Shown: piece by piece, positions 1 to 49,174 of the stretch
How positions within the stretch are numbered: position 1 is the stretch's first letter
How the letters are laid out: the number at the start of each line of letters is the position of its first letter
IMG/VR virus record: IMGVR_UViG_3300048838_000531
Coordinates: 1-49,174 of that record
DNA from: a virus
Length of the DNA: 49,174 nucleotides
Strand: one strand, 5' to 3'
Notes under the pieces: model-generated
What the model saw: the letters and a program-made list of their open reading frames with translations, nothing else
Database searches by the model: none
What the model was told of the DNA's origin: nothing
Translations under genes and position numbers: made by a program

Positions 1-946
1 CAATATTTATAATGAAGCCTTTAGATTTTACTGAATCAACACCATCGCCATTATAATATAAATCACTAGCGTAATAATCACTATCAGCAACAACATGTAA
101 TGGATCACTTATATATGATATAGCAGACTCTGCACCATTCTCAATATATAATTGATATGCATAAAATACCATACCAGTTGATATAGTACCATTAGTAATA
201 CCAGTTATAGTTGGTTTACTTAATATAACACTTGGTAATAACTCAAATTTATCTACACCCCAATAATCACCAACTGTTGTATATATAGAGCCAGTTATTG
301 TAGCAGGTCTTTCAACATTTATATACCTTAATGGATTCAAGCCATCCGTCCAATAAACCTTTTGAATATTAGGAGTTTCGTATCGAGATACTGCCTTAAT
401 AGGATAATTAACATTAAAGTTTAACCTAGAACCATCTACATTATATTCATCATCATATAATAACTCTAATGTATTGATAGCACTATAAGAAGAACCATTT
501 AATATTAAATTGTATATTTGTGATCTTGTATTATTCGTTGTAAATACTATAATTGAAGTTCTTAGTTGAATACCACCAACAATATACATATCTGATGGTA
601 TACCATAAGTAGTTATATCAACAACCCTACCTGTGCCTGTAAAACTTAAACCATTTACAGTTGAACATGTAAACGTAGTATATATAGAATAGGTAATACT
701 ATTATATATAACAGTTTCACTTGCTACCATATAAGTATGACCATCTATAAGAGTAGTAGTATTTAAGAAAGCATTATCACCAATAAACTTATTACCCTTT
801 ATATTTTCTATAGCTCCAGTTGTATTAAATCCAGAACTTATAGGCCTGAAGTTTTCAGCGTATATATATTTTTGGTTGTCCAATAAAGAGTAATGTAAGT
901 CTTTCGACATACCCTTCATAAAACCATTTACAACTTTTTCAGCCAT
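1..946 (-). CDS. Stabilization-like virion protein (partial, C-terminus outside window)
   Basis: The gene starts at 946, two bases after the stop of the gene above it, and runs off the left end of the window, so about 315 N-terminal residues are visible. The N-terminus reads MAEKVVNGFMKGMSKDLHYS followed by LLDNQKYIYAENFRPISS. That matches the opening of the large 'stabilization protein' of crAss-like phages, in which a short lead is followed by 'D-x-x-L-x-x-x-x-Y-x-x-A-x-N-x-R'. The rest is rich in beta strand, Thr, Ser and Tyr, as expected for a virion component near the portal or tail. The function is inferred from remembered family features and position among structural genes; the exact role in the particle is not visible. 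Confidence 0.65.
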   Translation of the reverse strand, partial: MAEKVVNGFMKGMSKDLHYSLLDNQKYIYAENFRPISSGFNTTGAIENIKGNKFIGDNAFLNTTTLIDGHTYMVASETVIYNSITYSIYTTFTCSTVNGLSFTGTGRVVDITTYGIPSDMYIVGGIQLRTSIIVFTTNNTRSQIYNLILNGSSYSAINTLELLYDDEYNVDGSRLNFNVNYPIKAVSRYETPNIQKVYWTDGLNPLRYINVERPATITGSIYTTVGDYWGVDKFELLPSVILSKPTITGITNGTISTGMVFYAYQLYIENGAESAISYISDPLHVVADSDYYASDLYYNGDGVDSVKSKGFIINI

Positions 947-948
947 AA

Positions 949-1869
949 TTAATTATGATTATAATAATGTTGAGCTTGACCAAGTGTTGAAAATCCTGAA
1001 CGATGTTCATTTATTTCAGGTACAAGTCTAACCCATGCATTCTTAATACTTTCTAACTTATCTGCGTTTGGCATCAGTGCATCTCCATATGCTTGTTTAC
1101 AATAGTAATTCCATGATCTCTTAGCATCATAGTATACAGCATCTCTCACTCTACCTTCAGCCCATTTAGGATACATCATCTTCATAGTTATATACCAATA
1201 TATAGCTTCCTTAAAACTAATCTCATCTGGTATCATAGGATAACCATCGCAATCAGTTGGTATAGCTTGATATGCCATCATTATATATCCTGTCCGCACA
1301 TTAGTCTTAATATAATTATGTGTAATAACATAAGTAATATCTTCAGTTGTTGTCAATGGATTACCTAAATTATGATCCACATTAACAACTTTTGCATAAC
1401 CATCTGATACCATGGCTGCTATAAGAACTCGTTTTTCAGGATTAGCATTTAAATACGTTAAAGCAGCGTCATATGTTAAATCATATAACTGCATTGTAAA
1501 TGTAATAATATCTGATTCAGCTGGTGTAATAGTTGTATTAGTAATATCTTCAGTATCACCAAATGTTTCAAAATGGCCAGTTGAATAACGCATTGGTAAA
1601 AAAGGTCCATTAGCATTCTCAGAGTAAGTCATTTGAATTAATGAGTAGAAATCACATGGTAATTTACATTGATAATTATTTAATTCCAGCAACGGACGTC
1701 CTTCTAGACCTGTAACTTTATTAACAAAATAAGGAAAAGCTCCTATCTTCTCAAGTGCTTCACCTGCCCATTCTATCATATCAGACACCCTATGTGTCTC
1801 TTCTTGTAAATCTAAATCTGTAAATACTTTTGCTATAACAGACTTAACACTTGTTAATTTATAAATCAT
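949..1869 (-). CDS. Structural protein, probable neck or tail-hub component
   Basis: A 306-aa soluble protein with no signal peptide or membrane segment. Residues 1-60 look helical (start MIYKLTSVKSVIAKVFTDLD). A central stretch 'YQCKLPCDFYSLIQMTYSE' (near residue 66) resembles the 'Y-x-x-x-LPCD' segment seen in neck or tail-adaptor proteins of Bacteroidota podoviruses. It lies between a fibre gene and the stabilization-like gene and is read in the same operon. I infer a connector, ring or tail-hub role from context; the family is not securely recognised. Confidence 0.6.
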   Translation of the reverse strand: MIYKLTSVKSVIAKVFTDLDLQEETHRVSDMIEWAGEALEKIGAFPYFVNKVTGLEGRPLLELNNYQCKLPCDFYSLIQMTYSENANGPFLPMRYSTGHFETFGDTEDITNTTITPAESDIITFTMQLYDLTYDAALTYLNANPEKRVLIAAMVSDGYAKVVNVDHNLGNPLTTTEDITYVITHNYIKTNVRTGYIMMAYQAIPTDCDGYPMIPDEISFKEAIYWYITMKMMYPKWAEGRVRDAVYYDAKRSWNYYCKQAYGDALMPNADKLESIKNAWVRLVPEINEHRSGFSTLGQAQHYYNHN

Positions 1870-1870
1870 T

Positions 1871-3979
1871 TTAAATTTCTTTTAATATTGCATAATAATC
1901 AAGAGCATCTTGAGATCTTCCTCCATATATTTGTGTGTAGTTGACAGAATTTGGGAAACCAGTAGCTGTATTAGAATACCTACCTTGGAATGGATATAAA
2001 TGTAATGTATTATTTGTAGCTGCAGTACTACTATCTCCTAATATCCAACCAGCTATATTAGGCCAGTTTGAAGCCCCATACAAACTTGCATTGCCGTTTG
2101 TTGTATTACCAAAAGAAAAATATAAAGCTAGTACATATCTACCTTCTGATAAAGAATTAGTAAGTCCTGTAACGTCCCATGCTCTTATACCACTATAACT
2201 AGCGCTTTGAGATGTAGCATAATTTACAGTATGAGTTGTACTATTAATCAATGTTAATTGGGTTGTATTATTCATACTATATAAAGCCGCACCATATGTC
2301 ATAACTGGAGGAGTTGTATTAGTAGCCCAAGACATTATAAATCTAACTGTGCTTGCTACTAAACCATTCCCATCCAACCAAAATGGATTAAATATAGGCC
2401 TATTACTAAATTGGCTAGCGCTTATATTAGCAACCCTAGTTAAATATTCACCAGGTATTATTTCACATATATTTCTATTTGGTGCTGCTCCACCGCCTGC
2501 TGTTGCAGTTGTTAACCATGCCGGGTGAGCTACATTCAACCCATCTGAATTTAATGTCATTGCTAAGTTAGTACCAGTAGTTGTTGTTATGGTTGTACCA
2601 ATGCCAGCATAATCTGTCCTAACTGACCCAGTAATAACAGAGCTGGAATTACTAGCTGTAGACGCAACACCAAATGTGATACCATTGCTATCAGCAAATC
2701 CAAGACTACCAACATTATTTGGAACAGAAGCAGTTATGGTATACCCATTTATACCAAAAGATACATTATTAGAATTTGAAAAATATAATGTATTTGTTGA
2801 CACAGTGCTATTACTATCAGCAATTGCTATCCCACCGCCGCCAGCACCAGGATTGGCCGCAGATATATTTATTGTTAAACCATTACTAGCAGATGTTATA
2901 CTAGTACTAAGATTTGTTACGTTTAATGTTAAACCACCATGATTATGTGTGCTATTAGCAAAAGTGTTATTTGATGTATAAAAATAATTATTACGTTCAG
3001 ATGTATTCATACCTAAACTAGTAATATTGCTTGTAGCAGAAGTGTGTTGAAATAAACTACTCTGAGAGGTATTTAATGCATTGCTAGTTATATTTGATGT
3101 GTTTGATGTATACTGCAAAACAGAACTCATATCTGATTGCATAGCAGTTGTCAAATAATTACCAGTTGACTGATATAAATGAGTATGTGTAGTATAGTTA
3201 GTACCAAGCGATAAACTATTATCAGATGTTAGTTGAAAAGAAGCAGATAAACTTGTATTAATAGCATTAGATGTAATAGCAGATGTAGCGCTTGTATGTT
3301 GTAATAAACTGGAAGCAGAAGTGTTTACATATAAATTAGAATGCGTGTGATTACTCAAAGCAGCCGTAGTTAGATAGTTGCCAGTTGATTGATACTGTGA
3401 ATGTGTATGATCTGATAAAGCAGCTGTAGTCAGATATTCCCCTACTGATTGATAATTGTGAGTATGTGTAGTATAATTTGTACCCAATGATAGAGAATCA
3501 TTTACTGTTAAACCAAACAAGGATGAATTACTTACATACATAAACACACTTGTATTTTCACTAACCATTGCAGTAGTTAACCATTGTGATGTCAGTGAAG
3601 TATTTACATATTGATTATGAGTATGATCTGATTGGGCAGCAGTGGTTATATATTGTGTATGACTATGATCAGAAGAAGCATAATCATGTGTATGATTACT
3701 TAACGCAGCAGTAGTAATATAACTAGGATAATATATAGTATTAGTATTACCAGTAGATATTAATATATTTGTACCAGTAATACTTGAAGTAGACCAATCA
3801 CCACCAACTGCAGAAGCTGTACCTAACCCATATGGTAATTGATTCCATGAACTTATACCATTACCTATCTTAACATTATAATTATCAAATTCTACACCTA
3901 ACTCACCTTCTGCTAATACAGGATTTGCTAATGTCCAATTGCTTGAATAGTCTCTCCTAAATTGTATAATTTGTGCCAT
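1871..3979 (-). CDS. Tail fibre with Mtd-like N-terminus and HxH repeats
   Basis: A 702-aa fibre. Residues 1-50 (MAQIIQFRRDYSSNWTLANP, then LAEGELGV, then KIGNGISSWNQLPY) match the short N-terminal attachment domain found on many phage fibres, including the major tropism determinant. Residues about 85-350 are a degenerate repeat of the type 'YLTTAALSDHTH', each with a His-x-His pair. In trimeric fibres such pairs can bind metal along the axis. A glycine-rich hinge and beta-repeats follow, and the last 180 residues form a distinct globular tip. It shares its repeats with the larger fibre at 20211-24059. It overlaps the stop of the small gene above by 1 nt. Likely role: host-surface binding. 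Confidence 0.85.
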   Translation of the reverse strand: MAQIIQFRRDYSSNWTLANPVLAEGELGVEFDNYNVKIGNGISSWNQLPYGLGTASAVGGDWSTSSITGTNILISTGNTNTIYYPSYITTAALSNHTHDYASSDHSHTQYITTAAQSDHTHNQYVNTSLTSQWLTTAMVSENTSVFMYVSNSSLFGLTVNDSLSLGTNYTTHTHNYQSVGEYLTTAALSDHTHSQYQSTGNYLTTAALSNHTHSNLYVNTSASSLLQHTSATSAITSNAINTSLSASFQLTSDNSLSLGTNYTTHTHLYQSTGNYLTTAMQSDMSSVLQYTSNTSNITSNALNTSQSSLFQHTSATSNITSLGMNTSERNNYFYTSNNTFANSTHNHGGLTLNVTNLSTSITSASNGLTINISAANPGAGGGGIAIADSNSTVSTNTLYFSNSNNVSFGINGYTITASVPNNVGSLGFADSNGITFGVASTASNSSSVITGSVRTDYAGIGTTITTTTGTNLAMTLNSDGLNVAHPAWLTTATAGGGAAPNRNICEIIPGEYLTRVANISASQFSNRPIFNPFWLDGNGLVASTVRFIMSWATNTTPPVMTYGAALYSMNNTTQLTLINSTTHTVNYATSQSASYSGIRAWDVTGLTNSLSEGRYVLALYFSFGNTTNGNASLYGASNWPNIAGWILGDSSTAATNNTLHLYPFQGRYSNTATGFPNSVNYTQIYGGRSQDALDYYAILKEI

Positions 3980-4101
3980 TATGCTCCTCCACCATCAATT
4001 AATATTTGACCACCATATATAGAAAAAGCATTACCACCATCTATATTATATAATAATTTAACCCAACCAATCTCAGAATCTAATACTACTATATTGCTCA
4101 T
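3979..4101 (-). CDS. Small glycine-rich protein between two fibre genes
   Basis: A 40-aa frame starting MSNIVVLDSEIGWVKLLYNI and ending GGQILIDGGGA. Its ATG overlaps the TGA of the collagen-like fibre gene upstream (ATGA, 4101-4098), and its TAA overlaps the ATG of the next fibre. This perfect coupling on both sides is the main evidence that it is real. It has no membrane segment. The sequence has a short beta-rich, fibre-like character, so it may be a small tip or chaperone piece. The function is unknown. Confidence 0.6.
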   Translation of the reverse strand: MSNIVVLDSEIGWVKLLYNIDGGNAFSIYGGQILIDGGGA

Positions 4102-4934
4102 ACTATATTAACTTGTATTGTTGACAAATTGCCATTAATGTCATAACTATATGTTTTAGTAACAATGTCTGTTATTCTGTTAAAGATTACTGTACTTATA
4201 GTACCATCTTGATTATATATAAATGTTTTAAATTTACCACTCTCATAATCTATCCTAGTAACAAGACCGTTTGTATAAGTTAATGTTGCGTTTTCTAATA
4301 AGTCATCGCTTGAACCAGTACCTGTTAAACCATCAATACCATTTCTACCATCACGGCCATCTTTACCATGTCTAACAAAATAATCAACTCCTAATACTGG
4401 AGTCTTACCATCTTTACCTGGTTTACCTGGTTTGCCATCTTTACCAGGTTTACCATCCTTACCATTTATACCGTCCTTACCATTGACACCATTAATACCA
4501 TCTTTACCATCTCGACCAGGTTCCCCTTGCTTACCAGGTTCTCCCTTTTCGCCTTTATCTCCTTTATCTCCTTTTAAACCATCCTTACCATCAGTACCAT
4601 CTTTGCCATCTATACCATCACGGCCATCAGTACCATCTTTGCCATTAAGTCCGTCTTTACCATCCTTGCCGTCTATACCATCCTTGCCATTTAAACCATT
4701 AATACCTGGTTTACCATCTCTACCATTAATACCATTCTTACCATCCCTACCATCTTTACCAGGGTCACCAGGATCTCCTTTTTCCCCCTTCAAGTCTGAC
4801 AATGCTACTAATGGCAATAATTTATCTTCACCAACATATCCCCATTGAATATATTCGCCATCGTTGATAAGTTTTATTTGTTTACCATTTTTACCTTTTG
4901 GTCCTGCTATTGGTATGTTCCAATCGTCTAACAT
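4098..4934 (-). CDS. Collagen-like fibre protein
   Basis: A 278-aa protein. After about 50 N-terminal residues come roughly 130 residues (about 52-185) of nearly uninterrupted Gly-X-Y triplets of the types GKDG, GRDG, GKPG and GINGRDG. Two short interruptions are charged (GDKGDKGEKGEPGKQGEPG). The C-terminal 80 residues contain 'YTNGLVTRIDYESG' and 'YDINGNLSTIQVNIV' and look like a small beta trimerisation or tip domain. Gly-X-Y repeats fold as a collagen triple helix, so this is probably a trimeric rod on the virion. The DNA repeats make this stretch prone to slippage and length variation. It starts where the gene above stops (shared base at 4934). Confidence 0.85.
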   Translation of the reverse strand: MLDDWNIPIAGPKGKNGKQIKLINDGEYIQWGYVGEDKLLPLVALSDLKGEKGDPGDPGKDGRDGKNGINGRDGKPGINGLNGKDGIDGKDGKDGLNGKDGTDGRDGIDGKDGTDGKDGLKGDKGDKGEKGEPGKQGEPGRDGKDGINGVNGKDGINGKDGKPGKDGKPGKPGKDGKTPVLGVDYFVRHGKDGRDGRNGIDGLTGTGSSDDLLENATLTYTNGLVTRIDYESGKFKTFIYNQDGTISTVIFNRITDIVTKTYSYDINGNLSTIQVNIV

Positions 4935-5401
4935 TATTTTTCAAAATAATCAATTGTACGACTCTTAATGCATTTAGCCACGGCTCTTTTATTTGATCGT
5001 GTATATACTAATCTATATAAATAGAAATTATGAAATAAACTATTTCGCTTATTCCATTTTAATTCATATTTATACCCACCTGAATGTTCATTAAAATTAT
5101 ATATAACCTTGCCCCTAGCAGTTGTCATTTGCCAATCAATAGGTGGTCTATTATTATAATCTAACTTCTTTTTCTCTACATATGTATCGCCCAGCCTAAA
5201 AGGCATATGAAACAATTCTCCATGCTCGATAATCTTATGGGATACTTCTTTATAAAATAAGCCCACTATCTTAGCGTATTCCGTGTACGTAACATAGTAG
5301 GCTGATTCTTTAGGAATATCTTTAATATAAGCTTGATACATATCTGGCATGGTATAAGGTTCTTGAATTACATTCTTACCTCTACCATAAAATTTAGACA
5401 T
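4934..5401 (-). CDS. Conserved Bacteroidota-phage protein of unknown function
   Basis: A 155-aa basic protein starting MSKFYGRGKNVIQEPYTMPD. The middle has 'EYAKIVGLFYKEVSHKIIEHG', then 'FHMPFRLGDTYVEKKKLD', then 'PPIDWQ', then 'YKYELKWNKRNSLFHNFYLY'. I recognise this layout (a K/I-x-x-x-F helix, a 'MPYRLG' turn, 'IDW', and a Tyr/Lys/Trp-rich strand) from many phages of gut Bacteroidota, where it recurs near structural genes with no assigned role. The basic C-terminus (RSNKRAVAKCIKSRTIDYFEK) suggests contact with nucleic acid. No catalytic motif is visible. Confidence 0.7.
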   Translation of the reverse strand: MSKFYGRGKNVIQEPYTMPDMYQAYIKDIPKESAYYVTYTEYAKIVGLFYKEVSHKIIEHGELFHMPFRLGDTYVEKKKLDYNNRPPIDWQMTTARGKVIYNFNEHSGGYKYELKWNKRNSLFHNFYLYRLVYTRSNKRAVAKCIKSRTIDYFEK

Positions 5402-5405
5402 CTCT

Positions 5406-6101
5406 CTAACTTGTTATATCTTTAGAAACAAAATTTGAACTATCGTTTTTATTATCACTTAATGCAGACACACCAATACCTAATTCTTTTTTAAGAATCA
5501 TTTCTTTAAGAGTAGGTAACATATTGATTGGTATAGGATAAGGATCAGACCAGCCACCTTCCGTAGGAGTATAATGAGAGTTAACAATATTCATAACCTC
5601 TGTAGGTACTTCAAATATACCCTTTACAGTTATTTGCTGTATAGGTTTTGGATATATAAGATATAACTTATTATCCCGTAAGAATGCTAAATTATCATTC
5701 TTAGTATATTTTTTATATTGCTGCCATTTACGTCTACCTTCTGGTATAAACTGAATCTCATGCCCATCTATAGTACCAATATATGTAAACCCTGATTTAA
5801 AATTAAGATCTAATGTTTTTGGTATCTCCAGTTGTGTTCTTAGGATATAAGAATCGCTTTCTATATCTCCGCCATCAGATTCATCTACAACTTCTAATTG
5901 TAATGAAGGAATTGATTGAATATAATCTGGATTTGGCATTTTACCTTTATCAATATCTTGCTTAATAAGTATAGCACGATGCTGATGAACCCACATTTCG
6001 ATCTGTCTCTTTGATATATTCTCGCTACGAGAAACACCAAAGTTCCTAATTATATTTAGTAAGTCTGTAGTTATAGTATCTAATGTAGTAAAATCTATCA
6101 T
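5406..6101 (-). CDS. Structural protein, probable ring or neck component
   Basis: A 231-aa protein. The N-terminus (MIDFTTLDTITTDLLNIIRN) is helical and includes 'ISKRQIEMWVHQHRAILIKQ', a pattern seen at the start of neck or ring proteins of crAss-like phages, followed by beta-rich sequence with 'GTIDGHEIQFIPEGRRKWQQ' and 'NKLYLIYPKPIQQITVKGIF'. It sits next to other virion genes in the late operon. Assignment as a virion connector protein is by family resemblance from memory and by context. The C-terminal 50 residues are polar and probably disordered. Confidence 0.6.
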   Translation of the reverse strand: MIDFTTLDTITTDLLNIIRNFGVSRSENISKRQIEMWVHQHRAILIKQDIDKGKMPNPDYIQSIPSLQLEVVDESDGGDIESDSYILRTQLEIPKTLDLNFKSGFTYIGTIDGHEIQFIPEGRRKWQQYKKYTKNDNLAFLRDNKLYLIYPKPIQQITVKGIFEVPTEVMNIVNSHYTPTEGGWSDPYPIPINMLPTLKEMILKKELGIGVSALSDNKNDSSNFVSKDITS

Positions 6102-6102
6102 G

Positions 6103-6819
6103 TTAATTATTAATAGCGGAGTTAACTATCATGTAAGTAAGTATGCCAAGTGCACCAACTCCAAATACACCGGCCTTAAGTTTCTGATTTTTTATACTCT
6201 TCTTATAAGTATTATTCATTGTTTCCAAACTTTTTATCTTTGTAGATAATAAATCTACTTGATCTAATAATATATATTTTTGATCTTTACATATATCAAA
6301 CTTATTTGTAGCCGTGTAATAAAGGTCTGTTAATTTTCTTGTTTGATATTCTAAGTTTGTATTTATTAATTTTGTATAATCAAAAGCCAACACATCAAAA
6401 TGTATAGACTTGACTTGATTAGGGGCAAAAGCATATCGCAATGAGTCTTGTGTAGGTATATACCTATGCATCAAATAATTATACGAAGAATCACTCGATA
6501 TGTTTGCCATTTCGTTTTCTAGATTGGCTAACTTTAATTGTAGATCACGATTTTCTAGCTTTAATTTATTTAATTGTTTATTTCTGTTATCAAGAATTGA
6601 ATCCAATTTGATATAAGATAATTCTTTTTCTAAATATAGTTTTTGTAAACTATCAATTTTTACAGATAATAAAGTATTTTGATTGTCTAAATAATCCATA
6701 ATACTATTATTATTATTTAATATCTTATTATACCCTGTAAACCTAACTACAGAAAATACAGCAAACGATAATAATAAAATCATTGCTGCATTTTTTAAAG
6801 TATTAATTGCTATTTTCAT
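6103..6819 (-). CDS. Rz-like inner-membrane spanin candidate
   Basis: A 238-aa protein with an N-terminal membrane anchor (residues about 9-27, NAAMILLLSFAVFSVVRF). A long coiled coil (about 35-110, rich in Leu/Lys/Asn heptads such as 'NKQLNKLKLENRDLQLKLAN') follows, then a second helical stretch (about 150-210), and a hydrophobic C-terminal segment (215-235, KAGVFGVGALGILTYMIVNS). The topology resembles an i-spanin or a unimolecular spanin: membrane anchor plus periplasmic coiled coil. Its place at the end of the lysis cluster (endolysin, small membrane proteins) supports this. The second hydrophobic segment is unusual for a classical Rz. Its start overlaps the gene above by 17 nt. Confidence 0.55.
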   Translation of the reverse strand: MKIAINTLKNAAMILLLSFAVFSVVRFTGYNKILNNNNSIMDYLDNQNTLLSVKIDSLQKLYLEKELSYIKLDSILDNRNKQLNKLKLENRDLQLKLANLENEMANISSDSSYNYLMHRYIPTQDSLRYAFAPNQVKSIHFDVLAFDYTKLINTNLEYQTRKLTDLYYTATNKFDICKDQKYILLDQVDLLSTKIKSLETMNNTYKKSIKNQKLKAGVFGVGALGILTYMIVNSAINN

Positions 6820-6955
6820 CTTCGTTTTCTTTTATACTTTTTGAAGCTTCCTCTGCTACAGTTTCTACAAATACCGAATAATCATGTTCATATAATAATG
6901 TTTTGTAATTATATAAATTATCCCTAATTATATTTAATATAATCTGTTTTTCCAT
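6803..6955 (-). CDS. Small acidic helical protein in lysis cluster
   Basis: A 50-aa frame starting MEKQIILNIIRDNLYNYKTL and ending KSIKENEDENSN. I use the internal ATG at 6955. The open frame extends further upstream, but the extra 40 residues lie fully inside the endolysin gene in another frame and look like a shadow (MILINLYQSI...). From this start it overlaps the endolysin end by 32 nt and the spanin-like start by 17 nt, in keeping with tight packing here. Function unknown. Confidence 0.5.
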   Translation of the reverse strand: MEKQIILNIIRDNLYNYKTLLYEHDYSVFVETVAEEASKSIKENEDENSN

Positions 6956-7400
6956 TACGACTAAACTGAGATATAAATACTTGTTTACGATTACCTTTTT
7001 CTTTATATGAAACATGAACCCATGCAGGATTACCATTCTCATCAGGATGCTCTGATATAAGTTGATCAAAATCAAGATTATCTCTTATATAATCAAATAT
7101 ATCTTTATTTGTTATATAACCATATATATCAGCGTCCAAGTCCATAGCCGCTCCATTGTTAGCCATATGCTGGCTCGTCCTAGACCCCTTTAATTTTGAG
7201 TTTAAGGCCTTTGACCTAAAGAATGATGTAACTGCTATAGGCCTGCCCACAAACTCACGTAAGGGCTCAAAAATGGCCTCTGCTAGCAATATCATATTAA
7301 TAAGCTGTTGTTCGTTTGGAACATTTAATATATTATACTTTAAAGCCATATAAGATTTTGTAGCTTCATTGTATGTTATATGTTTTGAAATATTATCCAT
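6924..7400 (-). CDS. Peptidase M15-type endolysin
   Basis: A 158-aa protein with the hallmarks of M15A / D-Ala-D-Ala carboxypeptidase-like muramoyl peptidases. A 'VTSFFRS' strand (58-63) precedes 'GSRTSQHMANNGAAMDLD' (72-89), with zinc ligands His78 and Asp87. A C-terminal 'AWVHVSY' (126-132) supplies the last ligand, His129. The family cleaves peptide cross-links in peptidoglycan. There is no signal peptide or membrane segment, so release would need a holin, and candidate holins lie directly upstream (7393-8783). The length is typical of stand-alone phage M15 endolysins. All three metal ligands are present. Confidence 0.9.
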   Translation of the reverse strand: MDNISKHITYNEATKSYMALKYNILNVPNEQQLINMILLAEAIFEPLREFVGRPIAVTSFFRSKALNSKLKGSRTSQHMANNGAAMDLDADIYGYITNKDIFDYIRDNLDFDQLISEHPDENGNPAWVHVSYKEKGNRKQVFISQFSRNGKTDYIKYN

Positions 7401-7683
7401 TAAACAATGATATTATATTTTTCAAATTAAATATAAATGTTAAGAGAGCTGTTATGACGGCAGCACCACCAGTAGATGTCCAAATTACTTTTTTAATTTT
7501 ATCTTCGAGTTCAAATATTCGCCTTTCAAGACATTTGATTTCATCTTCGTTTTCTTTAGTCCTGTAAAGCAAACCGCCTTCTGGATTATATTCATTACCT
7601 AATAAAGCAACTTTAATCTCACTAATATCCTTTTGCAATTTTTCAAGTATATCATCTGGTATATTACACATCTCCTTAATCAT
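7393..7683 (-). CDS. Coiled-coil plus membrane protein, holin-accessory candidate
   Basis: A 96-aa protein. Residues 10-65 form a charged amphipathic coiled coil (LQKDISEIKVALLG, then ENEDEIKCLERRIFELEDKI). One strongly hydrophobic helix (about 69-88, TSTGGAAVITALLTFIFNLK) follows. This order, coiled coil then a single C-terminal membrane span, matches XhlA-like lysis accessory proteins. It overlaps the endolysin start by 8 nt, which suggests translational coupling. The role in lysis is inferred from topology and neighbours only. Confidence 0.6.
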   Translation of the reverse strand: MIKEMCNIPDDILEKLQKDISEIKVALLGNEYNPEGGLLYRTKENEDEIKCLERRIFELEDKIKKVIWTSTGGAAVITALLTFIFNLKNIISLFNG

Positions 7684-7691
7684 ATTAAATC

Positions 7692-8255
7692 CTATTTAGT
7701 TATTGGAACTTTTATAACTTCTATCAATTGAAATTTATTATCTGATACTAATAACTTATATAAGTCATTAGGATTGATAAGCCAAGGTTCTTTAACTAAT
7801 TCAGGATATAGTTTATTAATACCCATAGCAGCATACTCTATACAATATACCTTTTTCCTTGCAGCTTTGCCTTTTTTCCCAAACCATTTATGAGCTAATA
7901 TATCTATAGCATGCCATAGAAAATTTAATACTTCATATCGTTTATTGTCAGAGTCAAGACAGAAATCTCTTAATACAACTTTCTTACCTTTTGGTACTTT
8001 AACTTTAAATAAATAAAGTTCTCTTTTCTTACCATCAGATAAATAAGAACTATTCACAGTACGATTTGCTACACCGCCAGCAATAGCTCCTGATACCATA
8101 CCATCTATTAATATATCAGCATGATTTAAATCAACATATTTCTCTCGTTTAAATAATTGTTCTACACGCATGCCAAACCTTATAATTTTTGAGAGAACAC
8201 TATATGATTTAACCATAACAATATATGTCCCCTTTTTGGGTAATAATTTTTCCAT
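7692..8255 (-). CDS. Permuted NlpC/P60 (YiiX-like) cysteine amidase candidate
   Basis: A 187-aa soluble protein. An N-terminal 'VDLNHADILIDG' (about 43-54) supplies a His in the position expected for circularly permuted papain-like enzymes. A later 'KKVYCIEYAAMGIN' (about 135-148) supplies the candidate nucleophile Cys followed by E-Y, as in the 'C-S/I-E-L/Y' motif of YiiX/NlpC relatives. It lies inside the lysis cluster, so it could be a second cell-wall enzyme or act on lipid or amide bonds at the envelope. The fold is recognised by motif order only; no signal peptide is visible. Confidence 0.5.
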   Translation of the reverse strand: MEKLLPKKGTYIVMVKSYSVLSKIIRFGMRVEQLFKREKYVDLNHADILIDGMVSGAIAGGVANRTVNSSYLSDGKKRELYLFKVKVPKGKKVVLRDFCLDSDNKRYEVLNFLWHAIDILAHKWFGKKGKAARKKVYCIEYAAMGINKLYPELVKEPWLINPNDLYKLLVSDNKFQLIEVIKVPITK

Positions 8256-8257
8256 AC

Positions 8258-8575
8258 TTATTTAATTATAACATCTATAAAACCAGGTAGATGTACACCA
8301 CCTAATAAACTAACTGCATATATAAAGAGCGCTATAAATCCACCAGCTACTGTACACATCCAATCTGCATTGATTAATGTAGTAAATTTAACTGGTATAT
8401 TATCTCTTTTTAAATCATGTAACTCTTTCCAAGTTGCAGCAACGACAACTGGTGCCATCATATAATATCCTGTAACTTGAAAGGTAGAAGCAATAAAATA
8501 TCCAAACAAGAAATGTATAATCTTATCTGAATATCCCTGCCATAATGATTTTAATTTATTTATTATTTTCATCAA
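8258..8575 (-). CDS. Small polytopic membrane protein of the 'DK-HF-G' phage type
   Basis: A 105-aa protein. Motifs 'DKIIHFLFGYFIA' (17-29), 'AATWKELHDLKRD' (46-58) and 'DWMCTVAGGFIALFIYAV' (71-88) match a common small phage membrane-protein family with the pattern D-K-x-x-H-F-x-x-G, K-E-x-x-D and D-W/L-x-x-x-x-G-G. Two to three hydrophobic segments are visible. The family often sits beside endolysins, and its role is not established. It overlaps the holin-like gene above by 20 nt. Confidence 0.65.
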   Translation of the reverse strand: MMKIINKLKSLWQGYSDKIIHFLFGYFIASTFQVTGYYMMAPVVVAATWKELHDLKRDNIPVKFTTLINADWMCTVAGGFIALFIYAVSLLGGVHLPGFIDVIIK

Positions 8576-8783
8576 CTACTATTTTGGTACCACGAACAAA
8601 GTCTTTGCCAAAATAAAATATAAACACACCAGCAATTATACCTTGATAACTACCTGGTAATTCATTAAAATTATTTGTTATAAGATATCCCATTACAGAT
8701 GTCATAAAACAAATTAATGCTCCTCCTGTCATTAACTTACGCCAAGAGAAGTTATCGCCATATCCTTTAAATATACTTTTCAT
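8556..8783 (-). CDS. Holin candidate
   Basis: A 75-aa protein with two hydrophobic helices (about 19-35, TGGALICFMTSVMGYL; about 47-60, GIIAGVFIFYFG), a short polar turn between them and a charged C-terminus (KDFVRGTKIVVDENNK). The size and two-span topology fit class II or similar holins, which form membrane lesions that release or activate the endolysin. It sits three genes upstream of the M15 endolysin in the same operon. No specific holin family is recognised. Confidence 0.55.
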   Translation of the reverse strand: MKSIFKGYGDNFSWRKLMTGGALICFMTSVMGYLITNNFNELPGSYQGIIAGVFIFYFGKDFVRGTKIVVDENNK

Positions 8784-8784
8784 A

Positions 8785-9066
8785 TTATATTTCTAAATAA
8801 ATAAATGTAGAACAAATTTTATTTATGCGCTCCATAATATCTTTAGCTTCCTCTGTAGTAAAGAAATTATTAGTAGTATAATCTGTAGAATCAAAATACT
8901 TTTCAAGAATTCTTACATAATAACCAAGTAATGTTAATCTTATAAATTCATTTTTTAAATTAGGTCTACCTAACTTACAATACTTTGCTACTTTATTACC
9001 ATAATCAGACTGAGCGTCTGTAATATTAAGTAAGTAATCTACTATTTGTTGGTATGTTGCTGCCAT
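8785..9066 (-). CDS. Hypothetical protein
   Basis: A 93-aa soluble, mostly helical protein (start MAATYQQIVDYLLNITDAQS, end KICSTFIYLEI). It has no membrane segment, signal peptide or catalytic motif. Its N-terminus overlaps the end of the small membrane protein above by 25 nt, and its end lies two bases before the holin candidate, so it belongs to the same lysis-end operon. I do not recognise the family. Confidence 0.6.
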   Translation of the reverse strand: MAATYQQIVDYLLNITDAQSDYGNKVAKYCKLGRPNLKNEFIRLTLLGYYVRILEKYFDSTDYTTNNFFTTEEAKDIMERINKICSTFIYLEI

Positions 9067-9170
9067 TTATTTTTTATATGTTTTATGAATTTTGAAATAG
9101 TATTTTCTATAGAATCTATATACAAACTAAATATAATTAGAAATAGAACTACAGAAAATACTATAAGCAT
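9042..9170 (-). CDS. Very small single-span membrane protein
   Basis: A 42-aa frame. It opens with a hydrophobic helix (MLIVFSVVLFLIIFSLYIDS) and ends with a basic amphipathic tail (KFIKHIKNKWQQHTNK). It fills the gap between the methyltransferase gene and the 93-aa gene, starting 4 nt after the former. The topology (membrane helix plus Lys-rich tail) is common for phage lysis or anti-holin mini-proteins. Evidence is positional and compositional only. Confidence 0.5.
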   Translation of the reverse strand: MLIVFSVVLFLIIFSLYIDSIENTISKFIKHIKNKWQQHTNK

Positions 9171-9173
9171 ATT

Positions 9174-9686
9174 CTATTTTTTTGTCAATGTAACATGTAT
9201 GTCGTTTATTACATTAGTATAATGTTTAATAGCAAAGTTCCTAGCTTCCTCACTACGATTAGCCCATTCGGCTGTTATATCATAACCATATACAAAATCA
9301 AAATCTGATTGTATACCATAATGATCTAACTTGTTTGTTTCACGCCATTGCTTATTAAAATATAAAAATGTAGCTTCTGATATAGCACGTTTATGGGTTG
9401 GGTCTTGCCAGCACCTCATACTATTATAATAAGGAGCTATGACTTTAATCCTCCCACCAGGTTTAAGTATACGATATACTTCGTCCATAAATTTAATCAA
9501 ATCACTAGTATGTTCTACATAATGAGAACATATAATTTCTTCTGCACTTTCAGATTCAATATCCCAAGGGAATTGTTCTAAATCCATAGTTGCATCCACT
9601 GTATCTCCAGGTTTAATATCTATACCGAAATACCCATCAATTTTTGTCTGGCCACATGCCAGGTTAAGTTTAAGTTCGTTTATCAT
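9174..9686 (-). CDS. Class I SAM-dependent methyltransferase
   Basis: A 170-aa protein. SAM-binding motif I is 'LNLACGQ' (7-13), an acidic end of strand 2 lies in 'GYFGIDIK' (18-25), and motif IV is around 'EEIICSHYVEHTSDLIKFMD' (49-68). 'VYRILKPGGRIKVIAP' (70-85) is the typical post-IV hairpin of this family. The pattern 'C-S-H-x-x-E-H' is seen in methyltransferases linked to glycan or small-molecule modification. It lies beside a glycosyltransferase-like gene and surface-binding proteins, so a sugar-directed role is possible. The substrate cannot be read from the sequence. Confidence 0.8.
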   Translation of the reverse strand: MINELKLNLACGQTKIDGYFGIDIKPGDTVDATMDLEQFPWDIESESAEEIICSHYVEHTSDLIKFMDEVYRILKPGGRIKVIAPYYNSMRCWQDPTHKRAISEATFLYFNKQWRETNKLDHYGIQSDFDFVYGYDITAEWANRSEEARNFAIKHYTNVINDIHVTLTKK

Positions 9687-9695
9687 ATTTATTAA

Positions 9696-10403
9696 TTAAA
9701 CATTATTCCAATCATTATTATATGCACACATTGCGCCTGTTGTCAGAGCCTCCCATGCAGCATTATCTGTTACTTCGGGAATAGGATCGCCGTTGCGGTA
9801 ACTGGTTTCGCAGAGGTTGTCCGCCAACCATTCCTGTGTGCCGATGCAAATTGTTCTATAAACCTTGCCGTCATTCCCCACATAGGTACCGGTTTGTCCG
9901 TGAGTGAGGGTAGTGGTATCTTTTATAAGGCGAATAGATATACCATATCGTGGTCCTCCTAACGCATTACGAAGATTAGCAGAACTATTATCTAAATCAT
10001 AATGCCAATACGAATTAGACGATTCCCAAAATTGCCCCGTAGTACCGACTTCTAATGAGAATGCCCCTTCCTGTAACCTATAAGATGATCCACGCCCATT
10101 GAACCCAGTTGAATTATTTGCGCCTACATTAGAATAACTCCAATACGTTAAACCAGGTTCTTTTAACGCTCCACCGGCAGTATTAGGTATATCAAAATAA
10201 TCAGGCCAAGAAAAAGTACATCCTAAATATATTCCTAATACTTCCCAGTCTGCTTTAGTTGGCATACGCCACATGTCAGCCGCAATGTTCCTCGTATCCG
10301 TTGCTGCATACCAGTTATATAAAAGTCCGTAACTTACTGAAAAGTATACAGATCCAGATAATATATCAACACGCCAATTATTTAATACACAATCAGCACT
10401 CAT
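9696..10403 (-). CDS. Virion-associated protein with permuted FISUMP domain
   Basis: A 235-aa protein made of Fibrobacter-succinogenes-major-paralogous (FISUMP) sequence. Residues about 25-160 carry what is normally the second half of the domain ('YGLLYNWYAATDTRNIAADM', 'WRMPTKADWEVLGIYLG', 'SIRLIKD'). Residues about 165-235 carry what is normally the first half ('GKVYRTICIGTQEWLADNL', 'YRNGDPIPEV', 'CAYNNDWNNV'). The order is therefore circularly permuted or two partial tandem copies. FISUMP domains resemble C-type-lectin-like folds and occur on surface and phage adhesins. The 3' third (about 9770-9930) has a higher GC content than its surroundings, which suggests recent import. Confidence 0.75.
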   Translation of the reverse strand: MSADCVLNNWRVDILSGSVYFSVSYGLLYNWYAATDTRNIAADMWRMPTKADWEVLGIYLGCTFSWPDYFDIPNTAGGALKEPGLTYWSYSNVGANNSTGFNGRGSSYRLQEGAFSLEVGTTGQFWESSNSYWHYDLDNSSANLRNALGGPRYGISIRLIKDTTTLTHGQTGTYVGNDGKVYRTICIGTQEWLADNLCETSYRNGDPIPEVTDNAAWEALTTGAMCAYNNDWNNV

Positions 10404-10406
10404 TTA

Positions 10407-11129
10407 TTACCACATCTTATCATTAACAACATCATAGTGTCCAACAAGAACCCTATTATCACAAGCAAATTTATAACCAGCTTTTGCTGCATTTTCATAA
10501 AAGTAAAGATCTTGTGTATAAGCTCTAGCTCCCTGACCCGGTACAATTTCTTGAACTGTTTTAAACCATGGTTTAGGAATGTTAGGATCTTTAAATATAT
10601 CTAATTTAAATAAATTAAATCCCATACCTAATCCATTAGCTGCTTGTACTTCGTTTGGTATTGGCATTTGAGGTATAAAATTTTTAGGCATTACAGTTGG
10701 GTTACCATATATCATAGGTTGCCCACCTTCTCCCTTTGTCCAATATAAACCTTGTACAACATCATATTTATCCATTGACTCATATAGTTTTAATAAACCA
10801 TCTGCAGGAGGACAATTATCTTCTTCAATAGTTAATATATATTTCCAAGTTGATAATTCAGGATTATCTAATATACTTTGAATCATATTATTATAAGATT
10901 CGCCTACTTCCATGCCTATGCCAAACATAGGACCAATAACCTTTTGATTCATAGGCCTCATAAGACCCATCCAAGACTGTACAACTTTTGCTGGTATCAT
11001 GCCCCTAGTAGGACATATTATAATTGTAGACAAATCTTTATACGTACCTGACTTTTTAAGTCTTGCAATTGACTGATCTAAATCTTTATTGTGTTGCCCA
11101 ACTTCAGGCATTGCTATTTGTGGAATCAT
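10407..11129 (-). CDS. Glycosyltransferase-like protein (GT-A fold)
   Basis: A 240-aa protein. 'STIIICPTRGMIPAKVVQSW' (34-53) matches the N-terminal nucleotide-binding strand of GT-A enzymes. 'YILTIEEDNCPPADGLLKLY' (97-116) has an E-E-D-N in the place of the metal-binding D-x-D motif. 'GLGMGFNLFKLDIF' and 'RAYTQDLYFYENAAKAGYKF' match the acceptor-side and late acidic motifs. It may glycosylate a phage or host surface component; the neighbouring methyltransferase supports a sugar pathway. A promoter-like site lies just upstream (11152-11177), so this gene may begin its own transcript. Confidence 0.7.
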   Translation of the reverse strand: MIPQIAMPEVGQHNKDLDQSIARLKKSGTYKDLSTIIICPTRGMIPAKVVQSWMGLMRPMNQKVIGPMFGIGMEVGESYNNMIQSILDNPELSTWKYILTIEEDNCPPADGLLKLYESMDKYDVVQGLYWTKGEGGQPMIYGNPTVMPKNFIPQMPIPNEVQAANGLGMGFNLFKLDIFKDPNIPKPWFKTVQEIVPGQGARAYTQDLYFYENAAKAGYKFACDNRVLVGHYDVVNDKMW

Positions 11130-11151
11130 AAAGTTTTTATTTTATATACGA

Positions 11152-11177
11152 TATACAAAAGTATATGTTATAAAGTT
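11152..11177 (-). promoter_or_regulatory. Weak ECF-type late promoter candidate
   Basis: On the minus strand AACTTT (11177-11172) is followed after 14 nt by TGTATA (11157-11152). This is one base away in both spacing and -10 sequence from the three strong sites at 39813-40965. It lies in a 70-nt gap, about 23 nt before the start of the glycosyltransferase-like gene. CGTATA also occurs nearby (11150-11145) but 21 nt from AACTTT. It is weaker than the other three and could be chance in AT-rich sequence. Confidence 0.35.
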
Positions 11178-11199
11178 GTTTAATAATGAAACCTATATA

Positions 11200-12522
11200 T
11201 TATAATATAGCTATTTTATATAAATGTAAATTAGGAATTAAAATATCTTCCTCTTCAAAATATTCAAATGGTCCTAAATCGGGAGCAGCCCCTATATAAG
11301 GTAATCCAACATCTATACCAGCATCTATGATAGAACTTGTTGATTTTGGATGCATATAATCTATGTCTGGCAATGAACCATCTGATTTTCGCTGAAGCAA
11401 CATTTCTGTATAATCAACACTTATAAAATCATTATCTGTTATCACTGGTCCAGTTTGATCATAATAAGCATCCCAATTATTATGATCAAAAACTATAGGT
11501 GGAATCTCCATATAGCTATACTGATAACTATAATTATTATATGATATATTATTTCTGATAATTGAGGCAGCTATATCTGTGGTTCCATTATACCATGTAA
11601 ATCCATGCCATCCATTATTAACTGCTATATTATTATACAGATGACATATTTGACTTGATATATTTAAAACAAATCCACCATTTTTATTATTGGCTGCAAT
11701 ACAATTTCTAATTATCCTATGAGGAGTTGCTGTAACCTGAGAAGCAGCTCCTAATTTAAATCCAGTAGCTTGATAATCCGCTGTAACTCCATTTATAAAG
11801 CACCATGTATTATCAATAATAACTATTCCCTCATTTCTCATAAGATCAATACCGTCATCAGAGTTATCCCAACAACGACAACCATTTATCCTATTAGTAT
11901 ATGTAGTAACAGTAATATCAGCAATTTCTATACCATCCGCATTATTTCCAGGAGTAGGTACAGATAAGTGATCATAATTATTATATGAATCACAATTAAC
12001 TATATCATTATCATTACAATCATATATAAAACATATTCCAGAACCACCATTATCATGTGATACAATTTGCTCAAGTCTATTATGATGTGAGTAATCATAA
12101 AACTGAATAGCCCTTACACCAAGTTCTCCAGAAAGTTGCACTACATTTGTTACTTCCAAACCATACATTTGCCAATAACTGCATCTTCTCATTAATATTC
12201 CAAATCTAGATCCAGCTCCTCCATTATTAGCAGCTGTATTATTTATTCCATCTAGAATGGGTCTCTCTCCTGGATAGTTTCTTACTATTATAGGTTGTTC
12301 TAATGTACCACTTTTATTATTTGCCCCAGCACAAGCATACCAATCAGTACCAAAAGGATTATGAATAAATGTACCAATTGGTTGATATATACCACCTCTT
12401 ATATAAAGAGTGTCTCCAGCAACAACTTCATTAAAGCCTTTTTGCCAAGTAGCCCAAGGATTTGATATAGAGCCTACACCAGTTGTATCATTACCTGTAG
12501 TAGATATATAATAAGTTGCCAT
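11200..12522 (-). CDS. Right-handed beta-helix tailspike / polysaccharide depolymerase candidate
   Basis: A 440-aa protein. The opening 'MATYYISTTGNDTTGVGSIS', 'PWATWQKGFNEVVAGDTLYI' and 'RGGIYQ' is the classical start of pectate-lyase-type beta-helix proteins. The core repeats 'N-x-I-V/A-x-N-N' strands with many Asn and Asp turns (for example 'CNDNDIVNCDSYNNYD'). The last 60 residues ('IDAGIDVGLPYIGAAPDLGP') close the helix as in Bacteroidota relatives. These proteins bind or cleave surface polysaccharide; the catalytic residues cannot be assigned by eye. It shares start and end modules with the 1522-aa protein at 13167-17735, so the two are paralogues. Confidence 0.8.
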   Translation of the reverse strand: MATYYISTTGNDTTGVGSISNPWATWQKGFNEVVAGDTLYIRGGIYQPIGTFIHNPFGTDWYACAGANNKSGTLEQPIIVRNYPGERPILDGINNTAANNGGAGSRFGILMRRCSYWQMYGLEVTNVVQLSGELGVRAIQFYDYSHHNRLEQIVSHDNGGSGICFIYDCNDNDIVNCDSYNNYDHLSVPTPGNNADGIEIADITVTTYTNRINGCRCWDNSDDGIDLMRNEGIVIIDNTWCFINGVTADYQATGFKLGAASQVTATPHRIIRNCIAANNKNGGFVLNISSQICHLYNNIAVNNGWHGFTWYNGTTDIAASIIRNNISYNNYSYQYSYMEIPPIVFDHNNWDAYYDQTGPVITDNDFISVDYTEMLLQRKSDGSLPDIDYMHPKSTSSIIDAGIDVGLPYIGAAPDLGPFEYFEEEDILIPNLHLYKIAIL

Positions 12523-12526
12523 TTAA

Positions 12527-12997
12527 TTAATTCGCTATAGTCCAATCACTAGAAGAAGAAGTTCCTGTAGAAAAATATAGTTTTTTATTTGTTGTATCGT
12601 AATATAATAAGCCAACTCTCGAAGGAGTAGTAGAGGGAACGCCAGTACCACTAGAATAAACTACAAATACACTATTACCATCGATAAGATCAGAAGCTTT
12701 AGTATAAAAGGTTAAAGTATCTCCAGTAGAACTTATTGCTGTAAGTTTGCTATTTTTTAAAATAAGCCTGCTTATAATTAATCCAGATGCACCATCTACA
12801 GTTAATCCATCGTCTGCTACAAAAACAGCCCCATCTACTGTTAAAGTATTAGAAGCATTATTTGTTATATTAGCATCGTTATTAAAATTAACTTGAGGAT
12901 TTGATTTAATAATATCAACATTCCTAGTTGTTTTTTGTGCATATAAACCAATAGATACTATTATACCAAGTATCAATAAAAAGAATTTTTTTTTCAT
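12527..12997 (-). CDS. Secreted small protein with fibre-like C-terminus
   Basis: A 156-aa protein with a clear signal peptide (MKKKFFLLILGIIVSIGLYA, cleavage probably after YAQ). The body is Thr/Ser/Asn-rich beta sequence. The end 'VGLLYYDTTNKKLYFSTGTS' then 'DWTIAN' is a pattern common at the C-terminus of fibre-like and adhesin-like proteins in Bacteroidota and their phages. A signal peptide on a protein inside a virion operon is unusual. It could be a host-derived module or a protein displayed by the infected cell. Confidence 0.65.
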   Translation of the reverse strand: MKKKFFLLILGIIVSIGLYAQKTTRNVDIIKSNPQVNFNNDANITNNASNTLTVDGAVFVADDGLTVDGASGLIISRLILKNSKLTAISSTGDTLTFYTKASDLIDGNSVFVVYSSGTGVPSTTPSRVGLLYYDTTNKKLYFSTGTSSSSDWTIAN

Positions 12998-12998
12998 A

Positions 12999-13154
12999 TT
13001 AATCTAAACTAAATACATTTTCCCAATCAACATTTTCTGTGCCAGCAAATCCAGTTGCTGTTAAAACTTTATCAATAACATAGAATCCATCTCTAACTCC
13101 ATCTCGCCATATAGCTCCTGTAATAGGATCTGTATATATATTATATTGTTCCAT
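12999..13154 (-). CDS. Small protein, paralogue of 18582-18794
   Basis: A 51-aa frame starting MEQYNIYTDPITGAIWRDGV and ending 'NVDWENVFSLD'. It matches the 70-aa product at 18582-18794 over its whole length: 'YTDG-YYWRKGVR' against 'YTDP-AIWRDGVR', 'VIDKTLTTTGFNGSEG' against 'VIDKVLTATGFAGTEN', and 'DWENV' in both. That conservation between two loci of one phage is strong evidence that both are coding. It may be a small fibre chaperone or tip subunit. The function is unknown. Confidence 0.7.
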   Translation of the reverse strand: MEQYNIYTDPITGAIWRDGVRDGFYVIDKVLTATGFAGTENVDWENVFSLD

Positions 13155-13166
13155 TAAATTATATAT

Positions 13167-16100
13167 TTAATTACCATCCCATCCAGCCATTCTGGCTAAC
13201 ATCCACCACATTGCTTTGGCAATCCTAATTACACCTTCTTCGCTAATATGGCCTATGCTAGCATCTCCATAATTAATAGTAGTAATAAAAGGAAAAGTAT
13301 GTCCATTCCATGTGCTGGTATTCATTACTTCGCTACCATTATCGTAACATAATATATCGGCATAATCAAACAATATTCTAGTAGGATCTGCTAATACATA
13401 ATCTCTAATCCTCTGATGCTTTAAAGAGGCTTGATATCCAGCTTCACCGTAATAATAAGTAGGTTCTACTGGACCAGTTGAAAAAAACACTTTTGTATTA
13501 TATCCTTGACTATTAACATAATTTACATAACTTTGAGTTGCTGCTAAATATGTATCTAGACTTACGGAATTTCCTGTAATTGATTGATCTTCAGAATCTA
13601 ATCCCCAGTTTCTACTACCACTAGGACTTTGTAAAGATCTACCATACCACCTTGTTCCATATACTGGATCTGCTGTAGCACTAACGCTACCTGTATGACT
13701 ATCATCATAACACCAACCAAAACCTATAGCTGCTAGGTTTAAATTTGTTGTATTACAATAATCTATTCCTGCCATTGTTCTAATAATAGCAGTAGAATTA
13801 GTCCACCAATCTTCTTCTCCGTAACTATGTATCCAACCGCTCGAATGAGAAAAATCACCCCAAGTTGCAGTATTAAATCTTAAATTAGCAGTTGTATATG
13901 CAGCAGGAGTTCCTGACTCTTGTGTATAGACTGCATATGTTGGATCTAGCGCCTCTAGTAAATTCATACCAACTCTTACTCCAGCAGCATGTGATTCACC
14001 TGCATAAGAAACCCACATCTTTTTTACTTCATCAATATAATATTGAGGTATATCATCATATCTATCAACAACAGTATGATCTGCTATTATTTGAGTAGGC
14101 TCTACTTCAATTGTACCAGTAGCTGGTAATCCTAATGATACAATATAATTTCCTAATGACACTATATAATCCATATATGTTACTATTCCGCTAACTAATG
14201 CTTCAAATGGACCAAGGTCAGGAGAAATGGAATTATAAGATAATCCTACATTAATTCCTGCATCTATTAATTGACTGTTATTAGATAACTTTAAAAAGTT
14301 ATTATAAAAATTATTATTAGGCAATGAACCATCTTCTTGTCTTGGTTCTTTCCATCCTGTAGTATCAATACTTACAAAATCATTATCTGTAATAGTTAAT
14401 GGTATATCCCATGAGTTATTTGATCCAGAATATTTAGCATATCCTGCAGAAGTATAAACGTCTATTTTATTATCATATGAAATATTATTTGAAAAATTTC
14501 TCCATTCTTGAATTGAATCTGCTTGCCTTGTCCATTGAATTGTGAATCCCCATGAATCTTCCGGTATTCCAAATCCATTGTGATATGCTATATTGTTATA
14601 GTGATTTGACCTAACTGCATTCCAATCTGCCGCACCACCAGATCCATTCTCATTCGTTAAAAATCCATATCCATCATTATATGCCGCAACACAATTAAAA
14701 ACTTCTCTTCGCAGATCGGGTACGTCTATCCTCTGCCATCCCATCTTAAATCCTGCGCCACCACCATTGACATACGCCTTTCCATTAAAAGCATAGCATC
14801 TCTCTACTTTTACATAGGCATCTGAGTTTATTAAAAACTGCTGATCTGAATTACCCCATGATCTACAGTTTATAATATATGTTTCTCCCCCAGTATAATC
14901 AGATTGAGAGACAATGCCGCTTCCAACATTTCCTGCGTTTGATCCGGCTGGAATACCAGTAATACTATCACAATTATTATATGAATCACAATTTATTATC
15001 CTATGTATTCCACCTGATGGCGTTGAATGGTTTGAGGATATACCACTTCCCAAATTATTGTATACTCTAAGGTTCTCAATAGTTACAATACCATCTCGTA
15101 AATAGACTGCCCTTGAATAATTTCTATCATAATATTGTTTGACATTCCTTACAGTTAACCCATATAACTTGACATACTCAATTCCATTTAATACAATTCC
15201 GTCATTCCTTAATCCAGGATATACGATGTCTCCGGTAACGATATTTCCAAAATCAATAATAGGCTCCTCTCCTGGATACTTAGCATAAACAATCCAATTA
15301 TCAGCGGTACCATTTCTTGTTACTGGTATACCTAATCCTGTTTTGATAGTGGTATAATAAATTCCACCTCTTATATAAACGCTATCTCCTGGCATAACAT
15401 CTGCTGAACTAAAAGCATGTTCTATCGTTAACCACGGTTGTGATATAGTTCCTGGATTAGAATCATTGCCACTAGTAGAAACATAATATACATTAATAGA
15501 TTCAAATGGACCAAGATCAGGGGCAACTCCTTTATAAGGTATGCCTATATATACCCCAGCATCTATACAATCAGAAGACTTATTGAGTTTAAGAAATGTA
15601 CTATAGCAATTATTATTTGGTAAAGAACCATCTATATTTCTAGCAGCTGAAATACCGGCACTATCTACTGAAAGAAAGTCGCTACTTGTTAATGTTATCC
15701 CTGAATCCCATGAGTTATGATCTCTTATGAAAGTAGAAGCATCTTCCCAATAATCACCAAGCACATTATTATATGAAATATTATTGCGCCATATATTTGT
15801 GTACATATTAGCCCCGATCTCATTTGACGTATTAAATCCATACTCTAAATTAAATGCACAGATATTATTATACCATCTACTATCAATGAAATCTATTTGA
15901 CCATTACAGTTGGCTCTCATTCCTCCATGAGAATTATATACAGCTATACTATTAGTAAAAATATATGCAGAGTCTGGGGGAGGATTTGTTTGCAAACCAG
16001 CTTTAAAGCCCTGTCCACTGCCGTCTGTATCATACCCATTATTCCAAGCCCAACAGGAATCAACTACCCCTCTAGTATTATCCAGAAAGTCCCAACCATC

Positions 16101-17735
16101 ATCCGAGTTATTCCATGCACGGCAGTTGTCGAAATAGACCAATGAGACAATCGGCGGAGTGCTGTTTATCTGAAATCCGTCAGCCTTTCCTCCGTTATTG
16201 TACGGGTCATAATTATTATAAGAATCGCAGTCTCTTATATAGATAGTGTCGCAGTCCTGAATCCTGATACCCTGTCCGTCAATATCATGAACAATGACAT
16301 TCTCAATCCTTACCTGATTAGAAGCGTAAAGATTTATCCCACAGAAGTTTGAGTACACGCCATCCGTGTCATGTGATTCCCTTATCTCGATTCCTTTTAC
16401 AGTCCAGTAATACTTGTTTTCTATGCGCAGCAAAGAGGTGTTGTTAAGCAGGCTCCCGTCTATTATTGGTCTTGTGGCATCACCTGGGTATCCCATTACC
16501 ACTATCGGGTTAGCTGCAGTACCTTCGTTTGGGTTTGCCGATATAGACACCGCTCCCGTGACGTTATACACGCCAGATCTAACAAACAATGTATCACCTG
16601 CATCTAATTGCATGATGCCATAATTCCATGTCAGAAAAGGCTCTTCAAATGTTCCCGGATTACTGTCGCTGCCGGTTGTGGATACGTAATAATTATTCTC
16701 TTCCTCAAAGATCATCCCTAATGTATTGGATAGACCAACACCAAGCTGACTATTTCCGGCATCATTGGTATGTATGGCATCTCTGTAATTTGTTCTATCG
16801 AGATGAAATGCCGCATAATCCAGATACACTCTGTTATCATATACGTCATTTCTATAGTTTGTAATTAAGGCGTTGTAGAATCGGTGCATATTCTCGATGA
16901 ATACATCATGTCTATCTTCATACGGAGTTCCGTCGTACTCGGCATCCCAATCAGCTTTATCACTGCTGCAGTATGAAGGCAAACCAATAATCACCTTGAT
17001 GTCTGAATCATAAGCAAGAAAAGCATCAATAAAAGTGTCCACATAAGCCAATAGGGCAGTTAACTCCCCCTCGGTCATGCCGTCGGGAGTTTGACCATTA
17101 ATATCATTTACCCCAAGTCTCACATATACATAATCAGGTGTAGCAAGAGAGTTGTCTGAAAAAAAAGCCGGCACATCAAGCACCCCGCTTTTAACCAACG
17201 GACTTAAAGAATTAGCTACATACCGAGCATAATGAAACCCGCTGATAGCATTATGATGATATGATCCCAGAGTATATATTCCTATTGTGTTAAAGGTCAT
17301 ATCATCAAAAACACCAAGAATAGAATCCATCTCATGATCGAATCCTGTAGCCATAAGACTATTGCCAAATGACATAATAGACCTGGTTCCGCTATTAATC
17401 TTATTAAAAACCCTTATCGTAGTAGTTTCGGAATCAATAGTGTCGGCGCCTTGGATTAAATACGCCGTGAATGAATGTGTACCTATATCACTGACCGTTG
17501 GCGTGACAACGAAATTGTTTCCAACTTGTGACCCTATATTACAGGTATAAGAATATGTAAACACTGCATTAAGCGGCACATTAGCAATACTGTTGCCATA
17601 TAGAGTAGATGTCTCTCCGACTAAAACAGGGATGCCTTCGCCAACCGGAGGCAACGAAAAACTATACTGCGCCTTTGTCGGGTTACTTAATAATAAGCTA
17701 ATAGATAATAATATAGATGTTAAAAGTTTTTTCAT
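13167..17735 (-). CDS. Giant tailspike: signal peptide, two SGNH domains, two beta-helices
   Basis: A 1522-aa multidomain protein. Residues 1-22 are a signal peptide, and about 30-112 an Ig-like beta domain. Residues about 118-345 are an SGNH/GDSL hydrolase: block I is GNSL with Ser126, block III is GVND (208-211), block V is D319-x-x-H322, so a full triad is present. Two beta-helix modules follow (about 349-750 and 752-1185), each starting with 'YYVSTTGSDSNPGT' or 'YYVSTSGNDSNPGT'. The last part (about 1240-1522) has 'SYAGESH' and a late 'GHISEEG' and looks like a second SGNH-type hydrolase. Such enzymes de-acetylate surface glycans while the helices bind or cut the chain. The 5' part (about 15980-17735) is clearly richer in GC than the rest. 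Confidence 0.85.
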   Translation of the reverse strand: MKKLLTSILLSISLLLSNPTKAQYSFSLPPVGEGIPVLVGETSTLYGNSIANVPLNAVFTYSYTCNIGSQVGNNFVVTPTVSDIGTHSFTAYLIQGADTIDSETTTIRVFNKINSGTRSIMSFGNSLMATGFDHEMDSILGVFDDMTFNTIGIYTLGSYHHNAISGFHYARYVANSLSPLVKSGVLDVPAFFSDNSLATPDYVYVRLGVNDINGQTPDGMTEGELTALLAYVDTFIDAFLAYDSDIKVIIGLPSYCSSDKADWDAEYDGTPYEDRHDVFIENMHRFYNALITNYRNDVYDNRVYLDYAAFHLDRTNYRDAIHTNDAGNSQLGVGLSNTLGMIFEEENNYYVSTTGSDSNPGTFEEPFLTWNYGIMQLDAGDTLFVRSGVYNVTGAVSISANPNEGTAANPIVVMGYPGDATRPIIDGSLLNNTSLLRIENKYYWTVKGIEIRESHDTDGVYSNFCGINLYASNQVRIENVIVHDIDGQGIRIQDCDTIYIRDCDSYNNYDPYNNGGKADGFQINSTPPIVSLVYFDNCRAWNNSDDGWDFLDNTRGVVDSCWAWNNGYDTDGSGQGFKAGLQTNPPPDSAYIFTNSIAVYNSHGGMRANCNGQIDFIDSRWYNNICAFNLEYGFNTSNEIGANMYTNIWRNNISYNNVLGDYWEDASTFIRDHNSWDSGITLTSSDFLSVDSAGISAARNIDGSLPNNNCYSTFLKLNKSSDCIDAGVYIGIPYKGVAPDLGPFESINVYYVSTSGNDSNPGTISQPWLTIEHAFSSADVMPGDSVYIRGGIYYTTIKTGLGIPVTRNGTADNWIVYAKYPGEEPIIDFGNIVTGDIVYPGLRNDGIVLNGIEYVKLYGLTVRNVKQYYDRNYSRAVYLRDGIVTIENLRVYNNLGSGISSNHSTPSGGIHRIINCDSYNNCDSITGIPAGSNAGNVGSGIVSQSDYTGGETYIINCRSWGNSDQQFLINSDAYVKVERCYAFNGKAYVNGGGAGFKMGWQRIDVPDLRREVFNCVAAYNDGYGFLTNENGSGGAADWNAVRSNHYNNIAYHNGFGIPEDSWGFTIQWTRQADSIQEWRNFSNNISYDNKIDVYTSAGYAKYSGSNNSWDIPLTITDNDFVSIDTTGWKEPRQEDGSLPNNNFYNNFLKLSNNSQLIDAGINVGLSYNSISPDLGPFEALVSGIVTYMDYIVSLGNYIVSLGLPATGTIEVEPTQIIADHTVVDRYDDIPQYYIDEVKKMWVSYAGESHAAGVRVGMNLLEALDPTYAVYTQESGTPAAYTTANLRFNTATWGDFSHSSGWIHSYGEEDWWTNSTAIIRTMAGIDYCNTTNLNLAAIGFGWCYDDSHTGSVSATADPVYGTRWYGRSLQSPSGSRNWGLDSEDQSITGNSVSLDTYLAATQSYVNYVNSQGYNTKVFFSTGPVEPTYYYGEAGYQASLKHQRIRDYVLADPTRILFDYADILCYDNGSEVMNTSTWNGHTFPFITTINYGDASIGHISEEGVIRIAKAMWWMLARMAGWDGN

Positions 17736-17737
17736 AT

Positions 17738-18571
17738 TTATGCCATTATTGCTGTTATATAAGTATTAAATATATTATATAAATCAGTAGCTTCTGAATC
17801 TGAAATGCCATCCATGTAAAACGCTAAACTAACCCTACCTCCATAAAAATTATCTATTATATTAGTTGGTGTAGATTTTCCTAATAATATTAATGCGCCA
17901 GGACAAGAGCTAGCAGTAGTAGCAGCTGTACTAGTAGCAACGGAAACATTATTAACATAATACTCATTATCCGTAGCCCCCCTTCTTGTCATTATATGTA
18001 GCCCTGCTTCATCACCATCACCAGATGCCGGAATTGTTGCTGTACCAGAAGAGTTTACAAATGCTCTAGGATATGTTGGAGAGTACATTTGTATTTCAGT
18101 TCTCGATAGAACACCGCCCCATCCAGCCGAGCCAAACGGAACTTCATCATTGCCACCTCCTCTCCAATCAAGACACCATACACCAATAGTTGCACTATTT
18201 AAAGAAGTATGATTTTCATTATTTAAAGGAATATATCCTGTGGTTAAATAATCAGATGTTGCATCTCCTTGGTATCCTTCATATGCTATAAAGGTAGGAT
18301 TAGTTGAAGCTGGATCTGTAAGATCAAATGTGCCTGGATTAATCCAATTGATATTAGCGTTAGATGCAGTATTATTTGCAGTAATATATAGTAAATCCAT
18401 TCTTGCCCAATAACCATATGTTACTAATGACCTAACCATAGTATCCATATAACCTGCTATTGTTTCGCTTGGTTTTGTGCCAAACGCATTATAAACTGTA
18501 GCAAATTGCTGTATATAAGGAGATGCCTTTTCTACTGTAGTTTGTCGTCTATATTCTACTGTACCACTCAT
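17738..18571 (-). CDS. Concanavalin/LamG-like structural or adhesin protein
   Basis: A 277-aa protein. The C-terminal two thirds carry lectin-like jelly-roll features: 'TIGVWCLDW', 'EIQMYSP', 'GLHIMTRRGATDNEYYVNNV', 'GALILLGKSTP', 'GGRVSLAFYMDGISDSEATD' and 'LYNIFNTYI'. The last two are typical of the final strands of phage and bacterial LamG/ConA-like domains. The N-terminus (MSGTVEYRRQTTVEKASPYI) may attach to the tail. It is three nt upstream of the giant tailspike start in the operon. Probably glycan binding. Confidence 0.65.
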   Translation of the reverse strand: MSGTVEYRRQTTVEKASPYIQQFATVYNAFGTKPSETIAGYMDTMVRSLVTYGYWARMDLLYITANNTASNANINWINPGTFDLTDPASTNPTFIAYEGYQGDATSDYLTTGYIPLNNENHTSLNSATIGVWCLDWRGGGNDEVPFGSAGWGGVLSRTEIQMYSPTYPRAFVNSSGTATIPASGDGDEAGLHIMTRRGATDNEYYVNNVSVATSTAATTASSCPGALILLGKSTPTNIIDNFYGGRVSLAFYMDGISDSEATDLYNIFNTYITAIMA

Positions 18572-18581
18572 ATTATTTTAT

Positions 18582-18794
18582 TTATATTATACTCCATACA
18601 TTTTCCCAGTCTAGTCCTTCACTGCCATTAAAACCTGTAGTCGTAAGGGTTTTGTCTATAACATATTCTGAATTACGAACTCCTTTGCGCCAATAATATG
18701 TACCATCAGTATAATATATATACTGTTGATCACCACCAATAACTACTATAGATATAGAATATCTAAATAATGGAGTATTTATTATTACTGACAT
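18582..18794 (-). CDS. Small protein, paralogue of 12999-13154
   Basis: A 70-aa protein (start MSVIINTPLFRYSISIVVIG, end 'GLDWENVWSII'). Its C-terminal 50 residues match the 51-aa product at 12999-13154. Both sit just upstream or downstream of surface-binding genes, so they may be small partners of the fibres. There is no signal peptide; the N-terminal hydrophobic strand looks like a beta strand, not a membrane span. Confidence 0.7.
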   Translation of the reverse strand: MSVIINTPLFRYSISIVVIGGDQQYIYYTDGTYYWRKGVRNSEYVIDKTLTTTGFNGSEGLDWENVWSII

Positions 18795-18795
18795 A

Positions 18796-19464
18796 TTAAC
18801 TATAGATTGCTATACTATTAATACCAATACCATCAACCCCTGTTGGAGCTATACAAACTGTAAATGTAACCCAGTAAGCAGAAGAAGATGTAAATGTACC
18901 TGGATCATATGCACTACCTGTTTGATTTTCATCATAAGCAGATGCCGAAGAAGGTTGTTCTGCTGAAGAACCTTGTTCTGTAATTAATCCACTAAATCCT
19001 GATGGTGCAGAAGAAGGAATAACTGTTCCTTCAAATCCAGCATATACTATCCATAAATACTCTTTATTACCAAATACTGGTGTTACTGATGGAGGATCGG
19101 CATTTGCAGTGCCGCCCTCATTATATTGAATAACTGGGTTTGATAACCCTGTGCCGCTTATTCTATAAGCTATATATGTAGAAGATTCTGATGAATTAGT
19201 TGTTAATACTAAAGTATTAGAAGATTCTGCTATTTTTGAAAAACAAGCTGCTGTATTTGCTAAACTAGCGTACTCATCTAATTTTGTCCATTTAGTACCA
19301 CTAGATGATGTATTCACTGATATAGCAACTCCGTCACCATCACATGTAAAAAACACCAATAATAAATCACCAGCATTAATACCGCTTGGTAAATTAATAG
19401 AGTGAGATCTAACATCCGCAGATGCACCTCCCTTTGAAGTTGTTTGTATTACTGGAAAAGCCAT
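18796..19464 (-). CDS. Virion surface beta-sandwich protein, paralogue of 19468-20208
   Basis: A 222-aa protein. It starts MAFPVIQTTSKGGASADVRS and has 'LPSGINAGDLLLVFFTCDGD', 'WTKLDEY' and 'YIAYRISG'. This is a recognisable phage module: 'P-x-x-x-x-GDLL-x-V/I', then 'W-T-x-L', then 'YR-I-x-G'. It is shared with the next gene upstream. The module is found on tail or baseplate-associated proteins. I infer a display or adhesion role; no enzyme motif is seen. Confidence 0.7.
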   Translation of the reverse strand: MAFPVIQTTSKGGASADVRSHSINLPSGINAGDLLLVFFTCDGDGVAISVNTSSSGTKWTKLDEYASLANTAACFSKIAESSNTLVLTTNSSESSTYIAYRISGTGLSNPVIQYNEGGTANADPPSVTPVFGNKEYLWIVYAGFEGTVIPSSAPSGFSGLITEQGSSAEQPSSASAYDENQTGSAYDPGTFTSSSAYWVTFTVCIAPTGVDGIGINSIAIYS

Positions 19465-19467
19465 ATA

Positions 19468-20208
19468 TTAATTTATACCTATTCTACCAGTTGGAACAAT
19501 AACACCAAGTCCTGTTTCAGGTGTGCCACCCCCAAGCGTGCCTGGTTTAATTAAAGTTACAAGTGAAATGCCAGCATTTGCATAACCCGTAGGACTATTA
19601 CCCCATTCACTAGCTATTATTTGTCCTGTTGTAGCAACCGTACAAGACGCAAGAGATACTTGATAATTATCCGTTTGTAATACAGGATCTGGATTATTAA
19701 TTAAATTACCATAACCAGAAGGAGCTGTTAGAGATGTATAATAACTATTATTAGTAACAGATAATATTGTTAATTTTTCTTCACCTAAACTAGAAGATAT
19801 TGCAGGAGAAGGCCATAAACCTGTAGTATTAAAATAATTATAATTCCACCTTATATCAGCATTAGAATACATACCATGTCCAGAAATCCTATATACTATA
19901 TAATTATATATAGTAGGATTAGAAAACATTATAGTTATATTATCTTGGCTACCACCTTTTGCCCTACCAGAAAAATTAATAATATTACATTCTGAATCTA
20001 ATGGAGTCCAATATGTACTTAAGCCTCCCCAAGTAATAAAATTGCCAGAAGAAGAACTAATCTCAAAATATTGACCTATATTACAAGCTATTATCCCATA
20101 AATATAATCGTCTTTTAATATACCAGACGGCATTACAGGAGTAACATAATTTGAAGCTGTTTCGGGAGTAAACCCATAGCTAGTACTTTCTACTACTGGA
20201 TAAGCCAT
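19468..20208 (-). CDS. Virion surface beta-sandwich protein, paralogue of 18796-19464
   Basis: A 246-aa protein with the same plan as its downstream neighbour: 'MAYPVVESTSYGFTPETASN', 'MPSGILKDDYIYGIIACN', 'YWTPLDSECN' and 'YNYIVYRISGHGMYS'. The tandem pair probably arose by gene duplication and has diverged. The C-terminus (GVIVPTGRIGIN) ends in a short glycine-rich strand like its paralogue. The role is inferred as virion surface binding. Confidence 0.7.
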   Translation of the reverse strand: MAYPVVESTSYGFTPETASNYVTPVMPSGILKDDYIYGIIACNIGQYFEISSSSGNFITWGGLSTYWTPLDSECNIINFSGRAKGGSQDNITIMFSNPTIYNYIVYRISGHGMYSNADIRWNYNYFNTTGLWPSPAISSSLGEEKLTILSVTNNSYYTSLTAPSGYGNLINNPDPVLQTDNYQVSLASCTVATTGQIIASEWGNSPTGYANAGISLVTLIKPGTLGGGTPETGLGVIVPTGRIGIN

Positions 20209-20210
20209 AA

Positions 20211-23200
20211 TTAAGCGGTTACTATATAAATAGAAGTTGAAACACTACTAACTGAAGATGACCAACTATGACCATTTGCATTACTAAAATATAAATAACC
20301 CATAGTTGGAGCAGTCAACGACATACCAGCAGTATTTGCATTAACAGTAATATGACCAGATGTGCTTATACTAGTACCTATAAAATTAGGTATACTTGCT
20401 GTAACTACAGTTGATGAATTACTTGCAGTACTAGCTATTCCAAATGTAACATTATTAGCATCTCCAAACCCCATGTTACCAACATTATTGGCAACAGACG
20501 CTGTCATAATACCATTATTACTTAAGCCAAATGTCAAACCATTGGAATTTACAAACTGAATAGTTCCTGTACTTTGTATATATGTACCAGAACCTCTCAT
20601 AGCAACACCGCCTCCACCACCAGCTGTATTTGCTGATAATGATAATGTCATACCATTGCTTGCACTAGCTGTAGTGCCACTTATATTAGTAAGAGCAAGA
20701 GATATATTACCATGGCTATGTGTACTATTTGCAAATGTATTATTAGATGTATAAAAATATCTAGCTCTTTCTGATGTATGCATTGCATTTGATGTAATGG
20801 CACTAGTAGCACTAGTATGCTGTAACAAACTAGATGCGGATGTGTTTACATATTGTGCATGTGCATGATCTGATGCCGCAGCAGTTGTTAAGAAATTAGG
20901 AACACTAAGTCTTATATATTGACTAGCTCCGTTGACAGAAGAACCTATAGTAATGTTATTTTGACCTGACACTATAATTGTACCACTAGTATAAGTAGTA
21001 TTTGATACACCAAAACCACTAATACCTGTTTGTGCACCACCAACATTAGGAGCAGAAATAGATAAGGTTAAACCATTGGAAGCACTCGCTGTTGTACCTG
21101 AAACATTTGTTAATGCTAAAGAAACATTACCGTGACTATGATTACTTAATGCAGCAGTTGTTAAATATGCTCCTGTACTTTGATAATTATGTGTATGTGT
21201 TGTATAACCAGTACCAAGAGATAATGTACTATTGCCTAGTAACTGGAATAAGGATGACTGGGATGTATTTAATAAACTATTGTGACCATATGTAAAATTT
21301 GTAGTATTTATAACAGACACACTAGTTGAATTGCCAATAGTAGATACAGATATATTATCACCTGCATATACAGACGCAGCTGCAGTACCACCTACAAATG
21401 ATGCAGTAACAGTACTTTGATTATTTGTATTAGTACTAACACCAAATGTGACACCATTTGAATCAGCAAAATACATACTACCAACGTTATTCCCAATAGA
21501 TGCTGTCATTTGGTTATTAGTTAAACCAAATGTAACACCATTAGAGTTAGCAAATTGAATAGTACCAGTATTTTGTGTATAAGTACCGCTTCCCTGCAAA
21601 GCAGCGCCACCAGCACCACCAGTACCACCAGGCGCACTGCCATATAAATATGTAGAATTACCTGTAGTACTTGAAGACCAAGTTATATTACCGCTACTAT
21701 TTAAAAAATAAACACTACCAGTTTGAGTGACATAATTTGGTACACTTAAACTAATACCAGAAGTATTAATAGAACCAACTATATTAGATCCACTAATACT
21801 AGCTGTAGACAATACTGTACCAGCATAACTACCTGTAAGAGTTCCTCCTATAACAGAACCAGTTACTGTTGTATTTGAACCAGATGTACTAATTCCAAAA
21901 GATACTCCTTGACCATCTAAAAAATATAAATTACCAGCGTTATTTGCTACTGAAGCTGTCATTTGATTATTTGTTAAACCAAACGTTAAGCCATTAGAAT
22001 TAGCAAATTGGATAGTCCCAGTGTTCTGACTATATGTACCAGATCCCATTAATGCTGCCCCGCCTCCAGCAGCTGTAGCATTAACAGATGCTGTAATAGT
22101 TGTAGAATTACCACTTGTGGAGCTACCCCAAGTTATGCCATTTGAATCATTAAAATATATACTACCTAATAAACTAGTATTTATACCACCTGCCACAGAA
22201 GCTGTTATAGTTGTTGTATACCCACTTGTGGAACTACCAAAAGTAACACCATGAGAATCAACAAATCTTAATGAACGTTCTTGAACATTAATAGATGCAC
22301 CACTTGTATTAAGTGTTAATGTACCACCTGTCATAGCCCCATTAATACCAGCAAATCTACTAGTAGAAGATAACGGTATATAAAGGTTACTATGAGTATG
22401 GGATGTAACAGCGAATGAATTTGATAGAACAGAAGTTCTATATAAAGAACTTTCTGATAGTGCTATATATAAATTACTATGTGTATGACTTGTATAAGTC
22501 GTACCAAGAGAATTACTATTGTGCGCTGTTAACTGAAATAATGAAGATTGACTTGTAGCTAATGATAATGAATTATCTGATACATGTTGTAATAATGTAC
22601 TAAATGCAGTATTGACAAAATTATTAGCGTCTGCTGTACCTAAAAACAAACTATTATTTGAAGTTTGTTGATATAAGGACATATTAGAAGTTGCTTGTAA
22701 CCCAACTGCTGAAACAGTAGTATTTATACCATTTGTAGATAAACTAATATAATCTCCTGCATAAACAGAGTTTGATGCCGTTGCTGACAATGTAGCAGCA
22801 GTTATCCATTGAGGTACACCTAGATTTAAACCATCTGTGCCTAATGTAACTTTTAAATCAGTACCAGTAGTACTATTAGTTGTAGTACCAATACCTGCTA
22901 CATTAGTAAGTAATGTATTACCAATAATTTGTAAAGTGTTACTATTCTGAGAAACAGTAATATTATTACCCCCTTCTATATATAATGTACCTGTACTAAC
23001 CAATACTTTTGTACCAGTAGTATTAGAATTGCTCATTGAAAAAGCAATACCTGCATTAGTACCACTAGCAGCACCTATTATTGTAAAAGCATTGCCATTT
23101 TGACTTAAAGTAATATTATCACCACCAATAATAGTAACTGTACCTGAATTCATTTCAGTTAAAGTACCAGCTGTATTACCAGCAAGTGTTAAATTATTAC

Positions 23201-24059
23201 CACCTGCAGCTGTAGTAATCCATTGAGGAATACCAAGTGTTAAACCATTGCTAGCAGATGTATAAGATAATTCTGCACCTGTAGTACTAATTGTAGATAT
23301 AGATCCATGTATATGAGTAACAGGAGCGGCAGTTGTTATATAATTACCAACAGATAATGCAAGTCCATTACTTGATGAACCTATAGTAATATTAGTACCA
23401 GATGCATTACCATGTATGTGTGAAATATTTGCAGCTGTAGTTAAGTAACGAGGTGTTCTCATACTTAAACCTGCTGTATTAAGTGTAACTTTTACATCTG
23501 TACCAGATGTTGTATTTGTTGTTGCACCTATACCAGCATAATTACTATGATTATGATCAGACTCAGCTGCTGTTATTAAAAAGTCTGGTATACTTATTGA
23601 CCAACCATAAAACGTACCTGTTGCAGATGCAGTAGTATATGAACCAATTGTCCCACCTATATTACCTGTTGCAAAAGCTTCACCACCATGATTATGATTT
23701 GATAATGCAGCAGTAGTTAAGTATGCACCAGCTGGTTGTAAACCAGTAACAGATACAGTAGTACCAACTCCTGCTGTTGATAATGATATATAGTCCCCAG
23801 CAGAAATATAGTTTGCAGCCGCTGCAGGATCTGCAATTGATAAATTTAAATATTGATGAGCCCCAATAGCAGATGTACTAATTGTTAAATTAGTGCCTGC
23901 TAATATAACGGTGCCTGTACTAAAAACTCTAGTATCAGCTGTATTACCTATCGCAACACCACCGATACCACCAGAAACCCTATATTGATCTTTATAGGGT
24001 ACAATAATATTATTTACAGCACCTAAGCTCGAAGCATTACCAAGTATAATTGGAGCCAT
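20211..24059 (-). CDS. Large repetitive tail fibre with HxH repeats
   Basis: A 1282-aa protein made mostly of two interleaved repeat types. Type 1 is 'YLTTAALSNHNHG' or 'YLTTAALSNHSHG' with a His-x-His pair. Type 2 is 'SGTYSQNTGTIQFANSNGLT' plus 'FGLTNNQMTASV', or 'GVTFGVSTNTNNQSTVTASF'. No membrane segment, signal peptide or enzyme motif is seen. Both repeat types recur in the fibre at 1871-3979, so the two fibres are related and could recombine. The N-terminus (MAPIILGNASSLGAVNNIIV) differs from the Mtd-like start of the other. Probably a long trimeric fibre. Its start overlaps the gene above by 23 nt. Confidence 0.85.
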   Translation of the reverse strand: MAPIILGNASSLGAVNNIIVPYKDQYRVSGGIGGVAIGNTADTRVFSTGTVILAGTNLTISTSAIGAHQYLNLSIADPAAAANYISAGDYISLSTAGVGTTVSVTGLQPAGAYLTTAALSNHNHGGEAFATGNIGGTIGSYTTASATGTFYGWSISIPDFLITAAESDHNHSNYAGIGATTNTTSGTDVKVTLNTAGLSMRTPRYLTTAANISHIHGNASGTNITIGSSSNGLALSVGNYITTAAPVTHIHGSISTISTTGAELSYTSASNGLTLGIPQWITTAAGGNNLTLAGNTAGTLTEMNSGTVTIIGGDNITLSQNGNAFTIIGAASGTNAGIAFSMSNSNTTGTKVLVSTGTLYIEGGNNITVSQNSNTLQIIGNTLLTNVAGIGTTTNSTTGTDLKVTLGTDGLNLGVPQWITAATLSATASNSVYAGDYISLSTNGINTTVSAVGLQATSNMSLYQQTSNNSLFLGTADANNFVNTAFSTLLQHVSDNSLSLATSQSSLFQLTAHNSNSLGTTYTSHTHSNLYIALSESSLYRTSVLSNSFAVTSHTHSNLYIPLSSTSRFAGINGAMTGGTLTLNTSGASINVQERSLRFVDSHGVTFGSSTSGYTTTITASVAGGINTSLLGSIYFNDSNGITWGSSTSGNSTTITASVNATAAGGGAALMGSGTYSQNTGTIQFANSNGLTFGLTNNQMTASVANNAGNLYFLDGQGVSFGISTSGSNTTVTGSVIGGTLTGSYAGTVLSTASISGSNIVGSINTSGISLSVPNYVTQTGSVYFLNSSGNITWSSSTTGNSTYLYGSAPGGTGGAGGAALQGSGTYTQNTGTIQFANSNGVTFGLTNNQMTASIGNNVGSMYFADSNGVTFGVSTNTNNQSTVTASFVGGTAAASVYAGDNISVSTIGNSTSVSVINTTNFTYGHNSLLNTSQSSLFQLLGNSTLSLGTGYTTHTHNYQSTGAYLTTAALSNHSHGNVSLALTNVSGTTASASNGLTLSISAPNVGGAQTGISGFGVSNTTYTSGTIIVSGQNNITIGSSVNGASQYIRLSVPNFLTTAAASDHAHAQYVNTSASSLLQHTSATSAITSNAMHTSERARYFYTSNNTFANSTHSHGNISLALTNISGTTASASNGMTLSLSANTAGGGGGVAMRGSGTYIQSTGTIQFVNSNGLTFGLSNNGIMTASVANNVGNMGFGDANNVTFGIASTASNSSTVVTASIPNFIGTSISTSGHITVNANTAGMSLTAPTMGYLYFSNANGHSWSSSVSSVSTSIYIVTA

Positions 24060-24624
24060 TCGTTACTAATCTTTCTATTACAGATAATTGTTCTAATATA
24101 GCCTCGTCATTACCAACGTAAGCCGATGACTCCATTGAGTCAATCATTGCCATTGTAAAAATAGCATCTAAAATTTCTTTATTATTACATGAACTAAATA
24201 AATAATATTGAGGTATCATCCTAAGAAGTTCATATGTAGCATTAACAACACGACCATCTAATAATACATCATATTCCTTTACAGCTTCAATTGTATTAAT
24301 AGTATATGTAAAATAGTAAATGCCATCTAAAAATTCACTATCTGCGTCACCCATTGCAGTTGATCCAACTATTAAATGACTTGGGTTTAATTCAAAAATT
24401 AAATCATTTTGAACTACAAATGGACCAAACAAACTATAAAGATCAATTGTATTATATGTTGTAGTAACGTTAGAAGAATTAGTATATTCTACGTCTAATG
24501 TTAATGTAGCAATACCTGCTACTGATATATTACCGCCTATATTGTAATCAACTGTAGTATCTGTTATAGTTATTAATTTATTATCATTCCTTACAGTGAA
24601 GGATAAAGTTGGAGTTAATGCCAT
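24037..24624 (-). CDS. Virion protein, probable fibre-attachment or tail protein
   Basis: A 195-aa protein starting MALTPTLSFTVRNDNKLITI. The open frame continues upstream to 24669, but that part runs through an intrinsic terminator, so I take the ATG at 24624. The N-terminal 110 residues are beta-rich ('TLTFTITVED'-like strands). The C-terminal part is helical and contains 'CNNKEILDAIFTMAMIDSME', a segment similar to the helical ends of phage tail-attachment proteins. It is the first gene after the head/tail terminator and is followed by the long fibre. Function inferred. Confidence 0.65.
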   Translation of the reverse strand: MALTPTLSFTVRNDNKLITITDTTVDYNIGGNISVAGIATLTLDVEYTNSSNVTTTYNTIDLYSLFGPFVVQNDLIFELNPSHLIVGSTAMGDADSEFLDGIYYFTYTINTIEAVKEYDVLLDGRVVNATYELLRMIPQYYLFSSCNNKEILDAIFTMAMIDSMESSAYVGNDEAILEQLSVIERLVTNGSNYTW

Positions 24625-24635
24625 ATATTTTTTAT

Positions 24636-24667
24636 AAAAAAAGGGGGCCAGGGTTGGGCTGACCCCC
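24636..24667 (-). terminator. Strong intrinsic terminator between head and tail modules
   Basis: On the minus strand GGGGGTCAG (24667-24659) pairs with CTGGCCCCC (24651-24643) across a 7-nt loop, with one G-U pair, and is followed by seven T residues (24642-24636). It lies 15 nt past the stop of the small head protein gene and only about 12 nt before the start of the next gene. It should cut down expression of everything downstream or define an mRNA 3' end for the head genes. Confidence 0.85.
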
Positions 24668-24681
24668 AATTAAATTAAGTA

Positions 24682-25140
24682 TTAAACTACATATTCAATA
24701 TAAACATCAATCTTACCAGCAGTAAAATCAGTGTCATTACTTAAAGTAACAGTGATAGCAGTTCTAGTAGTTGTAACAATATAAGCAGCTGCAACAAGTC
24801 CTGCAAATTCAGCAGCACTATCACCACTAGCAGCATTAGCACCAAGCGTCGGACAGCCAGGAAGTAATGTAAATGCTTTATTAGTAATACCATTAAGAGC
24901 TGAACCAGCAGTAGCTGCCATTAAACCAGCAGCAGTTGATGCATACCCAATAGAAACAGTTGTAGATTCATCTGCACCATCATCAAAAGCGGTACGAACA
25001 ATACCATATCCACCAGTTATAATTGCACCAGCTGGTACATAACCAATAGTATAAGTAGTATTATCTGTGCCACCATTAACGGCTACATTATAAGTACACT
25101 TTAATACTCTTTTATTTAAAAATTCATTTGCGTTTGCCAT
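24682..25140 (-). CDS. Small abundant virion protein, probable head-fibre or decoration protein
   Basis: A 152-aa Ala/Gly/Thr-rich beta protein (MANANEFLNKRVLKCTYNVA; 'VPAGAIITGGYGIVRTAFDD'; 'DESTTVSIGYASTAAGLMAA'; end 'GKIDVYIEYVV'). The pattern 'G-A-x-I-x-G-x-x-x-V-x-x-x-F-D-D-G-x-x-x-S-T-V-x-I-G' occurs in decoration and head-fibre proteins of many tailed phages. The strong terminator after it and its position shortly downstream of the capsid gene suggest high expression. No signal peptide. Exact capsid position unknown. Confidence 0.65.
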   Translation of the reverse strand: MANANEFLNKRVLKCTYNVAVNGGTDNTTYTIGYVPAGAIITGGYGIVRTAFDDGADESTTVSIGYASTAAGLMAATAGSALNGITNKAFTLLPGCPTLGANAASGDSAAEFAGLVAAAYIVTTTRTAITVTLSNDTDFTAGKIDVYIEYVV

Positions 25141-25164
25141 AATTCTATATATTTAAAGAGTTAA

Positions 25165-26217
25165 TTAAAGAGCTGCAACGTTCGGGAAACCTGCAGGAGT
25201 TGAAGCCATCCAAGGATTAAGCTGTGAAAGCACAAATGCTTGCTGACCATCGCCATTGGTACCATTAGTGAAAGCTATGATAGTTTTTACCTGAGTTGTT
25301 TCAAGATACAGGTTATTAGGAGTTTTGTAAGGAATCTCATGTTCTATAATCACAAGATTATAAGTCAGAGAAGCACTTGTATGAAAATCAGGAAGTATAA
25401 CAGGAAATTCACGCCTATTGTACACACCTTCATAACCCCAAGCGTCTTTTTCAAGATCTCTCATAAGTTCCCAAGTACCTACTCCACGAGAAGCATTGGT
25501 TTCAATTGCAAAGTCATACGCCTCTTGTTCACGACCATTAGAATCAATATAATTAAAATAAGGTTCAAATAAAACCATATCAAATTCATCAATATCACTT
25601 AAACCAGTCGTACAACCAGGCATAGCTTTAGCTGTTAATTTAAAATTATCAGTTCCAGATGTATAAGTTGCTGTAACTCTAGAATTAGGATCTGCATTAA
25701 TAACAGCAGCAACAGCAGCACCAAAAGTATCAACTGCACCAGCATCTGTAGCAGTAGCTGTATAGCGCCATTCCTGTTTAAACATACCAGGGTGTTCATA
25801 AAGGTCTTTATAGACACAACGAACAACATATTGCCTAGCAGCAGTAGGAGCCGTTAATGTAACATCCCATTCCTGTTCTGCCTTAGCAGCATATGCTTTA
25901 CCACTAAAATTACGAACATATCCTGATATAATCGGATCTGAAAGCTTAATTTTACGAGCAGTTACAGCTGTGCCACTTTCTGGAGATAATGTGAATGTTT
26001 TAGTAGTACCAATAGCAATATAAATCCTATCAGTATCTGCTATAGTAGCACCTGGAGTAAGCACATTAAATGCTTTGTCCAACACTATAATTTCACCATC
26101 CCCTAAAGCATCTGTATCAGTTGTAGTCATAAGAGTCGACAGAATTTCGCTACCAGTAATATTGGCGTTACGAGCAGTGTCTTTGCCTATGAAAACCTTA
26201 AAGGGTTTTGTAATCAT
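25165..26217 (-). CDS. Virion protein (auxiliary capsid or tail-tube-like)
   Basis: A 350-aa protein starting MITKPFKVFIGKDTARNANI. It has 'ILSTLMTTTDTDALGDGEII', a long beta-rich middle with 'YVVRCVYKDLYEHPGMFKQE' and 'YTATATDAGAVDTFGAAVAA', and a C-terminal 'YEGVYNRREFP' segment. It lies among head and neck genes two genes past the capsid gene. I consider an auxiliary capsid protein or a tube-like protein; the sequence alone does not decide. No enzymatic motif. Confidence 0.55.
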   Translation of the reverse strand: MITKPFKVFIGKDTARNANITGSEILSTLMTTTDTDALGDGEIIVLDKAFNVLTPGATIADTDRIYIAIGTTKTFTLSPESGTAVTARKIKLSDPIISGYVRNFSGKAYAAKAEQEWDVTLTAPTAARQYVVRCVYKDLYEHPGMFKQEWRYTATATDAGAVDTFGAAVAAVINADPNSRVTATYTSGTDNFKLTAKAMPGCTTGLSDIDEFDMVLFEPYFNYIDSNGREQEAYDFAIETNASRGVGTWELMRDLEKDAWGYEGVYNRREFPVILPDFHTSASLTYNLVIIEHEIPYKTPNNLYLETTQVKTIIAFTNGTNGDGQQAFVLSQLNPWMASTPAGFPNVAAL

Positions 26218-26241
26218 TTTTATTATTTATTAAAGTTAATA

Positions 26242-26988
26242 TTACTCCATTTCAGCTACCTTAGTAGGGTAGGTCTGAACTCTTGGAGATTCTATATTCT
26301 CTATTGCAATATTAACAGCTAACCTTACAAGTTCAGGATGCACATGATTTGGAAAATCAGGAGATTCTGTAGTTAATAATGTTGCAAAGGAAGTAGGAGT
26401 TTTGAGATAACGAATTGTATAATTTAATACGCTATACGTACCATCTGTTATTAATTCAATATAATCTGACTTTACTAACCTAAGCGGACTAGCTGTGTTA
26501 TAATGCAATCTATGAGGAGAAAGTGGATCATGTACTTGTGCGACATAAGTATTAGAAGCACATTCTGTTATAGGTTGTATTTTATTAACAGATATACCTG
26601 TTAACCTATCTGTATATGTTATAGTACACTCTTCGCCTACTAAAAACATATAAGGATCAGTTACAGGAAGATCTGTTAAATCTACAATATAACAATTTGG
26701 TTTTTCTGATACTTTAGGTCCTGTATATGGAGGAGCTACAATATCATCGTCAAAAGCCGCTGATAGTGTATCCTCCACTACTAAGTACCTTAAATCATCA
26801 ATTCTCTTTTGGGTTTGTTCAAAAGAAGTACCGGCTGGATTATTACCACTATACCTACTTTTTACAAACTGATCTTGAGCCCTATCAAAAAAATAGTCAA
26901 TCTCAGCTGATAAAAAAGCAGGATATTGTAATGATTCAACCTTGTCAAGTTCAATCTTAAATGCAATATGCATTTCTGATTTAGTCAT
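26242..26988 (-). CDS. Neck/ring structural protein candidate
   Basis: A 248-aa protein. The N-terminal 70 residues ('MTKSEMHIAFKIELDKVESL', 'SAEIDYFFDRAQDQFVKSRY', 'QKRIDDLRYLV') form a helical module that I recognise from head-completion or ring proteins of crAss-like phages. The rest is beta-rich with 'YMFLVGEECTITYTDRLTGI' and a helical C-terminus ('HPELVRLAVNIAIENIESPR'). It overlaps the gene above by 8 nt. The connector role is inferred from family resemblance and position after the capsid gene. Confidence 0.6.
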   Translation of the reverse strand: MTKSEMHIAFKIELDKVESLQYPAFLSAEIDYFFDRAQDQFVKSRYSGNNPAGTSFEQTQKRIDDLRYLVVEDTLSAAFDDDIVAPPYTGPKVSEKPNCYIVDLTDLPVTDPYMFLVGEECTITYTDRLTGISVNKIQPITECASNTYVAQVHDPLSPHRLHYNTASPLRLVKSDYIELITDGTYSVLNYTIRYLKTPTSFATLLTTESPDFPNHVHPELVRLAVNIAIENIESPRVQTYPTKVAEME

Positions 26989-27838
26989 TTGCTACTTCTC
27001 TTTTTGGTTTTGTTTTTGGTCTTGGGGCTTCGTCTTGAATACGTGATTCATCAACATCTTCTTTTGAAGCCTCGCCTGTTACATAGTAATCTTTTGTTTC
27101 ACAAGCGTTCATTACCGCTAAACGTATATCTTGATTATTAGGTGACATGAGAAAATTAACAGTATCTTCAAGACTATTACCTATAATCTCTGAGCCATAT
27201 TTATAAATGTTTTTATTCCTACGAATAATATTTTTAGATATAGCAATTTCAATTAAGGCTTCTATTTCACGAGATTTGTTATTAACCCACCTATCCATAA
27301 ATTTATTGGGATTGGCTTCTACAAAAGTATAAAGCCTATTTTCTGCAACTTCAGATGACATGCTTTCTGCATTATAACCAAAGAGCCTAAGTGCTTTACG
27401 TATTTCTGTAGGAGTTAATTTATCAAATTCTTTAACAGCATCTCTTTTAATCCTGTTAAAACTATTCTCAACCTTTGCTTCTTCATCCCTATTTATCAAT
27501 ACAAAGTCAGCTGTTGCTTTTTGCTCTAAAAGAGAGTTTTTAACACGTTTATGACCTTTGCAAAATAAGTATTTTAGTTCATCAAGAGGATCGTCTGTGT
27601 CGAATATAATATCATTTACAGAAGTACGAATCCTAAAGTTGACCCAAAACGGGTTTGTAGAAGACCTGGATAAATCAAGACCTAGCGATGAACCAAGTCT
27701 TTTTTCATCTTCCATTGTAAGACCAGTGTACATAGCACCTGATCTTGTTAAATAAGGTCCTAGATCATCAAAACAATTTTTATATTTTAATATACCTGAC
27801 CATTTATTCCAGCCTATGGGGCGCAATATAACTTGCAT
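26981..27838 (-). CDS. Head-associated structural protein, unknown role
   Basis: A 285-aa protein. The N-terminus 'MQVILRPIGWNKWSGILKYK' leads into beta strands with 'FDTDDPLDELKYLFCKGHKR'. The middle is helical ('FDKLTPTEIRKALRLFGYNA') and the end is charged and disordered (EASKEDVDESRIQDEAPRPK). It is the first gene after the capsid gene and is conserved in this position in related phages as far as I recall. No membrane or enzyme features. Function unknown. Confidence 0.6.
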   Translation of the reverse strand: MQVILRPIGWNKWSGILKYKNCFDDLGPYLTRSGAMYTGLTMEDEKRLGSSLGLDLSRSSTNPFWVNFRIRTSVNDIIFDTDDPLDELKYLFCKGHKRVKNSLLEQKATADFVLINRDEEAKVENSFNRIKRDAVKEFDKLTPTEIRKALRLFGYNAESMSSEVAENRLYTFVEANPNKFMDRWVNNKSREIEALIEIAISKNIIRRNKNIYKYGSEIIGNSLEDTVNFLMSPNNQDIRLAVMNACETKDYYVTGEASKEDVDESRIQDEAPRPKTKPKREVAND

Positions 27839-27873
27839 AGTTATAGATATTTAAAGTTAAACATAAGAATGTT

Positions 27874-27896
27874 GGGGGTGATTACTCATCACCCCA
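27874..27896 (-). terminator. Hairpin after the capsid gene
   Basis: An 8-bp stem (GGGGTGAT and ATCACCCC) with a 5-nt loop lies in the 72-nt gap after the capsid gene. There is no T-run on either strand, so it is more likely a processing or mRNA-stability hairpin than a strong terminator. It could protect a very abundant capsid transcript. Confidence 0.5.
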
Positions 27897-27910
27897 CATC
27901 ACATCCAGTA

Positions 27911-29389
27911 TTATTCAGCGTCGCAATATAATTCGCCAGACGTTGTAGGATCAGCAAGCATTACGCCGAACTCTGAAAGGAAGTGTACTGAGTACCCGTC
28001 CTTAGCGTTCGAACGAAGAGTGCTGATTGATTTAGCGTGTCCTGAACCAGGAGCCACTGAACCAGCTGTATGCCATACAACAAGCTCACGATCTTTACGG
28101 ACTATCTTACGTAAGTTAGCCTCACCATCACGCATGCTAGTATCAACGATAAGGATGCGATATGATTCAAGAGGTTTACCACTTACAGGATGAAGTTTAC
28201 GGTTATGAATAACGTCATCAAGAATAGGCAGATGCTTAAGAGTAAGTGTAATACCATTAAGGCCTTTGTATGTAACAAATTGCCCACCAAGAGTCAGTTG
28301 CTGACCTGAACCAGTAATAAAGAATGAATGATCCATCAGGGTATAACCTGAAGCTTTATCACGAAGTACACGGTCAAATTCACGAAGACCCATTTCACCT
28401 GACAGCCCAACAAAGTTGCGCTCACCAAAACCTTTAATATTATATGAAAGGTCTGATAAGAAACTATCAAGAATTTCTAATGTCAGAGTTGTATAAGCAC
28501 GCCTGTTTGCAGGAGCAATTTGCTCAAGAAAACCAGCACCAATACGAACCGGACGACCATTAGTACCTTTAAGGGCAACAGTGCCATCGGTAGCAGCGTT
28601 ATATTTCATATAGACCATAAGTCTATCGAGACGTTCATACCACTGACGCCAAGCTGTCCACTCTTGATATACAGACCAGTATTTTGTTTCTTTCTTTGTC
28701 TGAGGATCCCTCATAGAGACTATCATAACAGTAGAGAAAGCGTCGCCACTAATATCGTACGAAGCACGAGTTGTAGTAAGCTGGTTGCGAAGTTTGAACG
28801 GAGTCTGAGCATTGAAGATGTCAGCCTCGTCGCTCCATTCTTCGTAAGCAGATGCTAAGCGGCTAACCCTTGCACCAGGAAGTAAAAGTGAAGGCGGAAC
28901 GAACGATTCCTCTTTCCCATCTGTACATGTTAATGTATAGACATAATCGTTACCATCCATATAAGGCTCGCCAATTACACGTGCCTGGAATCTATTGTCA
29001 TCAAATTCTACAAGAGCACCTGGGCCAAACCATTTTTCGGCGACCCAAATCTGGAATGTAGAACCTGCAAGACCAGGATATACACCAAGGGTGGATGAAG
29101 TAATTTCAGCACCATTGTATACAGCACGTTTAATAACGATTGCCTTATCGTGCTCAATCATAACGTCCCATTCAAAGACAGAGTTCTCGATCACTGTAGT
29201 ACGGCCCATGCCGCCAGTGATATAGTCAAGAACACTACCCTGATCGAAACGGCCAAATATCGTTGAGATGATACCAGGCATTTTATGCGGAGCAGTAAGG
29301 AGTAACCTTGAAAGTTCTGCTTCATCTTTTAAATCTGAGGTCCACTTGGTTTTGTAGATCTGCAAATTGTTAAGAAGATTGTCAATCAT
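27911..29389 (-). CDS. Major capsid protein
   Basis: A 492-aa protein. The size, its position after portal and scaffold-like genes, and segments such as 'TIFGRFDQGSVLDYITGGMG', 'KWFGPGALVEFDDNRFQARV' and 'FVTYKGLNGITLTLKHLPIL' match crAss-like major capsid proteins of the HK97 fold. The coding sequence is more GC-rich than most neighbours and uses many C-ending codons, in line with high expression. A hairpin follows the gene. Recognition is by family features from memory, not by alignment. Confidence 0.8.
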   Translation of the reverse strand: MIDNLLNNLQIYKTKWTSDLKDEAELSRLLLTAPHKMPGIISTIFGRFDQGSVLDYITGGMGRTTVIENSVFEWDVMIEHDKAIVIKRAVYNGAEITSSTLGVYPGLAGSTFQIWVAEKWFGPGALVEFDDNRFQARVIGEPYMDGNDYVYTLTCTDGKEESFVPPSLLLPGARVSRLASAYEEWSDEADIFNAQTPFKLRNQLTTTRASYDISGDAFSTVMIVSMRDPQTKKETKYWSVYQEWTAWRQWYERLDRLMVYMKYNAATDGTVALKGTNGRPVRIGAGFLEQIAPANRRAYTTLTLEILDSFLSDLSYNIKGFGERNFVGLSGEMGLREFDRVLRDKASGYTLMDHSFFITGSGQQLTLGGQFVTYKGLNGITLTLKHLPILDDVIHNRKLHPVSGKPLESYRILIVDTSMRDGEANLRKIVRKDRELVVWHTAGSVAPGSGHAKSISTLRSNAKDGYSVHFLSEFGVMLADPTTSGELYCDAE

Positions 29390-29410
29390 GTGTTTTAAAA
29401 TTTAGTTATT

Positions 29411-30520
29411 TTATTTGTTAAGCAAAGCTCCAATTTTCATAAGAGGTTCGGAAGTTCCACTAAAACTCGTATTGCCCCCAGCACTACGCTTTTCTTTACC
29501 TGCTTTAAACTTTTTACGAATGTCCTCTATTGCTTTTTTTTCGCCTTGTTTTTTATTTTCAGAAATTATTTTATCAGCATACTTCATAAAATATGCTGTC
29601 TCAATTAAGTTGTTAATACGTTTGCTTGGATCTTGATAATCTTTCTGCATCGGAGTTAATCCCGCCTTGTCTGTTTTGAACATATAGTCTAAAAGCTCTT
29701 TACGCTCAGACTCAGATATTGTAACACCACGAACGGCTTTTAACTGCCCTACTGTACTATATACAGTATCTACAAAATCTTGTTTCGCTTTTTGTTCATC
29801 CAATGCAAACTTTTCTTGTTCTGCTAATAGCTTTTTTGCTTTTTTTTCTCTGAATTCTTTTACTAATTCTAGAGCTTCTTCAGCTTCATCTTGTAGAACA
29901 CCGGCATCTTCATACCTATCTAAAGCTCTCTTAATCTTTTCTTCTTTATATCCTTGATTAAGCATATGCTCCCTTAAGATAGCTTTCTGATCCCTATCTA
30001 TAGATATATCAACATTGTCCAAATTAAGTGTATCACTATACACTTCATTATAATAAGTTTTTATGTCCCCACCTTCAGCAACAAACTTATTTAAACTCTC
30101 AAGTTCTTCATTAGCAAAAGTAGGTTTAGAATTTTCTTTTACTACTTGAATTAATAGGTCTACAACATCATCAAGAGTTTTAACCTCCATATCTTCAGGT
30201 ATAGCTATACCTAATTTCTCTGCTAAGTCTGTTGCAAAATAGGCACTAACTTCTCCTTCATATTGAGATAAATCTTCCGCTGGCTCGTCTGATTTTTTGT
30301 CATCGTCGTCACCTTTGTCATCATCATCTACTTTATCTGGTTCATCTGTATCTCCTACATCGTCCACTTTATCGTCATCATCCACTATAGTGTCTGGTTC
30401 ATCAACATCATCGTCATCAACCTTTGCTTTAGCTTTTGGTTCATCGCTACCATCGTCTTTATATAACATTAACGAGAGCGCATCAAATCCTTGAAATAAG
30501 TCTTTCTTATCTTCAGCCAT
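29411..30520 (-). CDS. Scaffold-like protein
   Basis: A 369-aa very acidic, helical protein. Residues about 25-90 are an Asp-rich low-complexity tract ('DDDDVDEPDTIVDDDDKVDD'). The middle and end are long charged helices ('EEALELVKEFREKKAKKLLA') with a basic C-terminus (KFKAGKEKRSAG). Acidic N-terminus, coiled-coil body and basic C-terminus, placed between portal and capsid genes, is the usual plan of a capsid scaffold. No protease triad is evident, so I do not call it a prohead protease. Confidence 0.7.
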   Translation of the reverse strand: MAEDKKDLFQGFDALSLMLYKDDGSDEPKAKAKVDDDDVDEPDTIVDDDDKVDDVGDTDEPDKVDDDDKGDDDDKKSDEPAEDLSQYEGEVSAYFATDLAEKLGIAIPEDMEVKTLDDVVDLLIQVVKENSKPTFANEELESLNKFVAEGGDIKTYYNEVYSDTLNLDNVDISIDRDQKAILREHMLNQGYKEEKIKRALDRYEDAGVLQDEAEEALELVKEFREKKAKKLLAEQEKFALDEQKAKQDFVDTVYSTVGQLKAVRGVTISESERKELLDYMFKTDKAGLTPMQKDYQDPSKRINNLIETAYFMKYADKIISENKKQGEKKAIEDIRKKFKAGKEKRSAGGNTSFSGTSEPLMKIGALLNK

Positions 30521-30525
30521 AATTA

Positions 30526-32907
30526 TTATTTTTTACTAGTTGTTGGTTTTTTGCGAGCTTGGATGCGCCTAATGGCTAACTCCTTTTCCTTTTGCTCTTC
30601 CGCTTTTTTATTTTTACGTTCTGCTTCTTTTTGAGCACGCTCTTTGAGTGCGGCATCTCTACGAGCTTTTTCTTCTTCTAATCTAAGTTTTTGCTTATCT
30701 AGACTATCTTGAAAAGAATTATCTTCTGGCATTGGTTCCTGTTGATTTTCCATATTCATCATAGCAACCTGTAAGGCTGTCTCAGCTTTCCTAATGCTAT
30801 CCTCTTCTTTAATTCTTAATTCTTCAGACCTAAGATTATAATCATCTTCAGCCTTCTGTTGTTCCATCATCATTTCTTGTTCAGCTATAGCAGCTTCTTG
30901 TTCTTGTTGCTGCTGAACCATTTGCATTCTGCGTTCTTCAATCTCTTGTAATTTATTCTTAATCATAGTCATATTATCTGCAGTAAGTATTTCTGCAGCA
31001 TCAAGAATACTAGCACCATTCTGCATAGCAGGTTGTAATAAAGTTTTTAGAGCTTCAATATTCATAGAATCCTTTGTAGAATCGCTTACAAATACATCAA
31101 TGTCAGCATATATAAAATCATCGCTGATGTCTAAGAATGTCCTAGCACCATCTGACAAAACAAATTGTAACTTCTTTTTATCACTATTACTAAACTGATG
31201 CTGAGCAACATTTATAAGCATATTATAAACTCTACGCTTAACTTGATTATGTAACCAGAATAAAGGTTCTGTAATATGAGATGACTGTTGCACAGATCTT
31301 TCAACATTACCTACTAGTTCCCTAGTATTTATAGATCCCTCACGTTGTTTAGTAATACCAACTATCTCACCGATCATTATTTCGATCTTCTCTAATAGTT
31401 GAATATACTTATCAACAGATTGTATTGTAGAAAGATTTTGAGCTGATATCTGGTTGAATGGTGCCATTTTACCACCTTCCCTACCAGGAACATCCCATCC
31501 TTCTTCATATGGATTTATGAAGTTAATGCCTAATGCATTTAGGTAATGTAACCATTTATCTATGTCAATGCCATATTTCTTTGGTATTTGGGTTATATCC
31601 ATATTAAGAATAGCACCCTTATCTTTAGCAATTGCTAATTCTATCCTATACCAAATAACCATATACATATACTGTAAAGGCTTCATAAGTTCTATCAATG
31701 ATTTACCATATGCATTTGTAGCATTATATACTACACCAGTATAAGGTAACCTATTATCATTAATAGTTTCCATTGATCTATGTTGATAAGGAATAGGCCT
31801 GGCTTTATATTTATCTTCGCCTATTTTATAACCTTCCCATATTTCATCAACCCATTCCCATTCGATTATATCGTCTGGCATTGGAACATATGTTTCGTCT
31901 ACTACAACTGTTTCTACACTGCCATCCTCTTGAGGTACACTTAAGAAGCCAATCCTAGTATAAGAACGCCATGTTACGTGATGACAATATAATTCGTCTG
32001 AAGGAGCAGGTTTATTACCACCGCCCATAAATCTATTAGCTAAGTTCTCAGACCACCTAATACCACCATCACCAACACTACCCATCCTACTTGATGAACT
32101 TGTACCACCACCTTGACTAATTTCAGCTAGTATATCATCTAAGTCGCTTTCATCTAACAGGTCTCTTAACCTATCGTATAGAGCATAAGGCGACATATAA
32201 AACGAGCGACGAAACCAACTCTTCTGATCTATAAAATCTGTAGTAGAATCTATGTCAAAATCGCAGTCTCGAGGATCAACCCTTTCAACAACAGGTTCAC
32301 CATTTATGGTACCTGTATAATAAATTTCCATACGAGCTGCCTGAGCATCAAACCAGCCTTTAAGAAATTCACTCTTTATATTTAAGCGTTCTTTTAAGTA
32401 TTTTAATAAATTGTAGGCAACTTCTTCTGCCATAGTTTTGTAACTATACCTCATGTATTTTTGTACATCTTGCATAGTTACAGGAAATTCTTCACCTCTC
32501 AATGTTGCATTCAATACCTGCATCAGTCGAGATTTATACTCTTCTTGTACAGTAGATACAACGTCATAATTAGTTTGTATAACATGAAAATCGTCGGGAC
32601 GTTTAGATTCTTCACCAACCAATAAATCAACCTTAGGACGTATTATATTATAGTTTTGGATATTTGCAGGAAATGTGTCACCAACATCATATGGATCAGT
32701 AACATATTTAAAGTCATTCCTGTCAAACTCTGAATCATATAGGCCATAAGCAAGGTTCATGCGCTCATACCTATTACGAATATTATCTTCGCCACCAACA
32801 CCAACTCTGCCTATATAATAATCTATAGTATCTTGTTGCCAAGACTTGTTTTTTTGACTAAATGGTATCTTTTGGTTTGGTAACCCTTTTGCATTATTTT
32901 GCGACAT
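30526..32907 (-). CDS. Portal protein
   Basis: A 793-aa protein. The opening 'KSWQQDTIDYYIGRVGV' and 'NRYERMNLAYGLYDSEFDRN', then 'NYNIIRPKVDLLVGEESKRP', match the N-terminal wing of crAss-like portals. 'RPIPYQHRSMETINDNRLPY' and 'GIVGITKQREGSINTRELVG'-like sequence mark the conserved core and the stem helix near the channel. The last 130 residues are a long Gln/Glu/Lys coiled coil (QQQQEQEAAIAEQEMMMEQQ), giving the crown or barrel. It overlaps the terminase gene by 14 nt and precedes the scaffold-like gene, which is the normal packaging-module order. Confidence 0.85.
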   Translation of the reverse strand: MSQNNAKGLPNQKIPFSQKNKSWQQDTIDYYIGRVGVGGEDNIRNRYERMNLAYGLYDSEFDRNDFKYVTDPYDVGDTFPANIQNYNIIRPKVDLLVGEESKRPDDFHVIQTNYDVVSTVQEEYKSRLMQVLNATLRGEEFPVTMQDVQKYMRYSYKTMAEEVAYNLLKYLKERLNIKSEFLKGWFDAQAARMEIYYTGTINGEPVVERVDPRDCDFDIDSTTDFIDQKSWFRRSFYMSPYALYDRLRDLLDESDLDDILAEISQGGGTSSSSRMGSVGDGGIRWSENLANRFMGGGNKPAPSDELYCHHVTWRSYTRIGFLSVPQEDGSVETVVVDETYVPMPDDIIEWEWVDEIWEGYKIGEDKYKARPIPYQHRSMETINDNRLPYTGVVYNATNAYGKSLIELMKPLQYMYMVIWYRIELAIAKDKGAILNMDITQIPKKYGIDIDKWLHYLNALGINFINPYEEGWDVPGREGGKMAPFNQISAQNLSTIQSVDKYIQLLEKIEIMIGEIVGITKQREGSINTRELVGNVERSVQQSSHITEPLFWLHNQVKRRVYNMLINVAQHQFSNSDKKKLQFVLSDGARTFLDISDDFIYADIDVFVSDSTKDSMNIEALKTLLQPAMQNGASILDAAEILTADNMTMIKNKLQEIEERRMQMVQQQQEQEAAIAEQEMMMEQQKAEDDYNLRSEELRIKEEDSIRKAETALQVAMMNMENQQEPMPEDNSFQDSLDKQKLRLEEEKARRDAALKERAQKEAERKNKKAEEQKEKELAIRRIQARKKPTTSKK

Positions 32908-34909
32908 AATAATTAGGAATTTTATTTAAAAACAATGGTTTTTTGAAAAGATATAAATCAATCTTTTCTTCGTCTGTAATCTTTTTTATTTTAACATGTT
33001 GTAACTCTACATTATATATAAGAGCCAAACCAAATGAAATAACTCGGTCATAGTTACCACGTAATGGATCATATGCTATAAGTTCTTCCAATAAAGCTTC
33101 TGAATATATTTTTGTAAGATTCTTACGACCAGGTTCATATTCTTCTAATAACCAATCTCTAATGAGTGTCTCCATCCATTGTTTAATTGGCTTATTCATA
33201 TGAGTACCTTTTCCCCTAGCAACAGTAAGATCTTTTATAATATCTTTTAATTTTGAAGGTTGATCTGCTAATAGGTAATCACAATGCTTATTTACAAAAT
33301 AAGTAAATAAACCTTTCTTCTCATTTTCATATAATAGAGTTGCCCCATAATACATTAATAACATCCTTACTGTTTCATAGAAAGTATCAGCTTTATCAGG
33401 TCTACCTGTATATTCTGCTACAGGTACATCATACCATGATTCAAAGGCCTGAACTCGTTTATATATAAATATAGAACCTAATGAATCTGTAACAGCAGTA
33501 TCGTGATCATATGGGTCACAACCACCTATATATAAACCCCATGGAGGATTTTCAGTAGGATGTTCCCATATAACAACAGCTCCTTCTTTACTTTCACCAG
33601 CTTGTATCTTATACCTAGTAAGGTCTTTAAGCTTTGGATTTTGTTCAAACTTTACTTTACCATCTGGTGCAAAATATAAAGTGCCAACTTGTTTTAGCCC
33701 CTTTATTGATTCAGAATTCCTGATAGTTGCCAAGTGCCTAATAAGATCCTTCTTAGGAAACATATTAGTACTGACATTAAGTGTAGCCTCACCAGGTGTT
33801 AAAGGTTGTTCGCAAATATGCCTATCAATAGCATTACGATCTGAAGCATTGGTTATTACCTTTTCACGTTCTGTTAATATAAATTGAGTAGCTTGGTCAA
33901 AGTCAGTATTACCATCTTCGTCCATAAACTTTTCTATATTTGCAGACTGTGGTATAAAGAAACCACATGATGTATCATGTTCTCCTTCGTCCCATATATT
34001 TCTTAATGGTAAACAGTTATAAGCATCTGGTTCATAAAATAAGTCTTTAAGACCAGTATAGTCTGCTTCTTCTGTACCACCAGTCCCATAAGCTATCATA
34101 AGACCAAATGCCTCACCATCATGTTCTACCGAAGGCCTAGCCACCTGCCATGCAGTTTTAAGATTTGGAAACTTACCAGCCTCTTCAAATAGTATTAATT
34201 TACCACGTTTACCTCTGGCTTTCTGAGGATCATTCTTTAGGGAAATACCTATTATCTCAGACTTATAACCTTGTTCAATTGGCACACCATTAACATTCTC
34301 TATGAAAGAAGCACGCCTATGTATAGAACTATTTTTAACTTGCCTATGTTTATACCACCCTGTATTATTGTCTATGAAGTCCATCATATCCCAGGCCTTA
34401 GATAGTACACCATCTTTAGTTAAGAATTCTGTTTCAGCTGCTATTGCATATGATACAGATTCCCTAAACATATAGTAATTCCTAACTAACATAGATGCCC
34501 CTTTAAAAGAATATCCTTTACCCCTAGCTTTAATAACTGCAAGATGTCTACCATTTGTTTCTGCTAATTCAACAGCTTCATAATAAGCTCTATCATAGTC
34601 CCAAAAATAAGGAAACGATTCTACACGTTCCCTTTTCTTTTTTGTACGACCATCACCTAAATCTATAGTAAATTCTTTAACAACAATAATCCTACTATAA
34701 TTCAAATAAAAATAATAATAACCAGGAATCCAGTCACCGTCATCAGCTACAAAACCATATTGACAACGTTCTAGTTCACTAGTCCAATACCTTATATATT
34801 CACTTGTACCAGGAGGTGCAAATGTATACACCCCATGTTTTTCAAAGAATATAGCAGGTTGTCTAAACTTATCTGAATTAATAGTTTTCTTTAATGGTAA
34901 TTCAAACAT
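32894..34909 (-). CDS. terL: Terminase large subunit
   Basis: A 671-aa DNA-packaging motor. A Walker A-like loop is 'VIKARGKGYSFKGASM' (125-140). Walker B with its catalytic Glu is 'KLILFEEAG' (237-245). The ATPase coupling region follows ('MIAYGTGGTEE', 271-281). The RNase H-like nuclease starts at 'GGCDPYDHD' (462-470), with later acidic residues in 'LYENEKKGLFTYF' and near the C-terminus ('LLADQPSKLKDI'). The size and motif wording fit crAss-like terminases. It translocates DNA into the prohead through the portal and cuts concatemers. Confidence 0.9.
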   Translation of the reverse strand: MFELPLKKTINSDKFRQPAIFFEKHGVYTFAPPGTSEYIRYWTSELERCQYGFVADDGDWIPGYYYFYLNYSRIIVVKEFTIDLGDGRTKKKRERVESFPYFWDYDRAYYEAVELAETNGRHLAVIKARGKGYSFKGASMLVRNYYMFRESVSYAIAAETEFLTKDGVLSKAWDMMDFIDNNTGWYKHRQVKNSSIHRRASFIENVNGVPIEQGYKSEIIGISLKNDPQKARGKRGKLILFEEAGKFPNLKTAWQVARPSVEHDGEAFGLMIAYGTGGTEEADYTGLKDLFYEPDAYNCLPLRNIWDEGEHDTSCGFFIPQSANIEKFMDEDGNTDFDQATQFILTEREKVITNASDRNAIDRHICEQPLTPGEATLNVSTNMFPKKDLIRHLATIRNSESIKGLKQVGTLYFAPDGKVKFEQNPKLKDLTRYKIQAGESKEGAVVIWEHPTENPPWGLYIGGCDPYDHDTAVTDSLGSIFIYKRVQAFESWYDVPVAEYTGRPDKADTFYETVRMLLMYYGATLLYENEKKGLFTYFVNKHCDYLLADQPSKLKDIIKDLTVARGKGTHMNKPIKQWMETLIRDWLLEEYEPGRKNLTKIYSEALLEELIAYDPLRGNYDRVISFGLALIYNVELQHVKIKKITDEEKIDLYLFKKPLFLNKIPNYYVAK

Positions 34910-34911
34910 AA

Positions 34912-35451
34912 TTATCTCTCAAACATTCCTATACCAGTTCCACCCCTGATAGAACCACGCTCCATTTGTTCCCTATCAACTTTCTCTTTTAAGGACTCTA
35001 ATGAAGACACTATATCACCAATATCTTTCATTACACTAGATACTTCTTTTAATGTAAATATAGGTTTACCATTATGGTCTACCTTTTTAAAATCTACACT
35101 ATTGAAATAGTCTGTCATCTTATCACATGTGTCCATAGCCGATTGTAATAATCTAGATATAGGACTACTCTGTAACTCTTTATATTTTACAACTGCTGCT
35201 TTTATAGCATCATCTGGTTGCCATTCCTCAGACTTGAAGCAGTCTTTCTTTATACGAGCTTCACGCTCGTTTGTAGAATAAGCTGTATAAGGTGACCTAA
35301 AATCATATAGAAATACTATATATGATATCTCATTAACAGCTTGCTCTTTATGTTTGCTTTTGTCCCGATCCCACAGAGTACGAAACTCTGGAACCCAAAG
35401 TATAGTTGGATTCATCACAACTTTACCTTGCTGAATATCGAATAATTTCAT
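34912..35451 (-). CDS. Conserved protein upstream of terminase, small-terminase candidate
   Basis: A 179-aa protein starting MKLFDIQQGKVVMNPTILWV with 'LWDRDKSKHKEQAVNEISYI' and 'FLYDFRSPYTAYSTNEREAR'. I recognise this pattern (F-D-I-x-x-G-K-V, W-x-R-D-K-S-K, E-I-S-Y-I/V) as a conserved neighbour of crAss-like terminases. The C-terminal half is helical ('LKEVSSVMKDIGDIVSSLES'). Position two nt before terL suggests a packaging role such as small terminase, but no HTH is obvious. A terminator sits just upstream of its start. Confidence 0.6.
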   Translation of the reverse strand: MKLFDIQQGKVVMNPTILWVPEFRTLWDRDKSKHKEQAVNEISYIVFLYDFRSPYTAYSTNEREARIKKDCFKSEEWQPDDAIKAAVVKYKELQSSPISRLLQSAMDTCDKMTDYFNSVDFKKVDHNGKPIFTLKEVSSVMKDIGDIVSSLESLKEKVDREQMERGSIRGGTGIGMFER

Positions 35452-35464
35452 GTCAGATATACAT

Positions 35465-35493
35465 AAAAAAATAGGGGAAGTTACCTACCCCTA
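35465..35493 (-). terminator. Intrinsic terminator before the packaging genes
   Basis: On the minus strand TAGGGG (35493-35488) pairs with CCCCTA (35477-35472), followed by a run of seven T residues (35471-35465). The stem starts inside the stop region of the upstream 130-aa gene, and the next gene starts 14 nt later. No promoter of the ECF type is visible between them, so this probably attenuates rather than ends transcription. Confidence 0.7.
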
Positions 35494-35883
35494 CATACAT
35501 TGTTTTAAAACTAAGCCTTTCTCATAGATTTCATCTATGTATCGAATCTTTTTACCATTGAAATGTTGCTTTAAAATATCTTGATACTTCTCTACTGTAT
35601 CAACTTCATAACCATATGATGCTACAATATCTTTATATACTTCATAATTTTTATATATATATGTAAATTTTCTTGATCTTTCTTTTGATTTTTTTGACTT
35701 CAAAACAAATGCACCAAAATATCTTATTCTTATTGGACGTTCATCATCCTCACTAGTCATCTTTTCCCTGGCAAACTCTAAAGGATGATATACTATTTTT
35801 TTTATCACCCTATCCTCTTTCATAGTAAGTAAACCTATGGTATGTATTAGTTCATCCTGCCATTTCTGTTTAACTAACAACAT
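35491..35883 (-). CDS. Hypothetical basic protein
   Basis: A 130-aa protein, strongly basic (start MLLVKQKWQDELIHTIGLLT; 'FVLKSKKSKERSRKFTYIYK'). No Cys motif or membrane segment. The pattern 'PIRIRYFGAFV-K' with a late 'Y-x-D-I-L-K' is reminiscent of small conserved phage proteins placed before terminase genes. It overlaps the gene above by 14 nt. The function is not recognised. Confidence 0.65.
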   Translation of the reverse strand: MLLVKQKWQDELIHTIGLLTMKEDRVIKKIVYHPLEFAREKMTSEDDERPIRIRYFGAFVLKSKKSKERSRKFTYIYKNYEVYKDIVASYGYEVDTVEKYQDILKQHFNGKKIRYIDEIYEKGLVLKQCM

Positions 35884-36409
35884 CTACTATTCCCAATTGT
35901 TTTAATAATATTTTTAGTTCTGATTTATTTTTAATATATCCATAAAAAATACTATGACTATGAACTACAATATTGTCTGAACTTTTATTTACTTTACGAA
36001 TTACTAACAACAGCCCTTCTTTTCTATGCCACACACATAAGTCATATCCTTTCTTTTCATATAAATAATATAGTTGAGAAACAACAGACATATTATCGTT
36101 AAATTCCCAACCTAATGATTCTATATCTTCTTTATCTAGATATTTAACTCTTATCATATTTGAATATGCGCCGAATCCTAATGGACCGTCTGTAAATCTA
36201 TAATGTTTTTCTTTCCTATCTGGATCTATTCCTTCTTTAAATTGTCCTAAAGAACCAGTTAAAGATCCTAAATTACCAATAACTGGTTCCCATATATATT
36301 CTAAAACTTTAATACCTGGATAACTTCTATCCCATATTTCCCTACGTTGTTCATATTCAAAATCAACATGCCATTCTTCAATTGTAGGTGTATAGTATTT
36401 ACTTCCCAT
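35870..36409 (-). CDS. Hypothetical protein
   Basis: A 179-aa soluble protein (start MGSKYYTPTIEEWHVDFEYE; 'YEQRREIWDRSYPGIKVLEY'). The opening 'YTP-IEE-H-x-F-E-Y' is familiar from other Bacteroidota phages, where such proteins are not characterised. The rest is beta-rich with 'YRFTDGPLGFGAYSNMIRVK' and 'EKKGYDLCVWHRKEGLLLVI'. Operon-linked on both sides by short overlaps. Function unknown. Confidence 0.65.
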   Translation of the reverse strand: MGSKYYTPTIEEWHVDFEYEQRREIWDRSYPGIKVLEYIWEPVIGNLGSLTGSLGQFKEGIDPDRKEKHYRFTDGPLGFGAYSNMIRVKYLDKEDIESLGWEFNDNMSVVSQLYYLYEKKGYDLCVWHRKEGLLLVIRKVNKSSDNIVVHSHSIFYGYIKNKSELKILLKQLGIVDVVS

Positions 36410-36815
36410 GTTTATATTCCTTTATCATATGTAATACTTCCACTGTTACATACTGTAACACATATGCATATACTTCCCATGTAGCCTCAACGAGGGGTGT
36501 GCTTACCCTATCTAATAACATATGAGTAACATGCCATAATTCATGTTCTAATAAAGCTATATCAGATGGGTCATTAACGTCAGGAACAAAAGGTAGATAT
36601 AATAATAATTGACCATCTGAGAATTGTAGAGTCCTACCATGATGCCTACTATTTATATCTTTAAATTCTTCATGGGCATTAAATTCTGGTATACTCTTTT
36701 GTATATAATTATTTATTTCATCATATGATATACCTAGAGCTACATACAAATCAAATGGAAATGGTGATAATTCTAATGTAGCACCAAAACCTTTTTGCTT
36801 ATTTTTTTTCATCAT
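36399..36815 (-). CDS. HExxH metalloprotein (putative zinc peptidase)
   Basis: A 138-aa protein with 'EHELWHVTHMLLDR' (90-103), a perfect HExxH motif at 91-95, and downstream acidic residues in 'LVEATWEVYAYVLQYV' (108-123) that can supply the third zinc ligand, as in small gluzincin-like proteins. The pattern 'HE-x-W-H ... E-x-x-A-Y-x-x-x-Y' recurs in small phage proteins of unknown substrate. There is no signal peptide, so it acts in the cytoplasm or virion. A capsid-maturation role is possible but not shown. Confidence 0.7.
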   Translation of the reverse strand: MMKKNKQKGFGATLELSPFPFDLYVALGISYDEINNYIQKSIPEFNAHEEFKDINSRHHGRTLQFSDGQLLLYLPFVPDVNDPSDIALLEHELWHVTHMLLDRVSTPLVEATWEVYAYVLQYVTVEVLHMIKEYKHGK

Positions 36816-37023
36816 TCCAACTTAAATAATTATTTAGTTCAAATAAATTCATCTTCGATACTTTTTTGAAATATTTTAGAATATTTTTCCATTCGTCCTT
36901 TGTAGGAGGTCTATAGTATATAACCGGTTTGTTAGTTTCTAATAACATTAATAAACCAACCCGACTAGGAAGTTCTTCTAATATAGTAAATTGTTCTTTT
37001 TCACCTCTTATTTTATTTTTCAT
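36799..37023 (-). CDS. Hypothetical small protein
   Basis: A 74-aa protein starting MKNKIRGEKEQFTILEELPS and containing 'YYRPPTKDEWKNILKYFKKV'. It overlaps the HExxH gene by 17 nt and the winged-helix-like gene above by 11 nt. There are no cysteines or membrane segments. I do not recognise it. Confidence 0.6.
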   Translation of the reverse strand: MKNKIRGEKEQFTILEELPSRVGLLMLLETNKPVIYYRPPTKDEWKNILKYFKKVSKMNLFELNNYLSWNDEKK

Positions 37024-37396
37024 CAGTTGGTTTATTAAGGTCTAGTACAAAATGAATGTTTATTTTATTCTCTTTATCTATAATAGGTTTCATTAGTTCT
37101 GGTATCAAATACCTGCCATCTGACTGAACTTCTATTATACCAACCGATATAAACTTTTTAACAGCCCTAGTCAAATTAGCCTTACTAATATTGGCGTTCT
37201 TCATTATTAACCGCCTATTATCTGTAGACATAAGATTCTTTAGATCACCATCCATCTTGGGCTGCCACACTAAGTCGATCTTCATTAACGCACTAAACAC
37301 GTCTATCTCCCTTGGAGTCAGCTGAAGCAGCCCATTCAGGACAGTAATATAAACTCTTGTAAAATTATCCTTCGTTACGAATTTCCTCAGGTACAT
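37013..37396 (-). CDS. Winged-helix-like DNA-binding protein
   Basis: A 127-aa protein. 'LLQLTPREIDVFSALMKID' (18-36) is followed by 'NRRLIMKNANISKANLTRAV' (56-75), a helix-turn-helix in which the second helix starts at 'SKANL', and by 'KKFISVGIIEVQSDGRYLIP' (76-95), which looks like the wing. The same 'LTPRE ... N-x-x-x-x-x-K-x-L-x-x-x-G-I/L' plan occurs in small regulators of gut Bacteroidota phages. It probably binds DNA and regulates transcription or replication; the target is unknown. Confidence 0.7.
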   Translation of the reverse strand: MYLRKFVTKDNFTRVYITVLNGLLQLTPREIDVFSALMKIDLVWQPKMDGDLKNLMSTDNRRLIMKNANISKANLTRAVKKFISVGIIEVQSDGRYLIPELMKPIIDKENKINIHFVLDLNKPTDEK

Positions 37397-37586
37397 TTTC
37401 TTCAGGTTTTTCTACTATTTCTAACATTATCTTAGCACCACACTGTTTACAGTCTAATACTAATTTGCTGTGATCCTCCGATACGTCAGAAGATCCTATG
37501 TGGATCTGAAGACCATTCTCTTCCATTTCGGTAAGAACTTCCTCAAATCCACACGAACACTTCAGTTTTAATTGGTACTTATTCAT
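37365..37586 (-). CDS. Small zinc-ribbon-like protein
   Basis: A 73-aa protein with two cysteine knuckles: 'LKCSCGFEEV' (9-18) and 'LDCKQCGAKIML' (49-60). The C-x-C-G / C-x-x-C-G layout over about 45 residues is that of a zinc ribbon. It overlaps the winged-helix-like gene by 32 nt. Such small ribbons often contact nucleic acid or RNA polymerase. The role here is unknown. Confidence 0.7.
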   Translation of the reverse strand: MNKYQLKLKCSCGFEEVLTEMEENGLQIHIGSSDVSEDHSKLVLDCKQCGAKIMLEIVEKPEENVPEEIRNEG

Positions 37587-37866
37587 CTTTCTCTTTGTCT
37601 TCTTCAGTTTCTGCTAAACGTTCAACTATAACAGGATCTGATACATATTCAAATAATTCACCTAAATATGATTCTACTGTCGCCCTATCAATTGTAGCAC
37701 TAACAGATTTATATGAATAATAACTACCTATATCAGATTGATTATCTTCCTTAGCATATGAAAATTCATATACATCATTTGCTGGCGTATAGTATAACCA
37801 AGAGCCTTTACTTAACCCCATTACGCCAGATACTAAAGTTTTAATTATTAATTTACTCTTTTCCAT
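37579..37866 (-). CDS. Hypothetical protein
   Basis: A 95-aa protein (MEKSKLIIKTLVSGVMGLSK; 'SWLYYTPANDVYEFSYAKED'; acidic C-terminus 'ETEEDKEKDE'). Soluble, with mixed alpha/beta character. It overlaps the zinc-ribbon gene by 8 nt. I do not recognise the family. Confidence 0.65.
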   Translation of the reverse strand: MEKSKLIIKTLVSGVMGLSKGSWLYYTPANDVYEFSYAKEDNQSDIGSYYSYKSVSATIDRATVESYLGELFEYVSDPVIVERLAETEEDKEKDE

Positions 37867-37867
37867 A

Positions 37868-37915
37868 TTAACAACCTTTATCTTTACCCTTACCTTTACC
37901 TTTTTTCTTTGCCAT
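37868..37915 (-). CDS. Micro-protein MAKKKGKGKGKDKGC
   Basis: A 15-residue frame that fills the 56-nt gap between two genes: one nt separates its stop from the next start and 7 nt separate it from the gene above. It is almost pure Lys/Gly with a terminal Cys. The gap sequence is otherwise not needed, and similar Lys/Gly micro-ORFs occur in phage operons. It may be a nucleic-acid-binding peptide or only a spacer. Evidence is spacing and composition. Confidence 0.4.
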   Translation of the reverse strand: MAKKKGKGKGKDKGC

Positions 37916-37922
37916 AATAATA

Positions 37923-38267
37923 TTAATTAGATGGAGTTTTTGCTTCACAATCACAAGCCTCAGAACGTAGTTTATGTTCTTCGTCTCGCTTTATTCTTTT
38001 TGTAATTTGTTCATTAATTGCTTTATTTAACTCATTACTTTTTATAACAAAAGCATAATCATAATTAACAAATATAATATCGTCTATGTCAACTAATTGT
38101 TTATTTCCAGATTCATCCAGTAATATACCAGCCTCTTTGGCAATTATTAAATTACCATATATTTTCTGATTAAATCTATTTTCATACAAATTTTTAATTT
38201 CATATGTAGTGGGATTGATCATTAATAATTCATCTCCCCTAAACTGCTTATATATAATTTCGCTCAT
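37923..38267 (-). CDS. Hypothetical protein, paralogue-like to 38270-38575
   Basis: A 114-aa protein (MSEIIYKQFRGDELLMINPT; 'IIAKEAGILLDESGNKQLVD'; 'VNYDYAFVIKSNELNKAINE'). Its plan of 'L-I/M-K/N-I-x-x-x-T ... I-L/M-x-D/E ... V-D/K-x-x-D-x-I/V ... A-F-V/A' is shared with the next gene upstream, which suggests a duplicated beta-domain. The C-terminus has a C-D-C motif (RSEACDCEAKTPSN). Function unknown. Confidence 0.65.
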   Translation of the reverse strand: MSEIIYKQFRGDELLMINPTTYEIKNLYENRFNQKIYGNLIIAKEAGILLDESGNKQLVDIDDIIFVNYDYAFVIKSNELNKAINEQITKRIKRDEEHKLRSEACDCEAKTPSN

Positions 38268-38269
38268 AA

Positions 38270-38575
38270 TTATTTCACTACCGTTAAGTTATTTTTTAAA
38301 CCTTCAAAATACATTTCCACAAGTAATGCAAATGCTTTGTCCTTAATAATAATAGGTGTACCAGCATCTAATACCATTACTACATCACCTGCTTTTACTT
38401 TAAGCTTTTGAGCATCTTCGTACATAATAGTACCATCTTCCTGTATAATATACAAAGGCCTATATGCAACTTGATTAGATTCTTTAGTATGAAGGTTTAC
38501 AACCTTATTTGTCTTCTCGTCTATTTTAATGAGCTCATGCCCATTATTCATATAATATAACATGTTATTCTTCAA
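38270..38575 (-). CDS. Hypothetical protein
   Basis: A 101-aa protein (start MKNNMLYYMNNGHELIKIDE; 'YIIQEDGTIMYEDAQKLKVK'; 'VVMVLDAGTPIIIKDKAFAL'). It is similar in layout to its downstream neighbour, so the two may be ancient duplicates. It overlaps the pyrophosphohydrolase-like gene by 11 nt. No motif indicates a function. Confidence 0.65.
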   Translation of the reverse strand: MKNNMLYYMNNGHELIKIDEKTNKVVNLHTKESNQVAYRPLYIIQEDGTIMYEDAQKLKVKAGDVVMVLDAGTPIIIKDKAFALLVEMYFEGLKNNLTVVK

Positions 38576-38915
38576 TTATTTTATTAATATAATCTGTATA
38601 TGTTGTAGGCAAATCTGTGCCTAATAATTTTTCTGTAAGTTCTCTATACATTATAAGACTCACAATTGCATGATCTATGTGTTTTAGACCAGATTCAGGA
38701 TCTATCTTCTGACCAGATTGACAAGCCATTATGTGCCTCATTGCAGCAGCATAATACCTTGTAGGTTGTAGAGATTTATACCAATTAAATTCATCATATT
38801 TCTTTGAACCATATGTAAAAATCTCTGCTATACCTTCAAGGGCTGTAATTGGTATTAAATCATACCTTAACTTTCCCTGATCTGCTTTGAGATCGTTGTC
38901 AGTAATTCGTCCCAT
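38565..38915 (-). CDS. dATP/dGTP diphosphohydrolase-like protein (MazG-like, DUF5664 type)
   Basis: A 116-aa protein. 'DQGKLRYDLIPITALEGIAE' (13-32), 'YGSKKYDEFNWYK' (36-48), 'RYYAAAMRHIMACQSGQKID' (53-72), and 'SGLKHIDHAIVSLIMYREL' (75-93) are the four signature segments of phage dNTP pyrophosphohydrolase-like proteins (DUF5664). The family is all-helical and related to MazG, with the acidic and His residues binding metal. Likely role: cleaving certain dNTPs to monophosphates and so shaping the nucleotide pool. Next to it is a deoxyribosyltransferase-like gene. Confidence 0.8.
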   Translation of the reverse strand: MGRITDNDLKADQGKLRYDLIPITALEGIAEIFTYGSKKYDEFNWYKSLQPTRYYAAAMRHIMACQSGQKIDPESGLKHIDHAIVSLIMYRELTEKLLGTDLPTTYTDYINKIIEE

Positions 38916-39304
38916 TTAGCCAGTTCTTTATCAAGTTCATCAATTAAATTTACTGTAGACTTGTCCTGAAAATATTTAAGCAACTCATCAGGATTGTCAA
39001 ACACGGGTATACCATGAGACATTGCTGTTTCCATCTCAGCTTTAGTACCTTTGGAGTTCTCCCAACCAGCACAAAGATATACAGCATCTGCTGCCTTGAG
39101 CCAAGGCTGACTATTGTCAAAATAATCATTGTAACCTGTATAACCAAACTTAATGCCCATTAAAAGGTCTATAGCAGGTACGTATATAGAAAAACCTAAC
39201 CTACGTAAATGTTCAGCCTCAGTCATCATATTACTGACATTCTTTAAATAATCCACGGCCATTGCATTTAATGGGCCGGCTACATATATTTTATATTTAT
39301 TCAT
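38867..39304 (-). CDS. Nucleoside 2-deoxyribosyltransferase-like protein
   Basis: A 145-aa protein. 'KIYVAGPLNAM' (4-14), 'YFDNSQPWLKAADAVYLCAG' (61-80), 'WENSKGTKAEMETAMSHGIP' (81-100) and 'VFDNPDEL' match the deoxyribosyltransferase / DUF4406 fold. The family has an N-terminal Y-x-A-G-P loop, a central Asp, and a G-x-x-x-E/A-G-I-P-V strand. I start at the ATG at 39304 rather than 39316; both overlap the gene above. Expected to act on nucleosides or nucleotides. The overlap of 49 nt with the DUF5664 gene supports co-expression. Confidence 0.75.
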   Translation of the reverse strand: MNKYKIYVAGPLNAMAVDYLKNVSNMMTEAEHLRRLGFSIYVPAIDLLMGIKFGYTGYNDYFDNSQPWLKAADAVYLCAGWENSKGTKAEMETAMSHGIPVFDNPDELLKYFQDKSTVNLIDELDKELAKWDELLTTISKQIRES

Positions 39305-39539
39305 CGCCAAATTCAAAGTTTAATTCGTTTTCACTATTTGGTGAGTATGACCTACAACCTGTAATGGGACTAAATACCCCTAGGTCCTCACAGTTCTCAA
39401 TTACTTGGTTACGTAGTTCACAATTGTGCCTATAAACACAATACCCATGCTTACATAAAGATATTGCATCATTAATGTCCTTACTGACATTTGCATCGTC
39501 TAGCATGGCCATGCCACGCCTGTATATAATATTAGCCAT
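39297..39539 (-). CDS. Small cysteine-containing hypothetical protein
   Basis: An 80-aa protein with four cysteines: 'SLCKHGYCVYRHNC' (27-40), 'ENCEDLGVF' and 'TGCRSYSP'. The pattern C-x4-C-x5-C-x9-C-x12-C could hold a metal. I do not recognise the family. It overlaps the genes on both sides by 8 nt, so it is tightly coupled. Confidence 0.6.
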   Translation of the reverse strand: MANIIYRRGMAMLDDANVSKDINDAISLCKHGYCVYRHNCELRNQVIENCEDLGVFSPITGCRSYSPNSENELNFEFGDE

Positions 39540-39789
39540 TAATATAAGATTTAACTATTATAGGATCTGTAATTTTATGAGCTGACTTGAGACCAAAGAA
39601 GCGCTTAACCTTAAGCCACAGTAAATACCTATGCCATTGCCTAACTAAACGCCTGGTAATAAACTTGTTCATCTCTGAACTATAAGCCATTACCATAAGG
39701 TCATTTGAAGCATGCATATGCTGTTCAAGCACCTTAATTGCTTTTGAGTGTTTATTTATTGCTTTATATAAATCTAATTGTTTTGCCAT
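39532..39789 (-). CDS. First gene of the long late operon, hypothetical
   Basis: An 85-aa basic helical protein (MAKQLDLYKAINKHSKAIKV; 'FITRRLVRQWHRYLLWLKVK'). It is the first gene after promoter 39813-39837, with a predicted leader of about 17 nt, and so opens the operon that continues through the head and tail genes. There are no known motifs. Its basic character would suit nucleic-acid or membrane contact. Confidence 0.7.
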   Translation of the reverse strand: MAKQLDLYKAINKHSKAIKVLEQHMHASNDLMVMAYSSEMNKFITRRLVRQWHRYLLWLKVKRFFGLKSAHKITDPIIVKSYING

Positions 39790-39812
39790 TATAATACTTA
39801 ATTAACACCTAT

Positions 39813-39837
39813 TATACGTTAATATGGGCATAAAGTT
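39813..39837 (-). promoter_or_regulatory. ECF-type promoter P1 for the long late operon
   Basis: On the minus strand GTAACTTT (AACTTT at 39837-39832) is followed after 13 nt by CGTATA (39818-39813), extended as CGTATAATA. The AAC and CGT cores with 16 nt between them are the ECF sigma signature. It lies directly after a terminator and about 24 nt before the first gene. Same layout at 40282-40306 and 40941-40965. Confidence 0.8.
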
Positions 39838-39851
39838 ACACAAAAGGATAT

Positions 39852-39878
39852 AAAAAAAGCACTATTTTTTATAGTGCT
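39852..39878 (-). terminator. Intrinsic terminator of the noncoding-RNA unit
   Basis: On the minus strand AGCACTAT (39878-39871) pairs with ATAGTGCT (39865-39858) over a 5-nt loop, followed by seven T (39858-39852). It closes the gene-free region to its right and sits only 15 nt before promoter P1, so the two transcripts are cleanly separated. Confidence 0.85.
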
Positions 39879-40275
39879 GATTGGGTGTACCCCATGCTTT
39901 AGAATAAACTTATGTACTGTAGATAACTTATGAACTTCTTATAACTTACTATTTATTATTTGATTAATGAATACAACTTACCCTTTAATAGTGGGGAAAC
40001 CACTATTTGTCATTTTAACCGATTAAATGTTTTAGGCAGTGCTAACAAATGCTCTTTAAAAGATGTCTTTGTTTACCCCGGTCTTTATTTGATGACCACA
40101 CCTAAACTTTTCACTTAAAGGATCTTTCTGGACTTATGGAGGACCTTCATACTATTTATAGTAGGTTGCATACTATTTATATTATCTCCCCCCATTTCTC
40201 CCCGGTCTTATACGCAAGTTAACGTAGTATCGGAGGTGCTTGCTCTTCAGCGTGAGTCCTTGCTGGTTGATCTGC
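39852..40275 (-). ncRNA. Candidate structured noncoding RNA of about 420 nt
   Basis: This stretch has its own promoter (40282-40306) and its own terminator (39852-39878) but no gene of normal size. Visible structure: an 8-bp hairpin AATAGTGG / CCACTATT (39987-40007), a TACG/CGTA hairpin near the 5' end, and a GCT-GAAG-AGC hairpin. Two direct repeats are present: AAGACCGGGG (minus strand, at 40209-40200 and 40085-40076) and a 13-mer, CATACTATTTATA on the plus strand (40148-40160 and 40169-40181). Short frames of 31, 26, 11 and 8 codons exist (the longest 40277-40182, starting almost at the predicted transcript start), so a string of mini-peptides cannot be excluded. No known RNA family is recognised. 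Confidence 0.6.
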
Positions 40276-40281
40276 ATATAT

Positions 40282-40306
40282 TATACGATTATGGATGAAA
40301 AAAGTT
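40282..40306 (-). promoter_or_regulatory. ECF-type promoter P2 for the noncoding-RNA unit
   Basis: On the minus strand GTAACTTT (AACTTT at 40306-40301), 13 nt, then CGTATA (40287-40282) extended as CGTATAATA. It is identical to P1 in both boxes and in spacing, while the spacer differs. It lies just past the terminator of the GroES-like operon. The predicted transcript start is about 40275. Confidence 0.8.
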
Positions 40307-40310
40307 ACAT

Positions 40311-40346
40311 AAAAATTAAGGGGACCATAAAATTTTTTGATCCCCC
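40311..40346 (-). terminator. Intrinsic terminator of the GroES-like operon
   Basis: On the minus strand GGGGATCA (40345-40338) pairs with TGGTCCCC (40327-40320) with a G-U pair, followed by TTAATTTTT (40319-40311). It sits 7 nt past the stop of the GroES-like gene and a few bases before promoter P2. Confidence 0.75.
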
Positions 40347-40352
40347 TAATAG

Positions 40353-40706
40353 CTATTCTGCGTTTATGATACCTACAATATCCATCAACCATACCCAGTA
40401 AAGGTCCTTATATAAGTCAAATTTCTTAGCAGCCCTAAAGTCTACTAGTACTTTATCACCCACTTTATAACCAGACTTATCGTCTATTGGGAGTGATGCA
40501 ATTTCCATGATCTGGTAACCATACTTTACATCAACTGTCTTTATAATGGTCTCCATCTGATCATTCATAGGATCCTTACCTTCATTTTTTGCGTCGTCCA
40601 ATACTCGCTGTGACTGTTTATATGTTGCAAACTTATTACACTTGAGTATGACTCTATTTGAGCTAGGGGTAAAATTAGCCTCCCTAAATTTATAATTGTC
40701 TTTCAT
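40353..40706 (-). CDS. GroES-like co-chaperonin candidate
   Basis: A 117-aa protein whose order of motifs follows GroES: an N-terminal 'NRVILKC' strand (17-23), a long polar loop (26-55, in place of the mobile loop), 'GYQIMEIASLP' (63-73) for 'GKVVAVGKG', then 'YKVGDKVLVDFRAAKKFDLY' (80-99) and a final 'LMDIVGIINAE' for 'DILAVIE'. Phages such as T4 carry a GroES replacement (gp31) for folding the capsid protein with host GroEL. The ECF promoter upstream gives it its own transcript. Divergent, so fold-level assignment only. Confidence 0.65.
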   Translation of the reverse strand: MKDNYKFREANFTPSSNRVILKCNKFATYKQSQRVLDDAKNEGKDPMNDQMETIIKTVDVKYGYQIMEIASLPIDDKSGYKVGDKVLVDFRAAKKFDLYKDLYWVWLMDIVGIINAE

Positions 40707-40724
40707 AACTTGTTATGTTGCATC

Positions 40725-40919
40725 TTAATTTTCTGTACATAAATTATTTAAAATTTCTCTTTCTTCTTGTCTGAGTGTTTCAACTCGATCCTGAAACCTA
40801 CTTCTAACATAAGGTCTTAGTAAGTAACCATTATCATCATCCTTCTTTAACTCTCTTTCCAGATCTTCAATTTCTCTGTGTATCCTGGCAATAGTTTCCA
40901 TTTTATCGTCGTCCCTCAT
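40725..40919 (-). CDS. Small charged coiled-coil protein
   Basis: A 64-aa protein starting MRDDDKMETIARIHREIEDL. The frame is open further up to 40961, but the promoter -10 box lies at 40941-40946, so the ATG at 40919, about 15 nt past the predicted transcript start, is the only sensible start. The protein is almost all charged helix ('REIEDLERELKKDDDNGYLL', 'FQDRVETLRQEEREILNNLC'). First gene of the two-gene GroES-like operon. Function unknown. Confidence 0.65.
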   Translation of the reverse strand: MRDDDKMETIARIHREIEDLERELKKDDDNGYLLRPYVRSRFQDRVETLRQEEREILNNLCTEN

Positions 40920-40940
40920 TATAAAAAAGTGTTTTACCTT

Positions 40941-40965
40941 TATACGTATATAATATAACAAAGTT
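40941..40965 (-). promoter_or_regulatory. ECF-type promoter P3 for the GroES-like operon
   Basis: On the minus strand GCAACTTT (AACTTT at 40965-40960), 13 nt, CGTATA (40946-40941) extended as CGTATAAAG. It differs from P1 and P2 only outside the core. It is the rightmost minus-strand promoter, at the border between the two arms. Confidence 0.8.
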
Positions 40966-41017
40966 GCTATATATTGTTGTCAAACTTATGTAAATTAGTT
41001 GTATTATAACATACCCC

Positions 41018-41136
41018 GGCTTTATTACAATAATGGTAAAGCCCCCCGCCACTTAAATTTTTTGTGTATATCCCCGAGAGGTGAGATCACCTAAGAACAT
41101 CCCCCCTATACTCGGTCGGGCGGGAAACGTCTCCCG
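41018..41136 (+). other. Structured leader between the two arms
   Basis: This gene-free stretch (40966-41157) holds three stems: GGCTTTA / TAAAGCC (41018-41043); CCGAG / CTCGG (41074-41115) enclosing AGGTGA / TCACCT (41079-41092); and CGGGA / TCCCG (41121-41136). It is the most GC-rich intergenic DNA nearby and ends 21 nt before the first plus-strand gene. It could be a structured 5' leader, an origin-proximal element or part of a promoter region. No T-run follows any stem on the plus strand. Confidence 0.45.
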
Positions 41137-41157
41137 TACCATAAAAATCATACAGCT

Positions 41158-41355
41158 ATGACAAAAGTTAACTCACTTCCGACGATTCTTGGCCACAAGC
41201 ATTTCACAGGTAATGATGGTAGGCCTTGGACGAAATTCCTCATGTCTGATGGAAAGACAAAGCTCGAACAGGGATACATGCAGGGCCCATTCATGGTAAC
41301 ACAGGAGCTGTACAAGGGTAAGAAACAGGTGAACATATGGAGTGTGGCTAAATAG
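41158..41355 (+). CDS. Small hypothetical protein, first gene of the plus arm
   Basis: A 65-aa protein (start MTKVNSLPTILGHKHFTGND; 'EQGYMQGPFMVTQELYKGKK'; end 'NIWSVAK'). Its DNA is richer in GC than the later plus-strand genes, and the stop codon lies inside a terminator hairpin, which suggests a strongly expressed single-gene unit. No motif recognised. Confidence 0.7.
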   Translation: MTKVNSLPTILGHKHFTGNDGRPWTKFLMSDGKTKLEQGYMQGPFMVTQELYKGKKQVNIWSVAK

Positions 41356-41369
41356 CCACATTCTTTTTT
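41343..41369 (+). terminator. Intrinsic terminator overlapping the stop codon
   Basis: TGTGGCTA (41343-41350) pairs with TAGCCACA (41353-41360), followed by TTCTTTTTT. The TAG stop of the 65-aa gene is inside the stem. It closes the first plus-strand unit. Confidence 0.8.
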
Positions 41370-41413
41370 CCATGTCACTATACTGTAATAGCTAAACTTA
41401 AGCAAACACCCAA

Positions 41414-41887
41414 ATGATACTCAAAGCAAACTTATCAACAGATGTGCTCACTCATGTCAAAGACTTGAAATTAGGTGAGCTTGCAATCATCCTATCAGGT
41501 TCTATGCTTAATCATGTTGTATTAAGATGTGATATAGGACTTGTATCTCTTAATGATCCAAACACTTGTGTTCATAAAACAATATTAGAACAAAGAGCTT
41601 TGGATATAACATGTCGTGTTCTCAGGGAAGATGAAACAATAGTATTGGCAAACAAATTAATCAAGCCAACACAATTCGCACATCAAACAAGTCGGAAATT
41701 AACAAGAAAAAGGAAATACAACACAATCCCAGAGAACCTCGCAAAAGATCTTGCTAAAGACTACTACATAAACAAAATGAGAGTCTTAGACCTTGTAACC
41801 AAATACGATGTTGCTGTAAATACAATATACAGAATAACAAAAAAATATCGTAACCTATTACAAACAGAGCAAGACGATGACATTTAA
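41414..41887 (+). CDS. Protein with C-terminal helix-turn-helix
   Basis: A 157-aa protein. The N-terminal 90 residues are beta-rich and not recognised. The C-terminal part is basic (TSRKLTRKRKYNTIPENLAK) and contains a homeodomain-like HTH ('YINKMRVLDLVTKYDVAVNT' + 'IYRITKKYRN', 118-147), as in resolvase and transposase tails. It follows a leader with AACACCCAA two nt before the ATG. It probably binds DNA and could be a regulator. A large structured terminator follows. Confidence 0.65.
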   Translation: MILKANLSTDVLTHVKDLKLGELAIILSGSMLNHVVLRCDIGLVSLNDPNTCVHKTILEQRALDITCRVLREDETIVLANKLIKPTQFAHQTSRKLTRKRKYNTIPENLAKDLAKDYYINKMRVLDLVTKYDVAVNTIYRITKKYRNLLQTEQDDDI

Positions 41888-41893
41888 ATCATC

Positions 41894-41971
41894 ACAAGAG
41901 TGTGGGGCCCAAGGCAATAGTGCCATGTAACCAGTCTGACAGGTCGGTTAACCCTCACACTCTTGTTTTTT
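41894..41971 (+). terminator. Structured terminator element A (three-way junction type)
   Basis: ACAAGAGTGTG+GGG (41894-41907) pairs with CCC+T+CACACTCTTGT (41952-41966), followed by six T. Instead of a short loop the stem encloses about 45 nt with two more hairpins: GGC/GCC (41913-41924) and TAACC/GGTTA (41928-41950). The outer stem and T-run make it a terminator; the enclosed part suggests an extra RNA function. The rest of the gap (41972-42125) holds only a hairpin AACAGG/CCTGTT (42075-42094). Confidence 0.65.
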
Positions 41972-42125
41972 ATGACAAACGAAAACTAGAAACTAGAAAG
42001 GGTGGAGATAAGGTCAATGCGACATAATCTGTGAAGCTCAAACCTAGCGTATGCAATAACAATGTAATGCATCAAACAGGTACGTAAGCCTGTTATTTAA
42101 GGAAACCAATAAACACCCAAATAAA

Positions 42126-42443
42126 GTGAAAACAACAAAAGAATCAATCTGGACAGGCTGGAAAGGAGCTCTTGCAGTTATCCTATTTGCAGTCATCATG
42201 GCACTGTTATTCTGCAGTTGCTCTTCAAAGTCAGGCCAACTCATGTCTAAATATGAGAAGTGCGTTGTCTTGGATACGAGTTATCCAACCTATTATATCC
42301 TTACTTATTCTGAAGGATATAAATATAGGATACAAAGAATTGAGAATCAGGGTACAATCACCACAATGTACAACCCAAATCTTTGGCATACAGGTGATAC
42401 AATACTACTGCGATTCAGTCAAATTGTAAACGAAGATAATTAA
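42126..42443 (+). CDS. Small lipoprotein or membrane-anchored protein
   Basis: A 105-aa protein with a GTG start at 42126, preceded by AACACCCAA. Residues about 12-34 are a membrane helix (ALAVILFAVIMALLFCSCSS), with cysteines at its end that could form a lipobox (L-F-C). The remaining 70 residues are a small beta domain ('YYILTYSEGYKYRIQRIENQ', 'WHTGDTILLRFSQ'). The layout fits an envelope protein such as a superinfection-exclusion factor. Function not recognised. Confidence 0.65.
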   Translation: MKTTKESIWTGWKGALAVILFAVIMALLFCSCSSKSGQLMSKYEKCVVLDTSYPTYYILTYSEGYKYRIQRIENQGTITTMYNPNLWHTGDTILLRFSQIVNEDN

Positions 42444-42450
42444 AGGACAT

Positions 42451-42529
42451 AAAAAGGGCAGAGTAATCTCTCAATTGGTCGGGTTTCATAATTCTATTTA
42501 TATTGGTTAAACAAACTCTGCCCTTTTTT
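42451..42529 (+). terminator. Structured terminator element B
   Basis: AAAAAGGGCAGAGT (42451-42464) pairs with ACTCTGCCCTTTTT (42515-42528), a perfect 14-bp stem with a T-run. The enclosed 50 nt are AT-rich with CAAT/ATTG pairing potential. It follows the 105-aa gene directly, and the leader of the next gene (AACACCCAAG) starts a few bases later. Confidence 0.7.
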
Positions 42530-42542
42530 AATAACACCCAAG

Positions 42543-42974
42543 ATGACAAAGAAACAGTTTTACAGGAATTGCTATGTGGCTATATCAATATCCATAATGG
42601 CAGGTATTGTATCAATCCTCTTATTGTTAAGGGCAATTGCTTACAATAATATTGAAATGCAGATTGTATTCGGTTCATTACTTATATTCAGTCTCATTTT
42701 AATGGTACTCTCATTAATAGCCAGTCTTGGTGAATACAAACCCAGTAAATGGCCACCAGACATGCCTTTCCCTATTATTTATTCACCAAATAAATATGCT
42801 ATCTCATTTTTAGATGAAACATATTGGAGAATAGATTATTTTGAAACAGCATATGATGCCACAAAAACCTTTAGAGAATACAAAGATAAAAACAAATTAT
42901 ATCTTAAAGTATTCACAAAAGAATATGACCAACAAAGAGGATGCTACATTAATAAAGAATTACATTGGTCATGA
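42543..42974 (+). CDS. Small two-span membrane protein
   Basis: A 143-aa protein with two hydrophobic helices (about 10-30, YVAISISIMAGIVSILLLLR; about 38-62, MQIVFGSLLIFSLILMVLSL) and a soluble C-terminal domain of about 75 residues ('WPPDMPFPIIYSPNKYAISF', 'YWRIDYFETAYDATKTFREY'). The leader motif AACACCCAAG lies just before the ATG. Possibly an envelope protein that changes the infected cell. It ends in an ATGA overlap with the next small gene. Confidence 0.65.
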   Translation: MTKKQFYRNCYVAISISIMAGIVSILLLLRAIAYNNIEMQIVFGSLLIFSLILMVLSLIASLGEYKPSKWPPDMPFPIIYSPNKYAISFLDETYWRIDYFETAYDATKTFREYKDKNKLYLKVFTKEYDQQRGCYINKELHWS

Positions 42975-43144
42975 GTCATTATGGTGAACATTCAACTCAG
43001 GTTGATAAATTCAGGATAAAAATTGGTAAACCTGAACGTACATTCTCAACAGCTGGTTATAACAAAAGACAAGCTGATGATTGGCTCAGTGGTAAAGTTC
43101 TCAAAATGGATGATATTAATAAACATCCAATAACAAAGAAATAA
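42971..43144 (+). CDS. Small basic protein
   Basis: A 57-aa protein starting MSHYGEHSTQVDKFRIKIGK and ending 'MDDINKHPITKK'. Its ATG overlaps the TGA of the membrane protein gene (ATGA, 42971-42974), good evidence for a coupled gene. There is no known motif; it is basic and soluble. Confidence 0.6.
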   Translation: MSHYGEHSTQVDKFRIKIGKPERTFSTAGYNKRQADDWLSGKVLKMDDINKHPITKK

Positions 43145-43226
43145 ATAAGTGAGGTGAGTATCCAATGATTCAGGATAATTAGCCATATACCTGTCTCAAA
43201 AAACCAACTCACCTCACTATTTTTAT
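43144..43226 (+). terminator. Structured terminator element C
   Basis: AGTGAGGTGAGT (43148-43159) pairs with ACTCACCTCACT (43207-43218), flanked by AATA/TATT and a T-run. The enclosed 47 nt can form TATCC/GGATA or CAGG/CCTG, which exclude each other. It also holds a five-codon frame, ATG ATT CAG GAT AAT TAG. Ends the membrane-protein unit. Confidence 0.7.
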
Positions 43227-43271
43227 TGCAATTCAAACCCTTCAAAGAATAAACAAATAATTTTATTATCA

Positions 43272-44018
43272 ATGGAAAAGAAATTTTACATAGTAACGGT
43301 TGTAGGCGCACCAAGACCTGACAAACCAGATGTCCCAAAATTTATGAGGGACGCACAGACCCCAGCAGGTTTCACATTCACAGGACCTGCAAAAGACAAG
43401 AGATCTTTCTTCCACCTTGAACTGATGGAAGATGCAGAAACTACAGTCAAACTAAAAAATGGTAAGACTGTGAACATCCCAAATCCCCAAATGAAACCCT
43501 TCACATTCAACTGTTTCGAACGTTCACACCCTGAATTGTTCAAAGCAATACTGAGGGAGATCAAATCTCATACCGAAGAAAAACCCACATATACAAAAGA
43601 TATAGGGGACAAAACAGGAATGAGAATCATCCTTGACAACTTCGCAGCACATGGTGCAATTGCATCATTCGAGTTGCCATACGAAGTGTACAGGATGAAC
43701 AGGGATCCGAAAACACACAAGCTCGTGCACTTTGAGGCACAAAGCTACGCTCCGGACGGCACAGTCAGAAAACTTCCTCAGACCACAACAACTGGTCAGA
43801 CATTCCTTTATGGAAATGAGGTAGATGCTGCCGATGTGTTTATCAAAAAAGCCATCATGGCTGTACTGAAATCATCCAAAAAAGTTGAGATACAAACTCA
43901 CATTGAGGATACAGGCAGTGCAACTGTAAACACTTCAGTAAGCGAAGAACCGGAAAATACCGAAACTGCTGAAACCACCGACACCACAATAAAACCTGGT
44001 GATGATGAAGATGTTTAG
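43272..44018 (+). CDS. SSB-like protein with acidic tail
   Basis: A 248-aa protein. About 195 residues form a mixed alpha/beta body with 'FYIVTVVGAPRPDKPDVPKF' and 'VYRMNRDPKTHKLVHFEAQS'. The last 40 residues are a Ser/Thr/Glu linker and an acidic end (KPGDDEDV). A soluble body plus disordered acidic tail is the hallmark of single-strand-binding proteins and other replication factors. The DNA is more GC-rich than its neighbours and uses optimised codons, which suggests high expression. No clear OB-fold signature, so SSB is a hypothesis. Confidence 0.55.
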   Translation: MEKKFYIVTVVGAPRPDKPDVPKFMRDAQTPAGFTFTGPAKDKRSFFHLELMEDAETTVKLKNGKTVNIPNPQMKPFTFNCFERSHPELFKAILREIKSHTEEKPTYTKDIGDKTGMRIILDNFAAHGAIASFELPYEVYRMNRDPKTHKLVHFEAQSYAPDGTVRKLPQTTTTGQTFLYGNEVDAADVFIKKAIMAVLKSSKKVEIQTHIEDTGSATVNTSVSEEPENTETAETTDTTIKPGDDEDV

Positions 44019-44028
44019 CAAAAAAAAT

Positions 44029-44156
44029 GGTGAGGGCTTAGTCCCTCACCTTCCCTTAGGGACTAAATAACCAAGTAGGTCAGGCCTAGCCTCAATAGAG
44101 GATGTTGCTGATGAAAAGGGAAGTTAGTATCAACTAGTTCGAGTCAACTTAGTCCC
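44029..44156 (+). promoter_or_regulatory. Region with mutually exclusive hairpins (element F)
   Basis: GGTGAGGG / CCCTCACC (44029-44050) forms a strong hairpin. GGGACTAA (44059-44066) can pair with TTAGTCCC on either side (44038-44045 or 44149-44156), and CTTCCCTT (44050-44057) can pair with AAGGGAAG (44116-44123). The first hairpin and the upstream TTAGTCCC pairing use the same bases, so they exclude each other. The gap 44019-44372 has no gene and holds elements F, D and E in a row. Confidence 0.5.
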
Positions 44157-44161
44157 ACTAT

Positions 44162-44236
44162 AAATAGGAGAGCTATGAAACCAATTGTCGTAGCTGTTGA
44201 TTGATTTTATATCATACGCTCTCCTATTTTAATCGT
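44162..44236 (+). terminator. Structured terminator element D
   Basis: AAATAGGAGAGC (44162-44173) pairs with GCTCTCCTATTT (44218-44229). The stem continues after a bulge as TATGA/TCATA, then a T-rich tail follows. The enclosed part can form CAAT/ATTG and contains a nine-codon frame, MKPIVVAVD and stop. It is the second of three such elements in one gap. Confidence 0.65.
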
Positions 44237-44254
44237 TTTATTTTTTATTTCTTA

Positions 44255-44323
44255 TTAAAGTAGCCTAAATATGACATTGGGTGTTAGTCATATGGTATGT
44301 AAATGCCAAGGCTACTTTTTTAA
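44255..44323 (+). terminator. Structured terminator element E (clear three-way junction)
   Basis: TTAAAGTAGCC (44255-44265) pairs with GGCTACTTT (44310-44318) and a T-run. Inside are two adjoining hairpins: TATGAC / GTCATA (44270-44292) and TGGTAT / ATGCCA (44293-44308, one G-U pair). Together they make a compact three-way junction about 65 nt long. It ends 50 nt before the HeH/SAP-like gene. Confidence 0.7.
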
Positions 44324-44372
44324 TTTGACTTTCATTACAAACTACATAAATATTCACTAAACACTTAATCAA

Positions 44373-44561
44373 ATGGCAAAGTCAAACTTCGAAGCAATGA
44401 CAAAAGCAGACCTTGTACAGGTTGCAAAGACAGAGTATGGTATCACTCTCAACATGAAAATGTTGAAAGCTGATATGGTGAAAACTCTTTCATCAGCAAA
44501 AAAACCACCTGTGAAAAAGGAAACTTCAAGCGGCATTGGCCGGGAACGTGCATACAGGTAA
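44373..44561 (+). CDS. HeH/SAP-like small protein
   Basis: A 62-aa protein. 'MTKADLVQVAKTEYGITLNM' + 'KMLKADMVKTLSS' (9-41) is a helix-extended loop-helix like SAP, LEM or Rho-N domains, which bind nucleic acid; a short basic tail follows (KKPPVKKETSSGIGRERAYR). Phages often have such modules free-standing or on structural proteins. The AAACACTTAATCAA leader before the ATG resembles the AACACCCAA leaders of earlier genes. Confidence 0.65.
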   Translation: MAKSNFEAMTKADLVQVAKTEYGITLNMKMLKADMVKTLSSAKKPPVKKETSSGIGRERAYR

Positions 44562-44565
44562 CAGT

Positions 44566-45519
44566 ATGACAACATTATCACAAAGGGTTAAGGGTGCAGT
44601 ATTAACTGCCCCTTACCTTTTAAAAAACATCCAACAAATACAAGGATATAATCCTACTATAACTAATAGGGTTATTAGTCGCTTGCTACCATTTCGTTCT
44701 TCAGTGGAAATTGAGCACTTTAATATTGATGGACACATCTATATTACAGAATTATTCCATAATAAATCATATCCTAAAAAAGATGATATACACTTATTAA
44801 GTTATGATTCACCATGGAGTAGTGTTACTGAAACAAAAATTTCTATTACCAACAATATTAATGAGTTAATTCATTTATATAATATACTTGAAACTCTTAA
44901 AGAAATTGGTAGAGAAGACGAAAACGGTTCTATTCACATCCACATAGATATTTCAAACTGGTGGAATAATATGGAGATAAAAGCATCTCCTTCTGCTATA
45001 GGTCTATACATTATGTCAACAAGTTGGGCTAATATAGTAACAGATTTTTTAAATAAATTTTTAGATAGTGTGGCAAATATATTTGACTACCCTATCAATT
45101 TAGAAACGTTTGACTTTGAATATGGTTTACCAAAGAATCGTATTAATAAAGATATGGGGACATTACAAGGTAATATACGAACAATTAATATACATACCCC
45201 ATACCATATATCACATAGAAATGATAATTACAGAGATGTAATTAACTATATTAATGATTTATGTGATATAGAAAGAAAAAGAAGAGAAAAAGGAATACCA
45301 TCAATGAATGGTAAATTTAATTGGGTAAACATGAGAATACTTGGTGATTCAAATCAAACAATGGAATATAGAGTAGGAGATTGTTCTTTTGACTATTCTA
45401 CTATACTAAAGTACTTTGTTGAATGTAATCACTTAACTAAAACGTTTTTAAATTTTGCTGATTATATTGGGAAAAGGGTTATAAGGCAGGGTTTTAAAGA
45501 ATTCTTCCCTTCCTCTTAA
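44566..45519 (+). CDS. Putative amidoligase-family enzyme
   Basis: A 317-aa protein. I take the ATG at 44566, four nt after the upstream stop, rather than the TTG at 44536. 'VEIEH' (47-51), 'SIHIHIDIS' (122-130) and 'TMEYRVGDCSFDYSTILKYF' (265-284) match the order of the three signatures of the putative amidoligase family (GCS-like carboxylate-amine ligases): an E-x-E strand, an H-x-H-x-D strand, and the 'EFR-x-x-x-x-T/S-x-x-x-x-I' segment. Members are thought to join amines to carboxylates on peptides or cell-wall pieces. Substrate unknown; recognition is by motif order. Confidence 0.55.
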   Translation: MTTLSQRVKGAVLTAPYLLKNIQQIQGYNPTITNRVISRLLPFRSSVEIEHFNIDGHIYITELFHNKSYPKKDDIHLLSYDSPWSSVTETKISITNNINELIHLYNILETLKEIGREDENGSIHIHIDISNWWNNMEIKASPSAIGLYIMSTSWANIVTDFLNKFLDSVANIFDYPINLETFDFEYGLPKNRINKDMGTLQGNIRTINIHTPYHISHRNDNYRDVINYINDLCDIERKRREKGIPSMNGKFNWVNMRILGDSNQTMEYRVGDCSFDYSTILKYFVECNHLTKTFLNFADYIGKRVIRQGFKEFFPSS

Positions 45520-45521
45520 TC

Positions 45522-45786
45522 GTATGACTATATTCGAGATAAAGGTCATACTCTCCTTCATCATATATAATATGATCTGATCAGCCATGTAATCATAGAC
45601 TACTTCTACCTATACAACGTGGGTTTAAATATGAAGTATAGATTGCAAAGATATAAATAAAAATTAATATACAATAATAATGGCTTTCGAGCTATTGTTA
45701 GAAGTATATAATTATATTATTTAAGCGAGTTGACCTTAAATAATATAAGCAATAATCATTTAAAAGTACACTAAATGATTGTTTGC
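45522..45786 (+). other. Gene-free stretch with consecutive hairpins upstream of the tRNA
   Basis: The 309 nt between 45520 and 45828 have no gene. Stems seen: GTATGAC / GTCATAC (45522-45551); AATAATGGC / GCTATTGTT with loop TTTCGA (45676-45699); a perfect 14-bp stem (45712-45725 with 45735-45748) with loop CGAGTTGAC; and AATCATTTA / TAAATGATT extended by GCAA/TTGC (45749-45786) with loop AAAGTACAC. The last two follow each other without a gap. None ends in a T-run, so they are not simple terminators. Confidence 0.5.
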
Positions 45787-45828
45787 AGATGAATAAAGAT
45801 TCTCGATAAATTAGGATTCTAATGGTAC

Positions 45829-45924
45829 TGTCTTGTCGTCTAGTGGTTAGGGCATATATAAGTAGATCGTAGCGAAGAGCTAAAATTGAAAGTATAGACG
45901 TTGGTTCGAATCCAGCCAGGACAA
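45829..45924 (+). tRNA. tRNA-like gene with a 32-nt anticodon loop
   Basis: Acceptor TGTCTTG (45829-45835) pairs with CAGGACA (45917-45923), discriminator A45924. The D arm (GTCT, AGTGGTTA, GGGC; 45838-45853) and T arm (GTTGG, TTCGAAT, CCAGC; 45900-45916) are canonical. The anticodon stem is TATAT / GTATA (45855-45859, 45892-45896), but the loop is 32 nt (45860-45891) instead of 7. The insert folds by itself: TAGC-GAAGA-GCTA (45870-45882), flanked by GAT/ATT. The U1-A72 pair is typical of bacterial tRNA-Gln, and TTG at 45886-45888 would be a Gln anticodon, but no arrangement can be proven. CCA is not encoded. Length 96 nt, or 71 without the extra 25 nt. Confidence 0.7.
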
Positions 45925-45952
45925 CTAATTATTAAATTTAATCAAAAAGAAA

Positions 45953-46423
45953 ATGGAAACATTACCAGCAAACATCAAAAAGAACGTTAATGAAACTCTT
46001 GCAGCTATTAAAGCTAAAATGAGCAAGATGGAAGAAAAGAACCAATCAGGAAACAAAACAAGTGGCTTGTTTCATTGGAATGGTAGAAAAGGAATAACAA
46101 ACATTGATCATGCCAGTGTTATTAAAATCATGGAATGCAAAGAAGTTGCATTACTTTTATCTATTCTTGGCTTTCTTATAACAAGAAAAGCAGAATATGA
46201 TGCAGCAGCTGAAGCTTTGGAAATAAAAACTTATCCTGCTTTTGCATGGAGTGGTTTTTCATTGGAAGACTGGCAACATGATATTGATATAAGGATCAGT
46301 GTTATTATGCACAGCGAAGAAGTTAGGAAACTTCAAGAAGCAGAAAGATTCTTATCTCAATATGTATCAACTGAAGATAAGGTTGCTGAAATGATCAAGA
46401 ATATTAATGATATGTTAAAATGA
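45953..46423 (+). CDS. Hypothetical helical protein
   Basis: A 156-aa soluble, mostly helical protein (start METLPANIKKNVNETLAAIK; 'KEVALLLSILGFLITRKAEY'; 'AFAWSGFSLEDWQHDIDIRI'). The charged ends look coiled-coil-like. It starts 28 nt past the tRNA and overlaps the bL12-like gene by 4 nt (ATGA), so the two are translated together. No known family recognised. Confidence 0.65.
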   Translation: METLPANIKKNVNETLAAIKAKMSKMEEKNQSGNKTSGLFHWNGRKGITNIDHASVIKIMECKEVALLLSILGFLITRKAEYDAAAEALEIKTYPAFAWSGFSLEDWQHDIDIRISVIMHSEEVRKLQEAERFLSQYVSTEDKVAEMIKNINDMLK

Positions 46424-46740
46424 AAAGATTAACATATCTAACAAAGACTGGAGATAGAGCAGATTTAACATATACCAAAATCTACTCTATCTTCAGACAA
46501 TGTTATTCAGAAGAAGGAGTTTTCACAAATAACAAATTGTTTGTTATTAGGAACATAACTTATCAACTTCCTTGTGGATTACGTGAAGCAAAAGAAATAG
46601 TAGATACTTTCATATTTATCCAAAAACGAGGAGAATGGCTAGAATATGTACCTTTTCAACATATAATAGCCGGTATGAATTGTAAACTTATGGAAGAAGA
46701 CTATCTTCCGGCTACAGAAGAAGAATTTATGTATGGGTAA
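46420..46740 (+). CDS. Protein with bL12-like C-terminal motif
   Basis: A 106-aa protein. 'LFVIRNITYQLPCGLREAKE' + 'IVD' (40-62) closely resembles the ribosome-stalk protein bL12 (L7/L12) core 'VIK-x-V-R-x-x-T-GLGLKEAKDLVE'. The rest does not match the bL12 N-terminal dimerisation domain. Phage-encoded bL12 homologues are known. It lies in an operon with small proteins just upstream of the tmRNA, which fits an effect on ribosomes. Only one motif supports this. Confidence 0.45.
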   Translation: MKRLTYLTKTGDRADLTYTKIYSIFRQCYSEEGVFTNNKLFVIRNITYQLPCGLREAKEIVDTFIFIQKRGEWLEYVPFQHIIAGMNCKLMEEDYLPATEEEFMYG

Positions 46741-46966
46741 ACCAACAAAATTACAAAAGGAAGTACTTGAGATTTTTCGTGAAGAACTTAATCTCATGAA
46801 AAAATGTGATAATATCAATGCTACAACAGTATTTACTGCTATAGATAAAGATATTAATCACATGAAAGATGGAACTATGGAACCTCAATTAGAGGAGAAA
46901 CATGCTGATCGCCTTAGCGATATACTCTATGAAATTGTAACATTTATAAGAGATCTTGAGAGATGA
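46733..46966 (+). CDS. Small helical hypothetical protein
   Basis: A 77-aa protein (MGKPTKLQKEVLEIFREELN; 'HADRLSDILYEIVTFIRDLE'). All helical, soluble. It overlaps the bL12-like gene by 8 nt and the next membrane gene by 4 nt. No known motif. Confidence 0.6.
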   Translation: MGKPTKLQKEVLEIFREELNLMKKCDNINATTVFTAIDKDINHMKDGTMEPQLEEKHADRLSDILYEIVTFIRDLER

Positions 46967-47133
46967 GACATTTTTTACCAGCAGTCCTAATTATATTAGG
47001 TACTGTTATTATTACATTAACCGCTATAAGATGGAATAATACTCCATGGAATAGTGGAACAGAATTTGTAATAAAAGCTTCTGGTAATATAATAGCTGGA
47101 ATATGTTATTTATTAGCAGGTCTTCTATTATAA
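46963..47133 (+). CDS. Small two-span membrane protein
   Basis: A 56-aa protein with two hydrophobic helices (MRHFLPAVLIILGTVIITLT; 'SGNIIAGICYLLAGLLL') joined by a polar loop (RWNNTPWNSGTEF). The ATG overlaps the upstream stop (ATGA). It ends 8 nt before the tmRNA. Function unknown. Confidence 0.6.
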   Translation: MRHFLPAVLIILGTVIITLTAIRWNNTPWNSGTEFVIKASGNIIAGICYLLAGLLL

Positions 47134-47141
47134 GATAATAT

Positions 47142-47463
47142 GGGGGTGACCTGGTTTTGACAGCATAGTGAATATATTTACTGCAATGGCTATTGCTCAT
47201 CTAGCATAAAGTGAGTAAAACAAATAAGCGACAATACAATAGTTGTTCGCATGAATCAGGAGCTCAGACTGAGCGCTTAATTCATCTGGGTGCTACATCC
47301 ATGGAACATAAGTAGCAAATAGATTTAGTTGTTAGATTAAACAACTTGGTGGAGCTGGTATCATACCAGTACGTCCCAGTTGTCTGTTCACAACAGAATA
47401 TCATTGTAGTATGTAAATGTTAGTAGCCTTGTCTGGACGGGGGTTCGACTCCCCTCACCTCCA
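47142..47463 (+). ncRNA. ssrA: tmRNA (transfer-messenger RNA)
   Basis: The 5' end GGGGGTGACCTGGTTTTGAC (47142-47161) and the 3' end match tmRNA. Acceptor GGGGGTG pairs with CACCTCC (47456-47462), with the G3-U70 pair that specifies alanine. The T arm is GGGGG / TTCGACT / CCCCT (47439-47455) and the discriminator is A47463. Long helix H2 is ATTTAC+TGCAATG with CATTGTA+GTAAAT. Further hairpins (for example TGCTAC/GTAGCA, AGTTGTT/AACAACT, CTGTT/AACAG) stand in the PK2-PK4 region. CCA is not encoded. The tag is unusual: after TAGTT (47240-47244) a frame from 47245 reads VRMNQELRLSA and stops at 47278-47280. It has no ALAA end. Confidence 0.9.
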
Positions 47464-47483
47464 CAAAAATAAATGTAACCAAT

Positions 47484-47732
47484 ATGGCAAAATTATTTGA
47501 AATAACACCCGTAAGTGCTAGGACTAATGCATTAAAATATCATGAACAATCTCTTGATAGTATAACGCGTGAGATACAAAAAGCAAGTTCTGAAGGCAAA
47601 GTATTTATTAATTTACCACAAACAACACCAGAAATTATTTTAAACTATTTAACTAATATAGGATATATTGTATTTGAAATGGCCTATATTAATTATAAAT
47701 GGTATAAAGTAGTATGGTTACAATTAAAATAA
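47484..47732 (+). CDS. Small hypothetical protein
   Basis: An 82-aa protein (MAKLFEITPVSARTNALKYH; 'LPQTTPEIILNYLTNIGYIV'; 'YKWYKVVWLQLK'). Soluble, alpha/beta. It follows the tmRNA by 20 nt and ends one base before the sigma gene, so it is probably co-transcribed with sigma. Not recognised. Confidence 0.65.
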   Translation: MAKLFEITPVSARTNALKYHEQSLDSITREIQKASSEGKVFINLPQTTPEIILNYLTNIGYIVFEMAYINYKWYKVVWLQLK

Positions 47733-47733
47733 T

Positions 47734-48321
47734 ATGGGTAAATTAAAGGATACTAAAACCGACATGGATCTAATTACTGATACGCTAAATGGTAATCATA
47801 AATCATTTACTATATTAGTAAATAGATACTATGCTTCTCTATATTGGGTTATATATAGGATAGTAGGCAATCCCACAGATGCTGATGATTTAACATCTGA
47901 ATCATTAATTAAAGCATATGAGAGTTTAAGTTCATATTCTAATAAATATGCTTTTAGTACATGGTTACATACCATAGGTTCTAATAGAGCTATTGATTTT
48001 GTTAGGAATAGAAACAAACAACCTAATCCTATTAATAATCCAACATCTACAGAAGAAGATATCATGACTCCAAGTATAGAATCAGATTTATCTGCTGAAG
48101 ATAATATGATTAGACTTGAAACAAATGAAATCATTGCTAATGTAGTTGATGAACTCAAACCTTTTCATAGACTATTAATTGATATGAGGTATTTTAAGAA
48201 TATGTCATATGAAGAAATATCTAAGAAATTGAATAAACCGATAGGCACTATTAAAACAGGTCTATTTAGGGCTCGCAAAATTCTTTATAACTTAATAAAA
48301 GATAACAAAAACCTAAAATGA
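47734..48321 (+). CDS. ECF-type RNA polymerase sigma factor
   Basis: A 195-aa protein with only regions 2 and 4, as in ECF sigmas. Region 2 (24-96) contains 'YYASLYWVIYRIVGN', 'DADDLTSESLIKAYESL' and 'FSTWLHTIGSNRAIDFVRNR', which covers core binding and -10 recognition. Region 4 (137-190) contains 'LKPFHRLLIDMRYFKNMSYE', 'EISKKLNKPIGTIKTGLFRA' and 'RK', with the HTH at about 158-183 reading the -35 box. The linker (97-136) is acidic. No anti-sigma gene is seen beside it. Three ECF-type promoters (39813-40965) face the late arm, so it is the likely late-gene switch. Confidence 0.9.
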   Translation: MGKLKDTKTDMDLITDTLNGNHKSFTILVNRYYASLYWVIYRIVGNPTDADDLTSESLIKAYESLSSYSNKYAFSTWLHTIGSNRAIDFVRNRNKQPNPINNPTSTEEDIMTPSIESDLSAEDNMIRLETNEIIANVVDELKPFHRLLIDMRYFKNMSYEEISKKLNKPIGTIKTGLFRARKILYNLIKDNKNLK

Positions 48322-48482
48322 GCAAACCAAAAAGTAATGCCAAAATTGTAAAGAGATTGTACAACGAACTTAAAAAAGTAGAAAATAAACCTTCTACAAG
48401 GGAATCAAGAAAATTTCCAGAACGTACAATTCTTACAAAAAGAGGAAGAATTGAAAACAAGATCAAACTTCTCGAAAAATGA
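48318..48482 (+). CDS. Small basic protein coupled to sigma
   Basis: A 54-aa very basic helical protein (MSKPKSNAKIVKRLYNELKK; 'RTILTKRGRIENKIKLLEK'). Its ATG overlaps the sigma stop (ATGA, 48318-48321) and its TGA overlaps the next ATG. Its place directly after sigma would suit a sigma partner or DNA-binding helper; there is no direct evidence. Confidence 0.65.
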   Translation: MSKPKSNAKIVKRLYNELKKVENKPSTRESRKFPERTILTKRGRIENKIKLLEK

Positions 48483-49051
48483 AAAAGCAAAAGATCTTTT
48501 TAAGCTTAGAGGCTATCAAAGATAACCCCAAAGCAATGAAGCTTTATAACAAAACTATTGGTAAACTCAATGCAATCAATGGTATTCATCCAATTGAACA
48601 TCCTGATGGCATGGGTGGAAACACAAGAACTCAATGGCCTTTTGGTTCATCACAACGACTACCAAAACAAAAACCATTTGATCGCTCTAATACTCACACA
48701 ACATCTGTTAGTAAAGAACAAATTGCAATGCTACAGGAAAATGTGAAAAATGTAACAACATTGAGTTGTAACGAAGATCTGAAAAAAGCAATGATTGCAA
48801 AATCAAAACTTGCTCTCTCAGCTATTTCTGATTCACCCAGAACAAATAAGAGGCCATTAACTGAATATGAATTATTAAATATTCTACACAGTAAAGGTAC
48901 TACATTTTGTATATTTGCACCAACAAAGGAAAATAAAAAACATACTTCCCAGTATGAAAAGAAATTGTGCAAACAAATGGGTAGAAGAAGAGCTAATGAA
49001 AGGATAAGAAGAAATGCCAATCAGTATCAATCAGAACAGGAACCCATTTGA
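48479..49051 (+). CDS. Hypothetical basic protein
   Basis: A 190-aa protein (start MKKQKIFLSLEAIKDNPKAM). The N-terminal 75 residues include 'KAMKLYNKTIGKLNAINGIH' and a Gly/Pro-rich turn, and the C-terminus is Arg/Asn-rich (MGRRRANERIRRNANQYQSE). No membrane segment. Not recognised. The start overlaps the small gene above (ATGA). Confidence 0.6.
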   Translation: MKKQKIFLSLEAIKDNPKAMKLYNKTIGKLNAINGIHPIEHPDGMGGNTRTQWPFGSSQRLPKQKPFDRSNTHTTSVSKEQIAMLQENVKNVTTLSCNEDLKKAMIAKSKLALSAISDSPRTNKRPLTEYELLNILHSKGTTFCIFAPTKENKKHTSQYEKKLCKQMGRRRANERIRRNANQYQSEQEPI

Positions 49052-49130
49052 TGGACCATTTAAATGGTTTATTATATATGGAAGTATTCTCATAGGATGT
49101 TTAATAGTATTAGGAATCTTAAATCAATAA
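49014..49130 (+). CDS. Very small single-span membrane protein
   Basis: A 38-aa frame: polar N-terminus MPISINQNRNPFDGPFKW, then a membrane helix (FIIYGSILIGCLIVLGILN). It overlaps the end of the gene above by 38 nt in another frame and ends 4 nt before the next ATG. Evidence is hydrophobicity and spacing only. Confidence 0.45.
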   Translation: MPISINQNRNPFDGPFKWFIIYGSILIGCLIVLGILNQ

Positions 49131-49134
49131 AAAA

Positions 49135-49174
49135 ATGAACAAAGAAAAACTATTAAGACAATTAATATTGGATG
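49135..49174 (+). CDS. Start of a gene cut by the window end
   Basis: An ATG at 49135 opens a frame that reads MNKEKLLRQLILD up to the last base. The spacing (4 nt after the preceding stop) fits the tight operon. Too little is visible for any assignment. Confidence 0.45.
   Translation, partial: MNKEKLLRQLILD

Follow-up and report, generated by a model that had tools for sequence, protein, structure and literature searches.

ECF sigma factors recognise an AAC core at -35 and a CGT core at -10 that lie about 16 nt apart; the promoter of Bacillus subtilis SigW reads TGAAAC-N16-CGTA. Among phages, the late sigma factor gp47 of Salmonella phage 7-11 uses bipartite promoters, GTAAtg-(16)-aCTA, with a 16-nt gap (PMC8948821), and in Flavobacterium psychrophilum, mapping of transcription starts yielded a motif with a CGT box, SM6, upstream of T9SS genes, Band-7 genes and an ECF/anti-sigma pair (PMC9723704). 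Few phages of the human gut are as abundant as the crAss-like phages, and the switching-on of their later genes is not described in the literature examined. Here we analyse a 49,174-base IMG/VR virus contig (the window, meaning the whole stretch of DNA under study), in which an ECF sigma factor is accompanied by promoter-like sites; the conservation of both across a phage family suggests how late genes are turned on.

Its sequence identifies the window as part of a crAss-like phage genome (Crassvirales), close to Suoliviridae: its terminase, portal and major capsid protein match crAss-type PHROGs (PHROG search), and its TerL is ~49-55% identical to those of Suoliviridae records such as cr118_1. 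Minus-strand DNA between 40.9 and 0.9 kb forms the structural arm, which also holds tail genes (PHROGs), and the early arm runs on the plus strand from 41.2 kb, with a tmRNA gene and the ECF sigma gene both near its end. The tmRNA (47142-47464, plus strand) lies directly before the sigma operon and carries the tag DNTIVVRMNQELRLSA; a tmRNA in the same position in the relative G001 (L017:5042-5368) carries DDTTIVRMYSELRLSA, and the LRLSA end of the tag differs from the usual LAA-type degron.

The preliminary description of this DNA had reported three minus-strand copies of AACTTT-N13-CGTATA with different spacers, and all three were recovered as exact matches (P1 to P3; Table 1), against a chance expectation of 0.02 (maximum 1; 100 dinucleotide shuffles). 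One-mismatch copies are absent from the window, the match list jumping from zero to two or three mismatches. Three-mismatch matches are no commoner than chance (103 vs 95), and a wider degenerate motif family in the window was therefore rejected. As a control for post-hoc motif choice, every 6-gap-6 pattern (gap 8-20) common to at least three upstream segments was counted; two were observed against a mean of 0.017 in 60 shuffles, and the finding stays significant. E. coli-type promoters were not above shuffles in the window, and a search for host primary-sigma promoters (TTG-N19..23-TAnnTTTG) gave no convincing plus-strand site before the early arm. At the position of the weaker candidate P4, G001 keeps the -10 box (CGTATATAAAAT) with a weaker -35 box (TGTAAT). 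Separately, AACATA-N13-CGTATAAT occurs on the minus strand at 6480-6504, within a coding region, and is kept in G001 (as AACATT) and G003, which may reflect coding conservation or an internal promoter.

Table 1. Features of the window referred to in the text, with their coordinates.
Feature	Position	Strand	Basis or remark
P1, ECF-type promoter (predicted), AACTTT-N13-CGTATA	40941..40965	-	sequence; syntenic in relatives
P2, ECF-type promoter (predicted) ahead of the ~415-nt noncoding unit	40282..40306	-	sequence; syntenic in relatives
P3, ECF-type promoter (predicted)	39813..39837	-	sequence; syntenic in relatives
P4, weaker candidate, AACATA-N13-CGTATA	11145..11169	-	within the late arm, 18 nt ahead of ORF 10407-11129
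64-aa ORF, first gene behind P1	40725..40919	-	conserved 45-94% in G001-G003 and G011
GroES-like gene	40353..40706	-	homologue of the cr118_1 gene annotated 'putative chaperonin'
Terminator-like hairpin following the GroES-like gene, immediately ahead of P2	about 40312..40346	-	read by eye
Putative noncoding RNA, ~415 nt, from P2 to terminator	39858..40275	-	no conserved ORF
Intrinsic terminator closing the noncoding unit, immediately ahead of P3	39858..39878	-	terminator scan
Late/structural arm served by P3	949..39789	-	PHROGs, ORFs
Terminase	32894-34909	-	late arm, PHROGs
Portal	30526-32907	-	late arm, PHROGs
Major capsid	27911-29389	-	late arm, PHROGs
SigW-like ECF sigma factor (195 aa), encoded on the opposite, early arm	47734..48321	+	Pfam, NCBIfam, PDB

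Along the minus strand the order is P1, the 64-aa ORF, the GroES-like gene, the hairpin, P2, ~415 nt, the terminator, P3 and the first structural gene, which makes three distinct units, each with a predicted promoter of its own. Two sites had been placed about 24 nt before a gene start; the measured distances from the -10 box are 23 nt for P3, to the ATG (39789) of the structural arm's first gene (39532-39789), and 21 nt for P1, to the ATG (40919) of the 64-aa ORF. P2 has no ORF of its own and a ~415-nt noncoding stretch downstream. P1 is overlapped by a TTG-start ORF (40961), but the start conserved in relatives is the ATG farther downstream. Of the two sites described as directly following an intrinsic terminator, P3 (39837) does so by the terminator scan and P2 (40306) by eye only, the loop of its hairpin (GGGGGATC...GGTCCCC, then TTAATTTTT and a T-rich tail) exceeding the range of the scan. 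The GroES-like gene has no Pfam or PHROG match of its own and was recognised with a profile of 10 gut/Oafivirinae homologues (E 2.2e-7). The putative noncoding RNA is partly conserved in G011, G001 and G003, where it likewise separates the GroES-like gene from the structural arm; it belongs to no Rfam family, and its fold is no more stable than those of shuffles (z -1.1). In G002, an HNH-like ORF lies inside the counterpart of this unit.

The ECF sigma gene that had been reported at 47734-48321 is borne out by its domains: the protein contains Sigma70_r2 (28-95) and Sigma70_r4_2 (133-183) and neither r3 nor r1.2 (Pfam), that is, regions 2 and 4 only, as in ECF (group IV) factors. Its best curated model is NCBIfam SigW (E 4.7e-34) and its best solved structure in the PDB is SigW 5wuq (E 5e-23), but its scores fall short of the SigW equivalog cut-offs (NF007223/TIGR02948; 117.9 vs 209 bits and 109.2 vs 243.1 bits), and by this measure it is a relative of the SigW equivalogs, not a member. 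Autoregulation and an adjacent anti-sigma gene are common but not obligatory for ECF factors, and neither was found here: AACTTT-N13-CGTATA is absent upstream of the window's own sigma gene (47734), and no anti-sigma gene was recognised beside it. The AAC -35 and CGT -10 cores, about 16 nt apart, are connected with this protein by the association of motif and sigma in other genomes. The sigma factors of G001, G002 and G003 are each 66-68% identical to that of the window and annotated Suoliviridae ECF sigma factors 25-37%; a scan with patterns from the window protein returned one relative only.

P1 to P3 are kept in place, with changed spacers, in all four close relatives (G001, G002, G003 and G011, the last an 8-kb fragment that ends short of the sigma locus, so that the sigma comparison covers G001-G003). 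The counterparts of P1 lie at 104393 in G001 (AACTAT), 34808 in G002, 68557 in G003 (AACATT) and 7798 in G011, and those of P2 at 103745, 35443, 69214 (AACCTT) and 7154, respectively; P3 likewise has counterparts in all four, and the variants given in brackets are single changes in the -35 box. Alignment of the sites shows two constant boxes and an equally constant G in TGt, and a spacer that is free in sequence and fixed in length. When AAC-N(x)-CGTA was counted upstream of ORFs with x from 10 to 22, only x = 16 was enriched (three in the window and in G001, five in G002, two in G003; neighbouring spacers 0-1), and at the same spacing G014 and G017, two IMG/VR contigs described below, gave counts of 10 and 30, with neighbouring spacers near 0. 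It is very improbable that the sites arose by chance, or that they are conserved repeats or binding sites that do not act as promoters: besides their excess over shuffles, they are polar, always facing the next gene and usually standing 10-30 nt before it, and their spacers vary in content at fixed length. On the sequence evidence, P1 to P3 are very likely promoters of the ECF type.

The same association extends through the family. An ECF sigma factor is encoded in 11 of the 11 Suoliviridae records searched and is absent from crAss001 and phi14:2 (Steigviridae), the two sigma-less Crassvirales compared. Nearly all Suoliviridae genomes tested have an AAC-N16(-18)-CGT promoter, diverged by clade, at the start of the GroES-like/late module. 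In seven gut Suoliviridae genomes outside Oafivirinae (W01-W07, pooled), the 60 nt ahead of ORFs hold 25 copies of AAC-N16-CGT, vs 0-7 copies for each other spacer from 10 to 22, and sigma-less crAss001 and phi14:2 have no N16 copy ahead of an ORF. The GroES-like gene is directly preceded by an N16 site in cr118_1, cr50_1, cr10_1, cr6_1 and cr60_1, and by an N17 site in cr1_1. Enrichment at exactly 16 nt is absent in Oafivirinae and G004; in four of four Oafivirinae-type genomes, the GroES operon and the operon facing away from it are separated by a gap that is filled by a divergent, back-to-back TGCAAC-N16..18-CGTTA pair (W08 70452/70504, W10 68332/68384, W11 10667/10719, G004 94110/94164). 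The scan of relatives proposed in the preliminary description has thus yielded a strong, spacer-specific enrichment in sigma-carrying relatives and none in the two sigma-less Crassvirales, the opposite of the missing intergenic enrichment that would have spoken against its proposal.

The GroES-side site is found across clades with differing sequence (TGtAACTTT/CGTATA in the window clade, TAGAAC/CGTTAT in Boorivirinae, TGCAAC/CGTTA in Oafivirinae), so its position is conserved and its sequence has drifted by clade. The recognition helices of the sigma factors differ by the same clades as the promoter flanks (-10, -35); of the arguments available for the phage sigma as the probable reader, this co-divergence of promoter and sigma is the strongest. 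Free-standing homing endonucleases with their own ECF-type promoter copies were also observed. Judged by eye, these ORFs are LAGLIDADG-like in G002 (28978, 5786), GIY-YIG-like in G031 (11340), cr50_1 and cr1_1, and HNH-like in cr50_1 and cr1_1.

A gene-blind scan of all IMG/VR for TGTAACTTT-N13-CGTATAAT returned 64 stretches. The copies in these contigs are mostly intergenic, 7-40 nt before an ORF and oriented toward the next gene; the shorter motif clusters in G014 (ten copies), G015 (six), G013 (five), G017 and G018 (three each), and a reversed control has no match in these contigs. G013, G014 and G017 encode an ECF sigma factor, the only one of the window's proteins with a match there. The sigma ORF of G013 (23561-24196) starts 19 nt after the motif and that of G014 (10768-11427) 23 nt after it, an arrangement that reads as the usual ECF autoregulation. 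In G017 (L110-L115, IMGVR 3300048838_001248), a phage of 102 kb that encodes its ECF sigma at 52470-53024, ~30 copies of the close variant TGTAACATTT-N-CGTATAAT precede ORFs. Beside its ten ECF-type sites, G014 (L104-L107, IMGVR 3300047678_000276) has a second bipartite motif, TTAAGTT...TTCTAT (~48 upstream-segment counts), possibly a second class of phage promoter or operator.

The same motif is also at home in bacteria. In 84,980 prokaryote genomes, the strict motif is found, among the matches listed, almost only in Bacteroidota, mainly Flavobacterium; among the host matches listed (L127-L206) it stands ~25 nt before SPFH/Band-7, NfeD-like, rpoD and mreB genes, with names assigned from the protein sequences; in Chitinophagaceae/Saprospiraceae the gene that follows it encodes an ECF sigma. 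A set of 26 Flavobacterium genomes holds eight sites (0-2 per genome) vs 0 control matches. The consensus before Band-7 genes agrees, by motif and not by shared sigma, with the SM6 ECF promoters mapped in F. psychrophilum ahead of such genes and of an ECF/anti-sigma pair (PMC9723704). In at least one Bacteroidota group, therefore, the window-type sequence has the look of a functioning ECF promoter class, which strengthens the case for P1 to P3 as promoters and weakens the case for reading by the phage sigma alone. Among the matches listed, the strict motif also precedes rpoD in several Flavobacteriaceae and mreB/queA in Bacteroidales MAGs; control of rpoD, which encodes the primary sigma, by an ECF factor would itself be of interest.

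Host ECF sigma factors in Flavobacteria share the consensus, so a host sigma may also read the sites. Taken further, a host SigW-like ECF sigma would be the reader, the phage would draw on a host stress regulon to express its late genes, and its own sigma would do something else or top up the host factor. Besides the host matches, several observations speak against the phage sigma as reader: the nearest host ECF sigma factors (35-43% identical to the window sigma) are at least as close to it as those of gut crAss-like phages, in a tree of phage and host factors that does not resolve the order of the window, gut, Oafivirinae and host core clades; the window's own sigma gene has no preceding motif; and an ECF sigma was not found in six motif-bearing contigs, mostly fragments (G015, G016, G018, G019, G020 and G031). 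Of these, G031 lacks the GroES-like gene and starts just upstream of terminase, so the region beyond is probably missing, and it was counted neither for nor against the association. Reading by a host sigma is nevertheless unlikely, given that motif and sigma go together in Crassvirales (two sigma-less genomes compared), that phage sigma genes lie behind the motif in G013 and G014, that the strict window motif is near background in 60 Bacteroidales genomes (6 vs 4 control matches), and that the CGTT variant of the gut phages is not a host motif (1 match vs 12 control matches in 60 Bacteroidales). The genes of the nearest host ECF sigma factors are not themselves behind the motif, and these factors cannot be named as readers of P1-P3.

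We therefore favour, with a probability of roughly 80%, the phage's own ECF sigma as the main reader of P1-P3 during infection. The sigma would be made from the early arm, bind the host core RNA polymerase and direct it to TGtAAC(TTT)-N16-CGTATA promoters (N16 counted from AAC), which would start the GroES-like operon, the ~415-nt noncoding RNA and the ~39-kb structural operon. The late timing of P1-P3 is suggested by position only, and transcription initiation at these sites, with the phage rather than a host sigma as reader, is what we infer from the sequences. The earlier proposal that the phage switches host polymerase to its structural, GroES-like and noncoding-RNA units through its own ECF sigma is backed in large part by genome comparison, in that the sites head those units in relatives and co-occur with the sigma; the choice of phage over host reader is the conditional part.

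The sites could also be promoters for a virion-packaged RNA polymerase of crAss type rather than for a sigma-bearing polymerase. Such an enzyme transcribes the early genes of crAss-like phages (PMC7886860), and G003 has a 4501-aa ORF with a DVDGD motif. However, the sites head the late arm and not the early arm, show canonical ECF geometry and recur in bacterial genomes, and crAss001 and phi14:2 have that polymerase without the motif, all of which makes this reading highly doubtful. With the phage sigma as reader, a three-step programme can be sketched tentatively for Suoliviridae: a virion polymerase would serve the early genes, an ECF sigma taken from the host SigW-like family would follow, and the late genes would be transcribed by host polymerase. 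In this speculative scheme the window-clade sigma would still share its promoter language with the host membrane-stress regulon, so infection would also turn on host flotillin-type genes (in Flavobacteria, rpoD too), and homing endonucleases and the noncoding RNA would be wired into the switch.

A family-wide phage sigma with identified promoters makes the switching-on of later genes in crAss-like phages directly testable. As markers, the ECF-type promoters can point out late operons across many uncultured genomes, and phage sigma and promoter are a candidate orthogonal pair for Bacteroidota. Additionally, the likeness to a host stress promoter class suggests the origin of the phage sigma and predicts side effects on host transcription.

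Compared with the described systems, the window sigma has B. subtilis SigW as its best curated model and best solved structure and shares its promoter geometry; it differs in scoring below the equivalog cut-off, in having no recognised anti-sigma beside it and in being phage-borne. The SM6/SigW-like promoters of Bacteroidota have the same CGT -10 box before Band-7/SPFH genes and the ECF/anti-sigma pair (PMC9723704), but that host regulon answers stress or starvation and has 0-2 strict sites per genome, vs 3-10 per phage contig. Suoliviridae genes annotated 'RNA polymerase sigma-W factor' match the window gene in kind and in phage family, and are known by annotation only. A literature search found no paper describing promoters of Suoliviridae sigma genes; sigma factors and promoters are unmentioned in a crAss-like genome survey (PMC7886860), the crAss001 description and the structural atlas, and the virion-polymerase paper may touch on them. 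The preliminary claim that this design is undescribed in the phage group accordingly narrows: a phage-encoded late sigma is a known principle, and it appears new for crAss-like phages. In 7-11 (gp47) and in E. coli phage phiEco32 (gp36), a phage sigma redirects host RNA polymerase to middle or late genes, as proposed here, and the window likewise has a phage sigma and a motif before late genes. Those two belong to an unrelated phage group with other hosts, the promoters of phiEco32 are single-element, and an inhibitor of the host primary sigma (phi32_gp79-like) is a phiEco32-type feature absent in 7-11; a virion RNA polymerase for early genes sets the crAss-like phages apart from both (PMC7886860).
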